Source of the DNA: Myxococcales bacterium 68-20 | GTDB taxonomy: Bacteria; Myxococcota_A; Polyangia; Polyangiales; Polyangiaceae | DNA length: 64,000 nucleotides | Assembly (NCBI GenBank): GCA_001899635.1 | Contig: MKVQ01000048.1 | Location: forward strand, 186,001-250,000 | Direction: 5' to 3' | Part shown: one piece after another, positions 1-64,000 of the stretch | Position numbering within the stretch: the stretch's first letter is position 1 | Layout of the letters: each line of letters opens with the position of its first letter | Translations under genes and position numbers: made by a program | The notes under the pieces: model-generated | What the model was told of the DNA's origin: nothing | Database searches by the model: none | Seen by the model: the letters and a program-made list of their open reading frames with translations, nothing else

Positions 1-210
1 CGCGTCGATCTCTCCCGCAGCGGTGGCCCGGGGGACACCTTCGGCGATGGTGGCAGTCAGACCGTCTGCCGGACCGGCGTCCAGCACATGCGGAGCACCG
101 GCCCGTTCACCGCTACGTTGTGGGGTTGGGACCAGTTCGCCAGCTACGCCTACACGAGCGGGACGGCGCAGCGGAAGCTGGTCGAGACGTCGATCTCGCC
201 GGTCAACTGA
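1..210 (+). CDS. C-terminal end of a hypothetical protein (5' truncated by window edge)
   Basis: An open frame runs from the first base to a TGA at 208-210 and gives 69 residues ending ETSISPVN. It contains a Gly/Ser/Thr-rich stretch and aromatic residues (WGWDQFASYAY), as in the end of a secreted or surface beta-rich domain. The start and most of the protein lie outside the window, so no family can be named. Reality of the gene rests on the open frame and codon-like composition only. Confidence 0.45.
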   Translation, partial: RVDLSRSGGPGDTFGDGGSQTVCRTGVQHMRSTGPFTATLWGWDQFASYAYTSGTAQRKLVETSISPVN

Positions 211-427
211 TCCGCGTCGACGCCCCGGCTTCCCGCCGGCTTCGGAGAGGGAACCAAGCCTCCTCCCGAAGTCCTCCGAGTCCGGAGACGTCGGCAGTGC
301 CGGCGTGAGCTACGGTCGCGCTTCGCGGCGCCCTACGCGGCGAGTCGACCACGCTGCCTGGTCGGCTCGGTGTCGACTCGCCTAGAGTGTCGGCCTAGAC
401 GGCATGCGTGCGCCCGATACGCCAACG

Positions 428-1453
428 ATGAGGGTCGCGGTGACGCTGCTCACCGCGGTCCTCGGCATGCTTTCGACGCGGAGCGCGCGGGCGGCCCCCT
501 TCGAGCTCACGTGGTCCGCGCCGCCGAGCTGCCCATCGCATGAGACGATCGTCGCGGCGACGCGGGAGCGGCTCGGTGAAGGCGAGACGAGCGAGCCGCC
601 GGACCTATACGTGCGCGGCTTGGTCACCACCGAAGGGGCGGTGCTCGTCGTCGATCTGCAGGTGAGGGACGTCGGCGGCGTCGAGCTCGGAGAGCGTCGC
701 GTTCGCTTCGAAGGCCGAAGCTGCAAGGCGATTGCGGAGCCGGTCGCCCTCGTGCTCGCGACGATGATCGCCGTCGCGCGTCCGCGCGAGGGGGGGCACG
801 AGGCGACTGTCGGCGCGGTCACCGAGCCGGAGCCTTCCCCCTCGTCGACGCCAGGTCCGACGCCTTCGCCGGCGCCTTCGCCAGCGCGGAGGTCGCACCG
901 GCCCGCGCCGCCGCCGAGCCCCCGGGTGCGCGTGCCGATGACGATCGGTGCGTCCGCCGTCGCGAGCTTCGGACTTCTGCCCCACGCCGGCTTCGGAGGA
1001 GCGCTCCGATACACGATGACCCTCCCGTCGAAGATTGCCGTCCTGCTCGGCGCAGAGGGGAGCTTCGAGACGTCGCCGCCGGTGAGTGCCGGCGGTGGCG
1101 AGGCGATCTTTCGCTACGTCGACGTCGGCGGGCTGGCGGGCGTGCGCGTAGCGCGAACGCGCTGGCTCGAGCTCGTTCCGCTCGTCGAGGGACGAGCTGG
1201 GCTCATCTTTCCATCAGCCACGGGCTTTCCCCTGGACTACGGTGCCATCCGCTTCTCCGGTGTCGTTGGAGCCGGAGTGCTCGGGCGGATCATCCTGAGG
1301 GAGGCGCTTCGTCTCGACGTGATGCCCTCGCTTCGCGTTCCGATCACGCGCGACGAGTTTCGCGTACTCGAAGGCGAGCAGCTCGTTCGCGTGCACCGTC
1401 CACTCTTTGTCGGAGCGCGCCTTGCCGTCGGGATCGCTTACGAGTTTCCTTGA
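428..1453 (+). CDS. Secreted hypothetical protein: periplasmic domain, Pro-rich linker, predicted beta-barrel
   Basis: Encodes 341 residues if started at the ATG at 428, which gives a clean signal peptide (charged start, hydrophobic core, cleavage near ARA-AP at about residue 20). An upstream in-frame ATG at 404 only adds a polar extension. Residues about 22-125 form a soluble domain beginning FELTW. Residues about 135-165 are Pro/Ser/Thr-rich, ending in a basic patch. Residues about 170-341 alternate hydrophobic and polar residues with many Gly, as in an outer-membrane barrel. In myxobacteria similar two-part secreted proteins often sit near ECF sigma operons (family knowledge). No enzyme motif is visible, and the function is unknown. 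Confidence 0.75.
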   Translation: MRVAVTLLTAVLGMLSTRSARAAPFELTWSAPPSCPSHETIVAATRERLGEGETSEPPDLYVRGLVTTEGAVLVVDLQVRDVGGVELGERRVRFEGRSCKAIAEPVALVLATMIAVARPREGGHEATVGAVTEPEPSPSSTPGPTPSPAPSPARRSHRPAPPPSPRVRVPMTIGASAVASFGLLPHAGFGGALRYTMTLPSKIAVLLGAEGSFETSPPVSAGGGEAIFRYVDVGGLAGVRVARTRWLELVPLVEGRAGLIFPSATGFPLDYGAIRFSGVVGAGVLGRIILREALRLDVMPSLRVPITRDEFRVLEGEQLVRVHRPLFVGARLAVGIAYEFP

Positions 1454-1653
1454 GCTCGTCGCCCCAAAGGCACCTCGTTCCGCCTCCTCCTCCCCATCGC
1501 TCCGCCGCGCAACTCGGGCGCCGTGAGCCTCCGCTCGTCACGCCTCGCACGCGCCGACTGATCCCGGGCCGCGAGCGCTCAGAAGCCGCCCGCGGGCTCT
1601 TCAACGGGGTGTCCGTCTGTCGTTCCCCTCCACCGGGGTTCGGTCAACGGTGA

Positions 1654-1770
1654 GCGAGGCTTCGAATCACTCGCAGCGCGTGCCCCACACCACGTGTGGC
1701 TCCGCCAACGCACAGCCTGCCCTCGGGAGAGCCTTCGTCGGCTTCCTTGCTGCACTGGCACGAGCCTTCA
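1654..1770 (-). pseudogene. Relic of the 3' end of a cysteine-rich lipoprotein gene (copy of the gene at 6702-7373)
   Basis: About 115 bp match the 3' end of the gene at 6702-7373 and its downstream flank (6689-6805). The first 43 bp are identical, and similarity then fades. Read on the minus strand the relic gives GSCQCSKEADEGSPEGR, against GSCQCSKETDAGCPDGK in the intact gene. One extra base near the end shifts the reading frame and removes the stop. Nothing of the upstream 85% of the gene remains. The rest of the intergenic stretch 1454-1805 shows no other gene I can support. Confidence 0.75.
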
Positions 1771-1805
1771 GCGACGCGGCGTCGTCGCTCCGCGCGGCGT
1801 CGCGC

Positions 1806-2696
1806 CTATTGATAGTCACCGCCATGGATGGAAGCGGCGAGGTCGAGCATGCGTGCCTTGCCCGAAAGATAGTGAGTGCTCACTGGATGAACCACCTGCC
1901 GCAAACTCACCGTGACCTGGTGGATCTCGTTCGCCGCTTCGAACGCGACCTCGAGGTCGTCGGTCGTTTCGGCGTCCTCCGGGCAACAGCGCTTCATGAG
2001 CCGGGCCAATCGCAGCTGTAGCACCGTGAGCGGGTTGTTGACCTCGTGGCTCACGGTGGCTGCCGCTTCGAGCACGGTCTGCAGGCGCACCGCCCGGAGG
2101 CGCTCTTCTTCGAGCACCTCCACCATCGCGAGGCGCTCCTCGAGCATCCTCGCGTGCTCGGCGAGGGCCGCGCGCTGTTCCTCGCGTTCGAATTCGAGGG
2201 CCAGGAGACGCCCGAGGATCACGAGTGTCTGCAAGTGAGCTTCGGTCGTCTCGCGCTGCTCGGTATCGCTTGCAGCGAGCGTTCCCCAGACCATCCCGTC
2301 GCTTCCCCGGAGCGGGACACCGAGGTACGAACACACACCAAGCTGCGCACACATCGGCAACCGGCTGAAGACGGGATGATCGCTGAGATCGTGGTGCCGT
2401 AACGCCGTGGCCGAGCGCAGGACGTAGTCGCACGGCATCTCGTCGGCCGGCACGACCATACCGCTCACGAGACCGACGCCCGCTCTGTCCGAGGCGTCGA
2501 GCACAGTAAGCGTGTTGGCCGCGAGATCGGAGCGCGTGAGCACGCAGATGCGCAAACCGAGGAGCTCGTGAATCAGCCCGAAGATCGCCTGTGCCGCCTC
2601 ATGGGCACTGCCGAAGGCGCGCGTCGCAACAGCTGACAGGGCGCTCACCGGATCTGTGCCGATACGGATTGTGTCCGTCGACGTTCCCACCATCAT
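1806..2696 (-). CDS. GAF-domain protein with HisKA dimerisation/phosphoacceptor helix but no ATPase domain
   Basis: 296 residues. Residues about 20-170 form a GAF domain (IFGLIHELLGLRICVLTR at the start, SYLGVPLRGSDGMVWGTL as the core strand pair). Residues about 165-215 are a charged coiled coil. Residues about 210-275 are a HisKA helix pair with the H-box VSHEVNNPLTVLQLRL and putative phosphoacceptor His217. The protein ends soon after, so no N, G1, F or G2 boxes are present. It could be a phosphotransfer scaffold needing a kinase in trans, or a truncated kinase. A G-rich ribosome site (GAGGGGGA) precedes the ATG at 2696. A short inverted repeat (CCTGGT-N4-ACCAGG, 2709-2724) lies in the leader. 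Confidence 0.85.
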   Translation of the reverse strand: MMVGTSTDTIRIGTDPVSALSAVATRAFGSAHEAAQAIFGLIHELLGLRICVLTRSDLAANTLTVLDASDRAGVGLVSGMVVPADEMPCDYVLRSATALRHHDLSDHPVFSRLPMCAQLGVCSYLGVPLRGSDGMVWGTLAASDTEQRETTEAHLQTLVILGRLLALEFEREEQRAALAEHARMLEERLAMVEVLEEERLRAVRLQTVLEAAATVSHEVNNPLTVLQLRLARLMKRCCPEDAETTDDLEVAFEAANEIHQVTVSLRQVVHPVSTHYLSGKARMLDLAASIHGGDYQ

Positions 2697-3221
2697 GGGT
2701 CCCCCTCACCTGGTCAGGACCAGGCATTGCACACGATCTAGACACACATCTGTCGACCACGCCAAGCAAAAAGCGTTCTCGTCCGCTTCGACTCGTCGTC
2801 CGCCGCAGCGTCGACGTGCTCGAGGGTCGAAGGGCAGGTGCCCTCCCGCCGCCCGCGCAATCGACTGCAGGGCTCACCGCGGCGAGGACCGAGTCGTGTG
2901 AGCGTCGAGCGATGTCGGACCGACCGCCGTAGAGGGCGAGGCCATGGACGGCTACGGACGCGTGGGTCGCCGCCGAGGAGTCCCACCTTGCAGAGCTGGC
3001 GCCGGTCGAACGTTGCCGACGGCATCTCGCTTACTGGCCCTCGGCCCGCGATGCCACTCGAGCCTCCGCGCCCGCCCCCCCCGAACGCGGCTCGAGAGCC
3101 GAGCCGTCACCGCCCGACACAATCGACGACTACGTCGTTACACCTCTTACTATCGAATACCCATTTTCAATCATTGTTGGCGCTCTTGCGAATAATTGCC
3201 ACAAACAAGGAGTCCCTATTG
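2697..3221. other. Divergent intergenic region
   Basis: About 525 bp between a minus-strand GAF protein and a plus-strand unit. Several GC-rich frames are open but none has a convincing start or composition. The part from about 3120 to 3215 is clearly richer in A/T than its surroundings (TTTTCAATCATTG, GCGAATAATTGCC), which suggests the promoter of the downstream small ORF and diiron gene. I cannot assign a certain -35/-10 pair. Confidence 0.5.
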
Positions 3222-3353
3222 ATGGCGGGGAGGGACCGAAACGGCCCCGGGGGGGGCCCAGGGCCGAGCCTCTTCTCCCGCGCCGACACGTCAACCACAC
3301 GACAGCCAGGGGGGAATGATGGAGCATTTCAAGAGTCCGTTCGGAACGAGTGA
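3222..3353 (+). CDS. Small Gly/Pro-rich ORF (43 residues) with strong ribosome site, overlapping the next gene
   Basis: ATG at 3222 is preceded by a near-perfect Shine-Dalgarno AAGGAG at 3207-3212, nine bases upstream, at the end of the A/T-rich leader. The peptide starts MAGRDRNGPGGGPGPS and ends FQESVRNE. It overlaps the start of the downstream diiron-protein gene by 38 bases in another frame. It could be a leader ORF that couples translation to the next gene, a small peptide substrate of that gene's product, or a chance frame through a G-run. The ribosome site is the main evidence; no known peptide family is recognised. Confidence 0.4.
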   Translation: MAGRDRNGPGGGPGPSLFSRADTSTTRQPGGNDGAFQESVRNE

Positions 3354-4185
3354 TTTTGCGAGCGCACGCGCAATCGAGAACCGACGCTTCTTCGACGAAG
3401 TACTCGACCGAGCCAGGACCCATCGGTACTTCTCGCATCCGTTCATGTCGTGCGTCGACAGGACGCCCCCGTCGCGAGAGCACGTCGTCTTCGTCCTGAC
3501 GAGCGTGTACCAGCTCGTATCGCCCTTCACCGCCTTGCTCTGCTCCCTGGGCGGTCGAGCCCCGAACCTTCGGTCGCGCTTCGCGCTGATGGACAACATC
3601 TACGAAGAGATGGGCTGTGGAGATCTGGATGCGGCACATCCAAGCCTCTACCTGAAGATGCTCGCATCCATCGGCGTCACTGAAGAAGCAGCCGAGAGCA
3701 TGCCCGCACTTCCGGCGATCCGTCGCATCAACGATCACCTCCGCGAGGTCATCGATCGGCGACACTTCTCCGTCGCCTGTGCCATGCTCGCCCTGGCAGA
3801 AACGGTGATCCCGCCAACGTTCCCCGTCTTTGTCGCCATGGCGCAGAGCGCCTTCCCGGATGTCGACATGACGTTCTTCGATCGGCACGGCCCGCGTGAC
3901 GAGGGGCACTCCGACGACGCTTCGATGCTCTTCGGGATCAACGCCGACAGCGCCCACTTTGCCACCGTCGAGGCCGAGGTACAGCGCGCCCTCGACTACC
4001 GAACCGAGCTGTTCGACGAATGGATGCTGGCAGCGACGAGAGGCACGTTCCACACGCAGGCAACGGTGAGCGAGCGTCCGCGGCGCCACCGCAGCGTGCG
4101 CCCGGCGAGCGTGCGTCCGCCGAGCGTCCATCCGGCGAGCGTGCGACCGGCGGCCAATCACCACGGCGCACTTCCCCGCCGCTGA
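3316..4185 (+). CDS. Heme-oxygenase-like diiron oxidase (HDO superfamily) protein
   Basis: 289 residues, mostly helical. It resembles the iron-containing redox enzymes of the CADD/UndA/TenA-like fold. Candidate metal ligands in order are Glu97 or Glu98 (DNIYEEMGCGD), His108 (AAHPSLY), Glu162 (LALAETVIPP), then His191, Asp195 and His198 (DRHGPRDEGHSDD). The last three have the H-x3-D-x2-H spacing of CADD. Members of this superfamily perform O2-dependent desaturation, decarboxylation or N-oxygenation (family knowledge); the substrate here is unknown. ATG at 3316 follows AGGGGGGA. The C-terminal tail from about residue 255 is a low-complexity basic repeat not needed for the fold. No partner biosynthetic genes follow. 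Confidence 0.75.
   Translation: MMEHFKSPFGTSDFASARAIENRRFFDEVLDRARTHRYFSHPFMSCVDRTPPSREHVVFVLTSVYQLVSPFTALLCSLGGRAPNLRSRFALMDNIYEEMGCGDLDAAHPSLYLKMLASIGVTEEAAESMPALPAIRRINDHLREVIDRRHFSVACAMLALAETVIPPTFPVFVAMAQSAFPDVDMTFFDRHGPRDEGHSDDASMLFGINADSAHFATVEAEVQRALDYRTELFDEWMLAATRGTFHTQATVSERPRRHRSVRPASVRPPSVHPASVRPAANHHGALPRR
4093..4152 (+). repeat. Four tandem 15-bp units encoding SV(R/H)P(A/P)
   Basis: Exact period of 15 bp. Four units each begin AGCGT, with consensus AGCGTGCGYCCGGCG. They stay in frame in the tail of the diiron protein and give four pentapeptides Ser-Val-Arg/His-Pro-Ala/Pro. Units differ by one to three substitutions, so the array is not brand new. Confidence 0.9.
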
Positions 4186-4594
4186 TCGGAAGACCGGCCG
4201 CTCGGCCGCCCTCGCAGGCGCGCACCGAATCGATGCGCGCCTCCTCCGGTGACCCCCGAAGCGGCACGGCGTAGCAATTGTAGACCGATGACGGCCGGTT
4301 CGACGGCGGGCGACGCAGCGCCTCGAACCGGCCGCCCCCGCGTCGAGCGTCTCCGCGTCGACCCGCATGCGCGCGCCCGAGCTCCACACACCGCCTTCGG
4401 CCACGCGAGCGAGCTCGTGGAGCCGGCTGGCGCTCTCCTCCTGCGGCGAGCCTCTTCTGCTGCACGCCTCAACGTAGCCCGATCACCCGCCACTTCGGCT
4501 CGACGAGCGATGCCTTCCTCGGCGCTGCTGGCAAGCGCCGAGCCCGCTGTGTGCCGCTGGGTCGAGGCCTCCGAGCAGGAGCTCGAGGAATCGC
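4186..4594. other. Convergent intergenic region without recognisable gene
   Basis: About 410 bp between convergent genes. One plus-strand frame is open across 4249-4665, but its product is Arg/Ala/Pro-rich and without domain features, so I treat it as chance. No tRNA or mobile element is visible. Confidence 0.4.
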
Positions 4595-5332
4595 TCACAC
4601 GGGACCTGGCTGCTCGGCCGGTGCCCACTCGGACCCTTCCGGATACGCCTCACGAAGTCCTTTGACCTGTGGTGGGGACGGCAGCGCACGAGCGCCGCCT
4701 CGTCGTAGGATGCTGCGAGCAGCGCCGACGACGACGGCAACGCCGGCGACCAATCCAAGCGCGCTGCCTTTGACGAGCGCCAGAGCGCAAGCCGAAGCGC
4801 CGCCGACCCCGATGACGAACCGCGTAGCCGGGCTCGCGAAGAGCTTCCGTTTCGGCTCGAGTGTGGGTCCCTGGAGCGCCGGATGCTCCTGCGGATGGTC
4901 GTGGACCTCGAGAGCGTCGTCGATCGTCGTCACGCCCGGCACATGCGCGGCAGTGTCGACCACGCGCCCGAGGTCTTCGCGCAGGATCGGGCCCTTGAGC
5001 TCGATCCGCCCATCTCCTTTGGCGGTGACTTCGACGGCGCGCGGGTGCGAGCAGACATGTCCGAGCTCGCTCCGCACACGAGCGACGAGCACGTCGCCGG
5101 ATACGTTCGACTCGCGCCCGGTGACGATCCGCCCGAGACGCGCGGCGATCCCTTCGACGCGGTGCTCGAGATCACGCGCGCCGATCCCGGCCGCGGTCTC
5201 GACTTCATGTGCAGTGCGCATGGCCTTCTGACGAATGCCCGCGCGCCGCGCAGCACCGCGGAGGGGATCGAACAAGAACATCAGACCCGCTCCAAGCGCG
5301 ATGCCGTACGTGAAAGCTCGAGTGTCTCTCAT
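4595..5332 (-). CDS. BON-domain protein with N-terminal membrane/anchor segment
   Basis: 245 residues from the ATG at 5332, chosen over an upstream in-frame start because GGGGAGG lies eight bases before it. The N-terminus YGIALGAGLMFLFDPLRGAA is the typical lead of bacterial proteins described as BON-domain or DnaK-suppressor-like. Residues about 80-145 (VARVRSELGHV through VPGVTTIDDALEVH) form a BON domain, a small alpha/beta fold thought to bind membranes or phospholipid. A second hydrophobic pair follows at about residues 175-215. Probably an envelope protein; the exact role is unknown. Confidence 0.75.
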   Translation of the reverse strand: MRDTRAFTYGIALGAGLMFLFDPLRGAARRAGIRQKAMRTAHEVETAAGIGARDLEHRVEGIAARLGRIVTGRESNVSGDVLVARVRSELGHVCSHPRAVEVTAKGDGRIELKGPILREDLGRVVDTAAHVPGVTTIDDALEVHDHPQEHPALQGPTLEPKRKLFASPATRFVIGVGGASACALALVKGSALGLVAGVAVVVGAARSILRRGGARALPSPPQVKGLREAYPEGSEWAPAEQPGPV

Positions 5333-5699
5333 GGGGAGCCTCCCCGCGCGGTCGTGCAACGCACGTACCTTCTCCGGCTCGACAGCAGCCTCGAGATCGA
5401 ACAGCTCGGCCGCGCACCGGCGTGCGTTCGGCATGGTCCGCCGGAGCGCGCGCGCCACCCGCCCCCTGCCTCCGGAAGAGCTTCTCGATGAGCCAAACGC
5501 ATGCGTCGCAATCCCTTCGCTGCCCGTCGAGAGCGACGCGAGTGGGCCACCAGCGAGGACGCAGCGCGGCTCAGCCGTGCAGACCTCGGCTCGCGCTCAG
5601 CTTGCCGGCCCAAGGCGGGATGCGCGACGGCTCGTCGGGAGTCTCAGCGAGTCGCTTCCATCCCTTGCGTCGGGGCGGCGGCCGTGGAAGGGCCCAACC
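5333..5699. other. Divergent intergenic region with a short repeated element
   Basis: About 365 bp between the BON gene (leftward) and a lipoprotein gene (rightward). It holds GAGCTTCTCGATGAG at 5478-5492, which recurs at 7937-7951 upstream of another leftward membrane-protein gene, in both cases about 130-145 bp from the start codon. No further gene is supported. Confidence 0.45.
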
Positions 5700-6194
5700 A
5701 TGCGACTCTACGCTACTTTCTCTGTCCTTACCCTCTCCACGATCGGCGCCGTCGCCGCGTGCTCGAGCGAGACGGCCACTCCGGTCGAAACACCCGACGC
5801 AGGCGGGCAGGACAGCGGCTCCGACGCCGGCGCGTCCAACACGGACTCGGGCCCGAACGACTCGACGGATCCCGACGACGCCTGCGCGGCCAAGGCCAGC
5901 GCGAGCGCGTGCGCGATCTGCTGCCAGACGAACCACCAGCAGGGCGCGAGGACCTTCACCGCGGCGGTCATCGACTGCGCTTGCGGTACGGGCGGCGCCG
6001 GCCCGTGCGCAACCGAGTGCAAGACGACCCTCTGCGCGGCCCAGCCGTCGAATCCCGATCAGGCGTGCAGCACGTGCCTCGACGCCGTGGCGAAGGAGGG
6101 CGCAGCGTGCTTCGACAGCATCACCTCGGCGTGTGAGAGCGACGACGACTGCATGGCTTCGCAGGCGTGCTTGCAGAAGTGTCCCGCGAATTGA
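5700..6194 (+). CDS. Cysteine-rich lipoprotein, hypothetical
   Basis: 164 residues from ATG 5700, with the purine-rich GGAAGGG upstream. A lipoprotein signal ends at the lipobox AVAAC (Cys21). It is followed by an Asp/Gly/Ser/Thr-rich linker (about residues 25-60) and a cysteine-rich domain with CAICC, CACG, CATECK and CSTCL motifs. All point to an exported, disulfide-stabilised surface protein. Short Asp-rich-linker lipoproteins of this type are abundant in myxobacteria; the function is unknown. Confidence 0.8.
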   Translation: MRLYATFSVLTLSTIGAVAACSSETATPVETPDAGGQDSGSDAGASNTDSGPNDSTDPDDACAAKASASACAICCQTNHQQGARTFTAAVIDCACGTGGAGPCATECKTTLCAAQPSNPDQACSTCLDAVAKEGAACFDSITSACESDDDCMASQACLQKCPAN

Positions 6195-6431
6195 GCTGAC
6201 GCGAGCGCATCACCACGAACGACGACGCGCGCGCTGCCCCGCCCGCACGGTGCGCCTGCGCGCGCGTCGCTGCTTGCTACCGGGGTGCGAGCCGCGCGGC
6301 GCCGTGGTGGCGACGGTGACAGAATCGCAACGCCCTTGCGTGCGCATCGCGAGATCAACGCCTCTTGGCCTCTCGGACGAAGAGCGTCGTTGCGCGTCCA
6401 GCAAGACAATCTCATAAGGGCGTCAGCTCTC

Positions 6432-6680
6432 ATGGCCCCCGCACCCGCCTCGGTCACGGTCGCCGCCGCTACGGTCGGGTGTGCGACGAGTGCGGATGGC
6501 GATACCGAAAGCGACCTGGACGCCAGCGCCTCTCACGACGGCTCGAAAGATGGCACGGCCTCGCCTGACTCGTACGTGCCGGGCGACGGGGACGAGGGCG
6601 ACAGCGGGGACGACGACTCGCCGCCGAAGAGCGAGGACGCCGGGCTGAAGACGCTCGCGACGATGCTGGTTCGCAGCTTC
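6432..6680 (+). pseudogene. Truncated lipoprotein gene (N-terminal part only)
   Basis: From ATG 6432 the frame reads MAPAPASVTVAAATVGC, a lipobox (Cys17), then a long Asp/Ser/Gly linker (SDLDASASHDGSKDG, GDGDEGDSGDDD). That is the usual start of a myxobacterial lipoprotein. Near 6680 it runs, without a stop, into the antisense of the neighbouring lipoprotein gene and stays open by chance to 7484. The expected folded domain is missing, and the signal lacks a basic n-region. I read it as a gene that lost its 3' part at the junction near 6686. An unusual real overlap cannot be excluded. Confidence 0.5.
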
Positions 6681-6701
6681 TGCGGTGGGCGAGGCTTCGA
6701 A

Positions 6702-7373
6702 TCACTCGCAGCGCGTGCCCCACACCACGTGGGTTCCGCCCTTGCAGTGCTTGCCGTCGGGACAACCTGCGTCGGTCTCCTTGCTGCACTGGCACGAGCC
6801 TTTGAAGCAGCTCCCCGTCAAGCATTCGCTGGGCACGGACTGATCACTGCAAGACTCACCCGCGTATTTCGCGGTCGCCGGATCGCGACAAGACGCACGC
6901 CGGCAGACGTACCCGCTCTCGCAGTCGCCGTCGGTCTCGCAGTAGCCCTCCGCGACCGCACGGCACCGCTTCTCGACGCAGACGTAACGGTCTCGGCCCA
7001 CGGGCGCGCAACCCCAATCGGGTTCGCAAGCTTCGCTGGGGGTCGCCGCGCAGGCTTGCTTCGGGCCGCACGTCTTGGACAGGCAATGCTGGTCGGCTCC
7101 GCACGTCTCGCCCGCGACCCGCACGTTGTTCGGATAGCACGTGGCGACGCTCCGTCCGTCGAAGGCGGCGCAGAAGAGCCCGGCGCCGCAAGCGTCGACG
7201 CCGTACGACTCGCAGCACGACTCCGACAGGCCACGCACCTTGTCGACTTTGCAAGCCTCGTCGCCCGCGGCTCCGTCCGAGCGCTCGGTGCTCGGCGGCG
7301 CGCCGAGGGGCTGCACTTGGTCTTCGCACGCAGCGCAGGTGAACAGCAGGGCGGCAGTAGCGAGCAGTCTCAT
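6702..7373 (-). CDS. Cysteine-rich (Dickkopf-like) lipoprotein
   Basis: 223 residues from ATG 7373, giving a short lipoprotein signal with lipobox FTCAAC (Cys16). Two more upstream in-frame ATGs would spoil the signal. The mature part is a chain of cysteine modules (CGAGLFC, CGADQHCLSKTC, CETDGDCESGYVC, CSDQSVPSECLTGSCFKGSC) of the Dickkopf-N-like type common in myxobacterial surface proteins. Probably an outer-membrane, disulfide-rich protein; the ligand is unknown. Its 3' end has a degraded copy at 1654-1770. Confidence 0.8.
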   Translation of the reverse strand: MRLLATAALLFTCAACEDQVQPLGAPPSTERSDGAAGDEACKVDKVRGLSESCCESYGVDACGAGLFCAAFDGRSVATCYPNNVRVAGETCGADQHCLSKTCGPKQACAATPSEACEPDWGCAPVGRDRYVCVEKRCRAVAEGYCETDGDCESGYVCRRASCRDPATAKYAGESCSDQSVPSECLTGSCFKGSCQCSKETDAGCPDGKHCKGGTHVVWGTRCE

Positions 7374-7470
7374 GAGCATCGATCCCATGAGCCTGCTCCA
7401 GGCCAGCAGTCGCAAGGTTTCTTCGCGCTGGCCGCTCGCCTTGCCGGACCACGTCGGCAGCTCGCGCAGC

Positions 7471-7806
7471 TCAGGCGAGCGTGAGAACGAGGGTCAAGCA
7501 GACGACGGCGGTCAGCAGCAAGCCGAGCAGCATGGCAACTCCGGCGGCGTCACCGAGCCGGGAGCGTTCGCCGCGCACATGCGCGCGCATCGCCCAGAAG
7601 CTCAAGATGGCCGTACCGAGGAAGATGATCGAGTCGATGCCGAGCAAGAGCCGGGAGAGCGTCCGCACACGCGAGAGTCGTTCGACGACAAGGACCAATC
7701 CGATTGCAGTGAGGCAGACCCCGACCATCGTGGCGGAAGTACCGAACAGCGTCCTCTGGTGCATGAAGGCACGGTCCGGAGACGCGTCGGTCGCGGGCGA
7801 CTGCAT
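7471..7806 (-). CDS. Small membrane protein, three predicted transmembrane helices
   Basis: 111 residues. The start at 7806 is fixed by an excellent GGAGGAG ribosome site six bases upstream; longer in-frame versions lack it. Predicted helices lie at about residues 22-42 (VGVCLTAIGLVLVV), 52-72 (LGIDSIIFLGTAILSFW) and 86-110 (AGVAMLLGLLLTAVVCL), with a short basic loop (RAHVRGERSR). The pattern resembles small DUF202-like membrane proteins, but I do not claim that family. No catalytic motif. The upstream region shares a 15-bp element with the BON gene. Confidence 0.75.
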   Translation of the reverse strand: MQSPATDASPDRAFMHQRTLFGTSATMVGVCLTAIGLVLVVERLSRVRTLSRLLLGIDSIIFLGTAILSFWAMRAHVRGERSRLGDAAGVAMLLGLLLTAVVCLTLVLTLA

Positions 7807-7936
7807 GGGACTCCTCCTTCTTCGGCCGATGCGGGTTGCGAGCCAACCAGCACGATCTGGTCTCCTCGCCAAAGCTGGCCCATCCGCGTTTCCTCAAAGC
7901 TGATCCGCGCGCCCGCGGTCAGCGCTGCCTCTGGCA

Positions 7937-7951
7937 GAGCTTCTCGATGAG
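7937..7951. repeat. 15-bp element shared with 5478-5492
   Basis: GAGCTTCTCGATGAG is identical at both sites. The flank on the left is also similar (CTGCCTCTGGCA here, CTGCCTCCGGAA there). Both copies lie upstream of leftward genes for small membrane or envelope proteins. It could be a shared regulatory site or a fragment of a dispersed repeat. Confidence 0.55.
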
Positions 7952-7965
7952 CGGCGGCGCCAAGC

Positions 7966-7990
7966 CAACGCAACGCAACGCAACGCAACG
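7966..7990. repeat. Pentanucleotide microsatellite (CAACG)x5
   Basis: Five uninterrupted copies of CAACG, lying 160-185 bases upstream of the small membrane-protein gene start and outside any supported coding frame. Such arrays can change copy number by slippage. Confidence 0.95.
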
Positions 7991-8076
7991 CGAGCACTCC
8001 TGCCGTGGAGTGCTGTTGCAACTAGAGTGACGCCAGGAAGGCGTCGACGCTCGCTCGTGCGTCGGCCTCTCCGCGC

Positions 8077-8982
8077 TCAGCGCCGAGCGGGCTTGTTCGT
8101 CGGAACGGCCGTCGGAAGGCCCGGTGGAAGGCCTTTCATCGCCGGATGGCCCCCCATCGCGCTCTGGCCGGCCATGCCGCCCATCATGAGCCCACCGATC
8201 GCCTGCTCGACGCTGATGACTTTGTAACCGGCCGGCGGCGTGAACGTCTGAGCGTCGAGCGTCTTCTTGTCGACGGTCGATACTTCCACGCGAGCGACCT
8301 CGGTCGTGCCGTCCTTGGCGTACATGATCGCGCGGAGCGGAAAGTGTTGGCCATCGACGAGCTCGGCGAGCGCTACGATTCGAGCGGGCGCGCCGGTCAG
8401 CGGGAGGTGAAACCAGGAGACCCCCTGTTGCGACACGCAGACGAGAGCCTTGCCCTTGTCACCGGGCTGGGTGTTCTCGATTTCCCAATTCTCGCAGCTG
8501 AAGCCTGCCACGATGTCGGTCTTGCCGGTCTTCGTGATCTTCGGCGGATACTCGGGCGCTTTCGGAGCGCCGGTGGGCGCCGAGGGCGTCGTCCCCTCGA
8601 GCTGATCTCCGACCTTGTTCAAGTCGACCTCGACGACCGATCTTTGCTTGTCGAGAACGGCGTAGAGCTTCTTCGCATCGGAGTCGACGATGCCGTAGGC
8701 GTTGCCGAGCACCTCGGCGCCCGGGAGACCGGCGGGCATGTCGACGCGGAACTTGTTCGCTTTGACGAAGAGCGGAACGGTGAAGGTCCTGTCGGGCTGG
8801 CCTGCCGTCTTGGTGCTCGCCGTGAAGTGAATCTCTCCTTCGAAGCCCGAAAGCGAGAGCCCGCTCGGAGAAGCGCTCCCTCCGTCGGCTTTCTGGACCA
8901 TCGACTTGATCTTGCCGCACGCGCCGAGCGACAAGACGAGCGCCCCACACACCACACCACGGACGAGTACCGGCTGTGCCAT
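8077..8982 (-). CDS. DUF4412-type lipoprotein
   Basis: 301 residues. A lipoprotein signal ends in the lipobox LSLGAC (Cys22). The mature protein has the long beta-strand pattern of DUF4412/LolA-like periplasmic proteins (GEIHFTASTKT, FVKANKFRVDMP, KKLYAVLDKQRSVVEVDLNK, CENWEIEN). Such domains bind lipids or act as envelope accessory proteins (family knowledge, weakly characterised). The C-terminus is Met/Gly/Pro-rich (GGLMMGGMAGQSAMGG), which is odd and might bind metal or just be flexible. The gene stands alone. Confidence 0.75.
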   Translation of the reverse strand: MAQPVLVRGVVCGALVLSLGACGKIKSMVQKADGGSASPSGLSLSGFEGEIHFTASTKTAGQPDRTFTVPLFVKANKFRVDMPAGLPGAEVLGNAYGIVDSDAKKLYAVLDKQRSVVEVDLNKVGDQLEGTTPSAPTGAPKAPEYPPKITKTGKTDIVAGFSCENWEIENTQPGDKGKALVCVSQQGVSWFHLPLTGAPARIVALAELVDGQHFPLRAIMYAKDGTTEVARVEVSTVDKKTLDAQTFTPPAGYKVISVEQAIGGLMMGGMAGQSAMGGHPAMKGLPPGLPTAVPTNKPARR

Positions 8983-9396
8983 GACGACCAGAGTAGATCA
9001 TGTTTGCCGGCGACGAGCGTTGCTCGCCTCGCGCGTACGGACTGATCCCGGGCGCCAGCAAACCGTCGCGACCGTAAACTGGCGATCCGCCTCACAATCG
9101 CGGCACTCCTCCGACGATTGCCGTGCGTGACCACCTCTGCTCTCGCACGCGCGTCGTAATGCGGGCTGCGCCCCAGTGACGCGTGGCTTCCGAGGCGCCT
9201 GGAGGCTATCGAGGCCTCCGAAGGCTTCCGATCTTCCCGGCCGGCCCCCCTCCCTTGCCCGAGCTCCGTCCCGTCCCGGCCCTCGCGTGCCGGCTCGAAG
9301 CTCGGGGCGGTGGAGGCCGGGGGACAACGATAAAAAACACGAATCTACAGCTTTTCCCTTCTTGCTCGTCACGACGCGATAGAAGACGTCACTCGC
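8983..9396. other. Divergent intergenic region
   Basis: About 415 bp. GC-rich, apart from an A/T-rich patch at about 9325-9365 (GATAAAAAACACGAATCT) that probably contributes to the promoter of the rightward membrane-protein gene. No supported gene. Confidence 0.45.
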
Positions 9397-9891
9397 ATGC
9401 TCTCGCTTCTACGAAGGCTCCCGCCGCGCATCGGGATCATCTTCGCTGCTGCGCTCGCCCTCTACACGACGCACAAGCTGTACACGATGTGCCGCATCCG
9501 CGGTTTCGTCGGTGAGCACCGTATCGAAGCGCACCAGGTGACGGGCAAGACGGTCGAGCGCGGTGCGAAAAGTCGCACGTTCTGCTTCGTGTCGTGGGCG
9601 GAGGACGCGCGCGAGAACGACCGACGACACCGCGTGCAAGTGGACTGCGACTATTGGGAGACGGTGAAAACCGACGATCGCATCGAGGTCGTTCGGCTCG
9701 ACGGGGACGGCGACGCCTACCTGCGCGGCGGCGACGTGTACACGTCGAACGGGCAGTTCATCTTGGATCTCGTGCTGCTCGGCGCGGAGCTCGCCGGCAT
9801 CCTGTACTACTGGAGCCGGACGAAGGAGCATTCGCAGAGCCCCCCGGCCTCTTTCACCCCACGGGCTCGGAAAGAGCCCCCACGGCCCTAA
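9397..9891 (+). CDS. Membrane protein with two transmembrane segments flanking a beta domain
   Basis: 164 residues. A hydrophobic segment lies at about residues 10-30 (IGIIFAAALALYTTHKLY) and a second at about 120-140 (FILDLVLLGAELAGILYYW). Between them is an alternating-polarity domain (residues 35-115). The arrangement resembles DUF3592-like proteins, but the match is only by pattern. The tail is Pro/Arg-rich. A hairpin terminator follows. Confidence 0.7.
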   Translation: MLSLLRRLPPRIGIIFAAALALYTTHKLYTMCRIRGFVGEHRIEAHQVTGKTVERGAKSRTFCFVSWAEDARENDRRHRVQVDCDYWETVKTDDRIEVVRLDGDGDAYLRGGDVYTSNGQFILDLVLLGAELAGILYYWSRTKEHSQSPPASFTPRARKEPPRP

Positions 9892-9942
9892 CGGCGCACG
9901 CGAGTGATCTTTCGGGTCTTCGACGCAGCTCGTCCGCACGTT

Positions 9943-9968
9943 GACGGCCTCGGTAGGAGGAGGCCGTC
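9943..9968 (+). terminator. Hairpin terminator, 9-bp stem
   Basis: GACGGCCTC / GAGGCCGTC with an eight-base loop, about 50 bases after the membrane-protein stop and 20 bases before the next gene's start. No U-tract, as is common in high-GC genomes. Confidence 0.55.
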
Positions 9969-9988
9969 GCGTGTTAGCTTCCGGCGCT

Positions 9989-11154
9989 ATGAAGGATGCG
10001 GTCGTCCAGGCTTGGTGGCCTCTCGCGCGGTCTCTCGATCTCGTCCGCGCGCCGCTGGCGGCGGTCGCCGAGCATCTCGAGAGTGAAATCAGCCGCACGA
10101 TGCCGCCCTACAAGGCTACGTGGATCGAGCCGAGGCGCCTGCACGACGTCTTCGCGTCGGTCACGACGTTCACGAGCTTTCCAACGTCTTCTTCGCGCTG
10201 CCTGCACGGAGTGGTTGGACCGTGCTCTGGAACAACTCGTTCCTCTGCGACGGCTACGACTCGCTCGCTTACAACCTGACGCGCCTCCACGGCGTCGACA
10301 CGCTCCACTTCTCTTCTTCGGATACCGACGACCGGACTAGCCTCGCCGGAACGACGTTCGCTTGGCGCCCAGCGTCGGGCGGAGGCGAGCCCGCGCGGAC
10401 GCTCTACTGCGCTTCCCAAGGCAAGCGGTGGCACTTCCAAGCCACCGGCACCCCCCTCCCCGGCGAACCATTGGCGGCCTACGAGAAGAGGGGCATTCGC
10501 GAACGACTGAACGAGCGGAGCATGATGGCGTTGCTCGCGACGCTCGGCGCGGAGCCCTGGCGCGAGGCGTTCTACGATTTCTCCGTGCCGGCGTTTCGGA
10601 TCGACAGGCTCGACGTGCCACCCGCGACCATCGCGCGCCCGCCGTCCGAAGTGTTGCAGTCGGGCCCCCCGCCGTCGCCGGTGGTGGACACTCCGCTGGA
10701 AGGCCCGCCCTCGTACCTGCGCGGAAGAGTCGCCGAGCCCGATTGGAACGGACCGGCGAAGCACCTCCGCGACGGCTCTTGGTGCGGTCATGGCGAACCC
10801 GTGTTCTGGATCTACGACGTGCGCGATGGCACGAACTCCACCTTTTCGGTGGAGCTGCCCGTCGCCGGGGCGCCCGACGCGCCCGTTGTCCGCCTCGCGA
10901 ACACCTCCGCTTGCGAGCTCATCGCGTACGACAGCCGAAAGCACCACGCGAGCATGTTCTCCGGCGCGACGGACATCGCGCCGCTCGAGCTCTTCCGCTG
11001 CCCTTCGTGCGCCGCCACGGGCTTCCGCGTCGCCGTCGGCTTCGAGGTCCCCGTCGACGCCGATTCGGAGGATGACACGACCTGGTTCGCGCTCGCGCTC
11101 GCGTGCGGCGCATGCGACTGGAGCGCGGCTGCTTGGACTGACGAGACGGCTTGA
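9989..11154 (+). pseudogene. Hypothetical protein with C-terminal zinc-ribbon cysteines, interrupted by one frameshift
   Basis: From ATG 9989 the frame reads MKDAVVQAWWPLARSL up to about 10180. The next open frame, in a different phase, continues smoothly with NVFFALPARSG to a TGA at 11152-11154. A single missing base at about 10181-10182 (TTTCC-AACGTC) explains the break, and restoring one base gives a protein of about 388 residues. The C-terminus has CPSC and CGAC pairs about 40 residues apart, a possible zinc ribbon. Otherwise I recognise no family. Because about 320 codons downstream remain free of stops, the break is either very recent, a sequencing error, or recoded. Confidence 0.7.
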
Positions 11155-11217
11155 GCAAGAACAGCGACAGTGACCGCTCGGTCGGCCCTCGTTTAGTCGT
11201 CACCATCTCATCGAGAC

Positions 11218-11284
11218 CATCCGGAGTTCGTGAGCGAGACCCATCCGGAGTTCGTGAGCGAGACCCATCCGGAGTTCGTGAGCG
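11218..11284. repeat. 24-bp tandem repeat, 2.8 copies
   Basis: Unit CATCCGGAGTTCGTGAGCGA followed by GACC. Two perfect copies (11218-11241, 11242-11265) and 19 bases of a third. It sits just past the end of the frameshifted gene. The unit length is a multiple of three and an open frame crosses it (repeated THPEFVSE), but no ribosome site or further domain supports a gene. Confidence 0.95.
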
Positions 11285-11359
11285 CCCCGTATGAACGAGA
11301 GGTCCCTCCGTGCACCGCTACACCCGCGGGCGATGCGTCAGGGGGACGAGCGACCGTCC

Positions 11360-11394
11360 CGGGTCCGGCCTGGGCCGAAGCCAGGCCGGACCCG
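11360..11394. terminator. Bidirectional hairpin terminator, perfect 14-bp stem
   Basis: CGGGTCCGGCCTGG / CCAGGCCGGACCCG with a seven-base loop, between the convergent frameshifted gene and rsgA, 11 bases past the rsgA stop. It is the strongest inverted repeat of this intergenic region. Confidence 0.75.
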
Positions 11395-11405
11395 GCGACG
11401 TGCGC

Positions 11406-12515
11406 TCACCGGTTCTTGATCCTCGTGACCTGTCGCACGAGCTTCGAGATAGACCGCTGGTGACGCTTGCGCGCGAGCGCTTCACCCGTGTTCGTCTTCG
11501 CGAGGAAGACGGACTGCTCGGCTCGGAGCTTGTGCCAAGCGGCGAGCCGTTCGGGCGTGAGCGCGCCCGTCTCCACCGCCATGCGCACCGCGCACCCCGG
11601 CTCGCCGCGATGGCTGCAATCGGTGAACCGGCACTCGCCAGCGAACGTCTCGACGTCGTCGAAGCCGCCGGGCGCGCGGGCTTCGTCTGCGAACAGCGCG
11701 AGCTCGCGGATCCCGGGGGTGTCGATCAAGAGCCCACCTCCCGGAATGACGAAGAGCTCGCGATGCGCGGTGGTGTGTCGTCCACGCTCGTCGGACGCGC
11801 GCGCCGCTCCCTCACGCTGCACGTCCCGTCCGAGGAGGCGGTTCGTGAGCGCCGACTTCCCGACGCCGGACGAGCCGACCAGCGCGATGGTCTCGCTGTC
11901 GGCCACGTGGGCGCGCAGAGCGTCGAGACCATCGCCGCGCGTGGCGCTCGTCGTCACGAGCGGGACTGCCGGCGCGATGTTACGCACGACCTCGACGAAC
12001 GCGGTCGTGTCCTCGTGAAGATCGGCCTTGTTCAGCACGAACACCGGCCGAGCGCCGCCGTCGATGACCATGGCCAGGAATCGCTCGAGGCGACGCTCGT
12101 TGAGCTCCGCGTTCATGGCGCTCACCACGAACACGACGTCGACATTGGCCGCGAGCACCTGGGCATCGGCTCGCCGCCCGGCCTGCTTCCGCAGTAGGGC
12201 GGTGCTCCTGGTGAAGATGTGGACAATCGAGCCGTGATCGCCGGTGTCGGCGCGGAGGCCGACCCAGTCCCCGACCGCCGGTGTGTCGACGTTGCTATCG
12301 GCGTCCCAGCGCAGGCGTCCGGCGCACGTTGCGCGGCGTGGGCCACGCGCCGTGAGCACGTCGTAGAGGCCGTGGCTAGTGAAGACCACGCGCGCCGGTT
12401 CGATGCGTGGCGCTGCGTTGTCGGACTCGTGATCGCGTAGAAGCGTTTCGTACTGTTCTTCGAAATGGGCGTTCCACCCCAGCGGGGTGAGGAGACTCGT
12501 GTCGATAGTGGTCAT
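11406..12515 (-). CDS. rsgA: Ribosome small-subunit-dependent GTPase A (RsgA/YjeQ)
   Basis: 369 residues. Cytoplasmic GTPase that binds the 30S subunit late in its maturation. The circularly permuted order is visible: an OB-like N-terminal domain (residues about 40-110), G4 NKAD (162-165), G1 GSSGVGKS (214-221), G3 DTPG (265-268), then the zinc site Cys295, Cys300, His302, Cys308. The basic C-terminus (KRHQRSISKLVRQVTRIK) is expected for rRNA contact. Transcribed alone, with a hairpin after the stop. Confidence 0.97.
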   Translation of the reverse strand: MTTIDTSLLTPLGWNAHFEEQYETLLRDHESDNAAPRIEPARVVFTSHGLYDVLTARGPRRATCAGRLRWDADSNVDTPAVGDWVGLRADTGDHGSIVHIFTRSTALLRKQAGRRADAQVLAANVDVVFVVSAMNAELNERRLERFLAMVIDGGARPVFVLNKADLHEDTTAFVEVVRNIAPAVPLVTTSATRGDGLDALRAHVADSETIALVGSSGVGKSALTNRLLGRDVQREGAARASDERGRHTTAHRELFVIPGGGLLIDTPGIRELALFADEARAPGGFDDVETFAGECRFTDCSHRGEPGCAVRMAVETGALTPERLAAWHKLRAEQSVFLAKTNTGEALARKRHQRSISKLVRQVTRIKNR

Positions 12516-13136
12516 CGGTAGACTCTCGAAAGCGGGTTTCGACTCCCGCGCGAGCAGCGCGTATGCGACCGCTCCGCGCAGTGCGGCGCACGCCGAGCAG
12601 GTGCCGCACGCGACCGGATCGGCCGTCGGGCGATCGACGGACGGATCCCGGGCGCGCGTGCTCCTCGGGCGAGCCGCAGGCCTAGCAGGCCCAACTGCCT
12701 AGAGGCGTCGGGAAGGGCTACGCGTCAGCGACGCGCAGCGCGTGCGACAAGGACCGGCGAACATTCGAACATGGGCGGCTCCCTTCGCTTCCCGCTTCCG
12801 CGAGAGGCCCTCAATGTGACGCACGCCAGGCGCTGGGTCAATCGCGGCTGCGCTCAGCGCAGCTGACGCTCGCGCCTCGCGCCCTGCGACAAAAAGCACG
12901 CGGGCGGGCGAGGCTTTCGTCGCCCCACCCGCGCGGTGTACCTCTCGCGTGCGCGCCGAGGGCGCCAACACGCCGCCAAGGACGCCACGACCGCTGTTGC
13001 CATGCCCCCGAGCTCATCACTTCCGACGCCGACGCAAGAGGCTCCGGACGCCACACCGCAGGCGGCCGGAAGCAGTCACCGGCCGGACGACGCGGACGAC
13101 GGTAAGGTCACTCCTCCTCGCGAGAACATCGATCCG
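12516..13136. other. Long intergenic region without recognisable gene
   Basis: About 620 bp upstream of rsgA and downstream of the GST operon. Short frames exist on both strands, but all give Arg/Ala/Pro-rich products without start signals. No repeat or RNA gene is evident. Confidence 0.4.
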
Positions 13137-13177
13137 CTCTGCCCGCGAGCGTGACGCGAGCCACGCTCGCGGCAGAG
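13137..13177 (-). terminator. Hairpin terminator of the SnoaL-GST operon
   Basis: Arms CTCTGCC(C)GCGAGCGTG and CACGCTCGCGGCAGAG pair over 16 bp with one bulged C and an eight-base loop. It ends seven bases past the GST stop codon. Confidence 0.7.
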
Positions 13178-13183
13178 AGCGCG

Positions 13184-13810
13184 TCACCCGAACTTGAGGC
13201 CGCGCTCTTCGACGATCGCCGCGTTCTTCGCGTCGGCGCGCTGAAGCGCAGGACGTGCGTTGAGACGCTCGACGTAGGCGGTGAAGGCCGGCGTCGCCTC
13301 GAGCATCTTCACCATGAGCATGTAGCGAATCGTTCCGCCGAAGATGGCGTCGGCCATCGAGAAGTCATCGCCCAAGAGGAACTTGCGCCCGGTCACGGCC
13401 TTCTCCATCGTCGCGAGCATTTCTTCGTACGAGCCCCAGCCCACGCTGCTCGGCTTGTACGACCAGCCGGACGCCTTCGCCAGCGTCCCGGGCTCGATCA
13501 CCGACGGAGCGAACAGCGACCATCGAAGGTAGGTCGCGCGCGCGGGGTCATCGACCTTCGGAGCAAGGCGCCCGTAGGCATAGCGATCCGCGAGGTAGAG
13601 GCAGATCGCCGCGGACTCCGTGACGACGGTGTCCCCATCCGTCAGGACCGGCAACTTCCCCATGCCGTTGAGCGCGACGTGCTCCGGCGCCTTCTGCCCG
13701 CCTTTCATGATGTCGACGAATTGGAGCTGGTACGGCAGGCCAATCTCTTCGAGTGGCCACACGACACCGGCCGCGCGAGAGAACGGGTGGTGGTGAAGGA
13801 CGAGGCTCAT
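13184..13810 (-). CDS. Glutathione S-transferase family protein
   Basis: 208 residues, the normal length for a bacterial GST. The thioredoxin-like N-terminal domain starts LVLHHHPFSRAAGVVWPLEE, with the glutathione-binding NGMGKLPVLTDGD and the ES pair (VVTESAAICLYLAD). The helical C-terminal domain contains LLGDDFSMADAIFGGTI, the N-capping box of GSTs. Likely a cytoplasmic glutathione-dependent detoxification or isomerase enzyme; the substrate is unknown. It follows the SnoaL-like gene by three bases, so the two are one operon. Confidence 0.88.
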   Translation of the reverse strand: MSLVLHHHPFSRAAGVVWPLEEIGLPYQLQFVDIMKGGQKAPEHVALNGMGKLPVLTDGDTVVTESAAICLYLADRYAYGRLAPKVDDPARATYLRWSLFAPSVIEPGTLAKASGWSYKPSSVGWGSYEEMLATMEKAVTGRKFLLGDDFSMADAIFGGTIRYMLMVKMLEATPAFTAYVERLNARPALQRADAKNAAIVEERGLKFG

Positions 13811-13813
13811 CGC

Positions 13814-14185
13814 TCAGCCCTCCGTCGAGTAGAAGAACTCTTCGCGAACGATCTTGTCGTTCTCGACCGTGAGGAGCGCGGCCTCCTCCATCTGGAAGCG
13901 CTGTCCGCTCGGCTTGTTCGTGACGTCGTAGCTGAATCGAACAATGAAGCGGTCGTCGTGAGGCCACGGGCCTTCGACGCGTCCCGAGTGGACCTCGTGG
14001 GCCTCCATCCACTGCTTGCCCTTCTCGACGACAGCCTTCAGGCCACGCACCTCTTTCGAGGCTCCAGGCGGCGCGCCCGCCTCGACGCTCACGACATCCG
14101 GTGAGAAGAGCGTCTCCAGCGCCGTGTGGTTCTGGTTGTTCCTACAGAGTTCGACGTACTTCTTGGCGATGGTCATCGTGGACAT
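13814..14185 (-). CDS. SnoaL-like (NTF2-fold) protein
   Basis: 123 residues. It matches the small NTF2-like/SnoaL fold: an N-terminal helix (AKKYVELCRNNQNHTALETLF), the loop SPDVVSVEAG, and C-terminal strands RFIVRFSYDVT and EAALLTVENDKIVREEFFY. Members are small-molecule isomerases, cyclases or binding proteins. GGAGA eight bases upstream fixes the ATG at 14185. First gene of a two-gene operon with the GST, suggesting a shared substrate or stress. Confidence 0.82.
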   Translation of the reverse strand: MSTMTIAKKYVELCRNNQNHTALETLFSPDVVSVEAGAPPGASKEVRGLKAVVEKGKQWMEAHEVHSGRVEGPWPHDDRFIVRFSYDVTNKPSGQRFQMEEAALLTVENDKIVREEFFYSTEG

Positions 14186-14831
14186 TCGAAGTCTCCTTCG
14201 TTCGAGGTGGCGCGTGAGCCTGCGCCCTGCGCAGCTCGACGGTCAACCGTGGCTGACCGCTGCGGAACCTTCCATGACACTCCGTTGTCAGGAGTTCGCC
14301 GTCGTCGAAGGAAAAGGTCGTCACGTTCGCTGACGGGCGGCCTTGCGCCGTGGAAGGGGCGCCGGCCATCACGTGAGGGCCGCTCGCGGCCATCACACCG
14401 TGTTCACGCGTATGCGAGGGCGACTCGACGTGCTGGCGTCCGGCCGCTCCACGAATGCGTCGCGCGGCGCCCCCCTCCACCACCGCAGCGTCTCATGGTG
14501 CGCCCGCCTCGTCCGTGGAGGCGGGCACTCGGCCGTCACCTCGACGAGAGCGGCCTCGGCGGCGTGCTCGCCTTCGTCAGCATCGTGAGCGCGAGCGACC
14601 TCTGCAGTCCAGGATCCAGCGACTCGTGTACTCGTCGTTCTCGAAGACGCGGCCCGGCGGCGTCGTGCGAGTCGCGCGCCTCGCGTGCGCGTCGTCGTTC
14701 CCTTGGTCCTTCGACGCTGCATCGTTCGGGCGGGCCCCTACATTTCCCTCTAATCCTCAGGGAGGATGTACCCGAGCATTCGGCGTGCTTTCTTCGGATC
14801 CGGCGCGAAGGGCAAAACAGGAAGGAAGACG
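14186..14831. other. Divergent intergenic region
   Basis: About 645 bp between the SnoaL operon and the next rightward gene. Open frames on both strands are Arg-rich chance frames. It presumably holds both promoters; none is clearly readable. Confidence 0.4.
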
Positions 14832-16860
14832 ATGGTCGGGCATCGGGTGCGGCGGTGGAGCGGTGTGATCTTTGGCATCTGTCTTTCGGGCGTATTCGTC
14901 ACCGCGTGCTCGGGCGCCGACGACATCGAGCTCTGGGACGCCGCCGATGGCGGTCTCGAGAGCGGGCTGCTCGATGCCCCGGGGACGGACGACACGACTC
15001 GCCGGGATGGTGCGTCGAATGACGGAAGCTTCATCGATGGACCGATCGATGGTTCCACCGATGGAGCCGACGACGCATCCGATGGCTCTGCGGATGGCGC
15101 TCCATCGGACGCAGCCGACTCTTGCTCGTCGCCGCTCGCTCGTTGTGGTCTCGAGTGCATCGATCCGCAGACGGACCCTCGGAACTGTGGAGGCGGGCGG
15201 CGCCGCGTGCAATCCGGGCAACGTGTGCGTGCAGGGCGGCTGCGCACTCGAGTGTCCTGCCGGCACCCAGGACTGCAACGGCGCATGCGTGGTCCTCGCC
15301 CACGACCCGATGCATTGCGGCTCTTGCACGAACGCGTGCGGTCCGGACGAGTACTGCGCGACAGGACTCTGTCGTGCTGCGCCGGTGGACGCCGGAGTAT
15401 GCTCGTTGCCGCGCCGCGTTTGCGGCGGCGTCTGTGTCGATCCTTCGAACGACAACGCCAACTGCGGATACTGCAATTTCGTGTGCCCGGCGGACCGCCT
15501 ATGCACGGGCGGGACGTGCGAATGCACCGGCGGAAGAAGCTCCTGCGGGGAGGTCAAATGCGTCGATACCATGACGAATTCTCGTCATTGCGGCGCATGC
15601 GGCGTGACATGCGGAACCTATGAGACGTGCGCCGGCGGCGCGTGTGTCTGCTCCGTGGGGGCGACTCTGTGCGATGGCCGTTGCACCGACACGAACATCG
15701 ATCCCGCTCACTGCGGCGGATGCGGAATCGCATGCGCCGCGCAGCAGGTGTGCACCGGCGGACAATGCCGGGGGTCACTCTCCTCTTGGGAGATGTTCGG
15801 CTCGAACGCTCGACACACCGGAGAGAACACGACGGAGACAGCGACGCCTCCTGCGACGACCAGTTGGTCCTTTCAGTGGCCTCCCCGGCCGGGCGAAGCA
15901 CCAGCTCCTTTCCGCGGCGTCGTCAGCTCGGACGGGCGCGTCTTTGCTACGGTCGATCGGTCCTCCTCCGATGCGATGCAGGTCGTCGCGCTTCACGCGT
16001 CGAATGGCGCGAAACTCTGGAGCTACAACTTCGGAGACGTCACCTCCGTGGGCTGGCCGGCCGTCGTGGCCGGGACCTTGTTCGTCCAGCAGCCCCGCGG
16101 CTCTGATCAGGTGCTCTCCACTTTGTGGGCCTTCGACGCGACTTCGGGGGCCACGAAATGGACGGCGCCCTTCGAGTCTCAAGGGGACCGCTTCTTACCG
16201 CCGGTGGTCGTGGGGACCGACCTCTACATGAACGGTGGCTATTACGGCGGCCTCTACGGATTCTCGTCCGTGAACGGCACGCAGAAGTTCTTCAACAATA
16301 CGCTTCCGCAGTACGACCGGTGGTCGCCGGCCTTTGCCGATGGCGTCGTCTACGCTCTCGCCGGGAGAACCCTCAGCGCGCACGATCCGACGACAGGAGT
16401 CACGCTCTGGAAGCTAGTCCTGAGCCCACCGGGCGTGCCAACGAGCACTGCCCCCGTGATCGCCTCCGACAAGGCGCTCGTCATCGCGCCGCCGAGCGTC
16501 GTCGCTGTCGATCTCACGACACATGCGCCAGCGTGGACCGCGAACGGCGCGTACGTCGGCACCCCTGCGGTAGCTGGCAATGTCGTTTTCGCGAGCGGGG
16601 GATCGCTCTCGGCCCTCGACCTCACGACCGGCGCGAAGCTCTGGTCGTTCGCCGGCGACGGTGCGCTCTCGTATCCACCGGTCGTGAGCGCGGGCCACGT
16701 CTATGTCGCGAGCGACTCACACGTCTACGCGGTCGACCTGACGACCCACCAGAGCGTCTGGCAGGCCGACGTCGGAGGTCGGCTCGCGACCGCGGCAGGC
16801 CGTCTGTTCGTCGCCGGGAAGACCGGCGTCCTCACGGCCTTCGTCCTCACGCCTCACTGA
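14832..16860 (+). pseudogene. Lipoprotein with cysteine-rich modules and PQQ-type beta-propeller, one frameshift
   Basis: ATG 14832 has AGGAAGG upstream and opens a lipoprotein signal ending FVTAC (Cys26). An Asp/Gly/Ser linker and CGLECIDPQTDPRNCGG follow. At about 15195 the phase changes by one base, and the next frame resumes GGAACNPGNVCVQGGC and runs to 16860. The downstream part has repeated DPxNCGxC modules (residues about 130-320). It then has a PQQ/WD-like propeller with repeats such as LHASNGAKLWSYNFG, FDATSGATKWTAP and LDLTTGAKLWSFAG. The repair needed is one base in a G-rich run, so sequencing error or a fresh mutation is as likely as true loss. Intact, it would be about 675 residues, on the cell surface. 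Confidence 0.8.
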
Positions 16861-16940
16861 GTTACCGGTCGCGCTTCAGGTTCCGATGGGTCGACGGTTC
16901 CGCTCCAGGCGCACCGGCAAGGCGTGGTATCAGATCCGCC

Positions 16941-17717
16941 ATGTCGCAAAGCTCCGGCTCGAAGCCTCGCCCCGACGGCCGCGCCCTCGACGTCCTCCGA
17001 CCGGTGGAGATGACGATCGGTTTCCAGCGCTACGCGGAAGGATCGGTGCTCTACCGTGCAGGCAACACGGTGGTCCTCTGCACGGCGTCGGTGGACCCGA
17101 AGGTCCCGCCGTGGATGGAGGGCAAGGGCAAGGGCTGGATCACGGCCGAGTACCAGATGCACCCGCGCGCGAGCCGCGAGAAGCGCGAGAACCGTGACGG
17201 GCGTGGCAAGGCACCGAGCGGTCGTACGCAGGAGATCCAGCGCCTCGTCGGTCGCGCCCTCCGGGCCGCCGTCGATCTCCAGAAGCTCGGCGAGCGTCAG
17301 ATCGTCATCGACTGCGATGTCCTCGAGGCGGACGGCGGTACGCGCACCGCCTCGATCACCGGAGGCTTCGTCGCCCTGGCCGTCGCGCTCGCCAAGCTGA
17401 AGGCCGAGGCGAAGCTCACCGAGCGCGTCATCCGCGAGCCGGTGGCCGCGACGAGCGTCGGCTTCCTCGACGACGCGCTCGCGCTCGACCTCGTCTACCT
17501 CGAGGACTCGCGCGCCGAGGTCGACCTCAACATGGTCGCGACGCGCTCCGGGAACGTGATCGAGGTGCAGGGCACGGCCGAAGGCGCGCCGGTGCCGCGC
17601 AAGGAGATCGACGCGATGATGGATCTCGCGCTCGTCGGTATCGAGCGCCTCACGCAGATCCAGGAGAAGGCGCTCGCCGGCGCCGGTGTCGAGCTCGGGT
17701 CGCTCCTCATCGGATAG
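16941..17717 (+). CDS. rph: Ribonuclease PH
   Basis: 258 residues from ATG 16941. A phosphorolytic 3'-5' exoribonuclease that trims tRNA 3' ends. Family motifs are clear: RPDGRALDVLRPVE at the N-terminus, the phosphate-binding region HPRASREKRENRDGRGK with SGRTQEIQRLVGRALRAAVD, and CDVLEADGGTRTASITGG. The C-terminus EVQGTAEGAPVPRKEIDAMM is also standard. The gene after it, 32 bases on, is rdgB; this rph-rdgB order is a common one in bacteria. Confidence 0.97.
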   Translation: MSQSSGSKPRPDGRALDVLRPVEMTIGFQRYAEGSVLYRAGNTVVLCTASVDPKVPPWMEGKGKGWITAEYQMHPRASREKRENRDGRGKAPSGRTQEIQRLVGRALRAAVDLQKLGERQIVIDCDVLEADGGTRTASITGGFVALAVALAKLKAEAKLTERVIREPVAATSVGFLDDALALDLVYLEDSRAEVDLNMVATRSGNVIEVQGTAEGAPVPRKEIDAMMDLALVGIERLTQIQEKALAGAGVELGSLLIG

Positions 17718-17749
17718 GCACGAATCGAATCGGACAAGGAGAGGGCCAC

Positions 17750-18415
17750 GTGAAGCACTCGCTCGTCGTCGCAACGAACAACCGGGGCAAGCTCGACGAG
17801 CTGCGCCACTTGCTCGCCGACATGAACGTCGAGGTCCTCTCGCTCGCGGACGTCTCGAAGAAGCCGATCCACGTCATCGAGGACGGCCTCACCTTCGAGG
17901 CGAACGCGATCAAGAAGGCGCGCGAGGTGGCAAGCGCGACCATGATGCTCACCCTCGCAGACGACAGCGGGCTCGAGGTCGAAGCGCTCGGCGGCGCGCC
18001 GGGCGTACGCTCGGCGCGGTTCGCCGGGGAGCGCGCGACGGACGCGGAGAACAACGCGGCTCTCCTCGCCGCGCTCGACGAGCTCACCGCGGACGCGGCC
18101 GGGACACGCACGAGCGACTTCAAGGCACGCTTCCGCTGTGTGCTCGCGCTGGTCGATCCCTTCGTCCGCGACGGTGAGCCGTTCGTGGTCGAGGGCACGT
18201 GCAGCGGCAAGATCACGCGCACGCCGCGCGGCTCGGGCGGCTTCGGCTACGATCCGCTCTTCCTCGTGGAGGGCACCGACAAGACGATGGCGGAGCTCAC
18301 CGAGGACGAGAAGAACCGCATCTCGCATCGCGGACGCGCCACGCAACAGCTCCGGCTCGCCCTCGAGAAGACCCTCGCGGCACGCGACGAGCTCACCCGC
18401 ACCGTCGTCGGCTGA
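17750..18415 (+). CDS. rdgB: RdgB/HAM1 non-canonical purine NTP pyrophosphatase
   Basis: 221 residues with a GTG start at 17750, behind AAGGAGAGGG. It hydrolyses ITP, dITP and XTP to monophosphates and so cleans the nucleotide pool. Visible motifs are VATNNRGKLDEL (substrate-binding start), LADDSGLEVEALGGAPGV (metal and base-binding), SGGFGYDPLF and EEKNRISHRGRA. Slightly longer than the E. coli enzyme. Probably co-transcribed with rph. Confidence 0.96.
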   Translation: MKHSLVVATNNRGKLDELRHLLADMNVEVLSLADVSKKPIHVIEDGLTFEANAIKKAREVASATMMLTLADDSGLEVEALGGAPGVRSARFAGERATDAENNAALLAALDELTADAAGTRTSDFKARFRCVLALVDPFVRDGEPFVVEGTCSGKITRTPRGSGGFGYDPLFLVEGTDKTMAELTEDEKNRISHRGRATQQLRLALEKTLAARDELTRTVVG

Positions 18416-18575
18416 CGACCGCTCGGATCCGAGCACGGCCGCGCGGCTTCACCACCGCGCCGGGATCGCGCACGTCCTCTGCCCGAGCTCGGCGAACGAC
18501 GGCGGCATGTCACGAGCGTCGATTCTCCCAGACACAGGCGTTGCCGAAGGGCGAGATTGAGTAGACTGCCGACCT

Positions 18576-19646
18576 GTGACTCACGGTCCCCGCATCCTCA
18601 CTGGCGATACCCCCTCCGGAAGACTCCACCTCGGCCACTGGGTCGGGTCGCTGGAGAACCGCGTCAAACTGCAGGACGAGTACGACTGCTTCTTCCTGCT
18701 CGCGAACATGCACGCGTTCACCACGCGCGCGGAGCAACCGGCGGACATCCGCCGCGACACGCTCGAGATCGCGAAGGACTGGCTCGCCGCCGGGATCGAT
18801 CCCGAGCGCTCGACGCTGGTGGTGCAGACGGAGATCCCCGCGATCGCCGAGATCTCGTGGTACCTCGCGATGCTCCTCCCGTTCAATCGCGTCATGCGCA
18901 ACCCGACGCTGAAGACGGAGATCGAGCTCAAGGACCTCGGCGATCACTACAGCTTCGGCTTTCCGCTCTATGCCGTCGGGCAGTGCGCCGACATCCTCAC
19001 GTTCCGCCCGGAGCTCGTCCCGGTCGGCGAGGATCAGGTCGCGCACATCGAGATGTGCCGTGAGGTCGGGCGCCGGTTCAACTGGACCTACGCCGGCGTC
19101 TCGCCTCAGGCGAAGGACGAGGAGCACGTCGCGCTCGGCGGCATCTTCCCCGTGCCGCGCGCGCTTGTCGGCCGCGTGGGTCGACTCATCGGCACCGACG
19201 GCAAGAACAAGATGTCGAAGAGCCTCGGCAACGCGATCTTCCTCACCGACACGGCGAAGGAGATCAAGAAGAAGATGGGTGCACTGTACACAGGCCGTCA
19301 GACGATGACGGAGCCTGGGGACGTGAACAACTCCCTCTTCCAGTACGTGCGCGCGTTCATCAAGGATCCGGCGAAGGTCGCGGAGCTCGAAGACCGCTAC
19401 TCTCGCGGGGACAACATCGGCGACGGGCACGTCAAGGTGGAGATCGCCGCGGCGATCGAGGAGCTGCTCGCGCCGATGCGCGAGCGCCGCGCGGCGTTCG
19501 AAGGCGAGCGCGGCGACCAGCGGGTGCTCGAGATCCTGCGCGCCCACACCGCGAAGGCCAACGCGGTGGCGGAGGAGACGCTCTACGCCGCGAAGCAGGC
19601 GATGAAGCTCGACTTCGGCCGTCGGTCGCTCGGCTTCTTCGCCTGA
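18576..19646 (+). CDS. trpS: Tryptophanyl-tRNA synthetase
   Basis: 356 residues with a GTG start at 18576. A class I synthetase charging tRNA-Trp. The HIGH signature is HLGH (residues 18-21) within TPSGRLHLGHWVGS. The substrate-binding GEDQ is at 151-154 and KMSKS at 212-216 (DGKNKMSKSLGNAIFL). Length is near the usual 330-340. It follows rdgB by 160 bp. A hairpin terminator lies after its stop. Confidence 0.97.
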   Translation: MTHGPRILTGDTPSGRLHLGHWVGSLENRVKLQDEYDCFFLLANMHAFTTRAEQPADIRRDTLEIAKDWLAAGIDPERSTLVVQTEIPAIAEISWYLAMLLPFNRVMRNPTLKTEIELKDLGDHYSFGFPLYAVGQCADILTFRPELVPVGEDQVAHIEMCREVGRRFNWTYAGVSPQAKDEEHVALGGIFPVPRALVGRVGRLIGTDGKNKMSKSLGNAIFLTDTAKEIKKKMGALYTGRQTMTEPGDVNNSLFQYVRAFIKDPAKVAELEDRYSRGDNIGDGHVKVEIAAAIEELLAPMRERRAAFEGERGDQRVLEILRAHTAKANAVAEETLYAAKQAMKLDFGRRSLGFFA

Positions 19647-19666
19647 GCCGGAGCCCGCGCCCGACT

Positions 19667-19693
19667 CGAGGCGGCGCCGCGCACGCCGCCTCG
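19667..19693. terminator. Hairpin terminator, 9-bp stem
   Basis: CGAGGCGGC / GCCGCCTCG with a nine-base loop, between convergent trpS and the outer-membrane protein gene, ten bases past the latter's stop. Probably acts in both directions. Confidence 0.65.
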
Positions 19694-19703
19694 ATGGGCA
19701 GCG

Positions 19704-20621
19704 CTATTTCCCGAAGACGTCGAAATGGATCCCGAGGCCGAGGCTGAGGACCACGTACGTGCGCGCGCTCTGGATGACCTGCCCGTTCTTGTACGTCGGC
19801 CCTTGCGAGCCATCGACGCAGTTCGGTGCGCAGGCGAACGCGATGTCACCTTCGCTGTCGTTGAGGGCACCGCTCGAGATGCTGGCGATCGGCGTCAGCG
19901 CAAACAGCGTCGCCACGCGGATCTCGGCGCCGAGCCCGAGACGGAAGAACGCGAGCCCGCTCATCGAGTACGACTGGCTGCCGTTGGTCACGCTGACGAC
20001 GCGCTTTCCGATCGCGAGATCGGTGAGGAAGGCGACCGAGTCGACGTCGCCGCTCAGGTAGCGGAAGCCGATGCCGTAGAAGTCGGTCGACGAGCGGGCC
20101 TGGGAGCCTTCGAAGCGGTGCCCCTGCCCCATGAAGCCGTGCTCCCAGAAGAGGTACGGGATGTAGCGGTAGGAGATGCGAGCGCCGAGGTCGAGCTGGG
20201 GAGCGACACCGTTGCCGATGAAGTTGCCGGTGGTCTCCTCCTGGCGTTGCTCGTTCACGTAGAAGCTGAAGCCGAAGCCCATGTAGCTGAGGCGCGCTCC
20301 GGTCCAGAGCGAGTACTTCGGCGCATGGGTCTCCGGCTCGGGCGGCACCGCATGCGCGACCGGGGGAGGAGGCTGCTGCGGGTAGTAGTAGGGCTGGGGC
20401 GGCGGGTAACCCTGGCCGTAGTAGTACCCTGACGCTCGATCGCGCGGCGCGTAACCCGGGGGCGGCGGCTGGTACTGCCCCGGCGGCGGCTGATACTGCG
20501 CGGGCGGCGGTGCCGGAGCCGGCGGCGGAGGCTGCTGGGCGCCCGCGAAGCCAGAGACGAGGAGCGCGCCCGACATCACGCCCGCGAGACACGCGGCGCG
20601 GAGGGAAACGCGAGGACGCAT
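19704..20621 (-). CDS. Outer-membrane protein with Pro/Gln/Tyr-rich N-terminus
   Basis: 305 residues from ATG 20621, which gives a signal peptide ending GFAGA-QQ near residue 28; starts a few codons upstream are possible. Residues about 29-95 are low-complexity PPPGQYQPPPPGYAP-like repeats. Residues about 100-305 alternate in beta-barrel fashion (LWTGARLSYMGFGFSFYV, YVVLSLGLGIHFDVFGK) and end in a charged, not aromatic, residue. A single CAPNC loop is present. The role is unknown; the Pro-rich part may span periplasm or peptidoglycan. Confidence 0.75.
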   Translation of the reverse strand: MRPRVSLRAACLAGVMSGALLVSGFAGAQQPPPPAPAPPPAQYQPPPGQYQPPPPGYAPRDRASGYYYGQGYPPPQPYYYPQQPPPPVAHAVPPEPETHAPKYSLWTGARLSYMGFGFSFYVNEQRQEETTGNFIGNGVAPQLDLGARISYRYIPYLFWEHGFMGQGHRFEGSQARSSTDFYGIGFRYLSGDVDSVAFLTDLAIGKRVVSVTNGSQSYSMSGLAFFRLGLGAEIRVATLFALTPIASISSGALNDSEGDIAFACAPNCVDGSQGPTYKNGQVIQSARTYVVLSLGLGIHFDVFGK

Positions 20622-20781
20622 ATCGAGCTCGATCATAGCAGCCAAGCACCGCCTTTCGAGGGGGCCGGCCGGCTGCGCTCGGGTGGCGCGACCGAGGATC
20701 GATCACCGCCCCGTCCGCGCCGCGCGGCGCCAAGGCCTATGACTTGCGCGCAGCCCACGTCGGTGGAATAGGCAGCAGGAG

Positions 20782-21096
20782 ATGGCCGGGACCTTCCTCC
20801 AGACCAAGGGGCTCAAGAGCTTCGGACGTTACGGCTCCGTCGGCTTCGAGCTGCTCGCGTCGATCGCGGTCGGTTACTACCTTGGTCACTGGCTCGACGG
20901 CAAATTCGGCACGCACTGGATCGGGATCGTCGGCTTCCTTCTCGGTTGTTATGCCGGCTTCCGTGCGCTCTTCCGCACGGCCAGCAAGATGAAACGCGAC
21001 ATCGAGCGCGAGGAGAGACTCGACCGCGGCGATGATCCGTGGGCAGAGGCCGACGAGAAGGCCGACCTGGAAGACGACCGAGGGGGAAAGAGATGA
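20782..21096 (+). CDS. AtpZ/AtpI-family F0F1-ATPase accessory protein
   Basis: 104 residues with two transmembrane helices, about 19-37 (SVGFELLASIAVGYYLGHWL) and 45-65 (HWIGIVGFLLGCYAGFRALF). The GYYLGHWLDGKFGTHW signature is shared by AtpZ/AtpI-like proteins encoded at the head of F0 operons. They help ion (Mg/Ca) handling or c-ring assembly. The charged C-terminal tail (ERLDRGDDPWAEADEK) faces the cytoplasm. Preceded by AGGAG four bases from ATG 20782. First gene of the F0 cluster. Confidence 0.88.
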   Translation: MAGTFLQTKGLKSFGRYGSVGFELLASIAVGYYLGHWLDGKFGTHWIGIVGFLLGCYAGFRALFRTASKMKRDIEREERLDRGDDPWAEADEKADLEDDRGGKR

Positions 21097-21138
21097 GCAC
21101 TCGCGAGACCGTTTGGCCGAAGCACAGCGAGAGCAGCG

Positions 21139-21648
21139 ATGAGCGCTCCTGAGCCGGAGCCGAGCGATCCGAACCAGAGCGGGGGAAGCAGCGGCCACGA
21201 CGAGGGGCCGCCCGAAGGTGACGACGCCGCCCGTTCCGCAATGGCCGCTGCGATCATCGGGGCCGGTCTCACGCTCGGAGCCTTCGGCCTTCACGGAACG
21301 CGTGCCGCGTACTCCGTGCTGGTCGGCGCGACGATCGCGGTGGCGAACCTCCTCACGATGCGCGCGATCATCCGGGCGCTCATCCCGGCGCCCGACCAGC
21401 CGGAAAACGCCCAGGGCGGAATCCCTGATGGGGAGACGGGCGAGCCCGAGCCCCCGAAGACGAGAGGTCGTGGGGCCACCGGCTGGGCGCTCGTCGCGGG
21501 CCTCAAGATCCTCGTCCTCATCGGAGGACTCTGGTTCCTCTTGAGCCGGCAGCTGGTCGACCCTATGCCGCTCGTCGTCGGTTACGGGGTCTTGCCACTC
21601 GGAATCGCTGCGAGCGCCGTGTGGTCAAGCCTTCGATCTGGCCGATAA
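21139..21648 (+). CDS. atpI: ATP synthase subunit I-like membrane protein
   Basis: 169 residues. An acidic polar N-terminus (about 1-30) is followed by four hydrophobic stretches: AAAIIGAGLTLGAFGL, AAYSVLVGATIAVANLLTM, WALVAGLKILVLIGGLWFLL and PLVVGYGVLPLGIAASAVW. The pattern fits the ATP synthase I family (UncI-type chaperone for the c-ring). The cytoplasmic loop at residues about 82-110 is Pro/Glu-rich and longer than in E. coli. Position between the AtpZ-like gene and atpB supports the call more than sequence similarity does. Confidence 0.75.
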   Translation: MSAPEPEPSDPNQSGGSSGHDEGPPEGDDAARSAMAAAIIGAGLTLGAFGLHGTRAAYSVLVGATIAVANLLTMRAIIRALIPAPDQPENAQGGIPDGETGEPEPPKTRGRGATGWALVAGLKILVLIGGLWFLLSRQLVDPMPLVVGYGVLPLGIAASAVWSSLRSGR

Positions 21649-21755
21649 CTGCTCGTATTTTCAGGACAACTTGTCGTTCGGCGACAGTCTGCCGAAATCG
21701 AAAGCGTGGAGTCCATTCCCGAGCGCTTCGTGATATGAGGCCACCGCGAACGAAC

Positions 21756-22601
21756 ATGCCGGAGCACACTTCGTTTTTCAGCTACCTGATCGCACTGTTC
21801 CCCGCCCTCGGGGAGAACATGCACAACTTCGGCGAGACGTTCGTCGGCCACAAGAAGGTCGATGCCCACGGCGCCGAGCCCCTCGTGGCGAGCCTCTTCG
21901 TGGTCTTGCTCATCAGCTTCCTCGCGTGGCGAGCGAAGGCGCAGGTGAGTGACTACGAGAAGTCGGTCCTCCCCGATGAGAAGCTCTCGCTCCGGACCTT
22001 CTTCGAGATCTTCGTCGGCTACTTCTACAACATGATGAAGGAGATGATGGGGCCGACCCGGGCGAAGAAGTACTTCCCGGTCGTGGGCACCGCCGCCTGC
22101 TTCGTCTTCTTCTCGAACGTGCTCGGCCTGATCCCCGGGTTCCTCCCGCCGACGGCGACGTGGAGCATCACGGTGGGCTGCTCGCTCGTCGTGCTCGGCG
22201 CCTTCACCTATTACGGCCTGCAGGCGCAGGGCATCGGCTTCATCACGCACCTCGCAGGTCCGTGGATGGGGCCGGTGTTCCTCCCGATCAACATCCTGAT
22301 CTTCGCGATCGAGTTCATCTCCACGTTCATCATCCGGCCGATCACGCTGAGCGTTCGTCTCATGCTCAACATGGCGGTCGATCACCTCCTGCTCTCCATC
22401 CTCCTCGGCATCTTTGCGCTGTTCTTGCCGATCCCGATCATGATCCTCGGCACCCTGGTCTCCGTGGTTCAGGTCCTCGTGTTCTGCCTGCTGACCTCGA
22501 TCTACATCTCGCTCGCGACCGAGGGTCACGAGGAGCATGGCCCTGGCCCTGGCCATGGCGGCGAGCACGAGCATGGTCACGGTGACAAGGCGCACGCCTG
22601 A
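21756..22601 (+). CDS. atpB: ATP synthase F0 subunit a
   Basis: 281 residues from ATG 21756; another in-frame ATG at 21735 is possible. Subunit a forms the ion half-channels beside the c-ring. The essential arginine is Arg201 in [12 protein letters not shown], and the last helices ([21 protein letters not shown]) are typical. An unusual feature is the C-terminal tail after residue 255, with seven His in about 25 residues ([20 protein letters not shown]), not part of the standard subunit. Second half of the F0 group; subunit b and F1 genes are not nearby. Confidence 0.95.
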
Positions 22602-22753
22602 CGCATCTCTACTCAATTGATGGCTCGTTCGCGAAGCCGTCAGTCTTCTCTCTAGCCACCCCCCAAGAAAACGACTATGAGCGCCGCGCGCGCTCGAAAA
22701 ATATCGGGGAGCCCCACTTTCCTCCCCACCGTCCCAAGAAGGAGTCTGTCACG

Positions 22754-23098
22754 ATGAGCATCCGCAAGCTGGGTCCCGCTGCCCTCGCGTTCGCCGCCGC
22801 GTTCCTCGTTCCGCTCGCTGCGTTCGCGGAGGAGACGGGTAAGGTCGGCTCCAACAAGTTCGACGTCAAGACCTGGGCAGCGGTCGGAGCCGGTCTCGCG
22901 ATCGGTCTCGGCGTGCTCGGTGGCTCCTTCGGTCAGGGCAAGGCGGCCGCCGCCGCCCTCGAGGGTATCTCGCGTAACCCGGGCGCCGCGTCCCGCATCC
23001 AGACCCCGATGATTCTCGGCCTCGCGCTGATCGAGTCGCTCGTTCTCCTCTCGTTCGTCATCGCGTTCTTCCTCCAGGGCATCGCTGCGGCTCCCTGA
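22754..23098 (+). CDS. atpE: ATP synthase F0 subunit c
   Basis: 114 residues, against about 80 for a plain subunit c. The extra N-terminus ([19 protein letters not shown], ending AAFA-EE) looks like a signal peptide that inserts or is cleaved. Two helices follow: about 40-66 with [17 protein letters not shown], and about 84-108 with [18 protein letters not shown]. The polar loop is RNPGA. Ion-binding residues are Glu94 with Gln61 and Ser95 nearby, a set that overlaps the sodium-binding signature but lacks its Tyr. Preceded by AAGAAGGAG and followed by a strong terminator. Confidence 0.95.
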
Positions 23099-23137
23099 TC
23101 GAGTTTCTCGAAGCTTCCAAGCTCCGAGAGAACGCCT

Positions 23138-23177
23138 GAACGCCCGCGCGCGTCTTCACGACGCGTCGCGGGCGTTC
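23138..23177 (+). terminator. Strong hairpin terminator after atpE
   Basis: GAACGCCCGCG pairs with CGCGGGCGTTC (11 bp). The inner CGCGTC/GACGCG extends the stem to 17 bp with one bulge and a five-base loop. It lies about 40 bases past the atpE stop and is followed by TGCGTTTGGGG. Confidence 0.85.
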
Positions 23178-23259
23178 TGCGTTTGGGGCCCCGCGCCGGC
23201 TTGCCGCCACACCGCATCCGCCCCTACGAGGGAGGCGACGTCACGCGGAGGTCACTGCC

Positions 23260-23796
23260 ATGAAGGAGCTCGCGACGCCGTTTCCCGCGCACTGGACCGT
23301 CCGGCAGGCCCGCGACGCCTATCTCGCCGAGAACGGCTTCACCGTCGACTCCTACGAAGCTCGGTGGACCGACGCATCGTTCTTCGGCGTTCCGTTCAAG
23401 GTGCCGAACACGAAGCGCCATCGCTGGGCGATCCGCCTGCACGATCTTCATCACGTCGCCTCGGGCTACGGGACCGACCTCGTCGGCGAAGGCGAGATCT
23501 CGGCGTGGGAGCTCCGCTCGGGGCTCGGGAGCCTTGGCCTCTACGTCGGAGGCATCGTCGTCCTCGGCACGCTCGCCGGCGTGACGTTCGCTCCGCGGCG
23601 TGTCCTCGCTGCGTGGCGAGAGGCGAAAGGTCTCCGCTCGCTGTTCACCCTCGGTACCGCCGGAGGCGCCGCCGCATACGAGGAGCTGCTCGCGCTCACC
23701 GTCGGTGAGCTACGCGAGTGGCTCGGCATGAGCGCCGACGGGCTCGCGAGCGCGCCACGCAAGCTTCACGACTACGCTCCCGAGCCGGCGACCTGA
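23260..23796 (+). CDS. COQ4-like protein (HDxxHx11E metal motif)
   Basis: 178 residues. The COQ4 zinc motif is present exactly: His61-Asp62-x2-His65-x11-Glu77 (HDLHHVASGYGTDLVGEGEI). In eukaryotes COQ4 organises or performs C1 decarboxylation/hydroxylation steps in ubiquinone synthesis (family knowledge). Here there is also a hydrophobic segment at about residues 93-115 (SLGLYVGGIVVLGTLAGVTF) that could anchor it in the membrane. GGAGG ten bases upstream supports ATG 23260. It is convergent, seven bases apart, with a UbiB/COQ8-family gene, which fits a quinone-related role. The family assignment rests mainly on the motif. Confidence 0.65.
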   Translation: MKELATPFPAHWTVRQARDAYLAENGFTVDSYEARWTDASFFGVPFKVPNTKRHRWAIRLHDLHHVASGYGTDLVGEGEISAWELRSGLGSLGLYVGGIVVLGTLAGVTFAPRRVLAAWREAKGLRSLFTLGTAGGAAAYEELLALTVGELREWLGMSADGLASAPRKLHDYAPEPAT

Positions 23797-23803
23797 TCGT
23801 CCG

Positions 23804-25552
23804 TCAGTCCTGCAATTTCGACCTGCGGCGCAGGTCGAGGAGGACATGAAGGACGAGGATCGTGCCGGCGACCGCCAAGAGGATGCCGCCGAGCGTGTGA
23901 TCGTGCGCGAAGGCCGTCGCGCCGCCGAGGGTCGAGGACGCAACGACGAGGCCTGAGAAGATCCGCCGGCCGAGGCGATCGGCAGCGGCGGGGAACGCGG
24001 GGTCGGGCGTCTTCACCTGGAGCCGTCCGAGCCGGAGATCCTCGAGGACCTCGCGCGCCTGGAGCGGCACGTCGTAGCCGGCGCGGGAGAGCTGCTCGAC
24101 GCCTCGGATCAGCTCGTTGCCAATCCGCGCTGGCGAGTAGCGCTGCTTGAGCAGCTTGACGAAGTAGGGCTGCGCCTCGCCGAAGACATCGAGCTCGGGA
24201 TCGAGCTGCTTGCCGATCCCTTCGATCGTCATCAGGGCCTTGCCGACCATCATGAAGTCGGTCGGGATCTCGAGGCCGTACTTCATCGCGCCCTGCACGA
24301 GGTCGCGGATCATCGCGGAGAGATCGATCTCCTTGAGCGGCTTGCCGAGGTACTTCTCGGCGAGCGTCGCGACCTCGGCGCGGAACTCGCGCATGTCGAC
24401 CTTCTTCGTCGGACGCCCGATCGCGTAGAGCGCGTCGGCGACGCCGTAGGCGTCCTTACGCACGGCGGCGACCATCAGATCGATGGTGCGGTCGCGAAGC
24501 TCGGGCGAGAGGCGCCCGACCATCCCGAGATCGATGAGGCCGATGACCGGCGGCACGTCGCCGGTGCCGCCCATGATGATGATGTTGCCGGGGTGAGGAT
24601 CGGCGTGGAAGAAGCCGTCCTCGAAGATCATCTTGATGACGACGCCGACGGCGTTCTTCGCGATCTGGGAGCCGTCGATCCCGGCGGCTGCGACCTTGTC
24701 GACCTTGATGCCGTCGAAGAACTCGAGCGCGAGCACCTGCTTGCTCGACGCCTGCTTGTAGACCTTCGGGAAGCGGGCGAGCTCGCCCTGCGGTGTTCCC
24801 TCGAAGTTCTTGGTGAAGCGCTCGCTGTTCTCGCCCTCGATCGTGAAGTTGAGCTCGGCGGTGATCGAGCGGTCGAACTGCTGCACGAGGCCGATCGGCG
24901 AGTAGATGCGCGTCTCCGGGATCGCGCGCTCGATCGCTGCTGCCATGATGTGCAGGAGCTCGAGATCGCGCTGCACGGTGACGCCCACGTTCGGGCGCTG
25001 CACCTTCACCACCACCGGTTCCTCGCCTTCCGGCGTCGCGAGGACCGCGCGGTGCACCTGGCCGATCGAGGCGGTGGCGAGCGGCTTCTCGTCGAAGGAC
25101 ACGAAGACCTGGTCGAGCGACGCGCCGAGGCTCGACTCGACCACCTGCTTGATCTCCTCGAACGGGACCGGCGGGACGTCGTCCTGCAGCTTCTTGAGCT
25201 CCGCGATCAGGTCGGGCGGAAGGAGATCGTTCCGCGTGGACATGATCTGCCCGAGCTTGATGAAGGACGGACCGAGATCCTGGATGACGAGCCTGATGCG
25301 CTCCGCGGTCGACGTCCGGGTCCGCTCCTCCTCTCCTCTCGCGAGCTCGTCACTCGAGAGCTCGATCGCGTCGGACGGTGCGTAGCTCGCGCCGCTCGGG
25401 GGCGGCTCGCTCCTGCCGGTACTGGGGACCTTCTTGGGCTTCCGGCCGAAGCCGGCGCGGGCAACGACCTCGCCGAACCCATGCCTGACGAGCACGCTCG
25501 TGATCTCGCGGAGGCGTCCGAGATCGCGTACGGCCGAGACGACGGAAATCAC
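23804..25552 (-). CDS. UbiB/ABC1/COQ8-family atypical kinase
   Basis: 582 residues, GTG start at 25552. Family hallmarks are the KxGQ motif at 99-102 (PSFIKLGQIMSTR), the Ala-rich nucleotide loop LATASIGQVHRA (158-169), Lys183 in VVVKVQRP, the catalytic HADPHPGN (316-323), and the metal site IDLG (340-343). Two hydrophobic helices near the C-terminus (about 530-575) are the UbiB-type membrane anchor. These proteins support ubiquinone or other prenyl-quinone synthesis and lipid handling. The N-terminal 45-80 segment is a charged low-complexity insert. Adjacent to a COQ4-like gene. Confidence 0.92.
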   Translation of the reverse strand: MISVVSAVRDLGRLREITSVLVRHGFGEVVARAGFGRKPKKVPSTGRSEPPPSGASYAPSDAIELSSDELARGEEERTRTSTAERIRLVIQDLGPSFIKLGQIMSTRNDLLPPDLIAELKKLQDDVPPVPFEEIKQVVESSLGASLDQVFVSFDEKPLATASIGQVHRAVLATPEGEEPVVVKVQRPNVGVTVQRDLELLHIMAAAIERAIPETRIYSPIGLVQQFDRSITAELNFTIEGENSERFTKNFEGTPQGELARFPKVYKQASSKQVLALEFFDGIKVDKVAAAGIDGSQIAKNAVGVVIKMIFEDGFFHADPHPGNIIIMGGTGDVPPVIGLIDLGMVGRLSPELRDRTIDLMVAAVRKDAYGVADALYAIGRPTKKVDMREFRAEVATLAEKYLGKPLKEIDLSAMIRDLVQGAMKYGLEIPTDFMMVGKALMTIEGIGKQLDPELDVFGEAQPYFVKLLKQRYSPARIGNELIRGVEQLSRAGYDVPLQAREVLEDLRLGRLQVKTPDPAFPAAADRLGRRIFSGLVVASSTLGGATAFAHDHTLGGILLAVAGTILVLHVLLDLRRRSKLQD

Positions 25553-25663
25553 CCGAGCACCGTATCACGCTGCATGGATCCGATCCCTCCGAGGTCGACC
25601 GCTCGTCACGCCACCCCTGACGACCGCGTGGGTCGACAGCGGCCATGTTATGAACGAAGCGGC

Positions 25664-26590
25664 GTGCGCTTCCCTGCGTCGGTGCTCCTCGTCGGGCTTC
25701 TTGCTGCGTGCCGGTCGCCAGCGCCTGCCGGGTCGACCGCCCCTGACGCGTCCGCTTCCGCCGGGCCGATCACGAGCTGTGCTCACCCGACGGTCATTCG
25801 CCCGCGAATCTTCGGCCGCTTCACGGGGGATTCGACGTCGGGGCTGGCAGGAACGCAGCTGGTGATCGGGGTCGAAAGCACGATCCCGGTCGTCGGCGTC
25901 GCCGCGAACCTGATGCTCGCCGAGCCACGCTTCGCCGCGGAGTACGCGCCTTCGGATCTCTGCTCGGACGACGGCTCTACGGCGGACCGCATCGCCGTCC
26001 GCTGCATCACCGAGCCGTCGGCGAAGACGAGTCGGGTCGTGATCGAACGAGAGGGCACCAGCCTCGCCGTGACGCAAGATGGGGTGCGCCAGCGTTGGGC
26101 CCCTCCCGCCCCGTACGGAGCGGATGGGTGCTTCGAGCTCCATGGCCTCGACACCAAGCAAGACCTCGAGCCGCTCCGCAAGACGTGGATGCTCGACGAG
26201 CCGAAGTGCCGACGCAGCTCGTCGAGGGCACCGGTGAAGATCACCCTGAAGCTCGCGCCGCCGGCGGTCCCGATGCCCTGCGGGCCGGGCTTTAATGAGC
26301 AAGCGAGCGCGCAAGTGACGCTGCTCGGCGCCGGAAAGCCGCGCGACCTCGGCGCACTGACGAACATGTGTGGCCCCTCGTGGTTCAGCCGTGCGCCGGA
26401 CATGAACGGAATCACCGTCGCGGCGTCCGACATGGGATCGGTGCAACGCTTCGCATATCAGCTCGGCGATCGCGTCTACTACGTCACCGACGACGGCCAC
26501 GTCCGCGCCGCCGACCTCCCTTGCGGCGCGCGCGCGAGGTTCGAGATCGCCACCGTCGGACGACTGCAAGTGCCGGAGCTACCCCACTGA
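25664..26590 (+). CDS. Lipoprotein, hypothetical
   Basis: 308 residues with a GTG start at 25664, chosen because it opens directly into a lipoprotein signal (VRFPASVLLVGLLAACRS, Cys16). An upstream ATG at 25574 would bury it. A short Ala/Pro/Ser linker is followed by a mature domain rich in beta strands and paired cysteines (CAHPTVIRPR, CSDDGS, CFELHG, CGPGFNEQ, CGPSWF). No known domain is recognised. It is divergent from the UbiB-type gene, 111 bases away, so the two may share a regulatory region. Confidence 0.72.
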   Translation: MRFPASVLLVGLLAACRSPAPAGSTAPDASASAGPITSCAHPTVIRPRIFGRFTGDSTSGLAGTQLVIGVESTIPVVGVAANLMLAEPRFAAEYAPSDLCSDDGSTADRIAVRCITEPSAKTSRVVIEREGTSLAVTQDGVRQRWAPPAPYGADGCFELHGLDTKQDLEPLRKTWMLDEPKCRRSSSRAPVKITLKLAPPAVPMPCGPGFNEQASAQVTLLGAGKPRDLGALTNMCGPSWFSRAPDMNGITVAASDMGSVQRFAYQLGDRVYYVTDDGHVRAADLPCGARARFEIATVGRLQVPELPH

Positions 26591-26818
26591 GGCCACGTCG
26601 ATCCGTTACCGCTCGACGGTCCTGGTCCCCAGCATGAGCGTGACGGACGAGGGGCTCCGTCCCGAGCGAGCGAGCGCACGCCGCCCGCATCCGCATGCAC
26701 ACAGCATCGATGCGGGCGACGTTCGTCTCGTCGAGAGAGCGGGTCGAGACCTCGTGGGTCATGTTCCGAGCATCGCTCCGACGAGAAGCACCGGAGTCGT
26801 GCCGATTCGGTCACGGAA

Positions 26819-27712
26819 TCATGCGCGAGGAAGGACCTCGAGGTCGACGAGGATGCGCCTCAGCTCGTCCACCTTCTCTCGATCGAGCGGCAGGAGCGGC
26901 GCCCGGAGAGGACCGACGCGGGTGCCCATGAGCTCCAGTGCGGCGGAGATGGATCGTGGCAGCCCGTGCGCCACGATGAACTGAAGGAACGGCAGCTGGC
27001 GATAGAAGGACTTCCGCGCCGACTTCAGGTCTCCCCGCTCGACCGCATCGAAGAGCTCGATGTTCAGCTTCGGAATCACTTGGGCCGCGGCCGTGCACCA
27101 GCCCCGCGCGCCCGCCATGAACGCCGCGAGCGCGAGGGGATTGCTGCCGTTGTAGAAGGCGACGTCCTCGCCGCAGAGCTGGACGAAGCGCTGCATGCGG
27201 TTCACGTCGCCCGTGCTCTCCTTGACCATCGTGATGTTCGGGATCTGGAGCAGCTTCGCGATCAGGTCGGGGCTCAGATCGATGCCGGCAGTCGCGGGGT
27301 TGTTGTAGACGACGATCGGAATCGAGATCGCCTTCGCGACCGCGTCGAAGTGCCCGAAAACCTCCTTCTCCGTGAGCTTCCAGTAGCTCATCGGGATGAT
27401 CATCACGGAGCTCGCACCGAGCTTCTCGGCATGCCGCGCGAAGTACGCGGTGCGTTCGGTGGTGAGGCTCGAGACTCCGACCAGGGTCGGCACTCGACCG
27501 GCCACGCGCTCGAGGACCGTCTCGGCGACGGCCTCTCGCTCGCTGTCGGTGAGGTACGGCATCACCCCCGCGCTGCCGAGGGGAGCGATCGCGTGAACGC
27601 CCGCCTTCACCATCCCTTCGACGATGTCGCCGAGCAGTCGATCATCGACGCTTCCGCGATCGGTGAACGGCGTGATCGGATACCCGACGATGCCGCGGAG
27701 CGGCCGGTTCAC
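26819..27712 (-). CDS. DapA/dihydrodipicolinate-synthase-family lyase or aldolase
   Basis: 297 residues, GTG start at 27712 overlapping the cupin stop codon as GTGA. TIM-barrel class I aldolase family. The Schiff-base lysine is Lys164 in TMVKESTGD and the catalytic tyrosine Tyr136 in IVVYNNPAT. The substrate loop reads GSAGVMPYLTDSER instead of the GTTGE of true DHDPS, so lysine synthesis is unlikely. Related enzymes act on sugar acids, sialic acid, hydroxyproline-derived keto acids or aromatic ring-cleavage products. Its operon partner is a cupin and the regulator is a divergent MocR protein, so a catabolic role is inferred. Confidence 0.88.
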   Translation of the reverse strand: MNRPLRGIVGYPITPFTDRGSVDDRLLGDIVEGMVKAGVHAIAPLGSAGVMPYLTDSEREAVAETVLERVAGRVPTLVGVSSLTTERTAYFARHAEKLGASSVMIIPMSYWKLTEKEVFGHFDAVAKAISIPIVVYNNPATAGIDLSPDLIAKLLQIPNITMVKESTGDVNRMQRFVQLCGEDVAFYNGSNPLALAAFMAGARGWCTAAAQVIPKLNIELFDAVERGDLKSARKSFYRQLPFLQFIVAHGLPRSISAALELMGTRVGPLRAPLLPLDREKVDELRRILVDLEVLPRA

Positions 27713-28218
27713 CGCGCACCTCCGTCGACTTCGTGGTTCCTGTCGAAGAGCTGGTCGCCCCGATCGGGCACCTCCTCGCGGAGCGCGACGCCGCCCATGT
27801 TCTGCAGCATCGGCGCGTTCTCGCACGCGAGGTAGCGCGCTCGCCCCTTGCCGGTGTTGACGTGATTGTGCCACGCCCAGACGGGAACGTAGATCGCGTC
27901 ACCCTGCTTCCAGTCGACGCGCTTGCCGCCGACGTACGAGTACCCCTCGCCTTCCAGCACGTAGAGGACCGTCTCGTACGTGTGGCGGTGACGGTTCGAG
28001 GACTGTCCCGGATTGAGCCAGCCGATCGTCATGCTGATCGCGTGGGAAGGCAGGTCGACGAAGAAGACGGGGTGCTTGCGCGCCTTGGAGTAATCGCTGT
28101 GCTCGCCGGCGCTCTCCACGGCGCGGTGGGCCAGCTTCTCCGGCATCACGACCCTCGGTCGCGGCGGCGTCTTGTCGAAGTCAGCAGAATGGAACTTGGT
28201 CTGGGTCGGAGCAGTCAT
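27709..28218 (-). CDS. Cupin-domain protein (putative metal-dependent dioxygenase or isomerase)
   Basis: 169 residues. The start at 28218 is set by AAGGAGAG nine bases upstream. Cupin motif 1 is clear: NRHRHTYETVLYVLEGEG, with ligands His-x-His and Glu. Motif 2 is the later GDAIYVPVWAWHNHVN. The single cupin core, flanked by extra N-terminal strands, resembles gentisate-dioxygenase-like or ring-modifying cupins, but the substrate cannot be read. It is translationally coupled to the DapA-family gene downstream and divergent from mocR. The pair may form consecutive steps of one degradation route. Confidence 0.85.
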   Translation of the reverse strand: MTAPTQTKFHSADFDKTPPRPRVVMPEKLAHRAVESAGEHSDYSKARKHPVFFVDLPSHAISMTIGWLNPGQSSNRHRHTYETVLYVLEGEGYSYVGGKRVDWKQGDAIYVPVWAWHNHVNTGKGRARYLACENAPMLQNMGGVALREEVPDRGDQLFDRNHEVDGGAR

Positions 28219-28275
28219 CGAGGTCTCTCCTTGCTGAGCGCAACGGGCTTGCGCGAAGGAATGGGTAACGCGAGA

Positions 28276-28320
28276 CTGGACCCATTGGAGGCTCCAGATT
28301 CGAGATGGCAATGGGTCCAG
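28276..28320. promoter_or_regulatory. Candidate MocR operator: perfect 12-bp inverted repeat
   Basis: CTGGACCCATTG (28276-28287) and CAATGGGTCCAG (28309-28320) are exact inverse complements with starts 33 bp apart, about three helical turns. They lie between the divergent cupin operon and the mocR gene. The right arm covers the first codons of mocR (ATG at 28305 or 28311), so binding would also repress mocR itself. That this is the regulator's site is inference from position and symmetry. Confidence 0.65.
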
Positions 28321-29825
28321 ATGCCCGACCGTGGCGGTTCGACTTCGCGGTGGCTGACGACGCAGGCGGAACGCCGCGCCACGTGCAGCTCGCGCGAGCG
28401 CTCGTCCGGGAGATCCAGCGTGGACGACTCGCTCCTGGGGCACGGCTCCCCGGAAGCCGCACCCTCGCAGCGTCGCTGAAGCTGAATCGGAAGGTGGTCG
28501 TCGCGGCGCTCGACGAGCTCGTTGCTCAGGGCTGGCTCGAGGCTCTTCCGGCGCGCGGCACACAGGTGGCGCAGTCGCTGCCCGCGATGCCGGTCGCCGA
28601 CGCGCAGCCCGTCCGAGCGCGCGGCGCTCGCGGCAGCACGACGAACGCCGTCCGATTCACGCTCAACGACGGGATCCCCGACGCCCGGTTGGCGCCCCTC
28701 GACGTGATCGCCAGAGCGCAGCGTCGAGCGCTGACCACGCTCGGACGCAGCGGGCTCGGCTACTCGGATCCGGCAGGAGACCCCGTCCTACGCGAGGTGC
28801 TCGCTCACTTCGTGAACCAAGCACGGGGTCTCGCGTGCAAGCCGGAGCACGTGCTCGTCACCCGCGGCAGTCAGATGGCGCTCAGCCTCCTCGCACTGAC
28901 GCTCGTGGAGCGAGGCGACGTCGTGGCGGTCGAGAACCCCGGCTACGTCCCTGGATGGCGAGCCTTCGAGTTTGCCGGCGCCTCCATCCTCCACGTCCCC
29001 GTCGACGCGCAAGGTCTCGTCGTCGATGTGCTCGAAGCCAAGGCGAAGCGGCTCGCGGGCCGACTGAAGGCCGTGTACGTGACGCCCCATCACCAGTATC
29101 CGACGACCGTTCCGCTGTCTCCCGAGCGCCGCATGCAGCTGCGGGCGCTCGCCGAGAAGCTCGGCTTCACGATCATCGAGGACGACTACGACTACGAGTA
29201 CCACTTCGACGGGACGCCGCTTCTGCCCCTCTCCGCCGCCGCCTCCTCGAGGCGAGGCACGGTGTACGTCGCGTCCCTCTCCAAGCTCATCGCTCCGGCC
29301 GTGCGCCTGGGGTACATCGTCGCCGACAGCGCGTTGACCGCGCGCGCGAGCGCCGTCCGCGAGATCCTGGATCGACAGGGCGACATCGTCCTCGAGCGCG
29401 CCATCGCCGAGCTGATCGAGGACGGAGAGCTGCAGCGCCACGCGCGTCGCGCGCGGCAGATCTATCGCGAGCGACGCGACGTCATGTTGACGCTGCTACG
29501 GAGCGACCCGCGGCTGCGATCGATGCTCGAAGTGAGGCCGCCGGCGGGCGGGCTCGCGTTCTGGCTCTCGGCGAGCGAGACGGTGGACATCCGCGCCTGG
29601 GCACAGGCTGCGGCCGCCCGTGGCGTCGGTCTCACTCCCGGCTCCGCTCACCTCGCGAGCGGGAACGTTCGGGCGTTCCGGGCGGGCTTCGCCTCCCTCA
29701 CGCCGGACGAGCTCGCGGTCGTCGTGGACCTCTTGGGGGCAAGCCTCGAGGAGACGACGCCTACCGCCACGGACAGGAAGTCCAGCCACGCGCCATCGCG
29801 GCGATCGCGTAGGCTCGCGGGGTGA
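28305..29825 (+). CDS. MocR-family transcription regulator (GntR wHTH + PLP aminotransferase-like domain)
   Basis: 506 residues. Residues about 25-90 form a GntR winged helix (QLARALVREIQRGRLAPG, LPGSRTLAASLKLNRKVV). A linker leads to an aminotransferase-I fold from about 115. The PLP lysine is Lys327 in YVASLSKLIAP. The aspartate that holds the PLP nitrogen is in IEDDYDYEYHFDG, and the phosphate-binding SRGS-type loop is TRGSQMALSLL. MocR proteins sense a PLP adduct and control neighbouring amino-acid or vitamin B6-related genes. This one is divergent from the cupin/DapA operon, with an operator-like repeat between. Its stop overlaps the DUF4132 start (GTGA). Confidence 0.93.
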   Translation: MAMGPDARPWRFDFAVADDAGGTPRHVQLARALVREIQRGRLAPGARLPGSRTLAASLKLNRKVVVAALDELVAQGWLEALPARGTQVAQSLPAMPVADAQPVRARGARGSTTNAVRFTLNDGIPDARLAPLDVIARAQRRALTTLGRSGLGYSDPAGDPVLREVLAHFVNQARGLACKPEHVLVTRGSQMALSLLALTLVERGDVVAVENPGYVPGWRAFEFAGASILHVPVDAQGLVVDVLEAKAKRLAGRLKAVYVTPHHQYPTTVPLSPERRMQLRALAEKLGFTIIEDDYDYEYHFDGTPLLPLSAAASSRRGTVYVASLSKLIAPAVRLGYIVADSALTARASAVREILDRQGDIVLERAIAELIEDGELQRHARRARQIYRERRDVMLTLLRSDPRLRSMLEVRPPAGGLAFWLSASETVDIRAWAQAAAARGVGLTPGSAHLASGNVRAFRAGFASLTPDELAVVVDLLGASLEETTPTATDRKSSHAPSRRSRRLAG

Positions 29826-32800
29826 TCCACTGGACCGCGGAGTCGCAGGCACTGGTGTACCCCACACGGGCCGAGCCGAACGCTTCCTACTTGCCGTCCG
29901 TGCTGAAGGCGGTGAGCTCTCGCAATCCCCTCACGTGGCCGTTCGATGTCGCGCAGGCCTGGACCGGAGCCCGCGCTTGGGATCACAGACGAGAGATCGA
30001 ACGCGCGCAGAACGGGCTGGGCTCCGCGACGACGGAGCTGCGAGCGGTCATGGAGCGCGCGATCGCCGAGCGGCAACGAACGTCGCCGCCCGACGAAGCG
30101 CTCGACGTCGATGTCGAGGCCGCGACCGTGGCCCTCGATATCGCGCATACGTGGAGCATCGTCCCGTACTGGATCGCGAAGCAGGGCGTCCCGTTTGCCC
30201 TCGAGGCTCTCGTGCGCGCTCATGCCCTCGAGCCGAGCCACAACAAGCATGGCTACGGCAGTGGCAAGATCTGGCTCGAGGAGAGCTGGGATCACTCCGC
30301 CCGGCTCGACAGCGGAACCGGCTGGAACATCCTGCGCGGATGCCTCGCCGTCGCGGATGCGCCGCTCTACGACGAAGCCCGCCGTGTGGCGAATCGCCTT
30401 CGACCTTCACTCCCGCTCGGGATTCGATCGGCGGTTGCCTTCGCATTCCCCGACGAGCGTGCGTGGGTCGCGGAGGCCGCGCAAGCGGTGTTCGACGAGC
30501 CCCAGCGCTGGCACGGTGACATCCGACGCCTCGTAGCGACAGCCGATCTCGAGACGGCCGAACGGCTGGCGGACTCGATGGAGCTCTACTTCGACGAGAC
30601 GTTCTTGTTCACCGTGCTCGCACGTCACGGCGCGGCAGGCGCACGGGTCATCGGAGCGGCGATGACTGCCGCACCGAACAACGACCTTCGGAAGCGGCAT
30701 GCCAAGGTGCTCGTGAACGTCGCGGCGGAGAGTGCAGCCGCCATTCTCGCCGGTTGGCTCGAGAACAAGGCGGTCGCTCCGCTCGCGAGGAAGTACTTCG
30801 CCGCTCATCCCGAGCTTGCACGAGGTGCGCTCGAGAATTTGGCGAGCGGGGCCGGTTCGCTCGCGCGCATGGCGACGATCGAGCTCGAGACGCTGACCAC
30901 GACGAGCTCGCCGAAGCGCGGGAAGGCGAAGCCCGACAAGTCGAAGCCGGAGAGCGCGAAGCAAAGGAAGGCGCCGGAGAAGCTCGACGAGGGCGCGCCC
31001 CCCACACGGCACTGCGAGTCGGCTCCGGTCGGACTACCCCCGGTGCTGGTCGCACCTCCGTGGCTCGCGGAGCGGCCGAAGCCGATCGTGATCGAAGGAT
31101 TGAAGGCCCTTCCCTTCGAGCCACGCATTCTCTGGAGAGCGGGAGAGCTCGAGGCGCTGCAGAAGGACGCCGCCCAATGGGAGCAGGCACGCACGGCTCG
31201 CGAGGAATGGACGAACGCCAGCACCGACGAGCTGCTCGCGAAGTGGGTCGAACGCCAGAGCGGACTCCCCCTCTTCTGGATCGGGCGGATCACGGACACG
31301 CAGCTTGCGCTCGAGCTCTGGGACCGGCTTCCTCCCTCGAAGTGGTGGTCGGGCACCGACCGCGCGTACCCGACGATCCTCGCCCAGCACGGGCTCGCCG
31401 CGTTGCCGACGCTCCGGAAGTTCGCCGCGTCGCGCGCATCGGAGGCCGTTCATGGGCTCGCAAAGGTGCTCTCGCCCGAGACCGCCGAGGCGTTCGCGGA
31501 CATCCGCATGCGTCTGACGTCCACGAGATCCGTAACGGATTCCTGGCTGGTGGAGCATGCCGAGGTCACCGCGATCGGACTCGTCCCGCTCGCGGTCGGC
31601 ACACCCGGTCCGACGCGGACGGCAGCGGAGGCGGCGCTGCTCCTCCTCCGTCAGCGTGGGCGCGGCGAGCTCGTCGACGCGGTCGCGGCACGGTACGGCG
31701 CCGACGTCGCGCGTGCCGTTGCTGCAATCGACCCCTTGCTCCTGCTCCCGAAGAAGATGCCGAAGCTGCCGCCGTTCGCGAAGGCTTCCGCACTGCCACC
31801 GCTCGAGCTACGCGCGGGCGGGACCGTCCCGGAAGATGCGGCCGAGCATTTCCTCATGATGCTCGCGCTCAATGACACTGCGATGCCGTACGCAGGCCTC
31901 GCGCAAGTGCGAGAAGCGTGCACGCCGGCATCGCTGCGGGATTTCGCGTGGGCGCTCTTCGAACGCTGGCTCGCGGCAGGAGCCCCCCCGCTAGAGGTGT
32001 GGGCACTCCGAGCGCTGGGTGAGCTCGGCGACGACGAGATCGCGTCGCGCCTCGCCGCCAAGATCCGCGTGTGGCCAAAGGAGAGGGCGCTTGCACGAGC
32101 GAGCGTCGGGCTCGACGTCCTCGCACGGATTGGTTCCGACATCGCGCTGATGCACGTCGACCGCCTCGCTCAGGGCTTTCGGTTTGCGAGCGTGCGCGAG
32201 AAGGCGCAAGAGATCATCCAACGGATCGCGTCTCAGCGAGGTCTGTCGGCCGAGGAGCTGGAGGATCGCCTCACCCCGACGCTCGGGCTCGAGACTGACG
32301 GCTCGAAGGTGTTCGACTTCGGAGGGCGTTCGTTCCGCGTCGGCTTCGACGAGCATCTCCTGCCCGTCGTCCGCGCTGACGACGGACGTGTGCTGGCCGA
32401 CCTTCCGAAGGCGACGAAGAGCGACGACACCGCGCAAGCGAAGGCGGCGCATGCCGCATGGAAGGCGCTGAAGAGCGACGCGAAGGCCGTCGCTGCGCGG
32501 CAGATCGCTCGGTTCGAGCAGGCGATGTGCAACGAGCGCGCGTGGCGTATGCCCGATTTCGATTGCTTCATCCGGAGCCATCCGCTCGTGGCGCATCTCG
32601 CGCGACGTCTCGTCTGGGCGATCGAGACGACCGAAGGGCAAGGCTCGCGCACGCTCGTCCGCATAGCCGAAGATGGAACGCTGGCCGACGCAGCCGACGT
32701 CGCGGTCGCCTCGTCGAACGACGCGCGCATCGGCATCGTCCACCCCCTTCGATTGAACGAAGCGGAGGTGTCCCGCTGGGGTCAGGTCCTCGCCGACTAC

Positions 32801-33151
32801 GAGATCGTCCAGCCCTTCGACCAGCTCGCGCGTCGGACGTTCCCGCTCTCCGACGAGACGGGAGCGGGCGTGACACTCGAAGCGGGATACGTGCGCGGCC
32901 TGCGCGAGCGCGGATGGGCCGCCGACGGCGACTCATGGGTCAACGTGCTCACGAAATCGATCGCCGGAGGCGACCAGGCGCCGGGTGGAGTCGTGGTCGT
33001 GGGATTCGAGCCGGGCTATTCGGTCTCCGACGGGGTATCGAAGCCACAGGAGATCGTCTCGGTGTCGCTCCAGCTCGGCAAGGAGAACGCCGGTCTCTCG
33101 AAGCTCGGACCGATCGCCTACAGCGAGCTCCGGCGCGAGCTCGCCGGGTAG
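29822..33151 (+). CDS. Very large DUF4132-type protein with helical-repeat body
   Basis: 1109 residues, GTG start at 29822 overlapping the mocR stop by four bases. Residues about 60-840 are helical and repeat-like (many LARHGAAGARVIGAAM-type helices), broken by a Lys/Pro-rich linker at about 362-385 (SPKRGKAKPDKSKPE). The C-terminal third from about 850 has the DUF4132 signature: RLVWAIETTEGQG, HPLRLNEAEVSRWGQVLADY and EIVQPFDQLARRTFPL. Such proteins are often next to WGR-domain or MolR-like regulators; the biochemical role is unknown. Translational coupling to a MocR regulator is unusual. Confidence 0.8.
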   Translation: MIHWTAESQALVYPTRAEPNASYLPSVLKAVSSRNPLTWPFDVAQAWTGARAWDHRREIERAQNGLGSATTELRAVMERAIAERQRTSPPDEALDVDVEAATVALDIAHTWSIVPYWIAKQGVPFALEALVRAHALEPSHNKHGYGSGKIWLEESWDHSARLDSGTGWNILRGCLAVADAPLYDEARRVANRLRPSLPLGIRSAVAFAFPDERAWVAEAAQAVFDEPQRWHGDIRRLVATADLETAERLADSMELYFDETFLFTVLARHGAAGARVIGAAMTAAPNNDLRKRHAKVLVNVAAESAAAILAGWLENKAVAPLARKYFAAHPELARGALENLASGAGSLARMATIELETLTTTSSPKRGKAKPDKSKPESAKQRKAPEKLDEGAPPTRHCESAPVGLPPVLVAPPWLAERPKPIVIEGLKALPFEPRILWRAGELEALQKDAAQWEQARTAREEWTNASTDELLAKWVERQSGLPLFWIGRITDTQLALELWDRLPPSKWWSGTDRAYPTILAQHGLAALPTLRKFAASRASEAVHGLAKVLSPETAEAFADIRMRLTSTRSVTDSWLVEHAEVTAIGLVPLAVGTPGPTRTAAEAALLLLRQRGRGELVDAVAARYGADVARAVAAIDPLLLLPKKMPKLPPFAKASALPPLELRAGGTVPEDAAEHFLMMLALNDTAMPYAGLAQVREACTPASLRDFAWALFERWLAAGAPPLEVWALRALGELGDDEIASRLAAKIRVWPKERALARASVGLDVLARIGSDIALMHVDRLAQGFRFASVREKAQEIIQRIASQRGLSAEELEDRLTPTLGLETDGSKVFDFGGRSFRVGFDEHLLPVVRADDGRVLADLPKATKSDDTAQAKAAHAAWKALKSDAKAVAARQIARFEQAMCNERAWRMPDFDCFIRSHPLVAHLARRLVWAIETTEGQGSRTLVRIAEDGTLADAADVAVASSNDARIGIVHPLRLNEAEVSRWGQVLADYEIVQPFDQLARRTFPLSDETGAGVTLEAGYVRGLRERGWAADGDSWVNVLTKSIAGGDQAPGGVVVVGFEPGYSVSDGVSKPQEIVSVSLQLGKENAGLSKLGPIAYSELRRELAG

Positions 33152-33203
33152 CGGGATCATCGAGCAAGCGAGCGCTTCGCCTCGACTGTCCACCAACGAA
33201 CGA

Positions 33204-33235
33204 GCGCCGGCGCAAGGTACTCCTCGCGCCGGCGC
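33204..33235. terminator. Hairpin terminator, 10-bp stem
   Basis: GCGCCGGCGC on both sides of a 12-base loop, between the convergent DUF4132 and aquaporin genes. Each arm is itself palindromic. Confidence 0.65.
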
Positions 33236-33301
33236 CGTCTGAAGTCGCAGGGGTAGCCCCGAGCCGCGGTTCTCGTGAGGCCTTCGGCTCGACCGAAGCC
33301 T

Positions 33302-34009
33302 TCAGGCCTCGCCGGCGCGCTTGCCGAAGAGGGCCGGGTAGAGCCCGCCCGCGAGAGCAGCGCCGATGAAGGGCGCCACCCAGAACAGCCAGAGCTGCGA
33401 CAAGGCGAAGCCACCGCAGAAGATCGCCGGCCCCGTGCTCCTCGCCGGGTTGACGGAGAGGTTCGTGACCGGAATGCCGATGAGGTGGATGAGGGTCAGG
33501 CACAGGCCGATGGCGATGGGCGCAAATCCCTTCGGGGCACGCTCGTCGGTCGCGCCGAGGATCACCATCAAGAAGAAGAACGTCAGCGCCACCTCGGCGA
33601 CGAGCGCAGAGGTCATGCTGTAGCCACCCGGCGAGTGCTCGCCGAAGCCGTTGCTGGCGAAGCCCTGGTGCACGTCGAAGCCGCTCTTCCCGCTCGCGAT
33701 CAGGTAGAGAACACCGGCGCCGATGATCGCGCCCACGACCTGCGATGCGATGTAGGCCCCGGCCTCCTTCGCAGGGAACCGCTTCGCCGTCACGAGGCCG
33801 AGCGTCACCGCCGGGTTCAGATGACAGCCCGAGATGTGCCCGATCGCGAAGGCCATCGTGAGCACGGTCAGACCGAACGCGAGTGACACACCGAGCAGAC
33901 CGATGCCGACCTGCGGAAACGCTGCGGCCAGGACCGCGCTACCGCATCCACCAAACACCAACCAGGACGTGCCGAGGACCTCGGCTCCACAACGACGCGC
34001 AAGCGACAT
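33302..34009 (-). CDS. aqpZ: Aquaporin Z
   Basis: 235 residues, six helices plus two re-entrant loops. NPA boxes are at 65-67 ([15 protein letters not shown]) and 187-189 ([13 protein letters not shown]). The selectivity filter has His175 and Arg190 plus Thr182, the water-specific set of AqpZ, not a glycerol facilitator. Inner-membrane water channel. GAGGAG six bases before the ATG at 34009. Stands alone; divergent from the exporter operon over a 285-bp region with an A-rich patch (AAGGAAAAAAAAC, 34029-34041). Confidence 0.95.
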
Positions 34010-34294
34010 GAGTGCTCCTCACAATCAACAAGGAAAAAAAACTTCGGACGGAACGACGACCCCGTCGGCCTCGCGCCGCTTCCCGCGTCGCGGTCAAGCA
34101 GCCACCGCGCCAGCGGAAACCTGCACGAGATACGAGCCGTTTTGGCCCTGCTGGTGCTGCGCGCGCGCAGCAACCTGTCGCGCCCGAGTTACATGACGCA
34201 AGGCGAAAAAGACGGCATCGGCGGTGCCAAACATTCGCAAACTTTCGAAAATGTCACCACCCACCACGAGCTTGTGGCATCGAATCGGTGGGAG

Positions 34295-35509
34295 ATGGTG
34301 GACAATCGCGCTCCGGCAAACGACGACGTGAAGCGCGCGCTCGGAATCGGACGGACGCGCGGGAAGCGGCTCAAGAAGTGGATCACCCTGGGCGTCGTCC
34401 TCGTCCTCGCGGCGGGCGTCGTGCTCGTCGCGGTGCGTCGACGGGCGCAGTCCAGCGTCCCGAAGTTCGTCACCGAGCCGGTGCAGAAGGTGGACATTCG
34501 AGTGACCGTCTCGGCGACGGGCAAGCTCCAGGGCCTCAACACCGTCGAGGTCGGAGCCGAGGTCACGGGCAAGGTCCTCACGGTCCACGTCGACGACAAC
34601 GACCGGGTCACCGCCGGTCAGGTCCTCGCAGAGCTCGATCCGGAGCAGCTCCGCGCCGCCGTGGACGAGGCGAGCGCTCAGGTGCTCTCCGCGGATGCGA
34701 ACATCCGCACCGCGGAGGCCACCCTGCTCGAGACGAAGCAGGCGCGCGTGCGTGCCGAAGAGCAAGCGAAGCAGGGGCTCATCGCACAGAAAGATCTCGA
34801 GGCAGCGCAGGCGGCGGCCGCGCGCGCAGAGGCGGCGGTCTCCACGGCGAGGGCCAACGCGGTGGTCGCGCGGGCATCGCTCAAGTCCGCCCAGTCGCGG
34901 CTCGGGAAGACCAAGATCGTGGCGCCGAGCGACGGCATCGTCCTCGCGCGCGCCGTGGAACCCGGGCAGACCGTCACCGCCGGGTTCCAGACGCCGGTCC
35001 TCTTTCGACTTGCCGAGGACCTCACGAAGCTCTCGCTCCGTGTCGACGTCGACGAGGCCGACGTGGGACGCGTGAAGCAAGGCAGCGACGCGAGCTTCAC
35101 CGTCGACGCCTATCCCTCACGGACCTTCCCCTCCAAGGTCGTCTCGCTCCGCAACGAGCCGAAGACGTCGCAGAGCGTCGTCTCCTACGAGGCCGTGCTC
35201 ACCGTGGACAACGCGGAGCTCTTGCTCCGGCCCGGGATGACCGCAACGGCGACGATCGTCAGCGAGACGGTCAAGGATGCAGTCGCGGTACCGAACGGCG
35301 CCCTTCGTTTCTCGCCCCCGCCCGTCCCCGGTCAGCCGCCCGCCCCCGCGCCTCGAGCCGGCGAAAAGCGCGTCTACGTGCTGCGCGGAGCGACGCCGAC
35401 TCCCCTCTCTCTCAAGACCGGCGCGACCGACGGGACGGTCACGCAGATCTTCTCGACCGAGCTCGCCCCCGGGGCGGAGGTCATCATCGATGCAGTCGCC
35501 GCCCAGTGA
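34295..35509 (+). CDS. MacA/HlyD-type periplasmic adaptor of a tripartite exporter
   Basis: 404 residues from ATG 34295; an alternative GTG is at 34298, and in-frame starts further upstream are polar and unlikely. An N-terminal anchor helix (WITLGVVLVLAAGVVLVAV) is followed by a lipoyl half (TVEVGAEVTGKVLTVHVDDN), a long coiled-coil hairpin (about 105-195, rich in Ala/Glu/Gln), the second lipoyl half (IVAPSDGIVLARAVEPGQ) and beta-barrel/MP domains. It connects the inner-membrane MacB-like permease to a TolC-like duct. A Pro-rich loop (PPPVPGQPPAPAP) near residue 350 is unusual. The next gene starts inside its last codons. Confidence 0.9.
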   Translation: MVDNRAPANDDVKRALGIGRTRGKRLKKWITLGVVLVLAAGVVLVAVRRRAQSSVPKFVTEPVQKVDIRVTVSATGKLQGLNTVEVGAEVTGKVLTVHVDDNDRVTAGQVLAELDPEQLRAAVDEASAQVLSADANIRTAEATLLETKQARVRAEEQAKQGLIAQKDLEAAQAAAARAEAAVSTARANAVVARASLKSAQSRLGKTKIVAPSDGIVLARAVEPGQTVTAGFQTPVLFRLAEDLTKLSLRVDVDEADVGRVKQGSDASFTVDAYPSRTFPSKVVSLRNEPKTSQSVVSYEAVLTVDNAELLLRPGMTATATIVSETVKDAVAVPNGALRFSPPPVPGQPPAPAPRAGEKRVYVLRGATPTPLSLKTGATDGTVTQIFSTELAPGAEVIIDAVAAQ

Positions 35510-36212
35510 AGCCGATTCGCTCATCGAGCTGAGAGACGTCACCAAGATCTACGGACACGGCGACGCCGAGGTCCGGGCGCTCGGCGGCGTGAGCCTCCGC
35601 ATCGCACGCGGCGAGTTCGTCGCGATCATCGGAGCGAGCGGCTCGGGCAAGTCGACCTGCATGAACGTGATCGGCTGCCTCGACCGCCCGACCGGAGGCT
35701 CGTACCAGTTCCGAGGCGTCGAGGTCGCGGAGCTCGATCTCGATCAGCTCGCGCTCCTGCGCCGGCACTACATCGGGTTCGTCTTCCAGGGATTCAACCT
35801 GCTCGCGAGGACGACGGCGCTCGAGAACGTCGAGCTCCCCCTCGTGTACAAGCGCGTACCTGCCGCCGAGCGGCGCGAGCGCGCCCTCGAGGCGCTCCGC
35901 GCCGTCGGCCTCGATGGGCGCGAGCACCATGCGCCGAGCGAGCTCTCCGGCGGGCAACAGCAGCGCGTGGCGATCGCGCGCGCGATCGTGAGCGATCCTT
36001 CGATCGTCCTGGCAGACGAGCCGACGGGCAACCTCGACACCGCGCGCAAAGCGGAGATCATGCGCCTGCTCATCGACCTGAATCGAAGCCGCGGGATCAC
36101 CGTCGTGATGGTCACCCACGAGCCGGACATCGCACGCTGGGCGCGAAGGATCATCGAGTTCCGTGACGGCCTCGTCCTGCGGGACGAGACGAACGAGGCG
36201 ACGGAGGCCTGA
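35490..36212 (+). CDS. MacB/LolD-type ABC transporter ATPase
   Basis: 240 residues. ATG 35490 has GGAGG ten bases upstream and overlaps the adaptor gene by 20 bases. Walker A is GASGSGKST, the signature [14 protein letters not shown] and Walker [10 protein letters not shown], with the H-loop MVTHEPDI. The subfamily-typical GCLDRPTGG and [18 protein letters not shown] are present. In this system ATPase and permease are separate chains, unlike E. coli MacB. It powers export through the adaptor and outer-membrane duct. Confidence 0.95.
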
Positions 36213-36213
36213 G

Positions 36214-37419
36214 ATGTGGATCGCGACGATCTTCATGGCGCTCCGCGAGCTGCGTCGCAACGTCATGCGCTCGGCCCTCACGACGTTGGGGATCGTGATC
36301 GGCGTGGCGTCGGTGATCGCGATGGTCACCCTCGGTCGCTCGGCCACCGCTCGCGTCACCCAGGACATCGCGAGCCTCGGCCAGAACATGCTCATGGTCT
36401 TCCCCGGCTCGGATCGACGCGGGCCGGTGAGCGTGGCCGCGACGCCATTCCGAATGGACGACGTGCGGGCGATCGAAAAAGAGGTAGGGGACCTCGCGAC
36501 GGTGGCGCCCACATCGAGCAAGAGCGAGCTCATCGTCTACGGAAACGCGAACCACACCACCGCCGTCTACGGCGCGACGAACACGTTCTTCGTGGTGCGA
36601 TCGCTGAAGATCCAGCGAGGCCGCGACTTCTCCGACGCGGAGCTCGCGGGCGGTAACCCCGCATGCGTGCTCGGCGAGACCGTCCGCAAGGAGCTCTTCG
36701 GGATGCAGGAAGCGCTCGACAGCTCGATCCGCGTCGGCGCCGTCGCATGCCGCGTCGTCGGCATCCTCGAGGCCAAGGGGCAGAACACCTTCGGACAGGA
36801 TCAGGACGACTTCATCGTCATGCCGCTCACCACGCTGCAGAGGCGCCTCGCCGGCAACTCCGACATCGGCATGATGTACGTATCCGTCGCCGAGGAGAAG
36901 GCGATCGCGCGGACCAAGGCGCGCATCCAGAACCTGCTCCGCGACCGGCGACGCATCCAGCCCGGTCAAACGGACGACTTCAACGTCCAGGACACGAAGG
37001 AGATCGCGAAGACCGTGAGCAGCGTCACCGGTGTCCTCACCGCACTGCTCGGCGCCGTCGCCGCGGTCAGTCTGCTCGTCGGCGGAATCGGCATCATGAA
37101 CATCATGCTCGTGGCGGTGACCGAGCGGACCCGAGAGATCGGGATCCGCCTCTCGATCGGCGCGCTCGCCAGCGAGGTGCTCATGCAGTTCCTGGTCGAG
37201 TCGATCATGCTTTGCACGCTCGGCGGAGTCATCGGCGTCTCGCTCGGCCTCCTCGGCTCCTACGGCGCGACCCGCGCCCTCTCGATGCCGTTCGAGGTCG
37301 ACCCCGTGATCGTCCTCGTCGCATTCTTCTTCTCGGCCGCGATCGGCATCGCGTTCGGTTACCTGCCGGCCCGAAAAGCCGCGCGGCTCAACCCCATCGA
37401 GGCTCTTCGACATGAGTGA
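36214..37419 (+). CDS. MacB-type ABC transporter permease
   Basis: 401 residues, one base after the ATPase stop. The N-terminal helix ([20 protein letters not shown]) is followed by a periplasmic MacB_PCD domain (about 50-270). Three C-terminal helices form the FtsX domain ([57 protein letters not shown]). The C-terminal [18 protein letters not shown] is the family hallmark. MacB-type machines move substrates such as peptides, macrolides or lipoproteins from periplasm outwards (mechanotransmission); the substrate here is unknown. Confidence 0.95.
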
Positions 37420-38917
37420 CACGAGGCGGCGTCTGCTTGCGATTGCAGCAGCTCTACTCACGGCCGGGGTGTCCCCCGCGTGGGCTACCGAGACGGTGAT
37501 CGACGACGCCACCGTCGTGCGCGTGGCGCTGGAGAAGAACCCCACACTGGCAGCATCCGTCACCGAGCTTCGCCGCGCAGACCTGCTCGAAGAGGCGGAA
37601 GCAGAGCGCTACCCGCTCACCCTGGTGCTCGACGGAAAGGCGACGCGAAACGCAGCCCCCAACCTGGGTCCCGGCCGCGTGAACTTTCCGACCTCGACGC
37701 TCTACACCGCCGGCGGCGAGCTCCGGAAGAAGCTGCCGTGGGGCACCGATCTCACGCTCCGCCTCGAGGCCTTCCGCCAGGAGTCGATCTCGCTCTTCTC
37801 GTTCGCGCAGCCCGGCCAGTCGCCCCAGCAAGTCCTCTTCCGGCTCGGTCCCGGCTACGGCAGCTCGCTTCGCTTCGGAGTCACGCAGCCGCTGCTCCGA
37901 GGCGCGGGACGCAGCATCGTGGAGGCCCAGCTCGACCAGGCGCGCGCCGGGCGCACGAACGCGAAGCTCGCGCGTGACCGCACCGCGAGCCAGACGCTGG
38001 CCGATGCGCTCACCGCGTACTGGGAGCTCTACTACGCGAGCCGCGCCGTCGACATCCAGGAGCACACGCTCTCTCTCGCGCGCCAGCAGCGCGACGAGGC
38101 CGCCGCACGCGTGAAGACGGGTGGCCTGGCCCCGGTCGAGGTGCTCACGTTCGAGTCCCGGATCGCACAGCTCGAGGAGGATCTCGTCACGGCGCGCGCC
38201 GAGGAACGCCGGAAGTCGGCAGCGCTCGGAAGGGTCCTCGGCGATCCGACGCTCGAGCAGCGGCGCGCCGCCGAGCGCGAGCCTCCCCACCATCCCGAGC
38301 CCGGCGCAGACGCGCGGCGACACGCGCTGTCGGAGTCGCCGGAAATCGCCGAGCAGCGCAGCGCCGTCGAGCTCGCCGAGGTGACGGCGCGCAGCGCGTC
38401 GGACTCGCTCCGTTCGAGACTGGACCTCGACGGCTACGTCCAGGCGCACGGCCTCGGCTACGACGACGCGTCCGCGTTCGGACAGGTCGGGACGCTGCGC
38501 GCCCTCAGCGCGCAGGTCGGTCTCACGTACGAGGCTCCGCTCGACAACACGCGGCATCGGTCCGAGCGCGCCCGCGCCGAGCTCGCCGTGGTGACCGCGA
38601 AGCAGAAGCTCGACGCGACCACGCAGAAGGTCCTGGCCGATCTCGACGACGCCACGCAGCGCGACACATCGGCGCGACAGCGCATCGAGCTCGCCGATCG
38701 AACGCTGGAGCTCGCACGCCAGCAGCGCGATGCAGAGCAGGCGCGCTTCCGAACGGGAGCCGCGACGGCGCTGCAGGTGCGCGAGTCCGAGGATCAGGTC
38801 CGCAGCGCGGAGCTGCGTGCCGTCCGCGCGCGTGTCGATCTCGCCACCGCCCACGTCACCATCGCGCACCTCACCGGCAGTCTGGTCGCGGAGACGGCTC
38901 GCAGCACGAAACCATGA
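37412..38917 (+). CDS. TolC-family outer-membrane efflux protein
   Basis: 501 residues. ATG 37412 overlaps the permease stop by eight bases. Signal peptide to about residue 25 (AWA-TE). Two OEP repeats show long coiled-coil helices (for example AALTAYWELYYASRAVDIQ, LDATTQKVLADLDDAT, VRESEDQVRSAELRAVRARV). It forms the outer-membrane channel for the exporter encoded just upstream, completing a four-gene tripartite system on one transcript. Confidence 0.93.
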   Translation: MSDTRRRLLAIAAALLTAGVSPAWATETVIDDATVVRVALEKNPTLAASVTELRRADLLEEAEAERYPLTLVLDGKATRNAAPNLGPGRVNFPTSTLYTAGGELRKKLPWGTDLTLRLEAFRQESISLFSFAQPGQSPQQVLFRLGPGYGSSLRFGVTQPLLRGAGRSIVEAQLDQARAGRTNAKLARDRTASQTLADALTAYWELYYASRAVDIQEHTLSLARQQRDEAAARVKTGGLAPVEVLTFESRIAQLEEDLVTARAEERRKSAALGRVLGDPTLEQRRAAEREPPHHPEPGADARRHALSESPEIAEQRSAVELAEVTARSASDSLRSRLDLDGYVQAHGLGYDDASAFGQVGTLRALSAQVGLTYEAPLDNTRHRSERARAELAVVTAKQKLDATTQKVLADLDDATQRDTSARQRIELADRTLELARQQRDAEQARFRTGAATALQVRESEDQVRSAELRAVRARVDLATAHVTIAHLTGSLVAETARSTKP

Positions 38918-39032
38918 CCAGCTCCGCAGCCGGCGCCCAGTCTCGGTGAGCCGGAGCCAGGGCCCGATCTCGGTGAGCAGAGAGCACCTCGATCATGACG
39001 ACGGCAAGAGCCGAGTCATCGACCGGTGTGCA

Positions 39033-39593
39033 TCATCCGCCATCGGGCGGACCGCCGGCATCTGGGCAGGGCGGATAGACCCCAGCACCTCCGCCCAGAT
39101 AACTGCCGCTACAGCGCCACTCACGATCGGAACAGCGACAGACGAACTGCATGAGCGCACCCCGCGCAGAGCTGCTGTCAGATGGCGGCTGGCAAAAGAG
39201 CCTCACCGCCTTCATCGCACAGGGCTCTTCGGAATTGCAGCTTCCGGTCGGCAGCGCCGACACCGTTGGCGATGGACCGCCACCCGCCCCCCAGTACGCC
39301 AGAGACGTGTCGCCACACCTTGCAACGCATTCGCGTTCGGGAATCGACGCTGACTGGTCGAGTTGGGGAAACTCAGTGGCGGAGTCATAGGCTGGCCCAT
39401 TCGAGCACGTCGACTTCACGCCCGGAGAGGCCGACAGCGTCGCCGACGGCGACGGCGACTCCTCCACGGAGTCGACCGACGAAGTCGAGCCACACGCCAC
39501 GAGCCCCATGGGCGCAAACACGAGAATCGTCACGGACGATTTCAAACGAGATCGAAATCGCACAACGAGCTCACTGTTCCACTGCATGCCCAT
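39033..39593 (-). CDS. Lipoprotein, hypothetical
   Basis: 186 residues. A lipoprotein signal ends in MGLVAC (Cys34), with a fairly long, basic n-region. A Ser/Pro/Thr-rich linker (SVEESPSPSATLSASP) precedes a mature part with several Cys (CSNGPAYDS, CVARCGDTS, CNSEEPCAMKA, CRCSDREWRCSG) and a Gly/Pro tail. Probably surface-exposed and disulfide-stabilised. No family recognised. Its stop is about 115 bases from the TolC gene end, so the two are convergent. Confidence 0.7.
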   Translation of the reverse strand: MGMQWNSELVVRFRSRLKSSVTILVFAPMGLVACGSTSSVDSVEESPSPSATLSASPGVKSTCSNGPAYDSATEFPQLDQSASIPERECVARCGDTSLAYWGAGGGPSPTVSALPTGSCNSEEPCAMKAVRLFCQPPSDSSSARGALMQFVCRCSDREWRCSGSYLGGGAGVYPPCPDAGGPPDGG

Positions 39594-39878
39594 GATGACT
39601 CCATCGACCTAGAAGCTACGGAGCTGGTCGTCCGCCAGGCGTTTGCAACCACCGCGCCATCACCATCCCAGTTGCGCCGAGCCACGAGCTCCCGCAACGC
39701 CAACGCCAAAAGAAGCGTCATGAGGCGATCGTCGCAGCTCGACTAGGTCGTCACACCGTTGTGCCACTCTGGGTCGGGTTGCTGTCCTCCATGTTCGTGT
39801 TGCCATGGCCCGCGCGGGTCGGGGGCCAGATCGCGCCCCGGCTCGCTTCGATTCGTCGTAGTCTGGACGCTGCTGTCC

Positions 39879-41417
39879 ATGCGCTCACTGCCGGCTCTCG
39901 GGCTCCTTCTCGCCACGACGTTCCTTTCTCCCATCGCCTCCGCCCTCATCACGCAGCCGAACGGGATCATCGTGCCCGTCGACTCGGGGAACGGGGAGAT
40001 ACAGCTCCACACATTCTTCCAGAATCGTAACGAGTCGATCGACTACCGGATCGATGCCAACCCGACGCCCGGCACGTTCTCTCCGGCGTGCGACTTCCGC
40101 GCGACGCTCGTCCTGCGTCAGGCAGGGGCCAGTTACGCCCTCGGTTGGTACAACGTGAACGGGACGCCACCAGCTGCAGGCGACATCCATCCCCTCATCC
40201 CAGCCGGTTCCCCCGTCGGCACCGTCGCGGAAGCGACGGTCATTCGCAACGATCCGGCGTGGCAGGGCGGTCTCGTCGGCTTCGCGCTGCTCGGCGACCA
40301 GACCCACTACAGCCAGCCGGCGCTCGGGCCGATTTGCACCGGCTGCAACCCGGCCGCTCCCTGGATCATGGCTGCCGCCTTCGTGTCGAAGAAGACCGCG
40401 AACGCGTATTACCTCGCCTTCGAAGACGGAACGGCCGGAGCGACCCCGAACAGCTTCAACAACGACGGCGACTACAACGACTACGTCCTCTACCTCGAAG
40501 GCGCCGTCTGCCCGGATGCCGGGCTTCGCTGCGATACGGGCAAGCCGGGCGTCTGCGCGCCGGGGATCACGGTCTGCAATCCGAACGGCGTCACCTGCCA
40601 GGCGCGGGTGGAAGCGACGAGCGAGCAGTGCAACGGTCTCGACGACGACTGCAACGGCCTCGTCGACGACGGCACCGCATTGTGCCCCGACGGCCAGGTC
40701 TGCCATCACGGCGCATGCGTGGCGCGCTGCACCGCTACGAGCTGCCCGTCAGGGAAAGCCTGCTCGGGCGGAGGAACGTGCGTCGAGAGCGCGTGCGCGA
40801 CGAAGACGTGCTCGGCGAGCGAGGTCTGCACGAACGGCGCGTGCCGCGAGGCCTGCGCCGACGTCGTGTGCCCGGCCGGCCAGGTCTGCCAGGGCGACCG
40901 ATGCGTGAATCCATGCGCAGGCGTCACGTGCGGAAGCGGCGAGCTCTGCGATCGCGGCGTGTGTCGCCGTCGCTGCGATTGCCTCCCGTGCGAGCCGGGT
41001 CTCTCGTGCAACGTCACGAGCGGTGCGTGCGTCGAGACTGGATGCGCGACCGTGAGCTGCGCCGCCGGCACGATCTGTCGAGCCGGCGCATGCGCCGACG
41101 CATGCACGGACGTGAAGTGCCCTCCGGATCAGATCTGCGCGGTGGGCCAATGCGTGGACCGCCCGAACGTGGAAGACGCCGGCGTCTCGAACGATGCGGG
41201 CACGAGCGACTCGGGCGCCGCCGACGCGGCCACGGGCGACGCGAGCGCAAGCTACCCGAGCGACGGCGGCGCCGATCCCCCGATCGATGAGGGAGGATGC
41301 ACCTGCGGGACCCCCGGACGCTCCGCCTACGGCCCTGCCAGCGCTGCATGGGCCATCGCTGCGGCCACGATCGTCGCGCGATGGCGACGTCGAGCGCGTG
41401 TTCGAGGCTCGCGCTGA
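39879..41417 (+). CDS. Surface protein with LruC/DUF4114-like domain, MopE-like and Cys-rich repeats, MYXO-CTERM tail
   Basis: 512 residues from ATG 39879, with a signal peptide ending near ASA-LI (residue 22). Residues about 25-200 are a beta domain ending FNNDGDYNDYVLYLEG, which resembles DUF4114/LruC acidic sites. A MopE-type metal-binding motif follows (CNGLDDDCNGLVDDG). Then come about nine short cysteine modules (CPAGQVCQGDRC type). After an Asp/Ala/Gly linker the tail is GGCTCGTP, a hydrophobic stretch (AASAAWAIAAATIV-like) and RWRRRARVRGSR. That is the Cys + helix + Arg cluster of MYXO-CTERM sorting signals, so it is probably processed and displayed on the outer surface. Confidence 0.85.
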   Translation: MRSLPALGLLLATTFLSPIASALITQPNGIIVPVDSGNGEIQLHTFFQNRNESIDYRIDANPTPGTFSPACDFRATLVLRQAGASYALGWYNVNGTPPAAGDIHPLIPAGSPVGTVAEATVIRNDPAWQGGLVGFALLGDQTHYSQPALGPICTGCNPAAPWIMAAAFVSKKTANAYYLAFEDGTAGATPNSFNNDGDYNDYVLYLEGAVCPDAGLRCDTGKPGVCAPGITVCNPNGVTCQARVEATSEQCNGLDDDCNGLVDDGTALCPDGQVCHHGACVARCTATSCPSGKACSGGGTCVESACATKTCSASEVCTNGACREACADVVCPAGQVCQGDRCVNPCAGVTCGSGELCDRGVCRRRCDCLPCEPGLSCNVTSGACVETGCATVSCAAGTICRAGACADACTDVKCPPDQICAVGQCVDRPNVEDAGVSNDAGTSDSGAADAATGDASASYPSDGGADPPIDEGGCTCGTPGRSAYGPASAAWAIAAATIVARWRRRARVRGSR

Positions 41418-41492
41418 CGAGCGCGAAGCTCATTCTGCTCCGCCGCAGAAGCGCGCGAGGCCAGAGACGACTGCGGCGAGCGGACATCCTGC

Positions 41493-42944
41493 GTGCCCAC
41501 GCGGGGCACGTCCGTTGCTGCACGCGTGACGATGGCAAGGGGGAGCTCCGGACAGCGGGCGCGTTTGGCGAAAGGGGACGCCATCGAGCCACGTCCTCTT
41601 CGCGAGGAGCTCCGTCGACACGGACAGAGTCTGCGCGATACCTGCCCGCGGCAATCGCACGCATACTGGAGCCCGCCTCCCCGTCGGCACGATCCCGTCG
41701 ACCTTCTCCGGCAGTCGAGCAAGGGGCGTATCCCCGAGCTGGTCCCGGTGCGCTACGGCCGCATGTTGAAATCTCCGCTCGCGTTCTACCGTGGCGCAGC
41801 GCTCAACATGGCCGCGGACCTCGCGTCGACTCCGACGACCGGCGTGCGCGTTCAGGCATGCGGCGACTGTCACCTGGCAAACTTCGGCGCGTTCGGCACG
41901 CCCGAGCGCCGCGTGATCGTGGACATCAACGATCTCGACGAGACATTGCCGGCACCGTGGGAGTGGGACGTCAAGCGACTCGCCACGAGCTTCGTTCTCG
42001 CTTGTCGGAACAACGGCCATGACCGACACGACACCCGCGACGCGGCGCTGACCTGCGTGCGCTCCTATCGCGAGCGAATGGCGGAGCTGGCCGAGCTACG
42101 CGTACTGGACGTCTGGTACGCCGATACCGACCTCGAACAGCTCATTCCCCAGGTCAGGGACTCGGAGCTGCGCCTGCGCCTGCGACGGCGGCTCGAAAAG
42201 GCCCGCGCGCGCAGCGTCCTCGTCGACGACTTTCCCCGTCTCGCGACGAGGACCAAGGGAGTGCCGTCGATCAAAGACGCGCCGCCGCTGATCTTCCACC
42301 CGCTCGGACGCCGACGCGATGCGGATGTCGCGATGCTCCAGCGAGCTTTCGCTTCCTACAGCCGAACACTTCCGGTGCACCGGCGTCGGCTCCTCGAGCG
42401 ATTCCAGCTGGTCGACATCGCAGTCAAGGTCGTCGGGGTAGGCAGCGTCGGCACTCGTTGCTTCGTCATGCTGATGATGGCGGGGAAGAACGATCCGCTC
42501 TTTCTTCAGGTGAAGGAGGCACGACCGTCGGTGCTCGCCCCCTACGCGGGCAAGAGCCCATACGCCAACGAGGGTCAGCGCGTCGTGATCGGGCATCACC
42601 TCATGCAGGCAGCGAGCGACGTCTTCCTGGGATGGACATCCGGTGCGAATGGGCGCCAGTTCTATGTTCGCCAGCTCAAGGACATGAAGATCAAGCCGCT
42701 CGTGGAGCTCTTCACGCCGACCGTCATGCTTCAATACGCCGAGCTTTGCGGACGCATCCTCGCGCGCGCACACGCTCGGTCGGGCGAGCCCGCGTTGATC
42801 AGCGGGTACCTCGGTCGGAGCCACGCCTTCGACGAGGCCGTTGCGAGCTTCTCGCTCGCATATGCCGACGAGTCCGAGCGAGACTACGACGCGCTCGTCC
42901 GGGCGGTCCGACGCGGCAAGCTGGAAGCCATCCTCGACGCGTAG
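41493..42944 (+). CDS. DUF2252 family protein
   Basis: 483 residues; another in-frame ATG at 41532 is possible. DUF2252 hallmarks are YGRMLKSPLAFYRGAALNMAADLA, CGDCHLANFGAFGTPERRV (the GDxHxxNFG box), DINDLDETLPAPWEWDVKRL and FYVRQLKDMK near the end. The fold is distantly kinase/phosphotransferase-like, with a DxHxxN loop reminiscent of aminoglycoside phosphotransferases. Substrates are not established. Cytoplasmic, no signal peptide. It follows the surface-protein gene by 75 bases. Confidence 0.88.
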   Translation: MPTRGTSVAARVTMARGSSGQRARLAKGDAIEPRPLREELRRHGQSLRDTCPRQSHAYWSPPPRRHDPVDLLRQSSKGRIPELVPVRYGRMLKSPLAFYRGAALNMAADLASTPTTGVRVQACGDCHLANFGAFGTPERRVIVDINDLDETLPAPWEWDVKRLATSFVLACRNNGHDRHDTRDAALTCVRSYRERMAELAELRVLDVWYADTDLEQLIPQVRDSELRLRLRRRLEKARARSVLVDDFPRLATRTKGVPSIKDAPPLIFHPLGRRRDADVAMLQRAFASYSRTLPVHRRRLLERFQLVDIAVKVVGVGSVGTRCFVMLMMAGKNDPLFLQVKEARPSVLAPYAGKSPYANEGQRVVIGHHLMQAASDVFLGWTSGANGRQFYVRQLKDMKIKPLVELFTPTVMLQYAELCGRILARAHARSGEPALISGYLGRSHAFDEAVASFSLAYADESERDYDALVRAVRRGKLEAILDA

Positions 42945-43100
42945 CGGACCGGCCGTCCGGAGAGAACAGACGGCGAATGGCCATGCCGTCCCCCTCCACC
43001 GACGACGGGGGCGCAAAGCGGGCAAAGAGCTTCAGGGGACGCAATCCAGACGCGAATGCGCTCCTCTCCGCCTCGTCTGACGATGCTAGGCTCGGCTGTG

Positions 43101-44561
43101 ATGCAGATGCGTGGGTGGAGCAGGAGCGGTCTCGCCGTCTCGACGATGGCGGCTTGCGTGGCGATCGCAGTCGCGGGCATGGCCTGCTCCGAGCTCAAGG
43201 TCGCCGAAGATGGCGCGAACGATGGCGGGAGCGACGAGCCCGACGCCGAGGGCCAAGGCGAAGAGCGCGATGGCGGCTCCCGTCCGGCCCCCCAGGACGG
43301 CGGCGACGCGGGCGAACCGCCCTCCGACTTCGCGTGCACCGGCACCTGGGTCTCGACCTCCAAGCCGAAGCCGGAATGCGCGCCGCGTCAGGTGAGGCTC
43401 ATCGACGACAACGTGACCGTCGACGCCACGGACATCTCCATCGCCCGGACTCCGGCTGGACGGATCGGCATCGTCTTCAACAACGAGCTGGGCGAGGAGG
43501 GCGAGATGCGCCTCTGGCATTTCGTGCCGAACAAGCCCTCGTTCGTCCCGGAGGTCGTGCTCGAGCCAGGCAGTCTCGGCTACCACCCGGGGTTCTCGAC
43601 GCGCATCGCAGCGAGCGGCCCCGACGTCCTGCACATCCTCGCGCACAACGTCAACGATGCGAGCGGTGACGTCGTTCTCAGGCGGCTCGAGAACGGCAAG
43701 GTGCCGTTGACGCCCGAAGATCTCGTCGCGCCCGGAGTGAAGAGGCAAACGCAGCTCGGGCTCGCCGTCGACAGCGAGGGGACGGTCTACGCGTCCGCGT
43801 TGCTGCGCGGCACGACGTCCACGTCGACCGCGAAGCTCGCCGTGCGCCAGAAGGTCGCCGGCGGCTCGTTCACGCCGCTGCCCGACATCTCCACGAGCTT
43901 GCTGCCGCACCTCGCGCCGGGCACCGGAGCGGCATCGCTCGTGATCGGCCCCTCCGACCAGCTCCATCTCGTCTACCACTTCTGCAACCTGACCGCGTCC
44001 GAGCCGCCGTCGCGCTCGACGCCGCGCTACCACTTGCTCGCGGGCACCGGCTGGTCCGACCACAAGACGGTCGACAATCAAACCGTCGACGGTCTCTCGG
44101 GGTTCAGTCCGCGGCTGGTCCTGAGCGGCAATCGAAAGTACGCGGCCTACTTCTTCCACAAGGCCGGGCAGGTGGGCGTGCCGACGGCCGACCTGCGCTT
44201 GGCCACCTGGGTGCTCGACGCCGACCTCCCGAGCGTCGAGATCCTCGATCAGGGGATTCCCTCCGAGGATCCGATGTATCCGGCGTATCGCGTCGCCATG
44301 GCCGTCGACAAGTTCGGGCTGATCCACCTGGCGATCATCCGACCTTCGCCCGGGAACATCGGTACCCTCGAGTACCGACGTCAGATGCGCGACGCCTCGG
44401 GCAACGTGAAGTGGCTCAGCGACATCGTCGACGACAACGTGCTTGCCGGCAACGCGAACGGGCGAGTCGACATGATCGTCGACGACAAGGCACGGCCGCA
44501 CATCGCGTACCTCTCCGGCGTCGACCTCAAGGTCCGATACGCGACGCGCTACGACCGCTGA
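43101..44561 (+). CDS. Lipoprotein with probable beta-propeller, hypothetical
   Basis: 486 residues from ATG 43101, with a second in-frame ATG two codons later. Lipoprotein signal to Cys29 (AVAGMAC). An acidic linker rich in Asp/Gly/Glu (residues about 35-70) leads to a large beta-rich domain with repeated blades such as RTPAGRIGIVFNNE, GPDVLHILAHN, AVDSEGTVYASALL, VDKFGLIHLAIIR and VDDKARPHIAYLS. It looks like a surface-anchored propeller or lectin-like protein. Function unknown. Confidence 0.75.
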   Translation: MQMRGWSRSGLAVSTMAACVAIAVAGMACSELKVAEDGANDGGSDEPDAEGQGEERDGGSRPAPQDGGDAGEPPSDFACTGTWVSTSKPKPECAPRQVRLIDDNVTVDATDISIARTPAGRIGIVFNNELGEEGEMRLWHFVPNKPSFVPEVVLEPGSLGYHPGFSTRIAASGPDVLHILAHNVNDASGDVVLRRLENGKVPLTPEDLVAPGVKRQTQLGLAVDSEGTVYASALLRGTTSTSTAKLAVRQKVAGGSFTPLPDISTSLLPHLAPGTGAASLVIGPSDQLHLVYHFCNLTASEPPSRSTPRYHLLAGTGWSDHKTVDNQTVDGLSGFSPRLVLSGNRKYAAYFFHKAGQVGVPTADLRLATWVLDADLPSVEILDQGIPSEDPMYPAYRVAMAVDKFGLIHLAIIRPSPGNIGTLEYRRQMRDASGNVKWLSDIVDDNVLAGNANGRVDMIVDDKARPHIAYLSGVDLKVRYATRYDR

Positions 44562-44634
44562 CGCGTTCGCGAGACACGTCCAAGTCCCCGCCCCCCTGGC
44601 GGTTCCTTCGACCTCCTTGCAAGGCCTCGTGACC

Positions 44635-45603
44635 ATGTCATACCTCCGCATGCTTCCGCTCCGCGCTTCGTCGCTCCTCCTCGCGTCCGTCCTCTTCGGA
44701 GCGTCGCTCCCGGTCGTGAGCGGCTGCGGCGCCGAGCCGACGGACGAAGAGATCGGGGAGGACGAAGGCGAGCTCGGCTCGAGCCCGAAGTCGGCAGGCC
44801 TCGCGCCCGGCAGCCTCGAAGAGGAAGGCGTGCTCCTCCTGGTCAACGATCGGAGCGTCACCGTCGACCTCCTCCGAGCACGCACGAAGGTCACCGCGGC
44901 CGTCGCCAAGTCGATCGTGGCTTACCGGACCGACGCCGCGGGAGCTCCCCGTTGGTTCGGGACGATCGACCAGATCGACGCGCTGCCTTCAACCGGCAAG
45001 GTGACCTTCCAGCGCCTCATCGCCGACGCGAAGCAGAGCGGCTACGTCGAGGCCTCGGGCTTCGACGCGCCGACGCAGGCGCGCCTCGCGTATCCCGACA
45101 ACCTCGGTCGTCCGCCGACGTCGGCGGACATCACCGTCGAGGCCGGGTTCGACGGCAAGTCGCCCTCCGAAGTCGGCACCATCGTTCGCGGACGGCTGAC
45201 GAACACGGTCGACTCGAGCAACGAGCGATTCGTCACGCAGACCATCGCCGATACTCACAAGGCGTTCACGGTCGCCGTCGGCAACATGTTCGCGCAGGGC
45301 TCGCCGCACGTGAGGTTCGCCAGCGCGCTCGGCGCCGAGTCACTCACGATGCTCGGCACGATGTCGGCGCTGAAGCCGACGATCCTCGTCGCCGTGAAGG
45401 ACGGCCGGACGACCTACTACGCGCGGGGCGCGAGCGGCACGTACGAGGCGATCGAGACGCCCCGGTATCCGATCATCATGCGCGCGCGCATCCAGCTCGG
45501 CACGGAGACGAAGCCGCAGGGCGTCCGCCTCTTCTACCCCGCCTGGTCGGCCAAGGTCCTCACGGGACCGACGACGACGATCTACGAGGGCGGCGACACC
45601 TGA
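44635..45603 (+). CDS. Lipoprotein with helix-hairpin-helix-like segment, hypothetical
   Basis: 322 residues from ATG 44635. Signal with lipobox VVSGC (Cys31) and an acidic linker (DEEIGEDEGEL). Residues about 60-130 read LLLVNDRSVTVDLLRARTKVTAAVAKSI and TIDQIDALPSTGKVTFQRLI, a ComEA/T2SS-K style helix-hairpin-helix pattern often seen in myxobacterial lipoproteins. The rest is a beta-rich domain (DGRTTYYARGASGTYEAIE). Tandem with the previous lipoprotein gene. Confidence 0.72.
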   Translation: MSYLRMLPLRASSLLLASVLFGASLPVVSGCGAEPTDEEIGEDEGELGSSPKSAGLAPGSLEEEGVLLLVNDRSVTVDLLRARTKVTAAVAKSIVAYRTDAAGAPRWFGTIDQIDALPSTGKVTFQRLIADAKQSGYVEASGFDAPTQARLAYPDNLGRPPTSADITVEAGFDGKSPSEVGTIVRGRLTNTVDSSNERFVTQTIADTHKAFTVAVGNMFAQGSPHVRFASALGAESLTMLGTMSALKPTILVAVKDGRTTYYARGASGTYEAIETPRYPIIMRARIQLGTETKPQGVRLFYPAWSAKVLTGPTTTIYEGGDT

Positions 45604-45630
45604 CGGCTTCGCTCGCCCCGGCGAGTAAGA

Positions 45631-45651
45631 GCGCTGAGGTGCTCTCAGCGC
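45631..45651. terminator. Hairpin terminator overlapping the transpeptidase stop codon
   Basis: GCGCTGAG / CTCAGCGC with a five-base loop. The right arm contains the TGA (minus strand) of the L,D-transpeptidase gene, and the left arm lies 27 bases past the convergent lipoprotein stop. Confidence 0.55.
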
Positions 45652-47081
45652 ACGCGGACGACGGCGCCCTGCTCGCTCTTCGTCGGCAGCGCCGCCGTCC
45701 AGCCGGCGGGAAGGTGCGGCGACGTGAAGGCGAAGAGCCACCGCGCGTCGAGCGGGGCGAGGTTCACGCAGCCGTGGCTACGGACACGCCCGAAGTCGCG
45801 ATGCCAGAACGCGGCGTGGAAGCCGATCGCCTTGTCGAAGAACTGGACCCACGGGACGTCCTCGATCGCGTAGTGCCGATCGACGTCGTCCTTGTCGAGG
45901 TTGTCCATCTTCGTCGTGAAGACCTTCACCCAGATCCGGAACGTCCCGGTGCGGGTGGCGAATTCGGAGCCCGGCGTGCCCTTCCCCGTCGAGACGAGCG
46001 TCGCGAACACGGGTCGTTTTCCGGAATACGCGACGACCGTCTGTGAAGCGAGGTCGACGTCGATCCAGCGCTCGCCGTCGGTGACGACCTCGGGCGGCGG
46101 CGCCGAGAGCCGAGGCCGCGCGAGATCTCGCGCGCGCATCCACGCCGCGGGCTCCGTGTCCGAGGACACACGGACCATCACGCCGCCCTTGCTCGCCTTC
46201 TCTTCGAAGACGCGCAGCTTCTCGAAGCGGACGCGGGTGCCGCTCGACTTGTCCGCCTTCTCGGACGCGAAGGTCTGCGCCTTGTCCGCTACGACCCACG
46301 CGATGTCGAGCGGCGGCTCGACGCTTCCCTGCCCCTGACCGAGCAGCTCGCCGTGGAACAGGTTCGGGCGCACCGGGACGAGCTCGCGCATGGCGACCCA
46401 GCGCCCCTTCTTCGTTCGCCCCCATCGCTCGCCGTGCGCGGTCTTCTCCTCGAGGATCGCGACGGCGAAGCCCGGCTCGAGATCCTGATCCGGCGCGTCG
46501 TCGAGCGCGCTCGCGAGGTTTGCGAATCCGTATGCACCGTCGCGGCCCGCGAAGAAGTAGCGGTACGGCAGCCCGTCGTCGGTCGTGGAGACGGGATCGA
46601 TCGGCGGGAGCACCGTCCGGGCGCCGGGTCGCGAGGGACGCGCGTGATCCTCGTTCGCCGCGCCTTCGTTCCCGGACGTGACCCAGGGCCGGGTGCCAAG
46701 CAGCGGCGAGCTCGGTGCGTCCTCGCTGAAGTCCGCGACGTCGGAGCACATCCACGCGTGCGGGCCGACGTTGAGCCAGCGTCCCATGCAACCGCTCGCG
46801 CGGCGCGTGGCGAAGAGAGGAAGGCGCGCCCCCGGCTGCGCGCTCCCGCGCCGGAGCTCGAGCTTCCCCGGCTCGGCGTAGATCGCCGACTCCGGCCTGT
46901 TCGGCGTGACCGAGCGCGCCCAGATCGGGAGCGGTACGTCGCCCCGATCGGTCCACGGCGGGAGCGCGTCGCTCGCGAAGAGCGGCGTGACGAACATCGA
47001 TCCGAGCGCCATCGCGGCGAGCGAGAGCGCCGCGGCTCCGATCCGATGACGACGCTTCCCGCGCGACCCGAGGCCCGACAT
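45645..47081 (-). CDS. YkuD-type L,D-transpeptidase with SH3-like N-terminal region
   Basis: 478 residues from ATG 47081, whose A is the last base of the upstream kinase stop (TGATG). Signal/anchor segment at about residues 12-36. Residues about 55-330 contain SH3b-like strands (WARSVTPNRP, RWLNVGPHAWMC, ERWGRTKKGRWVAMREL) that probably bind peptidoglycan. The catalytic YkuD domain occupies about 338-475, with His422, His427 and the active-site SHGCVN motif (Ser435-His436-Gly437-Cys438). It would make 3-3 cross-links or attach proteins to peptidoglycan in the periplasm. Genetic coupling to a histidine kinase is uncommon. Confidence 0.92.
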   Translation of the reverse strand: MSGLGSRGKRRHRIGAAALSLAAMALGSMFVTPLFASDALPPWTDRGDVPLPIWARSVTPNRPESAIYAEPGKLELRRGSAQPGARLPLFATRRASGCMGRWLNVGPHAWMCSDVADFSEDAPSSPLLGTRPWVTSGNEGAANEDHARPSRPGARTVLPPIDPVSTTDDGLPYRYFFAGRDGAYGFANLASALDDAPDQDLEPGFAVAILEEKTAHGERWGRTKKGRWVAMRELVPVRPNLFHGELLGQGQGSVEPPLDIAWVVADKAQTFASEKADKSSGTRVRFEKLRVFEEKASKGGVMVRVSSDTEPAAWMRARDLARPRLSAPPPEVVTDGERWIDVDLASQTVVAYSGKRPVFATLVSTGKGTPGSEFATRTGTFRIWVKVFTTKMDNLDKDDVDRHYAIEDVPWVQFFDKAIGFHAAFWHRDFGRVRSHGCVNLAPLDARWLFAFTSPHLPAGWTAALPTKSEQGAVVRVR

Positions 47082-49012
47082 CACTTCTCGTCGGCGGCGT
47101 GTTGCGGGAGACGAAGCGTGAAGGTCGCTCCCTTCGAGGTCGACTTCACGGTGATCGTGCCGCCATGCTCCTCGGCGATGCGCCTCGTGATCGCGAGCCC
47201 GAGCCCCGTGCCGCCCTTCTTGCCGCTCGTGACGAAGGACTGGAAGAGTCGGTGCTCGATCTCCTTCGGGATGCCGGGCCCGGTATCGGAGAACGTGATG
47301 ACGATCGCGGCGTCGGCGTTGCGCGTCGCCTTCGCGCGGCTCACCTTGATCGTGAACTTGCCGCCCTTGTCGGCCATGGCCTCCGCGGCGTTGCGCGCGA
47401 GGTTGTGCACGATGCGGAGGATCTTGCCCTCGTCGAAGCGTGCGGTGCCCTTGTCCCGGAGGTCGATCACGAGCTCCACGCCGACGCGCGCGAGCTGCGT
47501 CTGGAGCTGCTCCTTCACGTCGCCGAAGAACTTCGAGAGGTAGACCTTGCGGACGAGCAGGTTGCGCTCGCCGCGCGCGAACTCGAGGATGTCGCGCTGC
47601 ATCGCACCGATGTGATGGAACTGCTTCAGCGCGAGCTCCGCGTACTCCTCGCGGAGCTCCCGCTTGTCGGCAGCCTGCATCATCTGCACGTAGCCGCTGA
47701 TCACCGTGAGCGGCGTCTTGATGTCGTGGATGACGCCGGAGAGAAGCCGACCGATCGACGTCAGCCGCTCCTCTCGCTCACGCGACTCGCGCGACATCTG
47801 AAGGCGGATCGCGGTCGAGGCGTTCGCCGCGATGAGGAGGAGGAGCGCGCGGTCCTCTTCGGTGAACTCCTCGTCGCGCATCGCGTTGCCGAGGCGGGGT
47901 GTCGAGCCGGGGAGCTTGCGCTTGTTGAACAGCGCGATCGCCCCCATCGCATCGCCGTCCTCGCCTTCGAGCGGCACCGCGATGCACGCCCGGGTGGGCT
48001 CGCCGAGGAGATCGTCGAGGTACGGGTCGTGGTTCGGATGCGAAGGAGCGTCGTTGGTGAAGATGACCTCCGCACCTTCGATGGCGGCGCCGGTCAGCCC
48101 GCTCCCGGTCCTGACGGCGTGGGGATGAAGCACGTCGCTCCCCTGGAACATCAGGTAGAGCTGGCCGTTCACGCCGCCGAAGCCCTTCATCGCGAAGGCG
48201 CCGGCATAGGCCTCGCTCGTCCGGAGCGCCTCGCTGAGGACGCCGGTGAAGAGCTCCTCGAGCGACGTCGCCCGGCCCATCGCGCTCTCGAGGTCGAACA
48301 GGAGCTTGAGATCGCGGACGCGATGCTCGAGCTGTTCCTTGATCTCGAGCAGCTCGGTGTTCTTCTGCGTGACGGAGAGGAAGAGACGCGAGTTGTCGAT
48401 CGCGATCGCCGCCTGCGTGGAGAGCGCGGCGAGGATGATCGCGTCGTGATCGCTGAAGGGCCCGGTCTTCTTGTTGAGGACCTGGATGACGCCGATCGTC
48501 CGCCCGAGGTGGTTCTTCATCGGGACGGCGAGGACCGACCGCGTCCGGTAGCCCGAGGTGAGGTCGAGCTCGGCGTTGAAGCGCGGGTCGTTGTACGGGT
48601 CGTTGACGAGAAGCGTCTTGCTCGTCCGCGCGACGTGCCCGGCGATGCCCTGGCCCATCTTGAGGCGGATCTGGCGGACCTCGTCGCCCTGGACGATCCG
48701 CGACACGAGCTCGTTCGTCCGGTCGTCGAGGAGGTAGAGGGTGGCGCGGTCCGCCTCGACGGCGTCGTTGATCTTCTCGAGGATGAGCTCGAGGAGCTGC
48801 TCCAGATCGAGGGTGGTCCCGAGGGCAAGGCCGACCTCTCGGAGCGCGACGCCGATCCGACGCTCGCGGGCGAGCTCCTCGTCGAGGTCCTTCAGCTTCT
48901 GCTCGAGCATGCCGACGCGCACATCCCCCTCGCGGGGGCTGGACCGCCTCGGAGGCGGCCAAGCAGCCTCTCCGCTGGCAGGCGGGGTCGCGCGCGTCGA
49001 TTTGAGAGCCAC
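47081..49012 (-). CDS. Soluble sensor histidine kinase with two GAF domains
   Basis: 643 residues. Order: a coiled coil (about 33-60); GAF1 (about 65-208, ending QVLNKKTGPFSDHDAIILAAL); a coiled coil (210-240); GAF2 (about 250-405); HisKA with phosphoacceptor His429 (SGVIHDIKTPLTVISGYV); then HATPase with N-box HNLARNAAEAM, G1 FSDTGPGIP, F-box LFQSF and G2 GGTGLGLAITRR. No transmembrane helix, so it senses a cytoplasmic ligand or state. No response regulator is encoded beside it. Translation passes directly (TGATG) to an L,D-transpeptidase. Confidence 0.93.
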   Translation of the reverse strand: MALKSTRATPPASGEAAWPPPRRSSPREGDVRVGMLEQKLKDLDEELARERRIGVALREVGLALGTTLDLEQLLELILEKINDAVEADRATLYLLDDRTNELVSRIVQGDEVRQIRLKMGQGIAGHVARTSKTLLVNDPYNDPRFNAELDLTSGYRTRSVLAVPMKNHLGRTIGVIQVLNKKTGPFSDHDAIILAALSTQAAIAIDNSRLFLSVTQKNTELLEIKEQLEHRVRDLKLLFDLESAMGRATSLEELFTGVLSEALRTSEAYAGAFAMKGFGGVNGQLYLMFQGSDVLHPHAVRTGSGLTGAAIEGAEVIFTNDAPSHPNHDPYLDDLLGEPTRACIAVPLEGEDGDAMGAIALFNKRKLPGSTPRLGNAMRDEEFTEEDRALLLLIAANASTAIRLQMSRESREREERLTSIGRLLSGVIHDIKTPLTVISGYVQMMQAADKRELREEYAELALKQFHHIGAMQRDILEFARGERNLLVRKVYLSKFFGDVKEQLQTQLARVGVELVIDLRDKGTARFDEGKILRIVHNLARNAAEAMADKGGKFTIKVSRAKATRNADAAIVITFSDTGPGIPKEIEHRLFQSFVTSGKKGGTGLGLAITRRIAEEHGGTITVKSTSKGATFTLRLPQHAADEK

Positions 49013-49287
49013 GTTCGAAGTCTAAACGGACTTTCCGCCGTTCGGACCCCTCTTCGAGCTTCGCGAGGTCGACATCCCCCTCGCCCTCCCGCCGAGCGGC
49101 ACCCGGCGGCGGGCTTGCGGCGGGCGGGCGGCGGCTGGAGGGACGGCCGAGCGTTCTTCGCTTGCATTTTCTAAGCGGCCGGGATGCTCGGACAGTGCCG
49201 CAGCGCATCGGAAAAGTGCTATGCCGGGACCGCTTTATCTCTGCCCCACCGGAACCACGTCAGGGACCAGGTCGACCAGGCGATCCG

Positions 49288-50007
49288 ATGCCCAGAACAC
49301 TCATCGTCACCCCCACGTACAACGAGAAAGACAACCTGCCGCGCTTCATCGACGCGGTGCGTTCGGCGTGGTCCGACGCGGATCTCATGGTCGTCGACGA
49401 CAACTCGCCCGACGGCACGGGCGCGATCGCGGACGCGATCGCGGCCAAGGACGACCACGTGAAGGTGATGCATCGGCCCGGCAAGCTCGGGCTCGGCACC
49501 GCCTACACGCAGGCCTTCAAGCAAGGTCTGGCCGAGGGCTACGACCGCTTCTTCGAGATGGACGCCGACCTCTCGCACGACGTGAAGTACCTGCCGGACT
49601 TCATCGCCGCGCTCGATGAGGGCGCCGACGTCGTCATCGGCTCGCGCAACATCCCCGGCGGCGGCGTCGAGGGCTGGGGTCTCGGGCGGCACTTCATCTC
49701 GAAGGGCGGCTCGCTCTACTCCAGGACGATCCTCGGCCTCGGCGTGAAGGACCTCACGAGCGGCTACAAGGCGTTCACGAAGCGCGCCCTCGAGGCGATC
49801 GACATCGATTCGGTCCACTCGAACGGCTACTCGTTCCAGATCGAGATGACCTACCGTGCGCTCCGCAAGGGGATGCGCGTGAAGGAGGTCCCGATCGTGT
49901 TCGTCGATCGGACCGCCGGGCGCTCGAAGATGAGCCGCCGGATCTTCGTCGAGGCGATCGGCGTCGTCTGGAAGCTCCGCGCCGAAGCGCTCGTCGGCAA
50001 GATCTGA
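49288..50007 (+). CDS. Polyprenol-phosphate mannosyltransferase-like GT2 glycosyltransferase (DPM1-like)
   Basis: 239 residues from ATG 49288. GT-A fold with PTYNEKDNLPRFIDAV, LMVVDDNSPDGTGAIAD and the metal-binding DADLSHD near residue 93. Other family positions are GSRNIPGGGVEGWGLGRHFISKGG and DLTSGYKAFTKRALEAI. It transfers a sugar, probably mannose, from the GDP form to a polyprenyl phosphate at the inner membrane. Short form without C-terminal transmembrane helices. Divergent from the GAF kinase, with about 275 bases between. Confidence 0.92.
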   Translation: MPRTLIVTPTYNEKDNLPRFIDAVRSAWSDADLMVVDDNSPDGTGAIADAIAAKDDHVKVMHRPGKLGLGTAYTQAFKQGLAEGYDRFFEMDADLSHDVKYLPDFIAALDEGADVVIGSRNIPGGGVEGWGLGRHFISKGGSLYSRTILGLGVKDLTSGYKAFTKRALEAIDIDSVHSNGYSFQIEMTYRALRKGMRVKEVPIVFVDRTAGRSKMSRRIFVEAIGVVWKLRAEALVGKI

Positions 50008-50037
50008 CGCTCGCGCGAGCCGCACGAACGACGCGAA

Positions 50038-50068
50038 GCCGTCGACCTGCTGGGCTCAGGTCGACGGC
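50038..50068. terminator. Hairpin terminator, perfect 12-bp stem, overlapping the SUMF1-gene stop
   Basis: GCCGTCGACCTG / CAGGTCGACGGC with a seven-base loop. The stop codon of the minus-strand gene (50056-50058) lies at the loop/right-arm border. The hairpin begins 31 bases past the convergent glycosyltransferase stop. Confidence 0.75.
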
Positions 50069-51447
50069 GGGTCGCTCGGCCCGTCGTCCTCGATCGCGGG
50101 CGACGGCTCGACCTCCGGCAACACGCCCGGCGGCTCCAGCGACGACGGCATCGACGTGCTCGCGCTTGCGGGCTCGGCGTTCGCGACGTCGACCGATCCC
50201 GACGGCTGCGGATCGCGCTGCGCCGAGGGCTCGGTGGGTCGAAGCACCGGGGTGAGCGGAAGGTCCGAAGAGGCGCCGCGCTTTCGACGCGCGAGGACCC
50301 ACGCGACGACGGCGCCCGCCGCGGCGACGGGCGCGACGACGAGGGACCAGCCGCTCCCATCCGCCGAGGGTCGTCCGGAGCCCACCGACGGCGCGGACGC
50401 TGCCCCGGCATCGAGCTCGACCGCAGCCGGCGGAGGAGAAGGAATGCTCGAGCCCGCAAGGCCGACGGGCGCGGCGAGCGCGAAGTCGTTCGTCGGCATC
50501 GCCGCTGCGCCCGGTGCGAGGGCATCGTCGTCATCGACCGCGACGCGGAACCCGTTGTCGGCGTTGCGGCTGCCGGGAGGATTGCGATGGCGAGCCGCGC
50601 TGCGTCCCCGCTTCGGGTCGCGGAGCCAGGAGCCGCCGCGCAGCACGCGCCGCTCGGGCTCGGTCCCGACGCGCGTGGTGTTCTCGGGATCGATCGTGTC
50701 GCTCTCCGAGTACGGCGCGTAGATGTCACGGCACCACTCGAAGACGTTGCCGCTCATGTCGAAGAGCCCGAACGCGTTCGGCCGCTTCTGAGCGACCGGA
50801 TGGGTCGTGCTGGTCGCGTTCGGCTTGAACCAACCGAGCGCGAGCGCCTCGTCCCCCGAGGTCGCCCCGTACCAGGGCGTCGTGGTCCCCGCGCGCGCGG
50901 CATACTCCCACTCTGCCTCGGTGGGCAGGCGCACCCGACGACCGGTCTTGCGCGAGGCCCACGCGACGAACGCGTTCGCGTCTCCGAACGTGACGAGCAC
51001 CACCGGATCGTCGTCCCTCTGCGGAAAGCCGGGACTGCGCCAGGTGAAGTCCTTTTTCTGGACGAGGGCCTTGCCGTCCCATCCGAAGCCGCCGTTCTGT
51101 CCCTTCTCCGCCTCGGTGACGAACCGCGTCTCGGTGACGAAGCGCGAGAACTGCGCACGCGTGACGGGCACCTTCCCGAGCCAGAACGAGCGCGAGATGG
51201 TGACGTTGCGCGGAGTCTCGTTCGACTCGCGTCCCGGCTCCGTGGTGGGAGATCCCTGACTGAAGGTCCCGTTCGGGATGCGTCGGAGATCGAGCAAGCC
51301 CCCGCCGAGATCGAGCGCGAGATCGTCCTCCGGGGCGGCGCGAGCAACGGCCGGCGAGACGACGACGAGAAGGCCGAGGCAAGCACCGACACACCGTCCA
51401 ACCGTCCGCCGGCTTCGACACACGGCTCGTCGTTCACGACGCGGCAT
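50056..51447 (-). CDS. Membrane-anchored SUMF1/FGE-sulfatase-domain protein
   Basis: 463 residues from ATG 51447. Signal peptide at about 14-38 (VGACLGLLVVVSPAVARA). SUMF1 domain at about 55-310: LRRIPNGTFSQGSP, KVPVTRAQFSRFV, RLPTEAEWEYAARAGTTTPWYG, FDMSGNVFEWCRDIYAPYS, RRVLRGGSW and RNADNGFRV. A transmembrane helix follows near 360-380 (WSLVVAPVAAAGAVVAWVLA) and an acidic Pro/Ser tail. True formylglycine-generating enzymes need two Cys in the late part of the domain. I see only the EWC cysteine, so oxidase activity is doubtful and a binding or ergothioneine-like role is possible. Confidence 0.88.
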   Translation of the reverse strand: MPRRERRAVCRSRRTVGRCVGACLGLLVVVSPAVARAAPEDDLALDLGGGLLDLRRIPNGTFSQGSPTTEPGRESNETPRNVTISRSFWLGKVPVTRAQFSRFVTETRFVTEAEKGQNGGFGWDGKALVQKKDFTWRSPGFPQRDDDPVVLVTFGDANAFVAWASRKTGRRVRLPTEAEWEYAARAGTTTPWYGATSGDEALALGWFKPNATSTTHPVAQKRPNAFGLFDMSGNVFEWCRDIYAPYSESDTIDPENTTRVGTEPERRVLRGGSWLRDPKRGRSAARHRNPPGSRNADNGFRVAVDDDDALAPGAAAMPTNDFALAAPVGLAGSSIPSPPPAAVELDAGAASAPSVGSGRPSADGSGWSLVVAPVAAAGAVVAWVLARRKRGASSDLPLTPVLRPTEPSAQRDPQPSGSVDVANAEPASASTSMPSSLEPPGVLPEVEPSPAIEDDGPSDPPST

Positions 51448-51532
51448 GACGTCTTCTATAGCAGCGAACGCCGCGGCCCGAGCCAGCACGGCGGACTATT
51501 GGCCCCCTACGGAAGCGGTCTATGCTGCGCTC

Positions 51533-52003
51533 ATGAGCAAGGGCAAGAAACTCTCTCTCGAGGAACACGCCGACAAGATCCGCGAAGAGCTCAAGGTCCC
51601 GCGTCAGGACGAGCTGTTCAAGGTGGCGATCGAGGCGGGCTACCTCACGGCACGCGCCGACGGCGGTGTCGACGACACCGAGCTCGAAGTGCTCGTGAAG
51701 GCGGTCGAGCTCCTGAGCCAGGGGCTCGTGCTCGAGTGGGAGACGGAGAGCCTCCTCGACGAGTGCAAGAAGCTCGCTGACGACGAGGGCCTCGACGGAC
51801 GCGCGGCGAAGGTCGGCTCCGCGCTCAAGGAGCTCGGTCAGGCCGAGGCGGGTCTCTTCGTCGCGGCGCTCGTCGCACGCGCGACGAAGGGCGTCGAGAA
51901 GTCGGAGGCGGAGCTGCTCAAGGCGATCGGCAAGAGCGCCGGCATCGGGAACGACAAGATCCGCGACATCGTGAAGCGCGCGACCTCGCTCACGGGAGAG
52001 TGA
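51533..52003 (+). CDS. TerB-like protein
   Basis: 156 residues, all helical and acidic. The core resembles TerB/DUF533-type proteins: FKVAIEAGYLTARADGGVDDTELEVL (an Asp-rich metal-binding turn), then LFVAALVARATKGVEKSEAELLKAIG with a second acidic turn. TerB proteins bind calcium and sit at the membrane-associated stress complex; no ter operon partner is present here. ATG at 51533, divergent from the SUMF1 gene by 85 bases. Confidence 0.78.
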   Translation: MSKGKKLSLEEHADKIREELKVPRQDELFKVAIEAGYLTARADGGVDDTELEVLVKAVELLSQGLVLEWETESLLDECKKLADDEGLDGRAAKVGSALKELGQAEAGLFVAALVARATKGVEKSEAELLKAIGKSAGIGNDKIRDIVKRATSLTGE

Positions 52004-52102
52004 CGGCGGAACGAAGCATCGCCTCTCGCCACGAGCATGAAGCGCGTGAGCGCGGTCGCATGCGCGAAGCGCGAAGGGGGCGCCCGGTCGATGCGCTCCG
52101 AG

Positions 52103-53035
52103 CTACCTCGGCTCCCTCTTCTCCGGAGCCCGCTTCTTCGCGGGCTCCTTGCCCTTCGCCTTCTTCCCTTCCTCTCTCTTGGGAAGCTCGGTGTGACCGC
52201 TCCCTCGTGAGGCCTCGAGGATGATCTCGACGCGCCGGTTGTTGGCGCGTCCCTCCGGGGTCGTGTTCTCCGCGACGGGCAGCGTCTCGCCCATGCCTTC
52301 GCTGCGAATGCGATCGTCGTCGATCCCTTCGCGGACGAGATAGAGCCGCACGGCGTTCGCGCGCGCATCGCTGAGCCGCTCGTTCGACTCGGGGCTGCCC
52401 TGGGTGTCGGTATGCCCGACGACGAGCAGGGACCGCTTGTCGTCCTTGAGCGCGCGGGCGACCTCCGAGAGGCGCTCCTTCGCGGAGGGAAGCAGCTCGC
52501 TCTTCCCACTCGGGAAGAGGACGCTCCCCGAGATCGTGAGGATGAGGCCCTTGTCGGACTTCCGTGCGTGGACGCCCTCGATCTCCTTGACCTTCGCCTC
52601 GGCTGCCTCGCGTGCCTGGCGCTGCGCCTCCGCCTCCGCCTGCGCGATCGAGAGCGCCCCCTTCGCGCGCTCGAGCTGCTCGCGAGAGGCGGCAACCTGC
52701 ATGTCGCGGAAGCGCTGGAAGTCGACGACCGCGACGCGCTTCGCCTCGATGGCACGCGCCGTCTCGGCTTTCGCCTGCGCGGTGACCGCCTTGCGATGTG
52801 CGATGTAGGCGAGGTTCTTCGCCTTGTCGATCTCGCCGTCGCTGAAGGCACGCTCGGCATCGTCGAGCGCCTGCCGAGCCTCGAAGAGATCGCCGGGAGC
52901 CATCGGCGCCGCGGGGTTGGTCAGAGCTTGCTGATAGGCGACGCGCGCGTCGACGAGCTGATTGGGAGGACGAGTCGGACCGCACGCGCCGACGAGGGCG
53001 GCGATGGCGGCGATGGCTACGAGTGTCCGCTTCAT
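52103..53035 (-). CDS. OmpA-family lipoprotein with DUF4398-like N-terminal region
   Basis: 310 residues. ATG at 53035 overlaps the stop of the upstream gene (ATGA). Lipobox LVGAC (Cys18). Residues about 25-150 are long helices of the DUF4398 kind (QLVDARVAYQQALTNP, ALDDAERAFSDGEIDKAKN). The OmpA C-terminal peptidoglycan-binding domain spans about 165-280 (LFPSGKSELLPSAKERL, VVGHTDTQGSPESNERLSDARA, GRANNRRVEIILEAS). A basic Lys/Glu/Pro tail ends the protein. It would tether the outer membrane to peptidoglycan. Last gene of a three-gene operon. Confidence 0.92.
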   Translation of the reverse strand: MKRTLVAIAAIAALVGACGPTRPPNQLVDARVAYQQALTNPAAPMAPGDLFEARQALDDAERAFSDGEIDKAKNLAYIAHRKAVTAQAKAETARAIEAKRVAVVDFQRFRDMQVAASREQLERAKGALSIAQAEAEAQRQAREAAEAKVKEIEGVHARKSDKGLILTISGSVLFPSGKSELLPSAKERLSEVARALKDDKRSLLVVGHTDTQGSPESNERLSDARANAVRLYLVREGIDDDRIRSEGMGETLPVAENTTPEGRANNRRVEIILEASRGSGHTELPKREEGKKAKGKEPAKKRAPEKREPR

Positions 53036-53403
53036 GACCCGGATCCCCCCTGCTGGATGAGCGCCATCGCCTGCCGGATGGCTTCGATCGTTTGCTGCGC
53101 GTCGGCCTTGGCGGCCTGCACGTTGCCGAGGGCGAGCGCCGCCTCGGCATCGGCCTCGGCCCGCATGAGGACCCAGCGTGCATCCTTGTTCTCGCCCTCG
53201 ATCAGGAGCCTCTTGCCGTAGGTCAGCTGCTCCTTCGCGAGCTGCAGGTGCGAAAGTGCCTTCGGATCGGTGACCGTCGCGGCCATCGCGTCGGCCTCTC
53301 GCACCCGCTGCTGGGCGCGGGTCAGCTTGTCGGCGGGGATCGGGGTCGTCGCACCGCAGCCGACGACCGCCAAAGCGGTGACCGCGATCATCATCGTCTT
53401 CAT
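53032..53403 (-). CDS. DUF4398 lipoprotein
   Basis: 123 residues from ATG 53403, with GAGGAGG eight bases upstream. Lipobox AVVGC (Cys16). The mature part is helical: PADKLTRAQQRVREADAMAA, DPKALSHLQLAKEQLTYGKR and MRAEADAEAALALGNVQAAK. The same helical domain precedes the OmpA part of the next gene, so the two proteins may pair in the periplasm. Stop overlaps the next start. Confidence 0.85.
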   Translation of the reverse strand: MKTMMIAVTALAVVGCGATTPIPADKLTRAQQRVREADAMAATVTDPKALSHLQLAKEQLTYGKRLLIEGENKDARWVLMRAEADAEAALALGNVQAAKADAQQTIEAIRQAMALIQQGGSGS

Positions 53404-53416
53404 GCCGCAACCCTCC

Positions 53417-54058
53417 TCAGAACTGCCCGACCACACCGACGCCTGCAGATCCCTTGCCGGGAGAGCTCGCCGTGAGCTGCATCTTCACGCCGCCGGCCTG
53501 GATGGTGACGGCGGGGACATGCTCCGGGATGATCAAGGAGAGCGCGCCGATCACGAGGCCCGCGCCCTGCGCGACACCGCTGCCCGCGATGAGCGCGGTA
53601 TGGAGCATCGTCTCCTTGGTGTTCGCGAGGTGCAGCCACGGACCGGCGACCGGGATGAGCAGAGACTGATCTCCGTACGAGTCATGGATGCGCCGCGTGA
53701 ACGTGACGGCCGCCGTCGCTGCGTACGATCCGATGAGCGTCGCGCCGCCGGCGTAGAGGAGCGTGCGGTTCGGACGATGCGCTTGCCGGAGCGTGAGGGT
53801 CTCGCGTGCGGGCGGCGGCATGACCGGGAGCGGCGTGGCGGTCGCATCGGCAGACGAGAGCATGGTGATCGACGTCTGCGGGCTCGGCGCAGCGGCCTTT
53901 GCGCTCGCTTGCGGCGGAGCTTTCGCGGCGACATCCGACGCGAAAGATGCTCCGGCCGAAGTCGACGTCGGCCCCTCCTCTTGCGGCTCGTGGGCAAGGG
54001 CAACCGTGGTCACCGTGAGCGCGGCAAGTGTTGTGAGAGCGAGCGCTGCCTTCTTCAT
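53417..54058 (-). CDS. Envelope protein with signal peptide and hydrophobic segments, hypothetical
   Basis: 213 residues from ATG 54058. Signal peptide MKKAALALTTLAALTVTTVALA, then a low-complexity Ala/Pro/Thr region to about residue 90. Hydrophobic segments are TLLYAGGATLIGSYAATAAVTF and ALIAGSGVAQGAGLVIGALSLII. The end (VTIQAGGVKMQLTASSPGKG) is beta-like. First gene of the operon with the DUF4398 and OmpA lipoproteins (13-base gap to the next), so a role in that envelope complex is inferred. Confidence 0.75.
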   Translation of the reverse strand: MKKAALALTTLAALTVTTVALAHEPQEEGPTSTSAGASFASDVAAKAPPQASAKAAAPSPQTSITMLSSADATATPLPVMPPPARETLTLRQAHRPNRTLLYAGGATLIGSYAATAAVTFTRRIHDSYGDQSLLIPVAGPWLHLANTKETMLHTALIAGSGVAQGAGLVIGALSLIIPEHVPAVTIQAGGVKMQLTASSPGKGSAGVGVVGQF

Positions 54059-54418
54059 GGCGGTGTCTCCGGTAACCCTGGCCCCCGAGAAGAAGAGGGC
54101 CGACGCGACGAGCGGGTCGCGTTCAAGCGGGATGCCGTGACGACCATCGCGTCGCGTGGGGCCGCAGATCCTCCGATCACGGCCCTCGCTGGCGGGCGAC
54201 ACGCGTCGAGATCGCCCCGCTTCGCTCCGCATCAGTCGCCGGAGACGCGATTACGTCACGCCGAGGCGAGCGCGTCGGTGGCGGCGCCCGGGCGTTCGAT
54301 ACACGACCTTGGGTTCGCGCTCCCCCCGGCAGCGGTAGGCGACCGAGGCGCGCAGAGGCGGACGATGCCTGTGTCTCGTTGCCTTGCTCACGCTGCGCGG
54401 ATCAGCTCGGAAGCCTCC
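54059..54418. other. Intergenic region upstream of the DUF4398/OmpA operon
   Basis: About 360 bp between two same-strand genes. It should contain the terminator of the GH5 gene and the operon promoter. No convincing hairpin or gene is visible. Confidence 0.4.
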
Positions 54419-55690
54419 TCACGGAGAGAGCTTCGTCGCCGCGAGATGCGGAAGGAGCAGGTCCATCTGGGGCCGATCTCGGCCGTTCGACGGATGAAGC
54501 GTGAACGGATAGTTGTCCCCCCACCACGGCCCGGCGGCCCACCAGACCCAACCGACGAGGACGTCGCTCGCCTCCATCATCGCCGTCAGCATGTCCGCCA
54601 CCGCAGCGTTGCAGGTCGGGTTGTTTCCCCCCGCAAACTCGCCGATGAATCCCTTCTTCTTGTTGGCGCGGAGCCACGCGACGAAACCCGCGATGCGCTC
54701 CCGACCGATCGTCGAGCTGATGCACTTGTCGGAGCTGCCGCCCGAGTCCGAGTCGAGGTACTGGTGCGCCTCGAAGAAGATGTTGTCGATCGGGTCGACG
54801 ATGTCGAGCATCGCCTTCGCGTTCGGCGTGCCGTAGTAGTTGTTGTTCCAGGCGTGCGCGCCGGTCCACCCGTTGCCGGGCACTTGAATGACGTTCGTCG
54901 CGCCGGCAACGCGGATGGCCGCGATGGCGGCATTGGCCGCCTCGACCCACTGCTCGGTGCGCATGGTGTGCGGCTCGTTGACGAGATTGAACATCACGCG
55001 CGCGTTCGCCTTGTAACGAAGCGCGAGGCGCCGCCAGAGATCGGCGAATACCGAGGACGGGACCTTCGACGAGCCGACGGTCTCACCGTAGTAGCGCGCG
55101 AAGTTGTGAGGATTGAGGATGACCGTCGCGCCCTTCCCGGTCGCATGGGTGACGAGGGCGTCGAGCTTCGAGAGGTAGGGCCCGGCGAGCTCTCCATTCG
55201 CGACGGGCTGGAGCCGCTCCCACATGAAGCCGATGCGGAACGTGTTCATCCCCTTCGACACGAAGTAGTCAACCTCGGAGGTCGTTGGCCACTTGTAGTC
55301 CCTGTCTTCCGTTCCCGGCTTTGCCGTGCCGAACTCGGCGCCCGCGAGATTCACGCCTCGATACGGCATCGGGATCGACGGAGCGGAAGGCGTGCTCGGG
55401 CCCGGCGGCTCCGGAGCCGGCGTGCCCGGATCCGGCGTTTCTGGAGCCGGCGTCTCCGCGGGATCCGAAGGCGCCTCAGCAGGCTTGTCCGCACCATTCG
55501 CGGGCGCACTGCCCGACGTTGTTTCGTCGCCGGAGCTGTCGCTCTCGTCGTTGGGTGGCGGCGCGCCCACGGGCGTCGACGGCCGAGCGTCGATGCCAAC
55601 GTCCCCGATCGGGGCTCCACAGGCAACGACGAGACAAAGGACGGCAAACGCGCCAGGACGCGCGGAAACGACAGATCGGCAAAACGGCAT
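54419..55690 (-). CDS. Lipoprotein glycoside hydrolase family 5 (cellulase-like)
   Basis: 423 residues from ATG 55690. Lipobox VVAC (Cys24). A 75-residue Pro/Glu/Asp/Ser linker (ETPDPGTPAPEPPGPSTPS) leads to a (beta/alpha)8 catalytic domain at about 108-410. GH5 positions are Arg152 (NTFRIGFMWERL), acid/base Glu239 after Asn238 (FNLVNEPH), His309-x-Tyr311 (EAHQYLD) and nucleophile Glu351 (FIGEFAGG). Likely an endo-glucanase or mannanase shown on the cell surface, useful for polysaccharide degradation. Single gene. Confidence 0.92.
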   Translation of the reverse strand: MPFCRSVVSARPGAFAVLCLVVACGAPIGDVGIDARPSTPVGAPPPNDESDSSGDETTSGSAPANGADKPAEAPSDPAETPAPETPDPGTPAPEPPGPSTPSAPSIPMPYRGVNLAGAEFGTAKPGTEDRDYKWPTTSEVDYFVSKGMNTFRIGFMWERLQPVANGELAGPYLSKLDALVTHATGKGATVILNPHNFARYYGETVGSSKVPSSVFADLWRRLALRYKANARVMFNLVNEPHTMRTEQWVEAANAAIAAIRVAGATNVIQVPGNGWTGAHAWNNNYYGTPNAKAMLDIVDPIDNIFFEAHQYLDSDSGGSSDKCISSTIGRERIAGFVAWLRANKKKGFIGEFAGGNNPTCNAAVADMLTAMMEASDVLVGWVWWAAGPWWGDNYPFTLHPSNGRDRPQMDLLLPHLAATKLSP

Positions 55691-56037
55691 CGGAGACGCC
55701 TCTCTAGTAACGGGTCGAATCACACGATGATGAAGGGGCGCGCTCACCCTTCTCGCGCCGCCTCGCAGCGCTCACCGCCAGGCAACAGTATTTGTGGAGA
55801 CCGTCCTCACAAAGCGCGAGCAGGCAAATAGGGACGACCATGGAACACATGCCGGCGATGTGCATCACGTCTCGGAGCACGTTTCTCTTCGGGCTGCAGT
55901 GAGCCTCGACCGTACCGACCTGATCGAGCTGCTCCGCTCGTGATGTCGCCCGCGCAGTCGCTCGAGCTCGCGTCGAGGTGCGATGTTTCGACGACGTAGC
56001 GCTCAGCGCGGAGCGCATGGACACGTACAATGGAGGA
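55691..56037. other. Divergent intergenic region
   Basis: About 345 bp upstream of both the GH5 gene and the next lipoprotein gene. Somewhat lower in GC than the genes around it (for example GGCAACAGTATTTGTGG, GGCAAATAGGG). Promoters are expected here; no gene or repeat supported. Confidence 0.4.
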
Positions 56038-56754
56038 ATGCGAAAGCTCGCGACGTCGATGGTCACGGCGCTCCTCCTCGCTGCTTGCACGAAGGGCGCA
56101 GGGCGCGCGACGGCGGAGCCCCCGAGCCCGGCACCGGAGCCGACCTCGGTTCCGATCGGAGTGCTCGCCCCGAGCGTCGAGCCTGCCGAGAGCGCAGCGA
56201 CCGGTGCGAGCACTTCGAGCGGCTCGAACGACGGCGAAAAGGCCGCGGCCGCGCCGGCGGAGGGCGAGTCCGGCCTAGGCCCTCGTGCTCCGGTGACTCC
56301 GCCGATCCCGTGCAGTCTCAAGGCGACGCTCCGCGCTCTTCCGACGTCGAACGGTCCGCGCTTCACGTTGACGCTGAAGAACGAAGGCTCGAAGCCGCTT
56401 CGTCTCGTCGTCCCAGGCGACGGGAGCGAGGTCGGATGGAGGCCTCCCGTCGTGACGTGGTCGGCGACCTTGAACGGCACGCCCGCAAAGCCGCTGGACG
56501 GCGCACGGTGCGGGATGACGAACCGGGTCGAGGCCAACGAGATCTTCACGCTCGCTGCCGGCGCATCGCGCGAGATCAAGGAATGGCTCCCCCCGCCCTC
56601 GTTCGCGCCGGGGGCGTACGACCTGCGGCTCACCTATCGCAACGATCCGGGGATCCAGACGCGCGGTGGAGAGACCGACGAGGTCAAGCGCCTCCTCGCG
56701 AGCAGCATGGCGTGCGAGGCGACGTCGAACGCCGTCCGCGTCACGCTGCAGTGA
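56038..56754 (+). CDS. Lipoprotein, hypothetical
   Basis: 238 residues from ATG 56038, with GGAGGA immediately upstream (spacing short). Lipobox LLAAC (Cys17). Residues about 20-85 are a Pro/Ala/Glu/Ser linker. The mature beta domain contains LKATLRALPTSNGPRFTLTLKNEG, LRLVVPGDG and APGAYDLRLTYRND, which looks immunoglobulin-like. Paired cysteines (CSLKA, CGMTN, CEATS) are present. No function known. Confidence 0.75.
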   Translation: MRKLATSMVTALLLAACTKGAGRATAEPPSPAPEPTSVPIGVLAPSVEPAESAATGASTSSGSNDGEKAAAAPAEGESGLGPRAPVTPPIPCSLKATLRALPTSNGPRFTLTLKNEGSKPLRLVVPGDGSEVGWRPPVVTWSATLNGTPAKPLDGARCGMTNRVEANEIFTLAAGASREIKEWLPPPSFAPGAYDLRLTYRNDPGIQTRGGETDEVKRLLASSMACEATSNAVRVTLQ

Positions 56755-56781
56755 TCGCAGGCTCGATCGCCCGCGCGTTCG

Positions 56782-58251
56782 TCAGAGATCGTCGGACGCC
56801 TCGGCCTCCGAAGCGGTCCTGGCCGCCCCGCCAGCGACCTCGCGTTTGAGGAGGAGGCGGCCGGCGAGAAGGCCGACCGTCATCGCCAGCGCCGAGGCGA
56901 CGAGGATCGCCGCCTTCGCCTGCTCGAGCTTCGGTCCTGCCGGGAACGCGAGGCCGGCAACGAACAGCGCCATCGTGAAGCCGATGCCGGCGACGAGCCC
57001 GAGCACCAACAGCTCACGCCCCCCGATACCGCGCGGCAACGCCGCGATGCGCAGCCGGACGACCGCGAAGCACGCGGAGAGGATGCCGAGCGGCTTTCCG
57101 GCGACGAGCCCCACGACGATCCCGGCGCTAACGAGCGAAGGCGTCGCCGCGTTCCGATCGAGCGTCACCCCCGCGTTCGCGAGCGCGAAGATGGGCATGA
57201 TCACGAACGCGACCCACGGGTGGAGCATCATCTGGAGTCGCGTCGCCGGGGGCAGCGCCTCCCGGCTCGCCAGATCGATGCGCGACGCCTCTGCCGCGAG
57301 TAGCGAAGGCGCGACGCCGCCAGGCTTCCCGTTCGTGAGCTCCTGCTCGACCGTCTCGGCAGAGCGACGCGCGAGCTCGACGAGCCCCGTCGGCCCGAGC
57401 CACGACCGAGCAGGTGTGAGGAGGCCCACGATGACGCCCGCGATCGTCGGATGCACCCCCGAGCGACAGACACCGAGCCAGACGATGAATCCCGGGATCA
57501 CGTAGATCGACGGACGCCTGACACCGAGTCGCTGCAAAAGCAGGATCAAGGCGAGGCCGCCGCCGGCGATGGCGAACCCGGACATGTCGAGCGCGCCCGA
57601 GTAGAACGTCGCGATCACGACGATGCTCCCGATGTCGTCGATGATCGCGAGCGCGAGCAAGAGCACGCGAAGCGCGGGTGGCACGCGCTTGCCGAGAAGC
57701 GCGAGGAGGCCGACGGCGAAGGCGATGTCGGTCGCCATCGGAACACCCCATCCAGGCCGAGCCTCCGGCATGTGTCCCGCGATCGCCAGATAGAGGAGCG
57801 CCGGCGCCGCCATCCCGCCAATCGCCGCGGCGAGAGGAAGGACGGCGCGGCGAAGATTCGAGAGCTCACCTTCATGGATCTCTCGACGGATCTCGAGACC
57901 GACGACGAAGAAGAAGATCGTCATCAGCCCGTCGTTGATCCAGAAATGAAGCGAGTGCTCGACCTCGAGCGAGCCGAGCTTGAGACCGATCGGCAGCTCG
58001 AGGAGGTGATGGAACGCACCGGCCCAGGCCGAGTTCGCGATCACCATCGCCACCGCGGCCATGACGAGGAGCACGACGCCGCTCGAAGCCTCGACGTGGA
58101 GGAACGCCTCGATCGGCCTGACGAACCGCGTCGCCCACTTCCGCGCGGTCGTCGACGCGCCCGGCGGCGTGTGCAAGGGCGCTCGATCCCGACCGATGAG
58201 CTCCGTCGTCGAGCCAGCCGGCCCCTGCGAGGCCTCCACGTCTCCTGCCAT
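56782..58251 (-). CDS. nhaA: Na+/H+ antiporter NhaA
   Basis: 489 residues from ATG 58251; GGAGGAG seven bases upstream decides the start. NhaA exchanges two H+ for one Na+ across the inner membrane and is driven by pH. The ion-site aspartates are Asp205-Asp206 ([14 protein letters not shown]), with Asp175 ([15 protein letters not shown]) in the TM4 motif. [20 protein letters not shown] and [18 protein letters not shown] are also typical. It has a polar N-terminal extension of about 40 residues and a basic/acidic C-terminal tail. Convergent with a lipoprotein gene, 27 bases apart. Confidence 0.96.
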
Positions 58252-58691
58252 GAACACTCCTCCGTGACGCTCCGTCACGTGAGGAGGATGGCGGCCCGAC
58301 CAGCCTCGATGACCTGCCGCAGAAGACCTACGGCACCCACCGTTCGGATAGACGATCCGTGAACGTCGATCAAGCTCGTTGGAGCACGCCTGACGCGTGC
58401 CCCGCAGCTCGTCTCGGCACGACGAACGTAAAGGCAACGGCGCGAGCTCGTCGCGCATCCAAGCGTCGATCGGATCCGGCCAGCTCCGGGCGATGCGGGG
58501 CGCGGCTCTTCCATTCCGACGCGACCGCGTGCGGGGTCACGGCCAGGCCGTCCGCAGGAGCGTGTGCGCGCGATCGCACGCCCGGGGCAAGTTGCCTTCG
58601 TCGAGCTCGAGACGACACCGGGCGTTCGCCGGTCGCGCACGACGATCGCGCGGAGCGATCGCGCGGGCACGGCTCTGGCGTGTAGAGGGGC
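58252..58691. other. Divergent intergenic region
   Basis: About 440 bp between nhaA and the CNNM/CorC gene. It contains a nine-base direct repeat GATCGCGCG (58645-58667). Open frames across it are Arg-rich and without start signals. No gene supported. Confidence 0.4.
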
Positions 58692-60008
58692 GTGCTCGCG
58701 CTGTTCGGGTCGGTGCTGTGTCTCGCGCTGAATGCGTTCTTCGTCGCGGCCGAGTTCGCGCTGGTGAAGGTTCGCGTGACGCAGCTCGACCGCGCGATCC
58801 GTCGCGGAGATCGACGAGCGAAGTCGGCCAAGGACGTCCTCCACCGCCTCGACCGCTACCTCTCCGTGACCCAGTTCGGGATCACGGTCGCGAGCCTCGG
58901 GCTGGGCTGGATCGGCGAGCCGGCCGTCACCGCCCTCGCCGATCACGTCGCGATGGCTATCCGAGGCGCCCCGCTCGGCCGTGGGGGCCACATCGCCGTC
59001 GACGTGTTCGGGCTCGGCCTCCTCACGTTCCTCCACCTGCTCGTCGGCGAGCTCGTACCGAAGTTCGTCGCGATCCAGTACCCGGTCGCCACCGTCCTCG
59101 TCTCGTCGCTGCCGCTCCGGCTCGTCAACAGCGTCTTCCGCCCGGTGCTCTGGGTGCTCGAGAAGGCGCAGCGCGCGGTCCTCCGTCTCCTCGGGATCAA
59201 TCCGGACAACGTCAACGAGGGCACGCTCTCCGAGGACGAGCTCATCGGGCTCCTCGCCGCCGCCGCTACGCGTGATCCGAAGACGGAGGACAAGCGTCGC
59301 CTCGTCGAGCGGATGCTCCGTTTCGCAGAGCGCCCGGTGAGGCAGATGATGGTCCCTCGCGTCGACGTCGTCGCGATCCCGATCGACGCGACCGGAGACG
59401 AAGCCTACGCGCTGCTGCAGAAGCACCAGTTCTCGCGCGTTCTCCTCATCCGCGAGTCGCTCGACGACGTCGCCGGCTACCTCTACGCGAAGGACTTGTT
59501 CCTCGACCCACACGCGCGCGCGCGAACGTCGCTCCACGGCCTCGAGCGCCGCGTCTTCTTCTTTCCCCAGGGCCGTGACGGGCTCTCGACGCTCCGTGAC
59601 ATGCAGCGCGAGCAGACGCCATTCGCCGTCGTGGTCGACGAATACGGCGGCACGAGCGGGATCGTGACGCTCGAGGACCTCATGGAGGAGATCGTCGGCG
59701 AGATTCGTGACGAGCTCGACGTCGAGCCCGCGCGCGTGGCCCCGCTCCCCGGCGAGACGAACGCGTGGGACGTCGACGGCCGCGCGAACGTCGACGACCT
59801 CCGCGACGCGGGCGTCCCCGTCCCGGAGGAGTGGATGGGTGAGTCGATCGGCCGAATCGTGACGCAGCATCTCGGGCACCTCCCTCGCGCGGGCGACGTC
59901 GTGCGCCTGCCGGACGGCGTCGTCGCCGAGGTCGTGGCGACGAGCCGCCGCCGCATCGAGCGCCTCGAGATTCGCTTCGTCCCGGAGGACGCCGCGGCCG
60001 AGGCGTGA
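58692..60008 (+). CDS. CNNM/CorC (hemolysin C-like) transporter with CBS pair
   Basis: 438 residues, GTG start at 58692 behind AGAGGGG. The DUF21/CNNM membrane domain covers about 1-180 (LALNAFFVAAEFALVKVR, LGLGWIGEPAV, LHLLVGELVPKFVAIQYP). Two CBS domains follow (VPRVDVVAIPIDATGDEAYALL; YGGTSGIVTLEDLMEEIVGEIRDE). A C-terminal CorC_HlyC domain ends with RRRIERLEIRFVPEDA. These proteins move or regulate Mg2+/Co2+ across the inner membrane; the CBS pair senses nucleotide and Mg. Single gene. Confidence 0.93.
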   Translation: MLALFGSVLCLALNAFFVAAEFALVKVRVTQLDRAIRRGDRRAKSAKDVLHRLDRYLSVTQFGITVASLGLGWIGEPAVTALADHVAMAIRGAPLGRGGHIAVDVFGLGLLTFLHLLVGELVPKFVAIQYPVATVLVSSLPLRLVNSVFRPVLWVLEKAQRAVLRLLGINPDNVNEGTLSEDELIGLLAAAATRDPKTEDKRRLVERMLRFAERPVRQMMVPRVDVVAIPIDATGDEAYALLQKHQFSRVLLIRESLDDVAGYLYAKDLFLDPHARARTSLHGLERRVFFFPQGRDGLSTLRDMQREQTPFAVVVDEYGGTSGIVTLEDLMEEIVGEIRDELDVEPARVAPLPGETNAWDVDGRANVDDLRDAGVPVPEEWMGESIGRIVTQHLGHLPRAGDVVRLPDGVVAEVVATSRRRIERLEIRFVPEDAAAEA

Positions 60009-60076
60009 ACCGCCGGATGCAAGCCCCGGCGTACCCCGAACGCGATGCCGTGGTAGGAGCCTCTGCCTCGGTCCGC

Positions 60077-60115
60077 ACGCCGGTAGCTCAGCCGGATTGA
60101 GCGTGGGTCTTCGGA
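60077..60115 (+). tRNA. 5' half of a tRNA gene (Arg-like), broken in the anticodon arm
   Basis: The D-arm GTAGCTCAGCCGGATTGAGC (60083-60102) is a near-perfect tRNA D-arm (stem GCTC/GAGC, GG in the loop). It is followed by GTGGGT and an anticodon-loop-like CTTCGGA that would give anticodon UCG (Arg). The 3' side of the anticodon stem does not pair, and no T-arm or acceptor partner follows. This is therefore a fragment, not a working gene. Such halves are often scars of integration or rearrangement at a tRNA gene. Confidence 0.6.
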
Positions 60116-60220
60116 TTGCGCCGCGCGGACCACGGCGTCGCGGTCTGCGCCGCGCGTCACCGGCTTCATCGGCGTGCATTTTTCGTGATCATCCCGTGAC
60201 CCCTGTTCGATGACCATGGT

Positions 60221-60835
60221 GTGCTTGCGATCCGCACGCGAGTCCCGGCCCTGAGCGGCATCGTGGGCCCCGACGAACCTGCTGCGAAGAGTGGGTGCGC
60301 GCCGACGCTCGCGGCGCCGCAGCGCGCCCTCGAAGAGGTCAGCTCATCCGTATATCGGGTGCTCCGGCGGATGGGCGTCCCGGCGGACGAAGCCGACGAC
60401 GCCCTCCAGAGCGTCCTCATGCAACTCTTTCGACACTGGGACCGGCTCGGCGCCCTGCCCTTCAACGAGCTCCGCGCCTACGCGTGCACGGTCGCGTCGG
60501 GCACGGCCGTGGACTTCGCGCGGCGCCGAAAGCTGACGAGCAACCTCCTCGTCCCTCTCGACGAGGAGCCGGCCCTTCCGAAGCTGGGCGCGGACGACGT
60601 CTTCGAGCAGAAGCGTGCGCTCGAGGTTCTCGACCAGGTCCTCGCCAAGCTCCCGGAGGAGCGACGCGTGGTGTTCGTCCTGTTCGAGCTCGAAGAGGTG
60701 AGCCTGCAGGAGATCGCCGATCGCCTCTCTGTCCCGCTCGGGACGGTCTCCTCGCGCCTACGCAAAGCACGCGAAGAGTTCGCGCGCATCGTCGAACGAA
60801 TGAAGAAGAGCGGAACACTTCCGGAGGGCGGCTGA
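60221..60835 (+). CDS. ECF-type RNA polymerase sigma factor
   Basis: 204 residues, GTG start at 60221. Region 2 at about 35-105 (EEVSSSVYRVLRRMGVPADEADDALQ, LRAYACTVASGTAVDFARRRK). Region 4 at about 140-195 (LPEERRVVFVLFELEEVSLQEIADRLSVP split over the turn, then GTVSSRLRKAREEFARIV). Regions 1.1 and 3 are absent. It probably directs transcription of its own operon, whose next genes encode a membrane regulator and lipoproteins. The leader has CGTGATCATCCCGTGACC, a possible autoregulated promoter. Confidence 0.93.
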   Translation: MLAIRTRVPALSGIVGPDEPAAKSGCAPTLAAPQRALEEVSSSVYRVLRRMGVPADEADDALQSVLMQLFRHWDRLGALPFNELRAYACTVASGTAVDFARRRKLTSNLLVPLDEEPALPKLGADDVFEQKRALEVLDQVLAKLPEERRVVFVLFELEEVSLQEIADRLSVPLGTVSSRLRKAREEFARIVERMKKSGTLPEGG

Positions 60836-61641
60836 TGAGCGACTCACGATCTCCGCGGCCCCTGCTCGACACGGACGGGCAGGACCCGCTCGCGCGCCAG
60901 CTCCTTCGCGCCGGACGCGCAGACGGTCTCGCCCCGCGACGCGCGGCATCGCTCGTCGCGGGCGCAATCGCCGCCGCCCGCGCAGACGAAGCGGCCGGAG
61001 CGACTGCGAACAGCGGCCCCCGAGTGGCGACACGAGCATCCTGGACGAAAGCCCTCGCAGCGCTCGTACCAGTGCTCGGCCTCGCCGCCGTCTCGTACTC
61101 GATCACGAGCCCCTCCGCGCCGCCGAACACGTCGAGCGATGCGCCCGCGCCGGTCTCACCCGCCGTGTCGGCCATGCCGGCCGATCCCGTCGCGGCGCCG
61201 CTGGCCCCACCCGAGGCAGCGGCCATCCCGAGCGGCCCTGTCGCAACGCCGCAAGCGCTCGTCGGCCCCGGCGATCTACCCGACGCAAAGGCTCGGCCTG
61301 CGACATCGATCGCGCGCCCGCCTTCGCCCAGCACCACCCAGCCGAGCCGCGCAGGCGAAGGGACGTTCGAAGCCGAGCTCGCCCTCCTCACGCAGGTGAC
61401 GTCCGCGCTGGACGACAAGCGCCCTGCCCGTGCGCTCGCGCTGATCGACGAGCATGATCGTCGATTTCCGAACGGAGTCCTCGCTCCCGAGTTCGCGGGC
61501 GAACGCGTGCTGACCCTCGCCGCCCTCGGACATCACACCGAGGCCTGCGCGCAGGCGACGAAGTTCCTCGCGACATACCCCAAGTCTCCTTTCGTCCCCG
61601 AGGTTCGCTCCCTATGCGTCGACTCGACGTCAATTCGATAG
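60835..61641 (+). CDS. Membrane-bound putative sigma regulator with C-terminal TPR-like domain
   Basis: 268 residues. ATG 60835 overlaps the sigma stop as TGATG. An N-terminal cytoplasmic segment (about 1-60) is followed by one transmembrane helix (ALAALVPVLGLAAVSYSI), a periplasmic Pro/Ala linker (about 95-175) and a TPR-like helix pair (about 185-265, EAELALLTQVTSALDDKRPARAL). It has no zinc-type ZAS motif, so calling it an anti-sigma factor is inference from gene order. It could sense the envelope and hold the sigma factor. Its end overlaps the next gene by 28 bases. Confidence 0.8.
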   Translation: MSDSRSPRPLLDTDGQDPLARQLLRAGRADGLAPRRAASLVAGAIAAARADEAAGATANSGPRVATRASWTKALAALVPVLGLAAVSYSITSPSAPPNTSSDAPAPVSPAVSAMPADPVAAPLAPPEAAAIPSGPVATPQALVGPGDLPDAKARPATSIARPPSPSTTQPSRAGEGTFEAELALLTQVTSALDDKRPARALALIDEHDRRFPNGVLAPEFAGERVLTLAALGHHTEACAQATKFLATYPKSPFVPEVRSLCVDSTSIR

Positions 61642-62774
61642 CTGCGCTCACGGCCGCAGCGCTCTTCGTGAGCGTCGGGCTCGCGAGCTGCACTCAGACC
61701 GAAGCCGTCGTCTTGCGTGAAGCACCGACTCCTCCGGCGCCATTCACACCCGCGGACGCCTCCGCCGACGCTGCCCCGGTGCCCGCGGACGTCCTGATGT
61801 GCCCGGTGACGAGGTGCACGCTCCCGTCGGCGACGTGCCCTTCGTCGAGCTTCCCATGCGACGTCGATCTGATGAACGACGACGACAACTGCGGCGGATG
61901 CGGAATTCGTTGCGGCGGCACGAACGTCGGCAACAGCAAGTGGTCATGCGTCGAAGGCCAATGCGCGTTCAGCTGCGTCGCGGGCTTTCGGAATTGTGAC
62001 GACAGCCCCGCCAACGGTTGCGAAGTCAATGCTCGCAGCGACAAGAGCAACTGCGGGGGATGCGGGCGTGTCTGCGCGGAAGGAGAGACCTGTTCGGACG
62101 GCGCGTGCATCAACACCTGCAAGCAGCAGGGTCTTCCTGACACTTGCGGCGGGAGGTGCACCAACCTGGAGATAGACGACCGCAACTGCGGGACTTGCGG
62201 CACTGAGTGCGATCCAGCGGGCCCCGGCTTGCCGGCACTTCCAGCCGACATGTACTACGGGTGCGGGAGCGGCAAGTGCAATGCGGCGAAGTGTTCCGAC
62301 AGCGGCAAGAGCAATTGCAACCGCGATCTGAGCGACGGCTGTGAAGCCACGCTGAAGACGAATGATCATTGCACCTCCTGCAACGATGCATGCTCAACGG
62401 GAAAGAACTGCCTCCTCGACGTCCGCACATTTGCTTATCGTTGCCTTTGCGCTGACGGCGAGACGCTCTGCTCCGGCATCATCTGTAAAAATCTCGACGA
62501 TGACCCGCTGAACTGCGGTGGATGCAACCACGTCTGCCCTGGGAACCATCGTCCGCACTTCGTGCCAACGTGCACGTTCGGTGTCTGCTCCGGAAGGTGC
62601 GAGGACGGCTACGCCGATTGCGACGGGGTCGGAGACAACGGATGCGAGGTCGATACACGCGTGGACAATCGCAACTGCGGTGCGTGCGGAAACGCGTGCG
62701 AGGCAAATCAAGTCTGCTCTGCGGGCAAGTGCCTCGTGGCGCCCTGCGATTCGGAAGGGCCGACGACCAAATGA
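61614..62774 (+). CDS. Cysteine-rich lipoprotein with NCGGCG-type repeats
   Basis: 386 residues. Lipobox GLASC (Cys26). After a short Ala/Pro/Asp linker, about seven modules of the DxxNCGGCGxxC kind fill the chain (for example NDDDNCGGCGIRC, DKSNCGGCGRVC, DDRNCGTCGTEC, DPLNCGGCNHVC, DNRNCGACGNAC). It shares this module family with the frameshifted propeller lipoprotein at 14832. Disulfide-rich surface protein; the partner is unknown. It overlaps its neighbours at both ends, so it is part of the sigma operon. Confidence 0.87.
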   Translation: MRRLDVNSIAALTAAALFVSVGLASCTQTEAVVLREAPTPPAPFTPADASADAAPVPADVLMCPVTRCTLPSATCPSSSFPCDVDLMNDDDNCGGCGIRCGGTNVGNSKWSCVEGQCAFSCVAGFRNCDDSPANGCEVNARSDKSNCGGCGRVCAEGETCSDGACINTCKQQGLPDTCGGRCTNLEIDDRNCGTCGTECDPAGPGLPALPADMYYGCGSGKCNAAKCSDSGKSNCNRDLSDGCEATLKTNDHCTSCNDACSTGKNCLLDVRTFAYRCLCADGETLCSGIICKNLDDDPLNCGGCNHVCPGNHRPHFVPTCTFGVCSGRCEDGYADCDGVGDNGCEVDTRVDNRNCGACGNACEANQVCSAGKCLVAPCDSEGPTTK

Positions 62775-63919
62775 CGTCCCATGCTTTCCCTACGAACCGC
62801 CGTCCCAGGGGCGTCGCGATCGCGATCCTGGGGGGACCGCTCTCGGTCGCCCTGCTCGCGAGCTCCGCGTGTGCCGTCGCGGACGATCAGGGCGGCGACC
62901 TCGATCCCGATAGTGGTATCGTCGTTCCCGCTCCTGACACCGGCGACGAGGTATCGCTTGCCGACGCAGGCACCGACGCGCCTGAGACCGAGTCGCCGAA
63001 CCTTCCGTGCGCTGTCGGAAATCTCTGCCGCGTCGAGACTCCCCTCACGCTCGGCTCGGTTGCTTCGCTGAGCGGGCGTTCGAAGGACGACGTCTGGGCG
63101 GGCGCGTCGCGCGGTGTCGTGATGCACTGGAACGGCCAGAAGTGGACGGCACTCGAATCCAACATCGACGAGACGCTGTCGAGCCTCTTCTTGACCGCGG
63201 AGGAGACCTGGGGCGTTGCAGGAGAGCTGCTCGTGCGGCGTGGCATCGAAGCAAGCAGCGTCCGCACGTTCCGCAACCCGGCAATCTTCTTGGGCGGGAT
63301 GTCGGGCGTCGCCGTGCTCGGGAACGGTGATACCTACGCCAGCTTGTTGTCGCCGCCGTCGGTCCCGGGCTTCCCTCTGGCTCTCTTGCAGATCACGGAC
63401 TTCGACAACGTAGGGATCGACGTCGCGCCAGCCCCGGTGCTGGAAGCCAGCGGTCAACCTCAATCGTTGGCCACTCGAGCGCTCTTCTTGGTGCCCGATC
63501 GTGTGCTCTGGCTCGTCGGTAGTTACGGGAGCGTCGCTCGGTATCCGGTATCGGCCGGTCTCGGAGACGGCGTCGTGATGCCCGTCGCATCTCAGGCCGA
63601 TCTCTTCGGGGCATGGGGGCAAGACGATCATCTCTGGGCCGCGGGTAGTGGCGGCACGATTCTCCACTTCGACGGAACGGGTTGGACGATCGAAGATACC
63701 GGTACGAACGTGGCGCTCAACGCCATCTTCGGCTTCGGACTGAACGATATCTGGGCCGCCGGTGACGAGGGGACCGTCCTGCACTTCGACGGGCAGCGCT
63801 GGTCGCAGGTCGAAATCGGCGGATATCGGGGCCAGCTCAAGGCCATCTGGGGAGCGGCTCCCGACGACGTGTGGTTCGGCGGAGAGCGAGCCATGTTCCA
63901 TTGGGGAGCACTTCCATGA
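62771..63919 (+). CDS. Beta-propeller lipoprotein
   Basis: 382 residues. ATG 62771 overlaps the previous stop (ATGA). Lipobox ASSAC (Cys34). An Asp/Gly/Ala linker precedes blades with the repeated signature SKDDVWAGASRGVVMHWNGQKW, seen again as DDHLWAAGSGGTILHFDGTGW, LNDIWAAGDEGTVLHFDGQRW and PDDVWFGGERAMFHWG. Such DxxWAxGxxGxxxHxxGxxW blades are widespread in myxobacterial surface proteins. Third lipoprotein-type product of the sigma operon. Stop overlaps the next start. Confidence 0.85.
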   Translation: MTSHAFPTNRRPRGVAIAILGGPLSVALLASSACAVADDQGGDLDPDSGIVVPAPDTGDEVSLADAGTDAPETESPNLPCAVGNLCRVETPLTLGSVASLSGRSKDDVWAGASRGVVMHWNGQKWTALESNIDETLSSLFLTAEETWGVAGELLVRRGIEASSVRTFRNPAIFLGGMSGVAVLGNGDTYASLLSPPSVPGFPLALLQITDFDNVGIDVAPAPVLEASGQPQSLATRALFLVPDRVLWLVGSYGSVARYPVSAGLGDGVVMPVASQADLFGAWGQDDHLWAAGSGGTILHFDGTGWTIEDTGTNVALNAIFGFGLNDIWAAGDEGTVLHFDGQRWSQVEIGGYRGQLKAIWGAAPDDVWFGGERAMFHWGALP

Positions 63920-64000
63920 GATACGCGACCTTCGCATGTGCAGGGCTGATCGCGCTCGTCGCCTGTGCGGCGGACGGGACGACCGACGCGCCGCCCACGA
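63916..64000 (+). CDS. Lipoprotein, N-terminal part only (window edge)
   Basis: 28 codons before the end of the window. ATG 63916 overlaps the preceding stop (ATGA). It encodes a lipoprotein signal ending LIALVAC (Cys17), then AADGTTDAPPT, the start of the usual Asp/Ala/Thr linker. Most of the protein is outside. Member of the sigma operon. Confidence 0.75.
   Translation, partial: MRYATFACAGLIALVACAADGTTDAPPT

Follow-up and report, generated by a model that had tools for sequence, protein, structure and literature searches.

A cupin–lyase gene pair and a divergent MocR gene share a predicted three-box operator across bacterial phyla

Results

Genes and features of the locus

The window analyzed here, a stretch of 64,000 nucleotides taken as a whole, belongs to an 11.9-Mb genome (G000:C48:186001-250000). 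An ORF and Pfam check confirmed the four genes that an earlier reading of the letters alone (the sequence-only reading) had described. Two of them lie on the minus strand: a lyase of the DapA/NAL family and of the PA0223 (PDB 3NA8) subfamily, with a GTG start (26819-27712; Pfam DHDPS, 8e-58), and a single-domain cupin (27709-28218; Pfam Cupin_2, 1e-19). The plus strand carries a MocR-type regulator (28305-29825; Pfam GntR and Aminotran_1_2) and a DUF4132 protein of 1109 aa (29822-33151; Pfam DUF4132, 2.5e-43). The GTGA stop/start overlaps described for both gene pairs are real, and lie at 27709-27712 on the minus strand for the cupin and lyase and at 29822-29825 for mocR and the DUF4132 gene. 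The 4-bp cupin-lyase overlap was found too at L038, L045-L047, and L125. Elsewhere in the window (34142-38917), inspection of the translations revealed a MacAB-type efflux operon encoding, in a row, a membrane-fusion protein, an ABC ATPase, an FtsX-type permease, and a TolC-like protein.

Distribution of the cupin, lyase, and MocR genes

When the genomes of 84,980 species were scanned with the lyase, 80 loci were returned, in Myxococcota and Bacteroidota, and relatives added two more. All four proteins were searched on the lyase loci by tblastn, and with plasmid loci added the set reached 89 loci. At most of them, the cupin gene lies just upstream of the lyase gene and mocR is divergent. The unit is patchy, occurring in Myxococcota and Bacteroidota, with variants in Pseudomonadota, Actinomycetota, and Cyanobacteriota. 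Three of 96 relatives carry it, the window's genome counted, and no close lyase besides the window's own was found in 329 sampled Myxococcota genomes. This patchiness, together with the plasmid copies, suggests that the cupin-lyase-MocR unit has been horizontally transferred. Searches of the literature on DUF4132 and on a cupin with DapA and MocR returned nothing on the unit, which may already be listed in the supplementary tables of PMC5320631 or in the DnfR papers.

The mocR gene lies at most 8 kb from the lyase in 78 of 95 loci, and all eight genomes tested among those without a nearby mocR have a MocR relative elsewhere. Six Bacteroidota genomes with no mocR by the cupin-dapA pair encode, at another site, a MocR 60-63% identical to that of Parachryseolinea; at the three distant Bacteroidota mocR genes inspected, recognizable operator boxes abut the start codon. 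In Myxococcus, the unit is scattered: the operator stands before pod, the gene for pyruvic oxime dioxygenase (POD, see below), and before dapA (L043 8936, 9838; L165/L166), and a 56% identical MocR is encoded at a distant site with boxes at its own start. This arrangement is a trans regulon. In Rhodococcus (L169, L170, L128) and Gluconobacter (L125), an XRE or LysR regulator takes the place of MocR at the head of the enzyme pair.

A three-box operator between mocR and the cupin gene

The symmetric operator noticed in the sequence-only reading was borne out as a predicted three-box MocR operator (28276-28320, minus strand). It contains a perfect 12-bp inverted repeat, CTGGACCCATTG, with arms at 28276-28287 and 28309-28320 and 21 nt between them; among 3000 first-order randomizations of the 320-bp region, just 6 contained a repeat this long within 40 bp. 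A third box, CTGGAGCC, is located between the two arms on the minus strand (28290-28297). The minus-strand order is therefore CTGGACCC (28320-28313), CTGGAGCC (28297-28290), and an inverted GGGTCCAG (28283-28276), that is, two direct boxes and one inverted box, which is the commonest MocR operator layout (PMC5320631). On the cupin strand, the consensus is CTGGACC/T, then CTGG/T/A 23-24 nt further, then an inverted GTCCA, and the box CTGGAC resembles that of TauR, CTGGACYTAA.

The three-box pattern is found at 75 of the 89 related loci. The box nearest mocR falls within the first mocR codons (xGPxxRPW) in myxobacterial relatives, as it does in the window (28305-28322), and in Bacteroidota it abuts the ATG. 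Twelve of 13 whole Bacteroidota genomes have the site in the mocR/cupin gap; their three matches elsewhere equal the number given by a reversed-pattern control. A search of the window's own genome yielded the mocR/cupin site as the sole well-formed one. Two further matches there were discarded, being off consensus and having none of the four proteins beside them, as was an additional Terrimonas site (L175) that resembles the consensus and adjoins no homologue of the unit genes.

The regulator combines a GntR helix-turn-helix with an aminotransferase I domain bearing the PLP lysine (Lys327), which makes it a MocR; this lysine is kept in 75 of 76 full-length MocRs. Like PdxR, TauR, GabR, EhuR, and DnfR, it joins a GntR domain to a PLP aminotransferase-type sensor and has a divergent target operon with the same box layout, but its targets are the cupin or POD and the DapA-like lyase, not B6, taurine, GABA, or ectoine genes. 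Both the conserved gene set and its regulation by the three-box operator are well supported, and we have very little doubt about them.

DUF4132 is a local neighbour

The proposal that all four genes form one regulated locus holds for the cupin, the lyase, and MocR, which share the operator, but not for DUF4132. In the neighbourhood comparison, DUF4132 stood beside none of the 89 related loci, plasmid loci included, and MocR, the cupin, or the lyase adjoined none of the DUF4132 loci fetched. An unlinked distribution, which the sequence-only reading had named as the outcome that would speak against its proposal, is thus found for DUF4132 and not for the other three genes. In one relative (G030), the lyase and DUF4132 genes are ~940 kb apart; in another (G042), the lyase is present but DUF4132 gave no match. 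Across the 96 relatives, identity to the DUF4132 protein nowhere exceeded 47%. Because DUF4132 is absent from related loci, its family is paralogous (four copies in the window's genome), and the gene after mocR varies between loci, we regard the DUF4132 gene as a local neighbour and not a member of the unit. The GTGA overlap suggests that it is probably co-transcribed with mocR here, and this is what speaks for a single functional system of all four genes; given the comparisons above, such a system is largely refuted and we consider it extremely unlikely. Whatever the chemistry, the operator delimits a clean cross-phylum regulon and sets DUF4132 apart from it.

The family assignment itself is clear, with 148.5 bits for PF13569 against a Pfam cut-off of 27, and the GTG start is plausible, as the paralogues share a similar ...(L/V)YPxR... 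N terminus. The AlphaFold model of the protein (mean pLDDT 80) consists of an alpha-solenoid and a mixed C-terminal domain; structure comparison of the model returned general HEAT/ARM-type matches only (Z <8) and no functional lead. Among the relatives, adjacent DUF4132 genes occur on one contig (L013/L032 on G066:C171, and G060:C127), and several DUF4132 proteins (L034, L036, L020) start with an apparent WGR domain.

The lyase belongs to the PA0223 subfamily

The Schiff-base Lys164, Tyr136, and Tyr110 are invariant and place the lyase in the DapA/NAL superfamily of class I aldolases. It shares with DapA this TIM-barrel family and the pairing of a Schiff-base lysine with a catalytic tyrosine, but differs from it in several respects, in agreement with the earlier view that it is not an ordinary DapA. 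It reaches 181.6 bits with NCBIfam TIGR00674 (DapA), below the cut-off of 206; a canonical dapA elsewhere in the window's genome reaches 312.8 bits. In an alignment to 3si9, Thr141 takes the place of the DHDPS arginine (Arg138 in E. coli) that binds the carboxylate of aspartate semialdehyde, and YNNPAT is present in 93 of 95 relatives. The changed substrate loop noted before is also real, reading GSAGV for G(T/S)TGE, with Ser47-Ala48 for Thr-Thr; the lyase also has Trp111. Since the signature GS(T/A)G(V/E), YW(K/P)L, YNNPAT, KES(T/S)GD, GWCTAA recurs across the 95 loci, the loop is mostly a trait of the subfamily, and the unusual change is Thr48 to Ala (4 of 95).

The closest solved structure is by far 3NA8 (1.2e-91, the next structure being at 5e-44), and the SYWKL and YNNP motifs, with this much greater nearness to 3NA8 than to DapA structures, assign the lyase to the PA0223 subfamily. 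The 3NA8 protein is P. aeruginosa PA0223, which is without dihydrodipicolinate synthase activity (PMC3281039).

The cupin resembles 3-His dioxygenases

The ligands of the cupin (His77-x-His79 ... His117) follow the HxH...H pattern of the 3-His type in a gentisate-dioxygenase-like barrel, and 3-His dioxygenases are among the nearest relatives of the protein. The closest structure by sequence is gentisate 1,2-dioxygenase 3bu7 (1e-23), with which the fold model aligns over 132 residues (Z 13.4, 29% identity); the model has a pLDDT of 80-94 in the core and a mean of 68, and its fold agrees with a 3-His cupin. Unlike gentisate 1,2-dioxygenase, however, the protein has a single barrel instead of two, and its 39 bits with NCBIfam TIGR02272 lie far under the 442-bit cut-off of that family.

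Pyruvic oxime dioxygenase alternates with the cupin

At the 95 loci of the DapA subfamily, the gene just upstream of the lyase encodes a cupin in 83 cases, a POD in 10, and neither in two (L127, L171). The aldolases in this slot, of class II, match 8IL8, 8IX6, and 8IQA, which are POD structures (PMC11841055), at 1e-68 or better. The POD motifs around Gln53, Phe103-His104, His119/121, and His183 are present in all ten, and the Glu164 region aligns. The window's slot protein, a cupin, has neither this fold nor these residues, and no POD was found in the window's genome. In the lyase tree, cupin-type and POD-type lyases are intermixed, and well-supported branches require at least three switches between the two; the POD-type Myxococcus lyases, for example, are nested beside cupin-type Nannocystis. 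The operator pattern is kept at several POD-type loci as well (Acinetobacter, Caballeronia, and a myxobacterial MAG).

P. aeruginosa PA0224 is listed as a POD homologue, and nitrite formation from acetaldoxime is reported for this species (PMC5216522). Judged by locus tag, PA0224 adjoins PA0223, a member of the same DapA-like partner lineage as the window's lyase. The pod cluster of A. faecalis is without dapA (PMC8629993), and the authors of the POD work left another substrate possible for pod clusters. The POD papers examined make no connection between POD and either this MocR operator or a partner resembling DapA, and the oxime clue given by the swap is new here.

The cupin and POD differ in fold, but both look like 3-His non-heme iron enzymes. 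Our main argument that they do the same job is that the two, unrelated in fold and similar in metal site, alternate beside one enzyme and under one operator. It may also be that the cupin and POD occupy one slot and yet catalyse different reactions.

Discussion

A possible response to hydroxylamine or oximes

We propose that the unit is a horizontally mobile stress regulon, complete in itself, that is directed at hydroxylamine/oxime or at a closely similar amine that reacts with carbonyls, a reading drawn from sequence comparison to which we would give an even chance. PLP is among the aldehydes attacked by hydroxylamine, and a PLP-holding MocR would therefore be a natural hydroxylamine sensor: free hydroxylamine would react with the MocR-held PLP, the grip on the operator would change, and the cupin-lyase pair would be switched on. 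In the lyase, pyruvate would be bound to Lys164 as the usual Schiff base; hydroxylamine, a tiny nucleophile, could then attack the bound pyruvate and set pyruvic oxime free, or the reaction could run the other way. The loss of the DHDPS arginine and the presence of Trp111 in the pocket would suit a second substrate of very small size. The cupin, as an enzyme of 3-His Fe(II) type, would take the role of POD and convert the oxime and O2 to pyruvate and nitrite, and DUF4132 would stand outside the pathway. The attack of hydroxylamine on aldehydes and its reaction with pyruvate to pyruvic oxime are described (PMC11160463), and as the latter is spontaneous, an enzyme to make the oxime may be unneeded.

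The full scheme is put forward tentatively, and we expect that it is somewhat likelier to fail than to hold. In it, the PLP of MocR would trap hydroxylamine and thereby turn on a pathway of two oxime enzymes: a DapA repurposed to form or open pyruvic oxime, and an oxime dioxygenase that yields nitrite and was recruited on two occasions, from class II aldolases (POD) and from cupins. If true, many Bacteroidota and myxobacteria that are not known to do so would form nitrite heterotrophically from hydroxylamine. The scheme would also give a function to PA0223, whose structure is solved, a cupin counterpart to POD, and a regulator to the pair, and would tie the many operons of the "DapA-like + cupin" kind to hydroxylamine/oxime chemistry in a way that can be tested directly.

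Other readings of the unit

Class I hydratase-aldolases exist in the family of the DapA-like enzyme, which could thus cut a ring-cleaved 2-oxo acid delivered by a gentisate/salicylate-type cupin dioxygenase. The rank of 3bu7 as the nearest structure of the cupin, by sequence and by fold, favours such a ring-cleavage route, but the single cupin domain and its 39 of 442 bits do not; genes for a hydroxylase, a CoA ligase, or an aromatic transporter are not among its recurrent neighbours, and the POD swap would be unexpected, making this route unlikely. The substrates suggested in the sequence-only reading, 2-keto-3-deoxy sugar acids and hydroxyproline products, found no support. Here, the lyase would act on 2-keto-3-deoxy acids, the cupin as an isomerase, and the class II aldolase as an epimerase or aldolase of similar role. 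Isomerases, epimerases, and aldolases do occur in both partner folds, and the lyase has sub-cut-off NCBIfam matches to KDG/KdgD families. However, sugar transporters, kinases, or dehydrogenases do not recur beside the unit, the slot aldolase is POD-like and not FucA-like, sugars are not typically sensed by a MocR, and the POD swap points to oxime/hydroxylamine instead; we find sugar-acid or hydroxyproline catabolism quite improbable.

Vitamin B6 homeostasis, with the regulator as a PdxR and the enzymes acting on a B6 vitamer or damaged PLP, is suggested by the NCBIfam PdxR model NF052282, with which the window's MocR scores 331.6 bits (cut-off, 320), and by the presence of DapA-family genes in some predicted PdxR/PdxQ regulons (PMC5320631). 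However, PdxS was not found in the window's genome, so the control of pdxST that defines PdxR is missing and the name is not to be trusted here; the NF052282 calls for this MocR and its relatives are likely over-annotation. As the unit also contains no pdx gene and the genome only one well-formed operator, a role in B6 homeostasis has little chance of being correct. Finally, a MocR of P. pseudoalcaligenes is the putative repressor of a cyanide-induced cluster with a DapA, named as DapA only (PMC8567248), and the MocR-PLP could similarly sense cyanide while the enzymes handle cyanohydrins or nitriles. The unit is without nitrilase or cio genes, though, and POD as the alternative partner favours oximes, so that a defence against cyanide or oxonitriles seems very improbable.

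Genes near the unit

The unit has no other hydroxylamine gene as a recurrent neighbour: across the 89 loci, MOSC occurs at one and GATase homologues at three. A class-I glutamine amidotransferase gene (PF00117) directly follows cupin-dapA on plasmids of Chroococcidiopsis (L123:7760-8458) and Gluconobacter (L125:9400-10125). DnfC, which has this domain, reportedly frees hydroxylamine from hydroxamates; because the domain is common, it adds little weight to the hydroxylamine reading.

On a Hymenobacter plasmid (L124:3583-4230), a MOSC-domain protein is encoded directly downstream of mocR; YiiM/YcbX-type members of the MOSC group act in the detoxification of N-hydroxylated compounds. Within the Chryseobacterium part of L050-L122, 38 loci have a gene for a flavodoxin/RidA fusion close to mocR, and in 36 dapA is followed by one for a general-stress PNPOx-like protein. 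These two and nitrilase-like neighbours were rejected as members of the unit; they occur in part of the Bacteroidota loci only and were treated as ordinary synteny. Several Acinetobacter records of 3.7-4.1 Mb (H51-H53, NZ_CP104448.1 and others), listed as plasmids in PLSDB, look like chromosomes.
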